Source of the DNA: a virus
Reading direction: 5' to 3' (one strand)
IMG/VR virus record: IMGVR_UViG_3300028844_003458
Location: 1-25,970 of that record
DNA: 25,970 nt
Part shown: positions 1-25,970 of the stretch, piece after piece
Position numbering within the stretch: position 1 is the stretch's first letter
Layout: every line of letters begins with the position of its first letter
Translations under genes and position numbers: made by a program
Notes under the pieces: model-generated
What the model saw: only the letters and a program-made list of their open reading frames with translations
The model's database searches: none
Told to the model about the DNA's origin: nothing

Positions 1-86
1 GCATGTATGGTGCTTATCAGATGACGGATGTGCCAACAGGTACAGACACAAACGACATGGCGGCTGGAATCAAGTTCACATTCTAG
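1..86 (+). CDS. 3' end of a plus-strand gene, product unknown (5' truncated by window edge)
   Basis: The frame whose codons begin at base 3 is open from the window edge to a TAG at 84-86, giving about 27 visible residues that end in GIKFTF. The tail is rich in Gly, Thr, Asp and aromatic residues and ends in Phe, as beta-barrel or beta-rich structural proteins often do. That is only a hint, because nothing else of the protein is visible. A plausible intrinsic terminator follows about 60 bases downstream on the same strand, which supports a real gene end here. It converges with the gp41 helicase gene on the other strand. A phage structural protein is the default guess; no family can be assigned. 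Confidence 0.45.
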   Translation, partial: MYGAYQMTDVPTGTDTNDMAAGIKFTF

Positions 87-134
87 TTCCCAAACACTGT
101 GGAGTCGGTCTAGATCCAAAAGGTCAAGGCCGGC

Positions 135-201
135 TTTACGCTTTTTAACGCTTCGCGTTATTTTCTTAATTTACGCTTTTTTGGTAATTTACGCTTTACG
201 C
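135..201. repeat. Cluster of TTTACGC repeats between convergent genes
   Basis: Four exact copies of TTTACGC lie at 135-141, 170-176, 188-194 and 195-201, the last two directly abutting. A variant TTTAACGC at 144-151 forms the left arm of the terminator hairpin. The stretch is T-rich and non-coding apart from the hairpin. Its role is unknown: it may be simple-sequence slippage around a terminator or a protein-binding array. Confidence 0.6.
146..167 (+). terminator. Probable intrinsic terminator of the left-edge gene
   Basis: TAACGC at 146-151 pairs with GCGTTA at 155-160 around a TTC loop, giving a perfect 6-bp stem, followed on the plus strand by TTTTCTT. A T-run also precedes the stem, but on the minus strand the stem is followed by A residues, so termination should work mainly for rightward transcripts. 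The position, between a plus-strand gene end and a convergent minus-strand gene, fits. Confidence 0.6.
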
Positions 202-204
202 ACT

Positions 205-1647
205 TTATTGTTCTTCGTCTGAGTGTAATTCGTTTAACAGTTGTCTCAGTTTGCCACCCTCTACTGTGGCCTTGACTTTGACCCCTAATGCATCACCCTT
301 ACGTGGATCTGGCACTTCTGGTCTCGCATCTGTGGATGCATCTCCACCCGTAACTTTGGATGTTTGTTTCAATGAATCGTAAATCTTGTTCTTGCCCTGT
401 TGATTGTAGCTCTGTGAATCATCCTCATCCAGACTTCTGATTCTCAAACTGTCCACGTCAAACTCAAGATCCACTTTCTGTCCAACACCAGAACTTGATC
501 TTGTTTTCATAAACTGTATCTGATACCTGCCACGTTCCTTCATTGCTCGGCTTGTGAATATACCTATCACGTTGTCTGCTGTCTGTATCTTGGATAGTCC
601 ACCTGATATGTGACTGTGGTCAAACTCTATCTCTTCAACACTGGCTCTGTTCAACTGTGATGCCGTTGCCAACACACACTGTTTCTCCACGACCAAGTTC
701 CTCAGTTCTTCACTCACATACTTGTCCTTGATGAACAAGTCCGCCGGCGATATCTTCTTACTCTTCGGCATCATTAGATCCAAGTAGTCGATCAGTATGC
801 AGTCTACCTTCTTCTTGTTCTTTAATTCTAGTTCCTTGAGATATGTCCTCACATCCAATACATTACTACCACTTGGCAAGTATTTGATCTGTAGGTTACC
901 TGATTTCTTCTTCAACATCTTGACCTTCATCTCGACATTGTCTATCTCCGGGAATACTTTTTTAGTTGGAATATTTGTCATCATTGCATCTAGTCTCATG
1001 GCTGTCAGTTGTTCACTCAATTCAAAAGATATGTAGCACACATTCAATCCTGCCTGTGCCCAGTTCACTGCGAGATTCTGCAAGAACAAACTCTTACCTG
1101 CACCCGAACCACCTGCGAATATGTTCAGCTCTCCCCTGTTGAATCCACCAAAAAGTTTCTTGTCTAGATTTTGCCAACCTGTACTGATCTGTCCGTTGTT
1201 GTCTTTGAGTGCTTCTAGCCTTCCTCGAGGATCTTCGAAGTAGTCTGTTCCGAGATCCCTGGTCAGTCCCACATTGACTGCATCCTTGACCATGTCTTCC
1301 ACAGGAGCATAATCTCCCTTCTCCAGCATGTCTGCCGATTGCAGTATCGCATGTTCCAGTGCTTTGTGTCTTGAAAATGTTTCAAATTCATCTAGTAACC
1401 AGTTGAAGTGACTTGGATCCAGATCCTTTGCTGATTTCAGTTTGATGTCGTGCTTGGCGTTCACTTGTTCCACATCAGGCATGACCTTGTACTCGTCCAT
1501 GTAGTCTTTGACGAACTTGGCTATAGGCTGTAGTTTACGATCGAACGATTCTGGTTTGAATATGTTCTGTGCCCGTGCGAATGATTCCGCATCCGCTAAG
1601 AGCATCTCTATATAAAGTTTTTGTACATCAAATGTGTATTCAGCCAT
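205..1647 (-). CDS. gp41: Replicative DNA helicase, DnaB-like, T4 gp41 type
   Basis: This is the hexameric 5'-3' helicase that unwinds the fork and pairs with the gp61 primase in the T4 primosome. The 480-residue length fits gp41. The N-terminal ~150 residues match the helical primase-interacting region by position. The RecA-like core follows: Walker A GGSGAGKS at about 179-186, the SFELSE segment with the expected catalytic Glu near 209, Walker B CILIDYLDLM near 283-292, and a TASQLNR motif with the sensor Gln near 331. The C-terminal ~60 residues are low-complexity and charged. The primase gene lies two genes upstream, separated by an SGNH-like gene, and all three read the same way. The start at 1647 is 6 bases after the previous stop, and no strong ribosome site is visible. 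Confidence 0.95.
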   Translation of the reverse strand: MAEYTFDVQKLYIEMLLADAESFARAQNIFKPESFDRKLQPIAKFVKDYMDEYKVMPDVEQVNAKHDIKLKSAKDLDPSHFNWLLDEFETFSRHKALEHAILQSADMLEKGDYAPVEDMVKDAVNVGLTRDLGTDYFEDPRGRLEALKDNNGQISTGWQNLDKKLFGGFNRGELNIFAGGSGAGKSLFLQNLAVNWAQAGLNVCYISFELSEQLTAMRLDAMMTNIPTKKVFPEIDNVEMKVKMLKKKSGNLQIKYLPSGSNVLDVRTYLKELELKNKKKVDCILIDYLDLMMPKSKKISPADLFIKDKYVSEELRNLVVEKQCVLATASQLNRASVEEIEFDHSHISGGLSKIQTADNVIGIFTSRAMKERGRYQIQFMKTRSSSGVGQKVDLEFDVDSLRIRSLDEDDSQSYNQQGKNKIYDSLKQTSKVTGGDASTDARPEVPDPRKGDALGVKVKATVEGGKLRQLLNELHSDEEQ

Positions 1648-1652
1648 ACGTT

Positions 1653-1681
1653 ATTATAATACCTTTTCCTTGTTTATCCAA
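1653..1681 (-). promoter_or_regulatory. Possible sigma70-type promoter upstream of gp41
   Basis: On the minus strand a perfect TATAAT (1658-1653) follows a weak -35 TTGGAT (1681-1676) with a 17-base spacer. The -10 ends only 5 bases before the gp41 ATG, so a transcript would be leaderless. It overlaps the end of the SGNH gene. Only the -10 is strong, so this could be chance in AT-rich sequence. Confidence 0.28.
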
Positions 1682-2373
1682 TCTAAAAATAAATCACCAA
1701 ACACTCTGTGGTAATCTTCACCCCAGTGATCGTTATCTGTTCCTAGACCAGCATTAATTTTATTAGCGTAATTGTCAAACCCGTACTTGCCTTCGACTAG
1801 GAATATTTTATTCCAATCTATGTTTTGGTAAAGACCATCAATGTATTTTTTCAGTGAACTTGTGCACCTAGTCCTTTCTCTATGATCCACTAGTGTGAAA
1901 TAATATTCTAAGTTATTACTTTTACAGAAAGACTGGCAGAACAATACGTTTTTAAGGAACAACAACTCTAACAGGTTATCATCATAGTAATTTGTTATCA
2001 ACTTTGTGTATTGATCTTTATGTTTTATGGCCAATTGTTTGGCCGCCCAATCTTCTTTGCCATCGTCTGATAAGCCTCCGAACGAACGGGGACTGGCATT
2101 AAAATTACAACTATTTTTTGTGAAGTGTATTCGTTCAGGATAGGTGAACATAATCAATATCAGACCTTTATTGTGTGCATGTCTCACAAGTTTCAACGAT
2201 ATGACATCGTTTGAACAACCAGGATAAGATTTATTTACGATGTCTGTTTGATCGAACATGTGATATGCCCATGACTTCTTGCTGTAGTCGTTCCACGGTT
2301 CATGTAATGACGCATCATCTATTCCTGCTCCATATGTGTGTGAGTCGCCTAGTAATAGTATATCTTTAACCAT
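1654..2373 (-). CDS. SGNH/GDSL-like hydrolase family protein
   Basis: The protein has 239 residues. It opens with a short beta strand and LLLGDSHTYG, the block I motif of SGNH/GDSL hydrolases with the nucleophile Ser near residue 11. A YPGCSND segment near 55-61 fits block II. TDNDHWGEDYH near the C-terminus fits block V, where Asp and His of the triad sit. Family members are esterases, lipases or carbohydrate O-deacetylases; the substrate here is unknown. The start overlaps the primase stop by 8 bases, so translation is probably coupled. It is odd that it sits between primase and helicase. A second SGNH-like gene lies at 17075 in the glycan cluster, and this one could serve the same glycan. 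A structural rather than catalytic role is possible. Confidence 0.7.
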   Translation of the reverse strand: MVKDILLLGDSHTYGAGIDDASLHEPWNDYSKKSWAYHMFDQTDIVNKSYPGCSNDVISLKLVRHAHNKGLILIMFTYPERIHFTKNSCNFNASPRSFGGLSDDGKEDWAAKQLAIKHKDQYTKLITNYYDDNLLELLFLKNVLFCQSFCKSNNLEYYFTLVDHRERTRCTSSLKKYIDGLYQNIDWNKIFLVEGKYGFDNYANKINAGLGTDNDHWGEDYHRVFGDLFLDWINKEKVL

Positions 2374-3379
2374 ACATCTTTCTTTTCAGATCAATCTTTA
2401 ATTTGTTTGACTCTGTAGTTTTTAAGATTGACTGTATCACGAATAACCTTCCGTATTTCGCCACAGCATCAGCCACATCGCCGATCGTTTTGTCCCACTC
2501 TGGAAATGCCACACTCCATCCAAACTCTGTCGCTTGATCTACTAGTTTCTGCCCAGGGGCATCTCTGTCTGGCACAACAATTACCTGTCTGCCAAGTCCG
2601 TCTATCAACTCCCTTTGTGTATCATTTATCTCTGATCCCAGTATGCTGACACCAGATACGGCTATGGCGTCAAAAGGTCCTTCTGTGACTATGACAAACT
2701 TCCTTGTCCAGTCCTGAGCATCCATGTTGAACACGTATCCCGGCCACACATCTGTGTAATACTTCACCCCTTCTGACTCTTCGAACATCCTCCCTGTAAA
2801 CCCAACAACTTCTCCTCTCCAGTAGAAAGGTATCAGCAATCTTTGATGGATGTCCCAGGTCTTGTCAGGTGAGTACATGAAGTCATACCAGTCGGCACCT
2901 ATGCCCCTTCCCTCTAGGTACTTCAGTAATCCGTCTATCTTCTTCCATTGTGGTTCCGTGAGATCATTGCCCACGTACTTCTCCAACCACACGTCCAGTT
3001 TGTGTGCGTTCTTGGGCAGTGTCTTGTTCTTGAAAGTCACGAATTTCTTTTTCTCATACTTGACATCGCCTTCTTCCTCACGCATGGCCTCTATGGCCAA
3101 TTTACGTATGGTGTCTTCGGGTATTCCGATGTAACTCATGAACTGCCTCATCTTGTAGGTCAGTTTACGTCCTATCACATAACTGGCCTTGAACCCACAG
3201 TTGAAACAATGGTAACTCACAGTGCCGTCCGCACTTGTCATCAGTCCTCCACGCTTCTTCTTGTCAGCGGTCTCTCCATTGTACACACAACAGGGTGCGT
3301 TGAAACTGATCCATCCGCTTGGGGTCTTCTTTCTGTTCGCAGGCAGGCCAGTCAGAATTGTATTCTGTATAAGATTCAT
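2366..3379 (-). CDS. gp61: DNA primase, T4 gp61 type
   Basis: The primase makes RNA primers for lagging-strand synthesis and works with the gp41 helicase. Near the N-terminus, cysteines at 30-31 and YHCFNCGF at 56-63 form a zinc-ribbon-like site as in DnaG and gp61 primases. The TOPRIM core follows: VTEGPFDAIA near 231-240 with the conserved Glu at about 233, and VVPDRDAPG near 268-276 with the DxD metal site. The 337-residue length is close to T4 gp61. A good sigma70-like promoter lies just upstream within the end of the virion-like gene, with the -10 only 10 bases before the ATG and no Shine-Dalgarno sequence, so the message may be leaderless or nearly so. Downstream it overlaps the SGNH gene by 8 bases. 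Confidence 0.93.
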   Translation of the reverse strand: MNLIQNTILTGLPANRKKTPSGWISFNAPCCVYNGETADKKKRGGLMTSADGTVSYHCFNCGFKASYVIGRKLTYKMRQFMSYIGIPEDTIRKLAIEAMREEEGDVKYEKKKFVTFKNKTLPKNAHKLDVWLEKYVGNDLTEPQWKKIDGLLKYLEGRGIGADWYDFMYSPDKTWDIHQRLLIPFYWRGEVVGFTGRMFEESEGVKYYTDVWPGYVFNMDAQDWTRKFVIVTEGPFDAIAVSGVSILGSEINDTQRELIDGLGRQVIVVPDRDAPGQKLVDQATEFGWSVAFPEWDKTIGDVADAVAKYGRLFVIQSILKTTESNKLKIDLKRKMYG

Positions 3380-3389
3380 AATCTATACT

Positions 3390-3418
3390 ATTTTACTGTC
3401 TATATAGGATTTTGTCAA
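3390..3418 (-). promoter_or_regulatory. Sigma70-type promoter for the primase-SGNH-helicase run
   Basis: On the minus strand a perfect -35 TTGACA (3418-3413) and a -10 TAAAAT (3395-3390, 5 of 6) are separated by exactly 17 bases. The expected start of transcription is about 3383, leaving a leader of only about 4 bases before the primase ATG at 3379. The -35 lies inside the last codons of the virion-like gene at 3393-4196. It probably lets primase and helicase be expressed early, apart from that late gene. Confidence 0.7.
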
Positions 3419-4196
3419 TCACGCCAGTGTTACCACTGTCGTTGCCCCAACTGAATCTCACACTGTGATACACACCTGTGAAGTTGAAATTGGTAACTGC
3501 TGTTGAACTTGAGAAAGTGTTTGCCGTAGAGCCAGCACCTTCCATGGTAATATCGAAGTAGTCTGAGTTGCTCGGTGTGGCACTCATTGTGCCCTGCACC
3601 CTCAGTGCGCCTGAGAAGTTCTTTGTGTACACAGCAATCGTGTGTAGTGCTTTATTGTTGTTGATGCCTGGCCTCGCATCTATGGATCCTGAAGTGTGTG
3701 TCAATGGGCCTCCCACTGCTGTGAAACTTGAGACGCTTGTGCTAGGCAAGAACTCTGGATATGCACCGTCTAGCAGTTCTACTGTGCCCGCCGCGGCATA
3801 GCCAGTGTCCGAATAAGTGATCTCCCTACTACCATCTGATTTGACTTCCCTCACTGCGAAGTTGTAGAATTTGGCATCCAGCGGTAACAGGTCACCTTCT
3901 GTGATCGTGCAACTTGCGTCACCTTTGGTGCTCACTGTGGATCCATCATCTAGTATGGTCAATGTCTTAGTGATAACCGCTTTCTTGCTCTCAGAATCTA
4001 TCATGTTGAACTCGTAGGTCTTGCTTGTGATGTCCTGTGCTTTCTGATCCTCGTTCTTGAACGTGAATGTGATCGGGTTTGATACCCCTCTGTGCAATGT
4101 TAAGCGTCTATCGTACACTTTTGAGTTCCTTCCGTGGTAACCACTTATGTAGGCTATTACCAATTGATTTATTAAATACCTTTGTACTGTTTGCAT
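3393..4196 (-). CDS. Putative virion structural protein (beta-rich, baseplate/fibre-like)
   Basis: This 267-residue protein has no enzyme motif. The sequence alternates short strands and turns rich in Ser, Thr, Gly and Asp. Residues ~30-145 look like an immunoglobulin-like or BppU-type baseplate N-terminal domain: Arg/Leu-rich start, PITFTF, then a linker with TITEGDLLPL. The remainder (about 150-267) looks like a second beta sandwich ending in FSWGNDSGNTGVIDKILYRQ. Such proteins in T4-like marine phages are typically virion or fibre-associated. The strongest support for a structural role is a T4 consensus late promoter TATAAATA 16 bases upstream of the start. It is an isolated late-type gene among early replication genes. 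The precise role is not known. Confidence 0.6.
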   Translation of the reverse strand: MQTVQRYLINQLVIAYISGYHGRNSKVYDRRLTLHRGVSNPITFTFKNEDQKAQDITSKTYEFNMIDSESKKAVITKTLTILDDGSTVSTKGDASCTITEGDLLPLDAKFYNFAVREVKSDGSREITYSDTGYAAAGTVELLDGAYPEFLPSTSVSSFTAVGGPLTHTSGSIDARPGINNNKALHTIAVYTKNFSGALRVQGTMSATPSNSDYFDITMEGAGSTANTFSSSTAVTNFNFTGVYHSVRFSWGNDSGNTGVIDKILYRQ

Positions 4197-4212
4197 AATA
4201 CATATTTAACAG

Positions 4213-4220
4213 TATTTATA
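4213..4220 (-). promoter_or_regulatory. T4-type late promoter TATAAATA
   Basis: The forward bases TATTTATA are TATAAATA on the minus strand, an exact match to the T4 late (gp55-sigma) consensus. It lies 16 bases before the ATG of the virion-like gene at 4196, so transcription would start a few bases downstream, with a leader of about 10 bases. It sits in a 32-bp divergent gap shared with the plus-strand gene at 4229. Confidence 0.72.
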
Positions 4221-4228
4221 GATATAGA

Positions 4229-4603
4229 ATGAACGAGATTTTTAACACATTGAGGGACAAGTTCCCATTCCTGAGCCTGATCAGAAAGGGCGATTTGGAG
4301 TATGTGGGCATAGTACAGAACGAGGACGCCAATGTGATCAGTTTCTATGACTACGGCAGGCTGATGATGCCACAGGACAAGATGAAGTTCCTCAAGTGTG
4401 GGGAGACTTGGTGGCACGAGTCCAATCGTAAATTACCAATCAACATATTCCTAAAAGGCGAGTTCAGATACTTTCGTTCAACCCTGATCACACTCAACTC
4501 CAAGGACGTGGAGATCGTGCATGGTCCCACAGTCAAACTGTCAGAAATTTCAAAGAAACGGGTGAAGAGAAGAACTATCCAATTAGTTAGAAGACCTACT
4601 TAG
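4229..4603 (+). CDS. Conserved-looking hypothetical protein, 124 residues
   Basis: I do not recognise a family. The protein is compact and well mixed, with a central KCGETWWHESNRKLP stretch near residues 54-68 and a strongly basic C-terminus (KKRVKRRTIQLVRRPT), which could contact nucleic acid. It has no signal peptide or membrane segment. It is one of only a few plus-strand genes in the left third and is transcribed divergently from the late virion-like gene. There is no clear Shine-Dalgarno sequence. The reverse strand over this interval has no better reading frame, and the codon pattern resembles the neighbouring genes. Confidence 0.7.
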   Translation: MNEIFNTLRDKFPFLSLIRKGDLEYVGIVQNEDANVISFYDYGRLMMPQDKMKFLKCGETWWHESNRKLPINIFLKGEFRYFRSTLITLNSKDVEIVHGPTVKLSEISKKRVKRRTIQLVRRPT

Positions 4604-4734
4604 TCTCTTTTTCAGGAAGTATAGCACCTGTTGTGAGATAGTGCTGTGTTAAAGGACTATCAGGCTGATAACTTTTACTTTCTGAATGAAGCGAAGAATT
4701 GGATTTTGTTTTGGATTTTTTTTGGAGTCTTTTT

Positions 4735-5325
4735 TTAGTTTTTTGATGTCTCATCAAAACTATATTTAGCCCTGTTGATCAAATTCATCTGCACCACTAT
4801 GGCCTGTGCATATGCCACAGCGTGTGATTTCTTGAAGAAGTAACTGCCGTCTGTGGGTTTTACCCAAACTTCTTTCATTATATCTACCCAGTCCTTGTGC
4901 ATAAGGTGTCTCTTGGCTGGACGTATAATTGCTAATACAGCCGCAAGTTGTTCTATGGTCCGCGGTTCTAGTTTGGACACTATGTTGTAGTGGCCATTTA
5001 GGTGGAAAAGGTTTTCCACTATCTTTGGATCTTTCAGCATGTCCCAGTCCGGTTCCTGTATCATGAGCTCTACAAGTTCCTGTTCTGATTTCACGTCCTT
5101 GTATATGTTCACGTTCAAGCAATCTATCTTGAAGTAACCTCTGTCTTCCGCCTGTTTGTAATCTAGACTCGCATGTCCCGTCACAGGGTGTTCCGGTACT
5201 GCATGGAAGTACACGCCTGTCTTGTGTTTCTCGGACTTGCCGTCTTTGATCATTGACGCTGGTGTGTGTTTGAACAACTTCAATGTGTTGTCTCTGTCAA
5301 AGAAATCTATGTCTACATCAGGCAT
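4735..5325 (-). CDS. Miniature DnaE-like (DNA polymerase III alpha catalytic-motif) protein
   Basis: The 196 residues carry the active-site landmarks of bacterial DnaE in the right order, without the intervening domains. MPDVDIDFFDRD at 1-12 matches the DnaE PDFDVDF strand, with the two metal-binding Asps at 5 and 7. TGVYFHAVP..HPVTG then leads to GYFKIDCL at 63-70, matching the DnaE VKFDFLGL strand, with the third Asp at 68 and the adjacent conserved Lys at 66. LAAVLAIIRP near 127-136 matches the IALVALxRPGP region. FFKKSHAVAYA at 163-173 matches GxxKSHSAAYA. A full DnaE is roughly 1,100 residues, so PHP, most of the fingers, beta-binding and OB domains are absent. Function is unknown: it could be a small nucleotidyltransferase, a polymerase accessory factor or a degenerate domain. 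The start is coupled to the gene before it by TAATG. Confidence 0.7.
   Translation of the reverse strand: MPDVDIDFFDRDNTLKLFKHTPASMIKDGKSEKHKTGVYFHAVPEHPVTGHASLDYKQAEDRGYFKIDCLNVNIYKDVKSEQELVELMIQEPDWDMLKDPKIVENLFHLNGHYNIVSKLEPRTIEQLAAVLAIIRPAKRHLMHKDWVDIMKEVWVKPTDGSYFFKKSHAVAYAQAIVVQMNLINRAKYSFDETSKN
4738..4744 (-). other. Possible -1 frameshift slippery heptamer A_AAA_AAC
   Basis: The last sense codons of the DnaE-like gene read TCA AAA AAC followed directly by TAA, which places the classic -1 slippery heptamer A_AAA_AAC exactly in frame. A -1 slip would continue through 29 further Lys-rich codons to a TAA at 4651-4649. No clear downstream stimulatory structure is seen, and the tract is A-rich, so this is a candidate only. 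Confidence 0.3.
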
Positions 5326-5489
5326 TATAGTTCCTCAGCAATTCCTAAAAGTTCTGCAATTAGTAATCCACCTGCAAGCCAAACGATTCCTCCGCCTAAT
5401 AGTACTGCGGCACATCCGGCAATACGAACAATGCTTTTTACCATGCTTATGTAAAAATGTTTTTTGCTTACGTCAACTGGCTCGGGCAT
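5325..5489 (-). CDS. Small single-pass membrane protein, 54 residues
   Basis: The frame opens at an ATG at 5489 that overlaps the previous stop as TAATG, and it ends in a TAA at 5327-5325 that overlaps the next ATG in the same way. This double coupling is strong evidence that it is a real gene. Residues 1-15 are polar (MPEPVDVSKKHFYIS), followed by a short basic stretch and one long hydrophobic segment of about 25 residues (roughly 20-45) rich in Gly, Ala, Leu and Ile, ending in ELLGIAEEL. An internal ATG at 5444 would give 39 residues. Function is unknown; a holin-like or inner-membrane anchor role is possible but not shown. Confidence 0.7.
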   Translation of the reverse strand: MPEPVDVSKKHFYISMVKSIVRIAGCAAVLLGGGIVWLAGGLLIAELLGIAEEL

Positions 5490-5722
5490 TAGTGTACACT
5501 CCCTTTGTCCTTTGCCGCATGTTCTATCATTTTCTCCCTGGAGCCTGGTTGTAAAACTTCCAACACATCAAGCAGTTTTCTGTAACCTTCTGTTTTCAGT
5601 AAGTCCTTGTCAACTTTTGGCATTATTACTCTTCCTATGGAACCATCCTCTTTGATTATCACGGCACAGTCTCCGTCATCGAATTCTAAATTATCAGACA
5701 CTTCTAAATCTATCTTAGACAA
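5489..5722 (-). CDS. Hypothetical protein, 77 residues
   Basis: This is a short soluble protein with no recognised family. The N-terminal half is acidic and strand-like (VSDNLEFDDGDCAVIIKEDGSIGRV); the C-terminal half is helical and mixed in charge. The start overlaps the end of the zinc-finger gene by 8 bases, and its TAA overlaps the ATG of the 54-residue membrane protein, so it belongs to the same tightly coupled run that leads to the DnaE-like gene. Confidence 0.75.
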   Translation of the reverse strand: MSKIDLEVSDNLEFDDGDCAVIIKEDGSIGRVIMPKVDKDLLKTEGYRKLLDVLEVLQPGSREKMIEHAAKDKGSVH

Positions 5723-6398
5723 TCTTGGCCTCCCTTGCTGTGTCCTGTACCAGCATGTGATCAGCGGGATAGCTCTTCAACTTGCTTGGCCAGAAACTGG
5801 TGTTTATGAATCTTTCTATCATTTGTAATTGTTCGTCGTTGAATGATTTTAACATCCTTTTGCCTGCGTTGCAACCTAACAGCAACCATGGACTAATCTT
5901 TCCCTGTTGTATGTGTTGTACCGCTCTGTTCTTGTTCACCAGTCTGAAGTAGTCCGACCATTGTGCATTCTGTTCTGTGGCCCAGTCCATCATGGTTGCT
6001 ATGCTCCTTTGCAGTGCGGCCTCGACCGGTTCTGACTTCAGTGCTTCGATCAAGTACATCTCATAGAGGTCATCCCTGGCCCAGTGGTCCAGTTTGACCT
6101 TGGACTGAAGCACATAGTCTATGTACTTGTCAGGGTACAAGGGGTTGATGTGCATTATGAATCTTCCGAACTTGACGAAAGCGTTGTAGTACGAACTCTT
6201 GACGAAATCGTCGTAAGTTTTTGTTTTTGAATTGTGTTGGTGTATCTGATAGAATCTCTGGAACACCATGAATGCGTTGACCACCCATTTCTCATCACGT
6301 TGTAGATACCTTCTCTTTGGCTCACACAAGTGTACCTGTAGTGTACGTTCCTTAGCAAACTCCTTGCCACAGTATGTGCATTTATTTGTCGATGCCAT
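5715..6398 (-). CDS. Zinc-finger-containing hypothetical protein
   Basis: The 227-residue protein begins with CTYCGKEFAKERTLQVHLC (residues 7-25), a CxxC-x12-H finger resembling the C2H2 type, with Cys at 25 in place of the usual second His spacing. The rest is mostly helical and aromatic-rich, with no enzymatic motif I can name. It lies directly after the probable gp62 gene, overlapping it by 17 bases, and before the coupled small genes. A nucleic-acid-binding or replisome-associated role is plausible from the finger and the neighbours, but this is inference. Confidence 0.72.
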   Translation of the reverse strand: MASTNKCTYCGKEFAKERTLQVHLCEPKRRYLQRDEKWVVNAFMVFQRFYQIHQHNSKTKTYDDFVKSSYYNAFVKFGRFIMHINPLYPDKYIDYVLQSKVKLDHWARDDLYEMYLIEALKSEPVEAALQRSIATMMDWATEQNAQWSDYFRLVNKNRAVQHIQQGKISPWLLLGCNAGKRMLKSFNDEQLQMIERFINTSFWPSKLKSYPADHMLVQDTAREAKIV

Positions 6399-6834
6399 GT
6401 GCTTCTATCAATTCCTCTAGTTCTCTGTCTGTTATGACTTTGTCCAATGTCTCTAGGTCTGCTTCCTTCCACGTTGGGTATATTGTCTGCAATTTCTTGA
6501 GACTTTTGTTGGCCACACGCTTCATGGGTTTTAGCCATGGATGGAACTGCTGTGTCTCTGCACCACACATGGCGGTCAGTATCCATAACAGTTTCTTGTG
6601 TTTGCCCAGTGTGAAGCAGTGTTTGTTCACGCACTCGTTGACCATTTCGATGTAGTGTTCCACGTAGAATGGATCCTTGGACGACACGTTGGAAACGTAT
6701 CTCATCAGCATGTACGGTGAGTACAGTGATTTCTCCTTGTCGTCGATCCTGTCGAAGTAGTCCTTGTTCCGGAAGTCTACTGCTTTCAGTCCGTTCCTTA
6801 GATCAAAAAATTTTCTATTTTTTTCTGCTGGCAT
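6382..6834 (-). CDS. gp62: Probable sliding-clamp loader small subunit, T4 gp62 type
   Basis: gp62 forms the clamp loader with the gp44 ATPase and places the gp45 clamp on DNA. The call rests on the gp62-like plan of this 150-residue helical protein. A motif SLYSPYMLMRYVS near 36-48 corresponds to the YPAFIVNR-type motif of marine gp62 proteins. Then come a helix with scattered aromatics, a FHPWLK segment near 97-102 corresponding to the FSxWIK-type motif, and a short C-terminal region with a YxxxxEADLETL pattern. It has no ATPase motif, as expected. Similarity is judged by eye and is moderate. No gp44 or gp45 gene is present in the window, so the usual 45-44-62 grouping is broken here. It could be another small helical replication protein. 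Confidence 0.5.
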   Translation of the reverse strand: MPAEKNRKFFDLRNGLKAVDFRNKDYFDRIDDKEKSLYSPYMLMRYVSNVSSKDPFYVEHYIEMVNECVNKHCFTLGKHKKLLWILTAMCGAETQQFHPWLKPMKRVANKSLKKLQTIYPTWKEADLETLDKVITDRELEELIEAHGIDK

Positions 6835-7048
6835 ATTTTAGTGCAAACATTGTGCAATCTTTCGCTGTTGCAAATGTTAATTTTAGTTTCTTGTTTTTGT
6901 GTTGTAAACCTGAAAATTGGAATTTGTGTTTCCTCATGAAGTCGAAGAAACTGTGCATCCAGTCTTCATCCATCCACACAGCGATCTTGTTGCTGGTTAT
7001 CAGGATCGGTGCGTCAATTGTTATTGTTTTCCTACCAGACGGAGCCAT
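6815..7048 (-). CDS. Hypothetical protein, 77 residues
   Basis: I choose the ATG at 7048 rather than an upstream ATG at 7114. It has an AGGTGG ribosome-binding site at the proper distance and overlaps the upstream gene by only 17 bases, whereas the longer version would overlap by 83. The product is small and basic (ends KYASRKK), with a WMDEDWMHSFFDFMRKHKF stretch of aromatic residues. No family is recognised. It overlaps the gp62 start by 20 bases. Confidence 0.65.
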   Translation of the reverse strand: MAPSGRKTITIDAPILITSNKIAVWMDEDWMHSFFDFMRKHKFQFSGLQHKNKKLKLTFATAKDCTMFALKYASRKK

Positions 7049-7535
7049 AGTCCACCTGTTCACACTGTCTCGATATGTCCTTGACAAAGTAGGCGCACAT
7101 GGGTTTTGGGCCATTGTTCAAAGGCACAGCCAACATCTGGCCCGACTTGATCTTGGGGAAATACCATTTCACTTCTGTGTAGATATCCACCACGTCTATT
7201 GGATGGAAGTCTGGTTTTGGACTTGATAAAGGATTGAATGTGAAAGCATCGAACCCCCTGTCGTTGAGACTCGTGATTGGTAAAACATGCATTTCTGATT
7301 GTCCCGCCTCTCCTATCAACATTTTCCAGTCCAGTGGCATCTTTATCTTGTGTGGTCCAATCTCTAGAACCGCCGCTGGTGCATTGAAACTTTCCAAGAA
7401 GATCAAAGGTATGTAGAAGAAATCCGGATTCGCAGGGTCCGAATTGTCTAGCACAGCGAATCGCAACTTGTCATCAACCCATTCCGGTATCTTTTCTAGT
7501 GTGTATGTTCTGTTATCCAGAGTAAGGATTTTCAT
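7032..7535 (-). CDS. Hypothetical protein, 167 residues, downstream of uvsW
   Basis: This is a soluble, strand-rich protein with many Pro and aromatic residues and no catalytic motif I recognise. It begins MKILTLDNRTYTLEKIPEWVDD and its last third holds KWYFPKIKSGQMLAVPLNNG. The start lies 23 bases inside the end of uvsW, so the two genes are probably translationally coupled. The product may be a partner of the replication and repair proteins around it; I infer this only from position. Confidence 0.75.
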   Translation of the reverse strand: MKILTLDNRTYTLEKIPEWVDDKLRFAVLDNSDPANPDFFYIPLIFLESFNAPAAVLEIGPHKIKMPLDWKMLIGEAGQSEMHVLPITSLNDRGFDAFTFNPLSSPKPDFHPIDVVDIYTEVKWYFPKIKSGQMLAVPLNNGPKPMCAYFVKDISRQCEQVDYGSVW

Positions 7536-8979
7536 AATTTATCTTTTCTATATTATACGGGTAATTGGCCTCTTTGTAAAACTTTTTCCTTGCCCCTAGG
7601 TGTCTTTTTGCAAACTTGCAACTGCTGGTAATGTCCCAGATCTGTACACTGTCTTTGTCTTCCGCTTTCCTGATTCCACGTCCTATGCTCTGGATCACCC
7701 TCACGAACGACTTACCTGGTTCTATGAGAACAAGATTAAAAATCCTAGGAATGTTAATGCCAACAGCGGCAACTCCATATGTGGCAATAATAACTTTATT
7801 TGTCGCAGTAGATATTTCATCATATTGTTCCTTCCTGTCTGTGTTTTTGGTCGATCCGGACACGAACACCGCATCTGGGATCTGCTCTTCAAGTATTTCA
7901 CCTGCGGATATCCTGTCCACGAGTATCAGTGTGTTACCTGAACTCGATATGTCTTTGATTGTGTTGGCTACCCATTTCATTCTGGTCTTGTCTGTGGTCA
8001 GCCATTTCAGTTCCTCACCGTAAGTTTTGAACTGTGGATGATCCTGTGTCTGCAACACGTTTACGTGACAGTTGGCCAACACACCTTTGTCTTGCAATTC
8101 GCTGGCCTGTATCCTGTTAGACACTTCACCAATACTACATTTCAATCCCATGAACTCGTAATCTGCTTTTGGTACTGTACCTGTGAGCCCCCAACGTATG
8201 CCACAGTGTGCGAAAGGTCCTGTCAGCAATCTCTTCAGCACATCGGCCTTGGCCATGTGTACTTCATCTATTATTACGGTGTTTATGCCTTGTATGGCCT
8301 CTAGGAAATCTGTGGTGTGTTCGTCCTTGCTTTTCTTCTCCAGCACATTCAGTGACTGCCAGGTCGCTATTGTGTTGAACCTTCCTAGTTCTTTCCGGTC
8401 ACCGTAGTACACACCGACGTCTAAGTTACAAGCAAGGAAGTCTTCTTCTGTCTGTGTGACAAGACTCTTGTTTGGGACTATGGTCAGTGTCCTTCCATAC
8501 GGTTCGACCAGTTGGCACAGTGCCGCTGTAATAATGGTCTTACCTGCACCAGTGGCGATCTCTTGTATGCTCTGTGGATGTTCTATGAATTTATTGATTG
8601 TCTCTACTTGATAGTCTCTCAATTCGATTGGTTGTCCCGCCGCCGGATGATTCTCTGGCCACGTTATGTGTGATAGATAATTCTTGTCCACGGCTTTGAA
8701 TTCAAAGTTGTGTTGTTGTCTACGATCTTCTACGTCTATGTACACACCACCCTCGTCCAGTATGGGCAGTATCTGGTCAACTAGATTCAGGTATGTTGTC
8801 CCACCCAGACCAAAGAAACTTACCTTGCCATCCCACCTGCCCAGTTTGACAGCAGGTAGATGCCTGGCATATGGTATCTCATATTTGAATTTGTTTGATA
8901 GACGCTTCCTCCATTCGAGGCTTAGGTTCTCGAACTTCACGTTCACTTCGTCTTTTATTACTAATTTACAACTGCTCAT
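7513..8979 (-). CDS. uvsW: UvsW-type SF2 DNA helicase / branched-DNA translocase
   Basis: UvsW unwinds branched and R-loop structures during T4 recombination-dependent replication. The 488-residue length fits. The N-terminal ~110 residues match the UvsW substrate-recognition domain (VKFENLSLEWRKRLSNKF, then HLPAVKLGRWDGKVSFF). SF2 motifs follow in order: a Q-motif-like ELRDYQ near 119-124, Walker A IATGAGKT near 141-148, DEVH near 238-241, motif III LTGT near 265-268, and motif VI QSIGRGIRKAE near 430-440. The C-terminus SSCKFAKRHLGARKKFYKEA is typical of the family. It starts 1 base after the stop of the 459-residue gene and is probably co-transcribed from the promoter at 10395-10422. Confidence 0.95.
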   Translation of the reverse strand: MSSCKLVIKDEVNVKFENLSLEWRKRLSNKFKYEIPYARHLPAVKLGRWDGKVSFFGLGGTTYLNLVDQILPILDEGGVYIDVEDRRQQHNFEFKAVDKNYLSHITWPENHPAAGQPIELRDYQVETINKFIEHPQSIQEIATGAGKTIITAALCQLVEPYGRTLTIVPNKSLVTQTEEDFLACNLDVGVYYGDRKELGRFNTIATWQSLNVLEKKSKDEHTTDFLEAIQGINTVIIDEVHMAKADVLKRLLTGPFAHCGIRWGLTGTVPKADYEFMGLKCSIGEVSNRIQASELQDKGVLANCHVNVLQTQDHPQFKTYGEELKWLTTDKTRMKWVANTIKDISSSGNTLILVDRISAGEILEEQIPDAVFVSGSTKNTDRKEQYDEISTATNKVIIATYGVAAVGINIPRIFNLVLIEPGKSFVRVIQSIGRGIRKAEDKDSVQIWDITSSCKFAKRHLGARKKFYKEANYPYNIEKINYENPYSG

Positions 8980-8980
8980 T

Positions 8981-10360
8981 CTAAAGTTTTATTATAATAT
9001 GATCATGCCAATCCCAACTACTCGGTTGGTGATCACTATAATACAACTTTTTTGGAAGATTTTCAAGCATTCTTTTCAAGTTGTCCGTGCCTGTGGCGTA
9101 GTAACCACCGCCCAATGCAACCAGTGATGCTTTTGGTTTGATTTTACTTTTGATCAGTGCCCTTGGTATTCTGTTCCTTACGAATACTATTTTGGTGTTA
9201 TCGCTTATAAGTTTGAACTGTTTGCTCATTTGGTGTAGTTCATAAAGATTCTCAAAGAATTCTCTTGGTTTATGGTTATCTACCAACCAATGTTTTTTGT
9301 CTGAGAATGCGTTCAGATCTATGCTGTTCAAGGGCAACTTGTCTAGTTCTTTTCTGTAAACTGGTTCTCTCACATCGAACCCCCAACTACAATCGTTCAG
9401 TATGTCTATGCCATGAGCCTTGAAAGCATTCAACCACTCCCAGAAATCTTTTACATCTTCTTCCATGTGTATGTCACCGCTCACAGGCATTATCAATGGA
9501 AAACAATCAAGTTCAATGAGGCCTTTCACTATTTCTTTTTTGGAAAATGTTTTTGAATCTATCCATAACTTGTGATAATTGTTATGTGCTATCTTGTGTC
9601 CTATTGTGGTGTCGGCATCAACACTGATCCCTTTAGTAGATATGTTGAAATTCTTAAGCGAATCAACTTGTGCGAGTTTTGGTTTTCCTTTTAGATTTTT
9701 ATCCCAATAATCTTGTAAAGATTCAGGAGCATCATTTAATACTACCTCGCCTCCGATTAGTCTTGCTGTGGGTTTACGATGTCCTAATACTTCTTTTTTT
9801 ATTTGTTCATAGTCGTTAAGCAAACTGTCGTCCGTGAACTTAAAGTCATATCTCACTGCAATCAATGTAAGGTAGTAAGCAGTGACGTCACTGTGTTTGA
9901 ATGTCCATTTCTTTTTCTCACCATCGTACAGTGCATACATACCCGGCAAGTCACGTCTGTCTTTCATGCAACGTATAAGTTGTATCACTTTCTTGTGATA
10001 AGGAAATCTCATCTCTATTCTGTCAACGTTGTCATCGTCTGTGTACTTTTCTATGACCTTGTCAAAACTTATCACCCTGAATTCATCCTCGTACTGCGGG
10101 TTGTCCAGCAATGGTTTGATGTCCATGCCGTGTGCTTGGAACTTGGTCAGATACCTTTTGAGGATCACTAGTGCTAATCTGGCCTGTTTCTCTGTCCAGG
10201 CATACTGCGATTCTGCCAGTGATTTCACTGTTTCGTGGTCCTTCGGATGTGGCTTGATCGTGCCCGTATTTCCTATCATAGACGAGTTTGCCCAGAAATA
10301 ATCGTTATATGCTAGTATTTTAAGTGCTTCGTTAATTGTTTTTGGCATATCTGACTGCAT
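8981..10360 (-). CDS. Large hypothetical protein next to uvsW, possibly a degenerate helicase relative
   Basis: The protein has 459 residues and no Walker A or DExx motif. Residues ~115-180 (IEMRFPYHKKVIQLIRCMKD, then KKKWTFKHSDVTAYYLTLIA and RYDFKFTDD) resemble the HARP-like or SNF2-associated N-terminal domain, which has an 'F-x-Y-hydrophobic ... K-x-W-T-F' pattern. The C-terminal third (TKIVFVRNRIPRALIKSKIK, then LVALGGGYYATGTDNLKRML) has the feel of a RecA-like fold without its catalytic residues. This is a by-eye impression. The start at 10360 has an AGGA site 6 bases upstream and a strong promoter beyond it. It is the first gene of the run that continues into uvsW, so a recombination or replication role is likely. 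It could equally be a novel family. Confidence 0.8.
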   Translation of the reverse strand: MQSDMPKTINEALKILAYNDYFWANSSMIGNTGTIKPHPKDHETVKSLAESQYAWTEKQARLALVILKRYLTKFQAHGMDIKPLLDNPQYEDEFRVISFDKVIEKYTDDDNVDRIEMRFPYHKKVIQLIRCMKDRRDLPGMYALYDGEKKKWTFKHSDVTAYYLTLIAVRYDFKFTDDSLLNDYEQIKKEVLGHRKPTARLIGGEVVLNDAPESLQDYWDKNLKGKPKLAQVDSLKNFNISTKGISVDADTTIGHKIAHNNYHKLWIDSKTFSKKEIVKGLIELDCFPLIMPVSGDIHMEEDVKDFWEWLNAFKAHGIDILNDCSWGFDVREPVYRKELDKLPLNSIDLNAFSDKKHWLVDNHKPREFFENLYELHQMSKQFKLISDNTKIVFVRNRIPRALIKSKIKPKASLVALGGGYYATGTDNLKRMLENLPKKLYYSDHQPSSWDWHDHIIIKL

Positions 10361-10394
10361 TTTGAATCCTGGTAATATTGATAATTATTAGTAT

Positions 10395-10422
10395 ATTATA
10401 GCATACTTGGTAATATAGTCAA
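10395..10422 (-). promoter_or_regulatory. Strong sigma70-type promoter for the 459-residue gene and uvsW run
   Basis: On the minus strand TTGACT (10422-10417, 5 of 6) and a perfect TATAAT (10400-10395) are 16 bases apart. A TGn extension immediately precedes the -10 (TGCTATAAT). Transcription would begin near 10388, leaving an ordinary leader that contains the AGGA ribosome site. It is the best host-type promoter in the window and suggests early expression of the downstream replication genes. Confidence 0.75.
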
Positions 10423-10425
10423 CCT

Positions 10426-10908
10426 ATGAAAAGGACCAGCAAGAAGACCGTATCGGTCAGGAAACAACTCAAAATAAAACTGGAAAATACTCTGACTAGG
10501 CGAAAGCACATCAGGAACTACAAACCCACACATTCTTTGGCACTATATTGGTTTAGGCATCTCAACAAAGGATTATTTGGTAATCAACTACCCGCAGTGC
10601 CATTGTACCTGGTAAGAATGACCAACGACTGGGGCAGGTGTTGGGCCAATTGGGATAACAGGAAGTGTAGGAAAGGCACATACGATCAAAGCGTCATACC
10701 CTATGACAAAACAGATGTCACATTCGCAATTGAAATACACACCAAGTATCCAACTTTCAGAGATTTCATAGAAACGCTGGCCCACGAGATGGTCCACTTA
10801 TATCAGATGACAGTGTTGAAAGATCCATACAGCAACCACAACGCCAATTTCTATTCGTTCAAGAATAAATTCAAGAGTGCGGGTTTGACCCTATCAAGAA
10901 CCGGATAG
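10426..10908 (+). CDS. SprT-like zinc metalloprotease
   Basis: The 160-residue protein carries the SprT-family active site ETLAHEMVHLYQ near 116-127, with zinc ligands His120 and His124 and catalytic Glu121. A downstream NHNANF near 137-142 supplies the likely third ligand. An upstream YWFRHLNKGLFGNQLP segment near 41-56 matches the helix and strand that precede the HExxH in SprT/Spartan proteins. Relatives such as Spartan cut proteins cross-linked to DNA, which suits its place beside uvsW. The N-terminal 30 residues are very basic and may bind DNA. No Shine-Dalgarno sequence is clear. Its 3' end overlaps the convergent gene by 15 bases. Confidence 0.85.
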   Translation: MKRTSKKTVSVRKQLKIKLENTLTRRKHIRNYKPTHSLALYWFRHLNKGLFGNQLPAVPLYLVRMTNDWGRCWANWDNRKCRKGTYDQSVIPYDKTDVTFAIEIHTKYPTFRDFIETLAHEMVHLYQMTVLKDPYSNHNANFYSFKNKFKSAGLTLSRTG

Positions 10909-11643
10909 GACAGTGTCCTCAAATTCTTTGTAAGTTATTAGTTTACTATTGCCCAGGTCCGTGCCTGTCTGCATGTTGTTCAGGTATTCGGGCGGATCAT
11001 CATGCACCACGGTGTAGTTTACATATGGCCTCATCTTCAACATGTCCCTGAATTGTTTATACCATCCCTCGAATATCTTGTCGTCGTTACGCTCTCCGTA
11101 ACAGATTGTGTCTTGATATATGTTGTTCAGTTGTCCCTTGCCGTATTCCCTGAAATCAAATCCTATGAGGTATATGTTCTTGTGTCCATGCACACCTGCG
11201 GTCCAGAATGCCGCGTTGCCTGATATCCAATGTGGATTGTTTGGTATGAGGTGTATCATGCCCTTACTCTGCTTCCTGTTGACCTCTAGTGCCGGACCGT
11301 AGTGTACGGTCTTCAAACCCACTTCGTCTTCCACCATCTGCATTGACATCTTTGTGTCAACTGAGAATATGAAGTCAGGCATAAAGTCCCTATACAGTGC
11401 ATTACAGCCGTAGGTCTGACCTGTTGCTTTTAGTTTTGTAAGATCAAAACCCTTACGTGAAGGACCGTTACCTATGCAGTAGGCGTTGCCTCGAGGCACT
11501 GCCTTGACTTTGTCTTCGAAGAATCTGATGTCTTGTATTCGTTTGCCTTGCCTGATTGTGGTGTTGACGATCACATCCTCGCCCTCATATTTCTTCCAGA
11601 CGATAGGCTCAATTCCTTTTTTGCCGATGTTTATAGTTTGCAT
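10894..11643 (-). CDS. GT42/DUF115-like glycosyltransferase (possible sialyltransferase-type fold)
   Basis: I set the start at the ATG at 11643, which overlaps the upstream stop as TAATG. A longer frame to 11811 exists, but it would run 168 bases into the previous gene. The resulting 249 residues contain AYCIGNGPSRKGFDL near 54-68, TYGCNALYRDF near 77-87, ISGNAAFWTAGVHGHKNIYL near 140-159 and then IGFDFREYG. These match the nucleotide-binding plan of GT42 sialyltransferases (Cst-II: GNGPS, CN.FY, SG..A, ..IYL.GID) and the related DUF115 proteins. If so it would transfer an acidic sugar from a CMP-activated donor. The donor and the catalytic His are not certain. It is the last gene of the minus arm of the glycan cluster. 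Confidence 0.65.
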   Translation of the reverse strand: MQTINIGKKGIEPIVWKKYEGEDVIVNTTIRQGKRIQDIRFFEDKVKAVPRGNAYCIGNGPSRKGFDLTKLKATGQTYGCNALYRDFMPDFIFSVDTKMSMQMVEDEVGLKTVHYGPALEVNRKQSKGMIHLIPNNPHWISGNAAFWTAGVHGHKNIYLIGFDFREYGKGQLNNIYQDTICYGERNDDKIFEGWYKQFRDMLKMRPYVNYTVVHDDPPEYLNNMQTGTDLGNSKLITYKEFEDTVLSGS

Positions 11644-12512
11644 TATATATATTTCTCCTGTAGCCTTGCTCTTATCCTCTCCCATGGTAATCCTTGTTCT
11701 ATCTCGTCCTCGAACCATTCTGTGTATGCAAGTTTGTTGGCCCATGTCAATCTGTTTGGCATGGCTGGTGTGTTGATGTCTCCTAATTTGACATTGCCCA
11801 CGTCGTGACACAGGCTTGATTCGGACACGAACACAGGAACACCCTTGATCACTGCCTCCATGGCCGGATTGCTGGAATGATTCACGACCGCCCAGGTCCT
11901 CTCTAGGGTCGCTTTGAAATCTGTGTCGTCGTAGGTCCTGTAATCCCTCTTTGGCAGTCTCACCTTCACGTTTTTGAATTTGTTTTCATCGAACGTGATG
12001 ATATTCCTGGGGTGTGGCCTTACTAGGATTGGCCTTGTGGTGTACTTCCTGATTTCTTTGATCTGTTGTTCGATCCAGTTTGACATCTTGGGAAGTCCCT
12101 TCCATTGCTCGGACGTGTCATGTTGTCCGCATATGACAATCAGATCTCCGGTTGGATTCCATGGACGCAGTTCGTGTTTGAACATAGGCCAACGCTTATC
12201 ATCGAACTCTTGGTTGGCGAAGTCGGCATCTCTGTTTATCCCATTTATGCCAATCTTGAAACTGAGGTTCCTACGCAGTCCTCCCACTTCCACAACTACA
12301 ACAGGCTTACCTTGATTCCTGTACCTGTCCCATATTGGCTTGTAACTCTGCATCCTACCACGCCATAACACACTCCATATGACCGCAACGTCACCGTTGG
12401 TCTCTTTGTTCACGGATACTTGGTCTCCGGTTTTCTGCATTGACTGTATTAATTTTGCAAAAATATCTTTACTGTTGAGTGGGCCATGCATGGGCCATGC
12501 TTCTATCTTCAT
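11643..12512 (-). CDS. GT-B glycosyltransferase, capsule-biosynthesis-like (paralogue A)
   Basis: The start is the ATG at 12512, joined to the previous stop as TAATG; an upstream ATG at 12539 is less likely. The 289 residues show the C-terminal half of a GT-B enzyme: ILVRPHPRN near 162-170, then WAVVNHSSNPAMEAVIKGVP near 207-226, the usual donor-binding region of capsule polysaccharide or glycerophosphotransferase-like enzymes. The N-terminal half contains the VVVVEVGGLR strand. The family resembles Kps-type and CDP-glycerol transferase-like proteins. The sugar is unknown. Paralogues at 14165, 15138 and 17739 share the C-terminal plan. Confidence 0.72.
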   Translation of the reverse strand: MKIEAWPMHGPLNSKDIFAKLIQSMQKTGDQVSVNKETNGDVAVIWSVLWRGRMQSYKPIWDRYRNQGKPVVVVEVGGLRRNLSFKIGINGINRDADFANQEFDDKRWPMFKHELRPWNPTGDLIVICGQHDTSEQWKGLPKMSNWIEQQIKEIRKYTTRPILVRPHPRNIITFDENKFKNVKVRLPKRDYRTYDDTDFKATLERTWAVVNHSSNPAMEAVIKGVPVFVSESSLCHDVGNVKLGDINTPAMPNRLTWANKLAYTEWFEDEIEQGLPWERIRARLQEKYI

Positions 12513-13393
12513 TACAGGCTCGACGGTGCTTTCTTCCAATAATCTATCGTGGGTTGGGTCCGGAGGTCGCTACGTGCAGACGTGCCTGTCTTCTTACGCT
12601 TGCCTTTCATGTGGTCCATGTACTGTCCAAGTTCGCTGTTGACAAATACATGATGTCCCTTCACACCTTTCCAATATCCGATGTCATTGACTGTGATATT
12701 TCTTTCCCGTCTGTATAATTTTGATAGGTGCCAGAACACATAACTGTCATGCCATTCTAACAATTTGAATACCTCGTCTGTGACATAAAGTTTCTCCCAA
12801 TCATTGACGAAGTTCTGTATTTCTGGGTGTTTCATGTTGTATCCCACGAATCCACATTCAGGATACTTGCCACCGTCATTCAATTTTGGATTCTCACGTC
12901 CTAGGTATGTCAGCATAGTGTCCTGCGGTAAGAGATTTTCAAAGAACTCTATCGGTATGGGCCTGAACGAGAAAGTGTCACCGTCTATCCATACCACATA
13001 GTCATAGTCCTTTGAATTACGCACAGCATTGACCACACAGAACACCTTGTTGGCGAATCTCACAGCGGCCCAAAGGAACGAACCTTTATTTTTGTCCATG
13101 CCGCCCTTCTGCTGTAACTCTGCCGGTCTCCTCACCCCACCTGGTATTTCTTGTAGTTCTCCATTGGCAACAGGATCATCTTTGTGCTTGTTTTTGAATT
13201 TGAATAGTTCTGGTTCGGCTGTGTTCAGGTCTATCCATTTGACCCTGTCGTAATCACACTGTGGTTTAGGTTCCTCTGCATACACCACTATGTCTACTTC
13301 TTTTGGAAATTGTTTAGCCATAGACTCGATGCCTTTTTTGCCGTACTGTTCCCAACACCCGGGTTTGTATGATGTTATGACTTTAATTTTCAT
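12512..13393 (-). CDS. GT-A fold glycosyltransferase
   Basis: The 293-residue protein begins with the Rossmann-like strand MKIKVITSYK and contains YDYVVWIDGDTFSF near 130-143, where the DGD (137-139) is the DxD metal and nucleotide-sugar site of GT-A enzymes. A later segment, CGFVGYNMKHPEIQNFVNDW, matches the acceptor side of such transferases. It resembles capsular or LPS galactosyl-type transferases, but the donor cannot be told. The C-terminal tail is basic (KGKRKKTGTSARSDLR). Its TAA overlaps the next start, and its own start overlaps the sulfotransferase gene by 11 bases. Confidence 0.78.
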   Translation of the reverse strand: MKIKVITSYKPGCWEQYGKKGIESMAKQFPKEVDIVVYAEEPKPQCDYDRVKWIDLNTAEPELFKFKNKHKDDPVANGELQEIPGGVRRPAELQQKGGMDKNKGSFLWAAVRFANKVFCVVNAVRNSKDYDYVVWIDGDTFSFRPIPIEFFENLLPQDTMLTYLGRENPKLNDGGKYPECGFVGYNMKHPEIQNFVNDWEKLYVTDEVFKLLEWHDSYVFWHLSKLYRRERNITVNDIGYWKGVKGHHVFVNSELGQYMDHMKGKRKKTGTSARSDLRTQPTIDYWKKAPSSL

Positions 13394-14165
13394 TTATCCT
13401 CTTATTTAAATCATGTAGTCCTGGCCAGTTCAATAAAACATCTTGCTGTGTTTGTGGTAAATCGGTGATGTAGTTTGAGCCACCCCTTCGGTAGAATTTT
13501 AATTCATCAGGGGCATCGGATTTATTTTTCTGTTGCATTTTAGCGAACGTGGTTTGATCTTTGGCATGTGTGTAGGAATCATTCTCGAAATCCTTAAACA
13601 CGAAAGTTATCAGATCCCTCCAAGCACTGTCTTCTTTTTTAAGTTGCTCATATCTTACAAGCAACTTCCTACCCTGGTGTTGTTCCATGTGATCGAGTTG
13701 TAAGTTCATGAAATTTATAATGATATCCAAACCCCAGTCCTTGTTCTTGGCAAAATCTATGATGTCAGTGTGCTGTGGGCAGGTGAAGTTTTTGTAAGGT
13801 ATGCTTTGCAGGTATGGCCAATAACTAAACAGCACATCTAAAGGATCCCTAACAAGATACACAATACTTTGTTTTTGCATCTCGCTACAGAAGTAAAATT
13901 TTTTACCGTCCTGTATTTGGAAATATTCTTTCCATGGTATGTGACCCGTCATGCTCATGAAGTCGTGCCTGAACAATATTTTAGGAATGCCGGGCATTCC
14001 TGGCCGGGGTCTATCTACCCATTTACTGAATTCAACATTCCATTGTCTGGCAATGTAGTGTCCAAAAAGATGTTTCATCCAAGTACGCCCACAACGTGGA
14101 AAACTTAAGATGAGATTAGGACAGTTCCTGTATTGATTACGTAAAACGTTTATTCTATGATGCAT
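13383..14165 (-). CDS. PAPS-dependent sulfotransferase family protein
   Basis: I take the ATG at 14165, which overlaps the preceding TGA as TGATG; a GTG at 14168 also exists. The 260 residues show both sulfotransferase PAPS-binding motifs: LSFPRCGRTWMKH near 20-32 (5'-phosphosulfate loop) and SIVYLVRDPLDVLFSYWPYL near 100-119 (3'-phosphate motif). FRHDF near 65-69 may provide the catalytic His, and YRRGGSNYI near the C-terminus fits the RxGxxxxW-like region. It would transfer sulfate from PAPS to a glycan or other hydroxyl acceptor. The location inside the glycan cluster suggests a carbohydrate acceptor. The PAPS would have to come from the host. Confidence 0.87.
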   Translation of the reverse strand: MHHRINVLRNQYRNCPNLILSFPRCGRTWMKHLFGHYIARQWNVEFSKWVDRPRPGMPGIPKILFRHDFMSMTGHIPWKEYFQIQDGKKFYFCSEMQKQSIVYLVRDPLDVLFSYWPYLQSIPYKNFTCPQHTDIIDFAKNKDWGLDIIINFMNLQLDHMEQHQGRKLLVRYEQLKKEDSAWRDLITFVFKDFENDSYTHAKDQTTFAKMQQKNKSDAPDELKFYRRGGSNYITDLPQTQQDVLLNWPGLHDLNKRINEN

Positions 14166-15148
14166 CACAGGCCCAATTTGTCTTTGTATCTTTTAAAAAC
14201 AGCACCGCTTTTGATCTCTTCCGTGCTCCACATTTTGTAACCAATGTCATGCACCCATTGTGTCCTGTCAGGTCTCTTTGGTGTCTCTATGTCCATTAGA
14301 TCATGATTAGCCACCGGCCAACACAGTGCTAGATCGCTTGTACAGAAAGTTGGTACGCCACGCACACAAGAATCAACACTAGCGGTAGAATTATGTGTCA
14401 CCACTGCGTGGCAGTTTGATATCACTTCTTGGAAGTTGAATCTATAGAATTTTTTCTCGTCACCTACCCAACTTGACTTGCCCTCTAGTAATTCGCAATC
14501 TTCGGGGAATTCATTTTTACGTTTGATCATCTGTGCCATGTGGTTTGGATGCGGTCTTATCAAGAACTTCCTGCTGGTTGCCGGTCTCAGTTTTTCGTAC
14601 ACTCCCATGAACCAGTCTATGGGATCCAGCTCGTCCATGCTCCAGTTGTCCTTTGGCTGTAGAACGAACAGTATTGGATCGTGTTGTTCAGACCTACGCC
14701 ATGGTTCGTATTTTACGTTCCATAGATTTTTCATCATGTCCCAACGATCCCCTGGACTGTTGTCACTTAGAAAGTCGCCGTTGTTCATTGGAGAATATAG
14801 GCTCACACGCCAATGATGTTTAGGATGTGTTATGGTGTTCCCAAAACTAGAAAGTATGCCACCATCGAATGTGATTATGTATATGCCTTTTCTCTTGGCA
14901 CGTTCCACGAGGTCTCTCCTACGTCCCTTGGTGTGGTGCGGCTGATTCTTGCCACCATACCCAAACATACAGCCAACGGGTGCATGTGGTTCCATTTCAT
15001 TTTCTTCCCATGGACCTTCCTTATGTTCATTAACAATTATTGGTGTGTCTCCACATGCTTTGATGCCTTCGGCCATGTGCTGAAGCAGATCCCAACTCGC
15101 ACCACGTTTACGATCTTTTACCGTTCTTCTAAATATTTCAACTTCCAT
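14165..15148 (-). CDS. GT-B glycosyltransferase, capsule-biosynthesis-like (paralogue B)
   Basis: This is a 327-residue relative of the gene at 11643. KFLIRPHPNH near 194-203 and HAVVTHNSTASVDSCVRGVP near 247-266 give the same donor-site plan, followed by the DLMDIETPKRPDRTQWVHDI tail motif that all four paralogues share in some form. The N-terminal half has KGIYIITFDGG near 87-97. Its TGA is coupled to the sulfotransferase start, and its own start lies 11 bases inside the previous gene. Substrate is unknown. Confidence 0.75.
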   Translation of the reverse strand: MEVEIFRRTVKDRKRGASWDLLQHMAEGIKACGDTPIIVNEHKEGPWEENEMEPHAPVGCMFGYGGKNQPHHTKGRRRDLVERAKRKGIYIITFDGGILSSFGNTITHPKHHWRVSLYSPMNNGDFLSDNSPGDRWDMMKNLWNVKYEPWRRSEQHDPILFVLQPKDNWSMDELDPIDWFMGVYEKLRPATSRKFLIRPHPNHMAQMIKRKNEFPEDCELLEGKSSWVGDEKKFYRFNFQEVISNCHAVVTHNSTASVDSCVRGVPTFCTSDLALCWPVANHDLMDIETPKRPDRTQWVHDIGYKMWSTEEIKSGAVFKRYKDKLGL

Positions 15149-15953
15149 CTAATATCCTCACTGCTGTGCCATCACTCATTTCATTTGCTGTGAACTGTCC
15201 ATAAGCCAAACTGTAAAACAGAGGCCTAGGATCAATGTACACAGGATCCTCGATACGTGCTAGGCTCTTGCCCGCTATGGGAAACGCACAATTATTGCTG
15301 TCTGCAAAAACAGGCACACCATTTGCTAGTGCCTTGATTGTGATCGAACTGTTGTTTGTGACAACAGCGTGTATGTCTCTCCAGTCTATAGGTTCCTTTG
15401 GTACCTTGGTGCTGTTTTCGCCTGTGTGTATTTTCCCGTCTGGGCCTCGCTGTGCTTCTGGATTGTAAGGTTTCTCTCTCACTATTATTTCTCTGTCTGT
15501 GTATTTCTTCAAATCTGCCATTGTGTTTTGTAACCAGTCTTCACATTTGAAAAATGCACTGATAGAATTAGTTGGAGGGCACACTAATATTTTCTTTCCG
15601 TTTTTATGAAATGGTTTGATTTCAAATGGAAAACTTGCCTTGAATCTATCATCTGGACGTTCTTCTATGAAATTTTTCACATGATCATTTTTTACTATCC
15701 TAAGAAAGTATGGCGCCTGTCTACTGATACCCCAATAAGGTCTGTCCATGTAGTAGAAATCTATCTTGTTGCTTTTACAGTGTTCGTACACTAGATTAGT
15801 GCCTCGCAATATTCCAAATAACCAAACCTTTGTGGCATCTTGCTTTTTTAAAATTTGGTCATGGGGAAGTATCTGTGATCCAGGTATGCCCTTTTGTGCG
15901 AACTGTATGTATTTTTCTGTCACCTGTCTAGCGGTGTTACTGAGGTAAATCAT
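15138..15953 (-). CDS. GT-B-like glycosyltransferase (paralogue C)
   Basis: The 271 residues align by eye with the plus-strand gene at 17739 over nearly the whole length. Shared points are YMDRPYWG near 68-75 (other copy FTDTPYFG), KILVCPPTNS near 121-130, DLKKYTDREIIVREKP near 147-162, HAVVTNNSSITIKALANGVP near 195-214, and FYSLAYGQFTANEMSDGTAV near 246-265. The 'RPHP' of paralogues A and B is replaced by REKP here, so the donor site may differ. The gene begins with a TAATG junction to the GT61 gene and ends in paralogue B. Confidence 0.72.
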   Translation of the reverse strand: MIYLSNTARQVTEKYIQFAQKGIPGSQILPHDQILKKQDATKVWLFGILRGTNLVYEHCKSNKIDFYYMDRPYWGISRQAPYFLRIVKNDHVKNFIEERPDDRFKASFPFEIKPFHKNGKKILVCPPTNSISAFFKCEDWLQNTMADLKKYTDREIIVREKPYNPEAQRGPDGKIHTGENSTKVPKEPIDWRDIHAVVTNNSSITIKALANGVPVFADSNNCAFPIAGKSLARIEDPVYIDPRPLFYSLAYGQFTANEMSDGTAVRILDGS

Positions 15954-17035
15954 TAGTCTATGTGCCTCATCAAATCTGTTATGTCTATTTTGAAATTGAT
16001 CAAGTCAGTGAGTCGCTTGATGCCTTTTGGTTTCTTGTTGTTTTTCAACGCTATAGGCACTGTGTCTGCAAGGTACAACTTGTGTTTTAGACCTAGGTGA
16101 TGTGACAGCACAGGATACACTTTCTTGTGGATCATGTTTTTGTCTTGTATCTCTATGACCTTGGTTCCTGGATTGCACCATAGTAGATTGACCAGTCCCG
16201 CACCGTGTGCCGCAACGATGTGTGTGGCCTCAGCAAATGTCTTCATTTGTTCTCGTATCGTCATCTTGGCAAGGTCCACAGTCTCCCAACCTTTGAGTGC
16301 CAACAACAATTCGTCTGAGTTTGTGATTCTTCTTGTTTTTGCACCTGGTCTCAACACCACGATTTTCCTGTGAGGTTTAGAATCTTTCAGCCCAGGCCTG
16401 CCCTTGAAATGTCTCAGCCACGGTGCCAGGTGCGGAGTGATCACCCCGTCTTTAGAATTGCTCGCACTTGGTACTAGCAGGTGTCTAAACTGCCACGTTG
16501 TATTTTTTGGCATCACGAGGACTTTAACCTCGGGGAATAATTCTTTTATACATTTCTCAAAGTATTTGCTCTCGTTGGCCAGCACGTAACAGTATTTTGT
16601 GAAATCTGTTGACCACCTTTTCTCGATCAGTCTGAATTTTGAAATCACATCTATCCAAATGTGCCATGGGTTCTCCACACTTTGCTCGTCTATGGGCAAC
16701 CACACGTAACGGTACTTCTCATGGAAGTGGTCACTGACTGATGGTAACTCTGCCTGAACCTCATCTCCCCATGCCTTCCACAATTTGTGTGACTTACCTG
16801 GCTTGTTCCTACTACTGTGAGTCAGTTGCCATATGTGATTGGTTATCAGTTTCTGTTGGTAGGTGACAAGCAAAGGACAACTATGCACTTTGCAATCATG
16901 GAACTCGGCTACGAAAGTTGGTAAACTTGTGAAGTTGGGATCTATGTCTTCGTGGTAAGGCACAGTGTAATCATAACTGGTGTCGACAGTTTCCCATTTA
17001 TCTAAGAAATACTTGATTGAATCTATGTTCTTCAT
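15953..17035 (-). CDS. GT61-family glycosyltransferase (DUF563)
   Basis: The 360-residue protein carries the GT61 signature THIVAAHGAGLVNLLWCNPG near 271-290, followed by TKVIEI. RKIVVLRPGAKTRRITNSDE near 223-242 matches the preceding 'R...RRI.N..E' block. GT61 enzymes transfer xylose, GlcNAc and other sugars. The first ~200 residues have no other recognised domain. It is the first gene of the minus arm, and its start lies 40 bases from the divergent SGNH gene. A possible promoter (TATAGT with a weak TTGGTA -35) occurs in the divergent gap. Confidence 0.87.
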   Translation of the reverse strand: MKNIDSIKYFLDKWETVDTSYDYTVPYHEDIDPNFTSLPTFVAEFHDCKVHSCPLLVTYQQKLITNHIWQLTHSSRNKPGKSHKLWKAWGDEVQAELPSVSDHFHEKYRYVWLPIDEQSVENPWHIWIDVISKFRLIEKRWSTDFTKYCYVLANESKYFEKCIKELFPEVKVLVMPKNTTWQFRHLLVPSASNSKDGVITPHLAPWLRHFKGRPGLKDSKPHRKIVVLRPGAKTRRITNSDELLLALKGWETVDLAKMTIREQMKTFAEATHIVAAHGAGLVNLLWCNPGTKVIEIQDKNMIHKKVYPVLSHHLGLKHKLYLADTVPIALKNNKKPKGIKRLTDLINFKIDITDLMRHID

Positions 17036-17059
17036 GTTGCTATTTGCCTATAACTATAC

Positions 17060-17065
17060 TATAAT
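17060..17065 (+). promoter_or_regulatory. Possible -10 element in the divergent gap of the glycan cluster
   Basis: A perfect TATAAT lies 9 bases before the ATG at 17075, in a 39-base AT-rich gap between the two arms of the cluster. No good -35 is seen at the usual spacing, and the message would be leaderless. The opposite strand of the same gap has TATAGT, so the gap may hold back-to-back promoters. Confidence 0.35.
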
Positions 17066-17074
17066 TATTCAGTG

Positions 17075-17764
17075 ATGCCTACCAAATTATTCATAAATGG
17101 CTGTTCTTTCCTGACCTACCGTCCTAGAGACAACGTTCACACGCACTGTGGTATTGAACTGGCAAAACTGTTAGACCTCGAAGTTGAAGTCAACTTGGCC
17201 AACGGTGGCAGGGGATCGAAAAGACTGATGTGGACTACCAGGGTATGGTGTGAGAAATTTCCAGATCAAGCGGAGAAATGTTTTTTCCTGATTGGATCCA
17301 GTGGGGGGAACAGGTTCGACTATCCAACTTCTGATGGGTACAAGGCACACAAATTTCCCACGATGGCGACGACCTGGAAAACTTGGGATCCAAACAGGGA
17401 CCAGCACACAACAAGTTTCATGAAATATCTTTTTGGTTTGGGGGCGGACCTAGATCAGATGACACAGGTTGAATCTATATTGGGACTATTAGACCTACAA
17501 GATTATTTCCAAAATAAGGGATATCCATATTTGTTTTACAACACGCTGTCAGATGCAAAGATCACAAACCCTGATGTGCAATTATTATTTGACAAGATAG
17601 ATAAGAAAAGATTTTTCAAACCTGAGACTAGTCATTTGGACTACACAGTTGCCAACGGTCAACAATGCAAGGAGGGTGATCCACACCCCAACGAAGCAGG
17701 ACACAAGGATTGGGCAAAACAATTGAAAGAGTTTATAGATGCTAACAATTTACGCACCATTTAA
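17075..17764 (+). CDS. SGNH-hydrolase-like protein of the glycan cluster
   Basis: I use the ATG at 17075; a GTG at 17072 just before it is an alternative. The 229 residues open with KLFINGCSFLTYRP, a block I variant (GCS instead of GDS) with a candidate nucleophile Ser, followed by NLANGGRGSKR (block II) and EGDPHPNEAGHKDW near the end, the Asp-x-x-His of block V. The family includes O-acetyl esterases and acyl hydrolases acting on polysaccharides, so it may trim or acylate the glycan made by its neighbours. It leads the plus arm and overlaps the next gene by 26 bases. Confidence 0.72.
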   Translation: MPTKLFINGCSFLTYRPRDNVHTHCGIELAKLLDLEVEVNLANGGRGSKRLMWTTRVWCEKFPDQAEKCFFLIGSSGGNRFDYPTSDGYKAHKFPTMATTWKTWDPNRDQHTTSFMKYLFGLGADLDQMTQVESILGLLDLQDYFQNKGYPYLFYNTLSDAKITNPDVQLLFDKIDKKRFFKPETSHLDYTVANGQQCKEGDPHPNEAGHKDWAKQLKEFIDANNLRTI

Positions 17765-18551
17765 CAACAAGAACAGTAAAGCATACGAAGTATTCAACGG
17801 TGTGCAAAAGTCTTGGCCAGAGCAAACAAGAATGTTGAACAATCAAACCGAGACAGATCCCGTGGCCAATAGTATGTTTTGGGGGTTCGTTGGAAATAAT
17901 AGGGCAATGGTGAAAAAACTTGAAGCACGTAAGCACAATTTTTGGTTCACAGATACTCCATACTTTGGAAGATTTGACAACAATAATTTAAAGCCAGACA
18001 ATCATTATTGGCGTATCTGTAAGAATAAAATTCATGCGTCGTATATCAAGATGTGTAAGTCTGACAGGTTTGATAAATTTGGGATCAAAATTAAAGCACC
18101 CAACTTCAAAGGCAGTTACGTATTGGTGTGTCCTAGTTCGCCTGGCATACACAGTTACTTGGATAAACCAAATTGGACAAATGACATTGTAGAACAAATC
18201 AAACGATACACGGACAGGCCAATCAAAATTAGACAAAAACCGAGAGGCAGGGGGACATCAGGACCCAGTGAGGCAACAGTGCCATTGTCTGAGGACCTCA
18301 AAGATGCTTGGGTGTGTGTCACGAGTTGTTCCATAGCGGCAGTTGAAGCACAGTGCATGGGCATACCTGTAATATGTGACGAAAAAAGTTTTGCCAAAGA
18401 TGTGGGAGGACAAGAACTTGCAGACATCGAAAATCCTTATTTTGTTGGTTGCGAAGATTGGCTCTACAGTTTGGCCTACCAACAGTTCACGCCGGAAGAA
18501 ATTGCCAACGGTAAAGCGGTAGAGATACTAATGGACAAGGGGTTGCTGTGA
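17739..18551 (+). CDS. GT-B-like glycosyltransferase (paralogue D)
   Basis: These 270 residues mirror paralogue C on the other strand. FWFTDTPYFG near 68-77, YVLVCPSSPG near 127-136, EQIKRYTDRPIKIRQKPRGR near 152-171, WVCVTSCSIAAVEAQCMGIP near 191-210 and YSLAYQQFTPEEIANGKAVE near 243-262 occur in the same order and spacing. In place of the RPHP motif of A and B it has IRQKP. Because its nearest relative is on the opposite strand about 2 kb away, an inverted duplication or separate acquisition is likely. It starts inside the SGNH gene and ends in a GTGA junction with the next gene. Confidence 0.74.
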   Translation: MLTIYAPFNNKNSKAYEVFNGVQKSWPEQTRMLNNQTETDPVANSMFWGFVGNNRAMVKKLEARKHNFWFTDTPYFGRFDNNNLKPDNHYWRICKNKIHASYIKMCKSDRFDKFGIKIKAPNFKGSYVLVCPSSPGIHSYLDKPNWTNDIVEQIKRYTDRPIKIRQKPRGRGTSGPSEATVPLSEDLKDAWVCVTSCSIAAVEAQCMGIPVICDEKSFAKDVGGQELADIENPYFVGCEDWLYSLAYQQFTPEEIANGKAVEILMDKGLL

Positions 18552-19174
18552 AGATAGAAAAAGTTAACGGTTTCTGGGTGCCATCTAATGACATACACTT
18601 AGATCAATGGAAGGCAGGACAACCCTTCACTCAAAATAAATGTCTATTGAAGTTCCTGGATTACTGCGGTTCTCAAAATAAAAAATTTAATACAGTGATT
18701 GACATAGGCGCATGGTGTGGAACGTGGACAAAAGCCATCGAACCATATGCAAGAAAAGTGATTGCTTTCGAGCCAGACAAGACACATTTTGAATGTTTAC
18801 AACGTAATTGCACCATCAACTGTGATCCAAGAATGGAGGCCGTTGGGGCGGAAGTTAAAGAAATATCTCTGACGGAAGATGACTTCACACAGGCCAAAAG
18901 GATAGACAAAGAAGGTAAAATTCGAATGACCACAATAGATGATATGAATTATCAAAATGTAGATTTGGTGAAGATCGACGTAGAAGGTTATGAGATGGAG
19001 GTGCTCAAAGGTGCTACAAAAACTTTACAGGGTGTGCAATATCTAATGATAGAACTAAACAACAACACAAAAAAATACGGAAGCAGTAACATCGAAGTAG
19101 AAAAATATCTAGGTTCAATAGGATATAAATTATTGATGGAGCACTGGCCTGACAAAGTTTTTTACCGTGTGTAA
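18548..19174 (+). CDS. FkbM-family methyltransferase
   Basis: The start is a GTG at 18548 overlapping the previous TGA (GTGA). The 208 residues are a class I SAM-dependent methyltransferase: VIDIGAWCGTWTKAIEPYA near 50-68 (SAM-binding motif I), VIAFEPDKTHFECLQRN near 71-87 (motif II), and VDLVKIDVEGYEMEVLKGAT near 138-157, the diagnostic FkbM block. FkbM enzymes O-methylate sugars and polyketides; here a sugar of the glycan is the likely target. The usual FkbM N-terminal extension is absent. The next gene starts 19 bases further on. Confidence 0.88.
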   Translation: MKIEKVNGFWVPSNDIHLDQWKAGQPFTQNKCLLKFLDYCGSQNKKFNTVIDIGAWCGTWTKAIEPYARKVIAFEPDKTHFECLQRNCTINCDPRMEAVGAEVKEISLTEDDFTQAKRIDKEGKIRMTTIDDMNYQNVDLVKIDVEGYEMEVLKGATKTLQGVQYLMIELNNNTKKYGSSNIEVEKYLGSIGYKLLMEHWPDKVFYRV

Positions 19175-19193
19175 CTTAAATTAAATACTCCAA

Positions 19194-20198
19194 ATGAAAA
19201 TTTTTATAACAGGCGTCGCAGGTTTCCTGGGATCACATCTAGCAGACTTGATGCTGTCCCAAGGTCACACTGTGGCTGGTAATGACAACATGATAGGCGG
19301 GTATGCTGACAACGTCCCACAGAATGTTGAGTTTCATCAAGTAGACTGTTGCGATCTTGAAAATCTCACTAAAGCAATGGAAGGTTGTGACATAGTCTAT
19401 CACACTGCCGCAACGGCTTACGAAGGACTGTCTGTGTTTTCTCCTGTGCTTGTTACACGTAATATATTTGAAGCGTCGGTTACCACAATAACAGCCGCAA
19501 TAAGAAACAAGATCAAGCGTATAGTGTATTGTTCAAGCATGGCAAGATACGGCCACCATGATGAAATACCTTACAAAGAGACATACGAATGTAGACCACA
19601 GGACCCATATGGTATTGCAAAAAAAGCCGGCGAAGATGTGTTAAGAAATCTTTGTGAGACACACGGTGTGGAATATGTTATTGCTGTACCACACAACATC
19701 GTTGGGCCACGACAGAAGTATGATGATCCGTTCAGGAATGTGATGTCAATCATGCTGAATAGGATGCTACAAGGCAAACAACCAATCATATACGGCGACG
19801 GTGAACAGAAGAGATGCTTCAGCGATATTGACGATTGTTTGTACTGCTTGAATGCACTTGCATTCAATGACAATGTGGTCGGCGAAGTGATCAATATTGG
19901 GCCAGACGAAGAACCAGTCACTATCAACGAATTAGCAGAAGCGTGTGCAAACGAGACAGGCATCAACCTAGATCCAATACACCACAAAGACAGACCAAAA
20001 GAAGTAAAACTTGCCACTTGTTCTTCAGATAAAGCACGTAGGTTGTTGGACTATAATACTTCAACAAACATGAGGCAATCTGTCAAGAAGACCGCTGAGT
20101 ACATCAGGACGAGGGGAACAAAGAAATTCCAATATCATTTGCCATTAGAAATTATCAACGACATCACTCCAGACACCTGGAAAAATAAATTGATATGA
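19194..20198 (+). CDS. NAD(P)-dependent nucleotide-sugar epimerase/dehydratase (extended SDR)
   Basis: The 334-residue protein begins MKIFITGVAGFLGSHLADLM, with the GxxGxxG dinucleotide loop at 7-13. SSMARYG near 114-120 and DPYGIAKKAGED near 137-148 supply the catalytic Ser, Tyr139 and Lys143 of the extended SDR family. GDGEQKRCFSDIDD in the second half is the usual sugar-nucleotide end. It resembles UDP-glucose 4-epimerases and dTDP-glucose 4,6-dehydratases; I cannot separate these. It would supply an activated sugar to the transferases around it. It ends in an ATGA junction with the next gene. Confidence 0.88.
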   Translation: MKIFITGVAGFLGSHLADLMLSQGHTVAGNDNMIGGYADNVPQNVEFHQVDCCDLENLTKAMEGCDIVYHTAATAYEGLSVFSPVLVTRNIFEASVTTITAAIRNKIKRIVYCSSMARYGHHDEIPYKETYECRPQDPYGIAKKAGEDVLRNLCETHGVEYVIAVPHNIVGPRQKYDDPFRNVMSIMLNRMLQGKQPIIYGDGEQKRCFSDIDDCLYCLNALAFNDNVVGEVINIGPDEEPVTINELAEACANETGINLDPIHHKDRPKEVKLATCSSDKARRLLDYNTSTNMRQSVKKTAEYIRTRGTKKFQYHLPLEIINDITPDTWKNKLI

Positions 20199-20902
20199 TA
20201 TCGTTTTGCTGTCCGTCTAGGGGCAGGCCACAACTAGCACAAAGACTCATAGACACTGCCACTGCCACGCAGAAGGGCGATACAGAATTTTTATTTTACC
20301 TGAACGACGACGACGAAAAATTACAACAATACAAAGACTTACTGGACGAAAAACACTACACAGTTGGTCCAAACCAATCAACTTGTTACAGTTGGAATCT
20401 GATGGCTGACAAGGCGAGCCACGATGTTGTTATGCTGATGGGAGATGATGTGCAAGTGAACACACCAAATTGGGATCAAATAATTGTAGATGAAATTAAC
20501 AAGTTTGATGATAAGATATTGATGGTTGTGCCTTCCGATGGTAGGCCGAAGAATAGGCATTTAGGCAATGAACCTAGACTGTGGCCGGACGAGAAACTAC
20601 CAGCGGCGCATTTCGCAGTGCATAAAAATTGGACGAAGGCATTAGGTTACCTCGCTCCTGTTTTCTTTTGGCACTGGCATGTTGATTCATACACGCAGAA
20701 AGTTGCAAGGAAACTTAACAGATGCCTGTATCTGCCAACTGTGGAATTTAAAACGAAAAAGATCATCGACGACAATGCTGGAAAACAAATACGAAAAAAT
20801 TTCAACATCTCTCAAAGGGATGAATTTGTTTGGACAAAAGTAATGGATAGACATCTACAAGCGGATGTAAATGCTTTAAAGACTTTATTACGAACTGAAT
20901 AA
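20195..20902 (+). CDS. GT-A glycosyltransferase-like protein
   Basis: The 235-residue protein opens with MISFCCPSRGRPQLAQRLID, the first strand and helix of a GT2-like domain (PSRGRP near 7-12). It has YLNDDDEKL near 35-43 and VVMLMGDDVQVNTP near 78-91, where GDD fills the DxD position. FFWHWHVDSYTQKVARKLN is the acceptor-side helix. It is a likely sugar transferase of the plus arm. The start is the ATG of an ATGA overlap with the epimerase stop. The 3' end overlaps the convergent GT8-like gene by 15 bases. Confidence 0.73.
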   Translation: MISFCCPSRGRPQLAQRLIDTATATQKGDTEFLFYLNDDDEKLQQYKDLLDEKHYTVGPNQSTCYSWNLMADKASHDVVMLMGDDVQVNTPNWDQIIVDEINKFDDKILMVVPSDGRPKNRHLGNEPRLWPDEKLPAAHFAVHKNWTKALGYLAPVFFWHWHVDSYTQKVARKLNRCLYLPTVEFKTKKIIDDNAGKQIRKNFNISQRDEFVWTKVMDRHLQADVNALKTLLRTE

Positions 20903-21562
20903 ATTTATCAGTTCCTTCTTCCAGTCATCGGCGTACTCGCAGTCTCGGTATCCGTCGAACCATGGTCCGCCCTCTGTGTAGTGAAGTATTTTAGGTGTGC
21001 CATCTTTAGGTTCCTTGTACCAACCAACAAGCCAGTTATACTCCGCAGGCATCTCGCCTATCTCGTTGTCGTCCAACCAACTGAACCTGTGTAGAAACTT
21101 TGGTGATTCCTGATTCAGTAACTCTGGTGTGAGGATTTTATTTTTGGGGTGTTCGCAGTTCCATAATACCATGCTTGACCAATTTTTCCTTGGATATGTT
21201 GTCTGTACCTGCCCGTCCATCTTTGTAGTCTCCTTTGGCGTGTAGTCGTGTTGCACAACCACCACTGCTTTAGAGTTGTCACAATATTTCACGAGTTCGT
21301 GGCTTGGTATCTTCCATAAGAAGTCACAGTCACAGAACACTGCCCATCCCTTGAAGTCGTTCATGTATGGCACGAAGAACCTAGTGAACGTGAACTCGGT
21401 TGATGCCAACTTGTCCACAGGCCTGGTGTACAGCCCTTGGTCTCGCATCTGTTTTTGCTTGAGTGGGATGACCTCTGCTGATGGGTCTCTACGCTTGATC
21501 GAATGTTCGCAAACTTGATATGCTATGTCTTCTCTGCTGTCGTGTCCTACAAATATTTTCAT
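20888..21562 (-). CDS. GT8-like glycosyltransferase
   Basis: The 224 residues start MKIFVGHDSREDIAYQVCEH, the opening strand and helix of GT8-type transferases. STEFTFTRFFVP near 54-65 and GWAVFCDCDFLWK near 72-84 follow, where DCD is the metal-binding DxD. ILHYTEGGPWFDGY near the C-terminus provides the usual His/Gly donor site. It would add a sugar, probably a hexose, to a surface glycan. It forms an operon with the radical SAM gene (ATGA overlap) and converges on the plus arm. Confidence 0.8.
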   Translation of the reverse strand: MKIFVGHDSREDIAYQVCEHSIKRRDPSAEVIPLKQKQMRDQGLYTRPVDKLASTEFTFTRFFVPYMNDFKGWAVFCDCDFLWKIPSHELVKYCDNSKAVVVVQHDYTPKETTKMDGQVQTTYPRKNWSSMVLWNCEHPKNKILTPELLNQESPKFLHRFSWLDDNEIGEMPAEYNWLVGWYKEPKDGTPKILHYTEGGPWFDGYRDCEYADDWKKELINLFSS

Positions 21563-22770
21563 TTGAATATTTCTCTGGCTAATTCCGGCATGTAATTTTT
21601 AATGCTTATTTTTCTGTAATTATCTCTTTTATTGATCATGTCCATAAAATTTTTATATTTGTTTTCATCTAGCGTGTAATTGTTGATGTGGTGTCTTATC
21701 AGTGTAATCATTTCTTTCACATTGTCTGTGTGGAGTAAGTTTTGTTCTTTGATGCTGGATAATTTTTTATAGGCCTGACTCAGAACTTTTTTTGGTAATA
21801 TCGAAAAATGTAAGTAATTTGGATCGAGTACTAGATCAAACTTCACAAAGATTTTATTTTCGTAAGTAAACTCTAATAATTCATCTACGTAAAGCACATT
21901 AAGATTTTGTATTACACAGTTAATCATAATATAGGCATGACTTAGATCCTTTTTAAATCTTTTGATATTGGTGCTAACTATTTCCCACGAAGATGGGAAT
22001 CTGATGTACTCATTACACTTACCCACTCCGTCTACACTAAAAACTAATCTACAGTCTTTGAAATTTTTCAGCAAGGATATTATCTTGTCATTGCACGTTG
22101 TACCGTTAGTTGTGACATGTAATTTTATTTTTTTTGCTTGTCCCGTTTCCACAAGCATCTTGAGTAATTTAATTACACGAGGATTGACGAAAGGTTCTCC
22201 TCCTAGTATTTTTAAAATTTTCAAATCATGCTTGACTAATTCTAAAATCTTTTTATATTCTGAGTCTTTTATATCAAATTGACTTTGATCCCGGTTGTCA
22301 TAACCTAGTGCCTTATTCTCAATAAGTAATTTGGAACTACTTCCTCCACCACACATTTGGCATTTTAAATTACATAGATTTGTGATGTTCAACTGAATAT
22401 CCTCCGGAACTTGTAGATCTTCTTTACCAATCAAATTTAAATTTTTTTCATATTTGTTTTTGAATATTGCTCTGTGTTCGGTGTTAGATCTCATACGATG
22501 ACTCGATAGGCCTGCGTCTTCCTTCTTCCAACACTCGGAGCATTCGGTTGGTCTGTTGTCTTTGAAGAAACTGGACCGTAGGTACTTTAGATAATCACTG
22601 CCCCACCAGGTCTCTAGATCGGATTCTTTGATGTTATACTCTTTTTTTTCCGTGTATTCCGATTGCAAAGGCTTTATTATGCAACATGGACGAATGGCAC
22701 CATCAGTGCCTAGATGCACACTGTTGAATGGTCTAATACAGAAATTGCTTTTATTTTTTGATTTTTCCAC
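21559..22770 (-). CDS. Radical SAM enzyme with N-terminal cysteine-rich (twitch/SPASM-like) region
   Basis: NLCNLKCQMC near 131-140 is the CxxxCxxC cluster (Cys133, 137, 140) that binds the 4Fe-4S and SAM, and KILGGEPFVNP near 187-197 is the GGE motif. Before the core, CIRPFNSVHLGTDGAIRPCC (11-30) and ECSECWKK (76-83) hold five further cysteines in a pattern like a SPASM or twitch auxiliary cluster, here N-terminal. The protein is 403 residues. The reaction is unknown: it may modify a peptide, a sugar or a protein side chain. It is followed by the GT8-like gene and preceded by a HAD phosphatase gene. The DNA is more AT-rich than its neighbours, with many Lys, Asn and Ile codons, which may mark a separate origin. 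Confidence 0.87.
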   Translation of the reverse strand: MEKSKNKSNFCIRPFNSVHLGTDGAIRPCCIIKPLQSEYTEKKEYNIKESDLETWWGSDYLKYLRSSFFKDNRPTECSECWKKEDAGLSSHRMRSNTEHRAIFKNKYEKNLNLIGKEDLQVPEDIQLNITNLCNLKCQMCGGGSSSKLLIENKALGYDNRDQSQFDIKDSEYKKILELVKHDLKILKILGGEPFVNPRVIKLLKMLVETGQAKKIKLHVTTNGTTCNDKIISLLKNFKDCRLVFSVDGVGKCNEYIRFPSSWEIVSTNIKRFKKDLSHAYIMINCVIQNLNVLYVDELLEFTYENKIFVKFDLVLDPNYLHFSILPKKVLSQAYKKLSSIKEQNLLHTDNVKEMITLIRHHINNYTLDENKYKNFMDMINKRDNYRKISIKNYMPELAREIFK

Positions 22771-23383
22771 TGACTATCTCGTGTATTTGTTTCCAATTAC
22801 TTACACGTATGATGTCAGGATGTTGTAGGTCTTGATTGTATGGGTGGTCTATTAATATAGGCTTTAAACCGTATTTGAGCCCGGCTACAGCGTTGTTTGG
22901 CTTGTCCTCGACCCAATATAGTCCGGTGTCGTGGAACTCCGCTAATGCACTGTCTTTGTCAGCACCTGTGCCAAGTATGTGGTAATTTGTGAACACATGA
23001 TCTCCGAACAGTTCTCCTAATCTTCTCTTACGCAACTGTTGTGCAGGTATGTCAGATGTCTGTGACGTGATTGGTATGAATGTCCACCCCTCTGCCGCCA
23101 ACAGTTTCACCCAGGTTTGTGATTCCGGCATAGGCCTCTGTGTACCCATCCAAGCACTACGATTGAACTCCCTGATGTGCTTCCTTATCTCGTCTTTGGT
23201 AACACCAAATCGTTCCGCCATCTCATATGTGTTTTCTTTGTCTGGCAGTAACCTGTGTGGATGATATCTAGCACCACGCTCATCAAACAATGTTTTCTGC
23301 AACATCCATTTGGTGAAATGTCGTTCCCATTCTAATAGCACTCCGTCTACGTCTGTGAGTATGATTCTATTTGATGTCTGCAT
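22751..23383 (-). CDS. HAD-superfamily phosphatase / 5'-nucleotidase-like
   Basis: The 210 residues carry the HAD core: ILTDVDGVLLEWE near 8-20 with nucleophile Asp11 and acid Asp13, PITSQTSD near 104-111 (motif II), a Lys near 143 (ADKDSAL), and YWVEDKPNNAVAGLKYG near 156-172 with the motif IV acidic pair. A cap-like helical insertion follows motif I. It could remove phosphate from a nucleotide, a sugar phosphate or a nucleic acid end. Position before the radical SAM and GT8 genes allows a sugar-phosphate role, and proximity to uvsX allows a nucleotide role; neither can be decided. Confidence 0.8.
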   Translation of the reverse strand: MQTSNRIILTDVDGVLLEWERHFTKWMLQKTLFDERGARYHPHRLLPDKENTYEMAERFGVTKDEIRKHIREFNRSAWMGTQRPMPESQTWVKLLAAEGWTFIPITSQTSDIPAQQLRKRRLGELFGDHVFTNYHILGTGADKDSALAEFHDTGLYWVEDKPNNAVAGLKYGLKPILIDHPYNQDLQHPDIIRVSNWKQIHEIVSGKIKK

Positions 23384-23828
23384 CTTCCATTCCGGCTACC
23401 CTCAGTTTCACAATGTTCGTGATTTGCCATTGTTTCTGATCAAGTCCTTTGGTTATGCCTAGATATTGGTTTCTGATCAATGCGAAGTCATTGATTATTT
23501 TGGTCAAGTCCACCACGTCATCTTCGCCGTCAACGTACTTCTCAGCATCTCTGCTTGACAATGCTCTGTTATAATTTTCAAGATATTTTTTAAATGTTTT
23601 TGAACGCAGTCTTCTTAGTTCAATGTTTAGGTATTCTAATATTGCTTCAAGTTGTTGTAGTTGGCTGAATCTTTCTTCGACTATGCCTGGTAAGGCCGCA
23701 CTGGCTCGTTCCAGGTTACCATATATCTTGCACTGCTTTCTTGCTTCGAGCAGTTCTTTATCAAAATGTGTTATGCAGTCTGGTATCTTGTCTAGGTTTC
23801 TGCTTACTTCGTTGTACCAATTAATCAT
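23367..23828 (-). CDS. Helical hypothetical protein, possible UvsY-like recombination mediator
   Basis: The 153-residue protein is nearly all helical and rich in charged residues, with a long helix ERFSQLQQLEAILEYLNIEL near 52-71 that could be a coiled coil and RRLRSKTFKKYLENY near 72-86. Its size and the pattern of a basic middle followed by an Asp-rich stretch and a long C-terminal helix suit UvsY, which loads UvsX onto gp32-coated DNA. Sequence similarity is not strong by eye. The location two genes downstream of uvsX supports the idea. It could instead be an unrelated helical protein. Confidence 0.72.
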   Translation of the reverse strand: MINWYNEVSRNLDKIPDCITHFDKELLEARKQCKIYGNLERASAALPGIVEERFSQLQQLEAILEYLNIELRRLRSKTFKKYLENYNRALSSRDAEKYVDGEDDVVDLTKIINDFALIRNQYLGITKGLDQKQWQITNIVKLRVAGMEDADIK

Positions 23829-24054
23829 CTTCGCCGTATCCGTCTGACTCTTCGTCTTCCTCGAACACAGTGTTGATTGCTTCTTCTAACTTGGGATCGT
23901 ATTCGGCAGACGCTTTGATCTCGTCATGATCTACACCGATGTCTTCTATGCTCTTGATGAAATCTATAGCACAATCCAGTTTCTGTCTCTCAGGGACGTA
24001 ATGTGTGATGGAGTTCCATAACCTTTCGATGTCCTCGTGTGTAAAGTCTATCAT
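23821..24054 (-). CDS. Small acidic hypothetical protein, 77 residues
   Basis: This soluble protein has no named family. It has one predicted helix in the middle (QKLDCAIDFIKSIEDIG) and a very acidic C-terminus ending VFEEDEESDGYGEDD. An acidic tail can mimic DNA or bind a partner such as UvsX. The start overlaps the uvsX stop as TAATG, so it is translated with uvsX. The end overlaps the helical gene by 8 bases. Confidence 0.78.
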   Translation of the reverse strand: MIDFTHEDIERLWNSITHYVPERQKLDCAIDFIKSIEDIGVDHDEIKASAEYDPKLEEAINTVFEEDEESDGYGEDD

Positions 24055-25151
24055 TACTCTTCTTTTTTACTTTTTGTTTTTGTTTTCGTTTCTACTTCGA
24101 TAGGGGCATCAGTGCTCTCAATTTCGGTGGGTACCTCTTCTTTGAACTCTGCCATTATCATATCTAATTTATCACCAGTCCACGCTTTCCTGAAGTCAAT
24201 GTGTTCCTTACCTGCCTTATCGATGTACTTCAATCTGTTTCCTTGCTGTACCAATAGTCCTTTTTTCTCAAACAAGTCCACAAGTCCACTGTATGGATCC
24301 ATGCCCGTGTCATAAGGGATCTTCACTTGTACACCTTCAAACGGTTTAGCATATCTTGTCTTCATGACTTTACAGGCGGCCCTAATACCCCTTACTTCTG
24401 ATATCTTATTGCCCTTCTCGTCTTCTTTCAACTTCAGTTTCTTCATGGCTATAACGATGGAACTTGCATAGATGAACCCTTGTCCGCCTGATATCTTATC
24501 ATCTGGATCAAACATGTCCTGCGATGCGTATGTGTGGTTGGTCGCTATAAGTCCCACGTTCCAACTTCCAAACATGTTCACACAGTTTCTCACGAGTGCC
24601 GTTAGTGCCTTGGGCTTTCTACCCAAATCACCTTTCATGTCACCTGCTTCAAACTGATTGACATCTGTTGGTGTAAGCATCATACCCAGACTGTCTATTA
24701 CGAAAAGCACTTTAGGTGCACCTTCTTTGTTGTCCGCGTGTTGTTCTCTGTAACCTTTCATGAACTCTGATATAGTTTTTGCCACATCGTCCACCATTGA
24801 CATACTTAATTTAAGAAGTTTATCTTCTGACGTGTCAACATTCAATGCCTGTAGCCACTGTTCGTCTAGTGCGTTCTCTGTGTCTATCAGGATGACGAAT
24901 ATGCCTTGTTCCTGTGCGTTCTTGATAATGTTCCCTGATGCTATGTAACTTTTACCTGCTCCTGATTCTCCTGCGAGTACTGTGACCTTGCCTAGCGGAA
25001 TACCTTTGTTGAAATCACTGGTCATCAAGTAGTTCAATGCGTAATTTCCAGTTGAGATCCAATCTGTTGGATCGCTGAATCCTATGCCTAATCCTTGTAT
25101 GGACTTTGTGATACTTTTTCTAAATTTTGTTGCGTCAAATACTTTTGTCAT
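24054..25151 (-). CDS. uvsX: RecA-family recombinase UvsX
   Basis: The 365-residue protein is the strand-exchange recombinase of T4-like phages. It has Walker A LAGESGAGKSYIAS near 59-72, IDTENALDEQWLQALNVD near 89-106 (RecA IDAEHALD block with the catalytic Glu near 92), Walker B VLFVIDSLGMML near 148-159, and ATNHTYASQDMF, corresponding to the L1/L2 and SQ region. The C-terminus is Lys- and Glu-rich. An AAGGG ribosome site overlaps the stop of the 32-residue gene 5' of it and lies 7 bases before the ATG. It works with gp32 and, if present, a UvsY. Confidence 0.95.
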   Translation of the reverse strand: MTKVFDATKFRKSITKSIQGLGIGFSDPTDWISTGNYALNYLMTSDFNKGIPLGKVTVLAGESGAGKSYIASGNIIKNAQEQGIFVILIDTENALDEQWLQALNVDTSEDKLLKLSMSMVDDVAKTISEFMKGYREQHADNKEGAPKVLFVIDSLGMMLTPTDVNQFEAGDMKGDLGRKPKALTALVRNCVNMFGSWNVGLIATNHTYASQDMFDPDDKISGGQGFIYASSIVIAMKKLKLKEDEKGNKISEVRGIRAACKVMKTRYAKPFEGVQVKIPYDTGMDPYSGLVDLFEKKGLLVQQGNRLKYIDKAGKEHIDFRKAWTGDKLDMIMAEFKEEVPTEIESTDAPIEVETKTKTKSKKEE

Positions 25152-25161
25152 TTTATTTCCC

Positions 25162-25260
25162 TTATAAGACTATCCAAAGGACGATTGCCACAATCAACAT
25201 CCACGCCGGTATCTGTTTGTACAATATCCATTCAACTGCCTTTTGTATTTTCTTTTTCAT
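25162..25260 (-). CDS. Tiny single-pass membrane peptide, 32 residues
   Basis: The frame runs from ATG at 25260 to a TAA at 25164-25162. The first 16 residues are basic and amphipathic (MKKKIQKAVEWILYKQ), and the last ~14 are hydrophobic (AWMLIVAIVLWIVL), giving one membrane-spanning or membrane-inserted segment. Support comes from a good promoter whose predicted start lies at its ATG, and from the uvsX ribosome site overlapping its stop. Function is unknown. Confidence 0.55.
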   Translation of the reverse strand: MKKKIQKAVEWILYKQIPAWMLIVAIVLWIVL

Positions 25261-25266
25261 AATATA

Positions 25267-25295
25267 ATTTTACTACACAAGGCCTCAATAGTCAA
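25267..25295 (-). promoter_or_regulatory. Sigma70-type promoter upstream of the 32-residue gene and uvsX
   Basis: On the minus strand TTGACT (25295-25290, 5 of 6) and TAAAAT (25272-25267, 5 of 6) are exactly 17 bases apart. The expected transcription start, about 7 bases downstream, falls on the ATG at 25260. The architecture and -10 match the primase promoter at 3390-3418. It would let uvsX be expressed separately from gp32. Confidence 0.65.
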
Positions 25296-25308
25296 TATCA
25301 AGGCCTTG
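25278..25308. repeat. Inverted repeat flanking the -35 element
   Basis: CAAGGCCT at 25278-25285 is the exact reverse complement of AGGCCTTG at 25301-25308, with a 15-base interval that contains the TTGACT -35 of the promoter. It lies directly after the gp32 stop (25322). It could be an operator, an mRNA hairpin after gp32 or a stem-loop terminator; no T-run follows on either strand, so a simple intrinsic terminator is unlikely. Confidence 0.6.
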
Positions 25309-25321
25309 GTAAAATGTCAGA

Positions 25322-25970
25322 TTATTTTGCTTGTCTTGATCTAATCAACTTCAAGATGTCTTCTGCCCTCTTGGCACTGTCGCCCGCCGGAGCCGCCGTT
25401 GCCGGAGCCGCCTCAGGTTGTGGTGCTGGTGCACTCTCAGTCACAGGTGCCGCCGTTGGAGCCGCTTCTGCCACTGGTTGTGCTGGAGCCGATGCTGTTG
25501 GTACTGCCACCTGTGGTTTACCTTGGTAAGCCACGCCCGCTGGTCTGAAGTACTGTCCATACTGCTCTAGATCATAAGCCTCACCTTCAACAGATTTCGC
25601 AAATAATTCTCCAATTATCTTGACTTCTGCTTCTGTTGGCTCTTTTGGTCTGAAGTCACCTAAGTTGAATAAACCGTGTGTGTCGATCGCGGCTCTTTCC
25701 GCCTCGTCCAACGGTCTTTCTCTTCTTGACCATTTTGATGTTGAGTAGTCTGCATAACCACCTTTTGTTGTCTTAGTGATCCTGAAGTCCACACCCTTCA
25801 AGTAATCAGTTGGCATTTCTTCCATTTCTGGATCCATCAGTGCCCCTCTGATTATGTTGAAGATCTGAGGTCCAATGATGAATCTTCTGATTGGATTCTC
25901 AGGTGTTGAGTCTTCTGCTAGTGGATTCGTTGTGACAAAACCCTGGAAAATGTAACTTTTCTTTTTCCAG
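25322..25970 (-). CDS. gp32: Single-stranded DNA-binding protein gp32, C-terminal part (5' cut by window edge)
   Basis: The frame is open to the window edge, and 215 residues plus stop are visible. It begins mid-protein with WKKKSYIFQGFVTTNPLAED. The core contains FIIGPQIFNIIRGALMDPEM and GVDFRITKTTKGGYADYSTS, which match the T4 gp32 OB-fold core. An internal ATG at 25837 is not a real start. The last ~65 residues are an Ala/Pro/Glu/Gln-rich linker (about residues 150-195 of the visible part), ending in a short charged helix AKRAEDILKLIRSRQAK instead of the acidic tail of T4. It is the first gene in the window of the uvsX-side run. Confidence 0.93.
   Translation of the reverse strand, partial: WKKKSYIFQGFVTTNPLAEDSTPENPIRRFIIGPQIFNIIRGALMDPEMEEMPTDYLKGVDFRITKTTKGGYADYSTSKWSRRERPLDEAERAAIDTHGLFNLGDFRPKEPTEAEVKIIGELFAKSVEGEAYDLEQYGQYFRPAGVAYQGKPQVAVPTASAPAQPVAEAAPTAAPVTESAPAPQPEAAPATAAPAGDSAKRAEDILKLIRSRQAK

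Follow-up and report, generated by a model that had tools for sequence, protein, structure and literature searches.

What is the role of a protein that carries the active-site motifs of DnaE, the α subunit of Pol III, in a small fraction of the length of that enzyme, and that is encoded in a replication gene cluster of a virus? The question is raised by a gene at positions 4735-5325 of the window, i.e., of the whole 25,970-nucleotide stretch of IMG/VR record IMGVR_UViG_3300028844_003458 that was analysed. An earlier note on this DNA had listed four motifs in the order in which they occur in DnaE, had put the protein at under a fifth of DnaE length and had considered either a DnaE relic or a new small nucleotidyltransferase. 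All four motifs are indeed present in the product, which has 17% of the length of E. coli DnaE (196 vs 1160 residues), and the gene, to which the note assigned no strand, is on the minus strand; a plus-strand gene at 4735-5325 was ruled out since stops close the frame. We refer to the protein and its homologues as C-units. The features of the window that are needed for the argument are the following:

205-1647, minus strand: DnaB/gp41-like replicative helicase, replication cluster of the C-unit
2366-3379, minus strand: DNA primase, replication cluster of the C-unit
4229-4603, plus strand: convergent gene for a 124-residue protein without a Pfam match, directly downstream of the C-unit gene
4735-5325, minus strand: C-unit, probable C-terminal half of a split minimal Pol III α, 196 residues, ATG start, PHROG 11778; by profile, model and alignment, it contains the second palm part and a shortened fingers core
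4807-4830, minus strand: K166-SHAVAYA-173, fingers helix; H168 corresponds to the steric gate H760
4915-4923, minus strand: I134-R135-P136, fingers motif, corresponding to E. coli F638-R639-P640
5119-5130, minus strand: K66-I-D68-C, second catalytic strand; K66 corresponds to K553 and D68 to D555
5302-5325, minus strand: MPDVDIDF, first catalytic strand; D3/D5 correspond to E. coli D401/D403 and M1 to M399, the split point
7513-8979, minus strand: UvsW-like helicase, replication cluster of the C-unit

The window C-unit is a genuine homologue of Pol III α, with a similarity far beyond chance, and the condensed DnaE homologue that the earlier note had suspected is thus real. It matches PHROG 11778, annotated as 'DNA polymerase', with an E value of 1.8e-66 (C-unit residues 3-187 on positions 8-195 of the 197 in the profile). 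The Pfam fingers model PF17657 gives a sub-threshold E value of 0.017 with the window C-unit alone and is matched by 8 of 11 members of the C-unit family, at best with E 3.3e-5. A PDB search with the single C-unit sequence returned nothing significant; its top row, MutH at E 1.1, was discarded as non-significant. The homology to DnaE is therefore clearest at the level of profiles. Because DnaE matches of an 11-C-unit profile among PDB sequences were also weak (M. tuberculosis DnaE1 was hit in four collinear segments, E 0.088), profile-profile alignment and comparison of folds were used instead. HHalign, the kind of check that the earlier note had proposed, aligned a profile of 72 C-unit relatives with a profile of eight DnaEs at E 4.2e-7.

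The AlphaFold2 model of the C-unit (pLDDT 90.9, pTM 0.81) leads to the same family. In a comparison with the PDB, Pol III α and PolC account for all of the top 15 rows (Z 6.2-9.5), and the next row drops to Z 3.6. The model superimposes on the E. coli enzyme (2hnh, residues 401-784) with Z 9.1 and 3.9 Å over 185 residues and on Taq α (3e0d, residues 461-871) with Z 9.5 over 194 residues; the structure prediction that the earlier note had called for thus bears out its expectation of a match to the Pol III palm and fingers. As modeled, the C-unit would carry the palm and fingers fold of Pol III α along its entire length.

Residue equivalences were taken from a joint alignment of C-units, bacterial DnaEs and the compact DnaEs described below. 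In it, C-unit M1 corresponds to M399 of E. coli DnaE, D3/D5/D7 to D401/D403/D405, H34 to H511, G37 to G514, K66/D68 to K553/D555, R135/P136 to R639/P640, and K166/S167/H168/Y172 to K758/S759/H760/Y764, so that the three metal-binding Asps and the Lys singled out by the earlier note (D3, D5, D68 and K66) are all preserved. H760 is the presumed sugar-discriminating (steric gate) residue of E. coli Pol III α (PMC8485763). The C-unit spans the E. coli enzyme from M399 to the fingers helix at about residue 784. In the same alignment, about 75 residues between E. coli D405 and K510 are unmatched, i.e., the C-unit is devoid of the thumb (~430-505), and the YQEQVM...RRAMGKKK stretch of the fingers has no counterpart. 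There is no match to the PHP domain in the C-unit, whose start corresponds to M399, and the nucleotide-binding GS motif (GRGS) is absent from its 196-residue sequence.

The GRGS part of the palm is encoded by another gene, far away from that of the C-unit. Every one of the ten reference phages encodes a second small protein of about 170-183 residues, the N-unit (PHROG 11127), which is detected with the Pfam model PF07733 (positions ~20-97). Its gene is separated from that of the C-unit by 11 to more than 200 kb. The idea of a self-contained small nucleotidyltransferase thus has to be abandoned. An N-unit profile finds residues 210-392 of E. coli DnaE in the PDB (E 1.4e-7), and HHalign relates the N-unit to DnaE at E 1e-8. 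The N-unit model (pLDDT 88) matches family C polymerases exclusively (Z 8.6-13.5), with residues 77-178 placed on residues 279-395 of the E. coli enzyme (2hnh, Z 11.3). GRGS is invariant in 81 N-units, and the dN/dS of the N-unit is about 0.16. The N-terminal ~70 residues of the N-unit (1-72; e.g., the gene at 5980-6513 of contig L104) are modeled confidently with no structural match reported, and they differ from the PHP domain that occupies this place in DnaE. The ranges of the two proteins abut and do not overlap: the N-unit ends at about E. coli residue 395, and the C-unit starts at 399. Alignments and models place the split point inside the palm, in the loop that leads from the FERFLN helix to the MPDxDxDF strand.

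The two halves tend to occur together. Among the matches listed, 57 of 60 phage records with a C-unit are also in the N-unit list; the remaining three are a 109-kb record, a record that is N-unit-positive by PF07733, and its sister phage. All five N-unit-bearing IMG/VR contigs longer than 250 kb that were tested also carry a C-unit. A family B polymerase, with which the earlier note had supposed such phages to replicate, is encoded by each of the ten reference phages and by 8/9 large IMG/VR contigs, including these five. Neither an N-unit nor a family B polymerase is found in the 26-kb window fragment, and the latter is not found within the fragments of the window's own clade either. There is no natural fusion of the N-unit and the C-unit among the loci fetched. 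Phages RaK2 and XacN1 encode a DnaQ-type proofreading partner (PF00929), which is absent from the marine contigs tested, and so an α-ε-like core is not a general feature.

The C-unit is widespread and strongly conserved. A tblastn search retrieved 63 phage records with 36-55% identity, nearly all of them jumbo phages, infecting many hosts and including RaK2, GAP32, 121Q, PA5oct, Atu_ph07 and XacN1; IMG/VR contains more than 570 stretches with relatives. Across 182 distinct C-units, there is no substitution at D3, D5, D7, H34, G37, K66, D68, R135, P136, K138, H168 or Y172, whereas S167 varies between S, A and P; the conservation of the Asps and the Lys across phage homologues, which the earlier note had suggested examining, is thus complete. 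For the window's clade, the median dN/dS amounts to 0.05 at a median dS of 1.36, i.e., with synonymous sites near saturation, and agrees with the note's view that the active-site residues are kept under selection. Eleven C-unit matches are in cellular genome contigs (ten MAG contigs and one bin of an uncultured bacterium; L264-L274), filed as Pelagibacter, Neomarinimicrobiota, Natrialbaceae and others. These contigs in bacterial and archaeal MAGs are most probably phage contigs misbinned with their hosts or by chance.

The surroundings of the gene are conserved as well. The order UvsW, four small genes, C-unit, convergent 124-residue gene, structural-like gene, primase and helicase is found in most of ten distant phages. 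A homologue of the convergent gene (27-51% identity) is beside or near the C-unit gene in 8 of the 10, and this gene is possibly linked to the split polymerase. The gene for a 227-residue protein at 5715-6398 on the minus strand (PHROG 11058) is kept beside the C-unit in most phages compared; its product has a weak N-terminal match to a C2H2 zinc finger (PF00096, E 0.0025, below the cut-off). A gene of the SprT-like metalloprotease family (10426-10908, plus strand; PF10263, E 3.5e-7) adjoins the replication cluster. Farther away, consecutive genes for a methyltransferase, a nucleotide-sugar epimerase and a glycosyltransferase occupy 18548-20902 of the plus strand, with a radical SAM protein gene at 21559-22770 on the strand opposite to theirs.

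Judging from sequences and models, the C-unit is probably one of two subunits, the C-terminal one, of a minimal DNA polymerase of family C (Pol III α-type). Together, the two proteins cover the palm and reduced fingers: equivalents of the metal ligands, K553, R639 and H760 belong to the C-unit, and GRGS belongs to the N-unit. According to this scenario, the N-unit and the C-unit would join in trans to reconstitute a single palm, in which the C-unit would provide the two-metal site (D3/D5/D68), K66 and H168, the steric gate that senses the sugar, and the N-unit the phosphate-binding GRGS loop. The absence of the thumb, PHP and OB domains and the clamp-binding tail makes a distributive or specialised activity likelier than that of a replicase. 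The split enzyme would then probably be distributive and recruited inside the primase-helicase-UvsW replication cluster, where it may synthesise short stretches of DNA, e.g., to fill gaps, extend primers or take part in repair linked to recombination, with bulk copying left to the family B polymerase.

Since the thumb and the RRAMGKKK segment of the fingers are missing, polymerase activity of the pair is not assured. Alternatively, the assembled halves may be an active nucleotidyltransferase that is no templated polymerase and that performs template-free addition, end tailing or a reaction with another substrate. The loss of just these two elements, with the metal ligands and GRGS kept, would fit such an activity, as would the family B polymerase that already covers replication and the N-terminal ~70 residues of the N-unit, which have no reported structural match (residues 73-178 are covered). 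We nevertheless regard this alternative as rather unlikely: the invariant equivalent of H760 and the RP and KSHxxxY motifs argue for the use of dNTPs in a polymerase-like site, and the C-unit gene is grouped with those of the primase, helicase and UvsW across divergent phages.

The C-unit could also be a non-catalytic decoy or regulator that is kept for binding alone, for instance to the Pol III holoenzyme of the host or to the family B polymerase of the phage. It is small, half of the palm is missing from it, and its nearest cellular homologue is the host replicase. However, binding would not need the metal ligands, K66 and the steric gate, all of which are invariant in the 182 sequences down to about 36% identity, and the N-half is likewise kept, with its GRGS invariant. 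This possibility therefore appears very doubtful to us.

A further possibility is specific to the marine clade of the window. In six of the closest relatives of the window gene, a single-chain DnaE of 565-568 residues is encoded 4.5-5.4 kb downstream of the C-unit, behind the helicase. This compact DnaE has GRGS, a thumb and full fingers and no PHP domain, and it matches PF07733 over residues 18-260 (E 3e-43). Three of its loci are:

13109-14809 of contig L058, behind the helicase
13239-14933 of contig L044, behind the helicase
14004-15707 of contig L048, behind the helicase

With the compact DnaE as a query, 309 relatives were retrieved from IMG/VR, and all 21 contigs with this gene that were tested also have a C-unit, mostly 69-96% identical to that of the window. 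It is optional: of the 18 close C-unit contigs that extend at least 8 kb downstream, 5 have it, and in two contigs (L050 and L052) there is a 26-codon C-terminal remnant of it while the C-unit stays. It is absent from the window, including the ~205 bp past the helicase at the left end, and from the window's nearest relatives (L002, L007 and L034). No N-unit was found on contigs of the window's clade (up to 91 kb, with the compact DnaE or otherwise), none was revealed through gene sharing between N-unit contigs and clade contigs, and the N-unit of phage Phosso used as a query had no matches in IMG/VR. Reciprocally, no compact DnaE was found on N-unit contigs, whose C-units are at most ~55% identical to the window C-unit.

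It could be supposed from these data that the C-unit of the marine clade, having lost the N-unit, now cooperates with the compact DnaE 4.5-8 kb downstream or is giving way to it. The presence of the C-unit on 21 of 21 compact-DnaE contigs, the fact that the N-unit and the compact DnaE never share a contig, and the identity of the window C-unit, which is higher with the C-units of compact-DnaE contigs than with those of N-unit contigs, are in line with this. Yet the compact DnaE is optional (5/18) and is reduced to a remnant in two contigs while the C-unit persists, none is encoded in the ~205 bp beyond the window helicase, and contigs of the clade reach 91 kb, while the halves can be more than 110 kb apart elsewhere. 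Because the clade contigs are fragments and the halves in other phages are separated by 11-44 kb or by more than 110 kb, the N-unit of the clade may have been lost or may simply be encoded too far away to be on these contigs. We give little credence to the view that the clade keeps a C-half under strong selection without its usual N-half beside an optional PHP-less single-chain DnaE, the half-polymerase being an accessory subunit of a family C enzyme or exchanging with it; the probability that we attach to this view partly overlaps with those of the two-subunit polymerase, of the non-polymerase nucleotidyltransferase and of the non-catalytic partner.

Finally, a decaying, functionless relic of a captured DnaE, as the loss of most DnaE domains could suggest, is refuted by the selection test (dN/dS ~0.05); hundreds of intact relatives and the synteny kept at 36-55% identity speak against it as well.

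The two-subunit polymerase that we favor is not without precedent. The earlier note was not aware of a described function for such a protein; in fact, Iyer, Burroughs and Aravind described in 2021 a minimal Pol III α that is split in this way in jumbo phages of group 2.2, and they put it forward as a model for the ancestral enzyme (PMC7824862); PHROGs has the annotation 'DNA polymerase'. Before that, CBB_328 was reported in 2017 as a truncated α (PMC5259590); with its 172 residues, it is probably the N-half. An α subunit was also noted in Atu_ph07 (PMC6102473), and one cluster of marine jumbo phages is marked by PF07733 (PMC9123017). No experimental study of the split polymerase was found in the literature searched, most subscription journals being outside it. 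If the proposed assembly is true, an active site is shared by two separately encoded proteins, is thumbless, and is cut between the nucleotide- and metal-binding parts of the palm; it would represent the smallest catalytic core of family C and would make it possible to test how much of Pol III templated synthesis requires. The two genes are short and can be directly expressed and assayed.

The C-unit can be compared with several known systems. Stand-alone small nucleotidyltransferases of the Pol β fold combine a GS motif and the catalytic Asps in one protein, whereas the C-unit has no GS. With DnaE (E. coli 2HNH/5FKU, Taq 3E0D) and PolC (3F2B), the C-unit shares the strand pair of D401/D403/D555, K553, RP and KSHxAAYA, but it lacks their PHP domain, GRGS palm half, thumb, RRAMGKKK segment, OB domain and clamp-binding region. 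The compact DnaE of the marine relatives and that of an uncultured huge phage (LR756508, 38% identical) resemble the C-unit in that they have the palm and fingers of family C and lack a PHP domain, and in the marine relatives the compact DnaE belongs to the same replication cluster; unlike the C-unit, it is one chain of 565-576 residues with GRGS, a thumb and RRAxAKKN-type fingers and is optional in the clade. The window protein belongs to the kind of split polymerase described in 2021 (PHROG 11778 plus PHROG 11127): its C-half is the same; in that system, as in the reference phages analysed here, an N-terminal nucleotide-binding and a C-terminal metal- and template-binding protein are encoded by distant genes, with a family B polymerase alongside. 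To that description, the present analysis adds the loss of the thumb, the split point at the level of residues, the conservation of the steric gate and a large alignment. Also new is that no N-half was detected in the uncultured marine clade of the window, some members of which have, in addition, a complete PHP-less single-chain DnaE.
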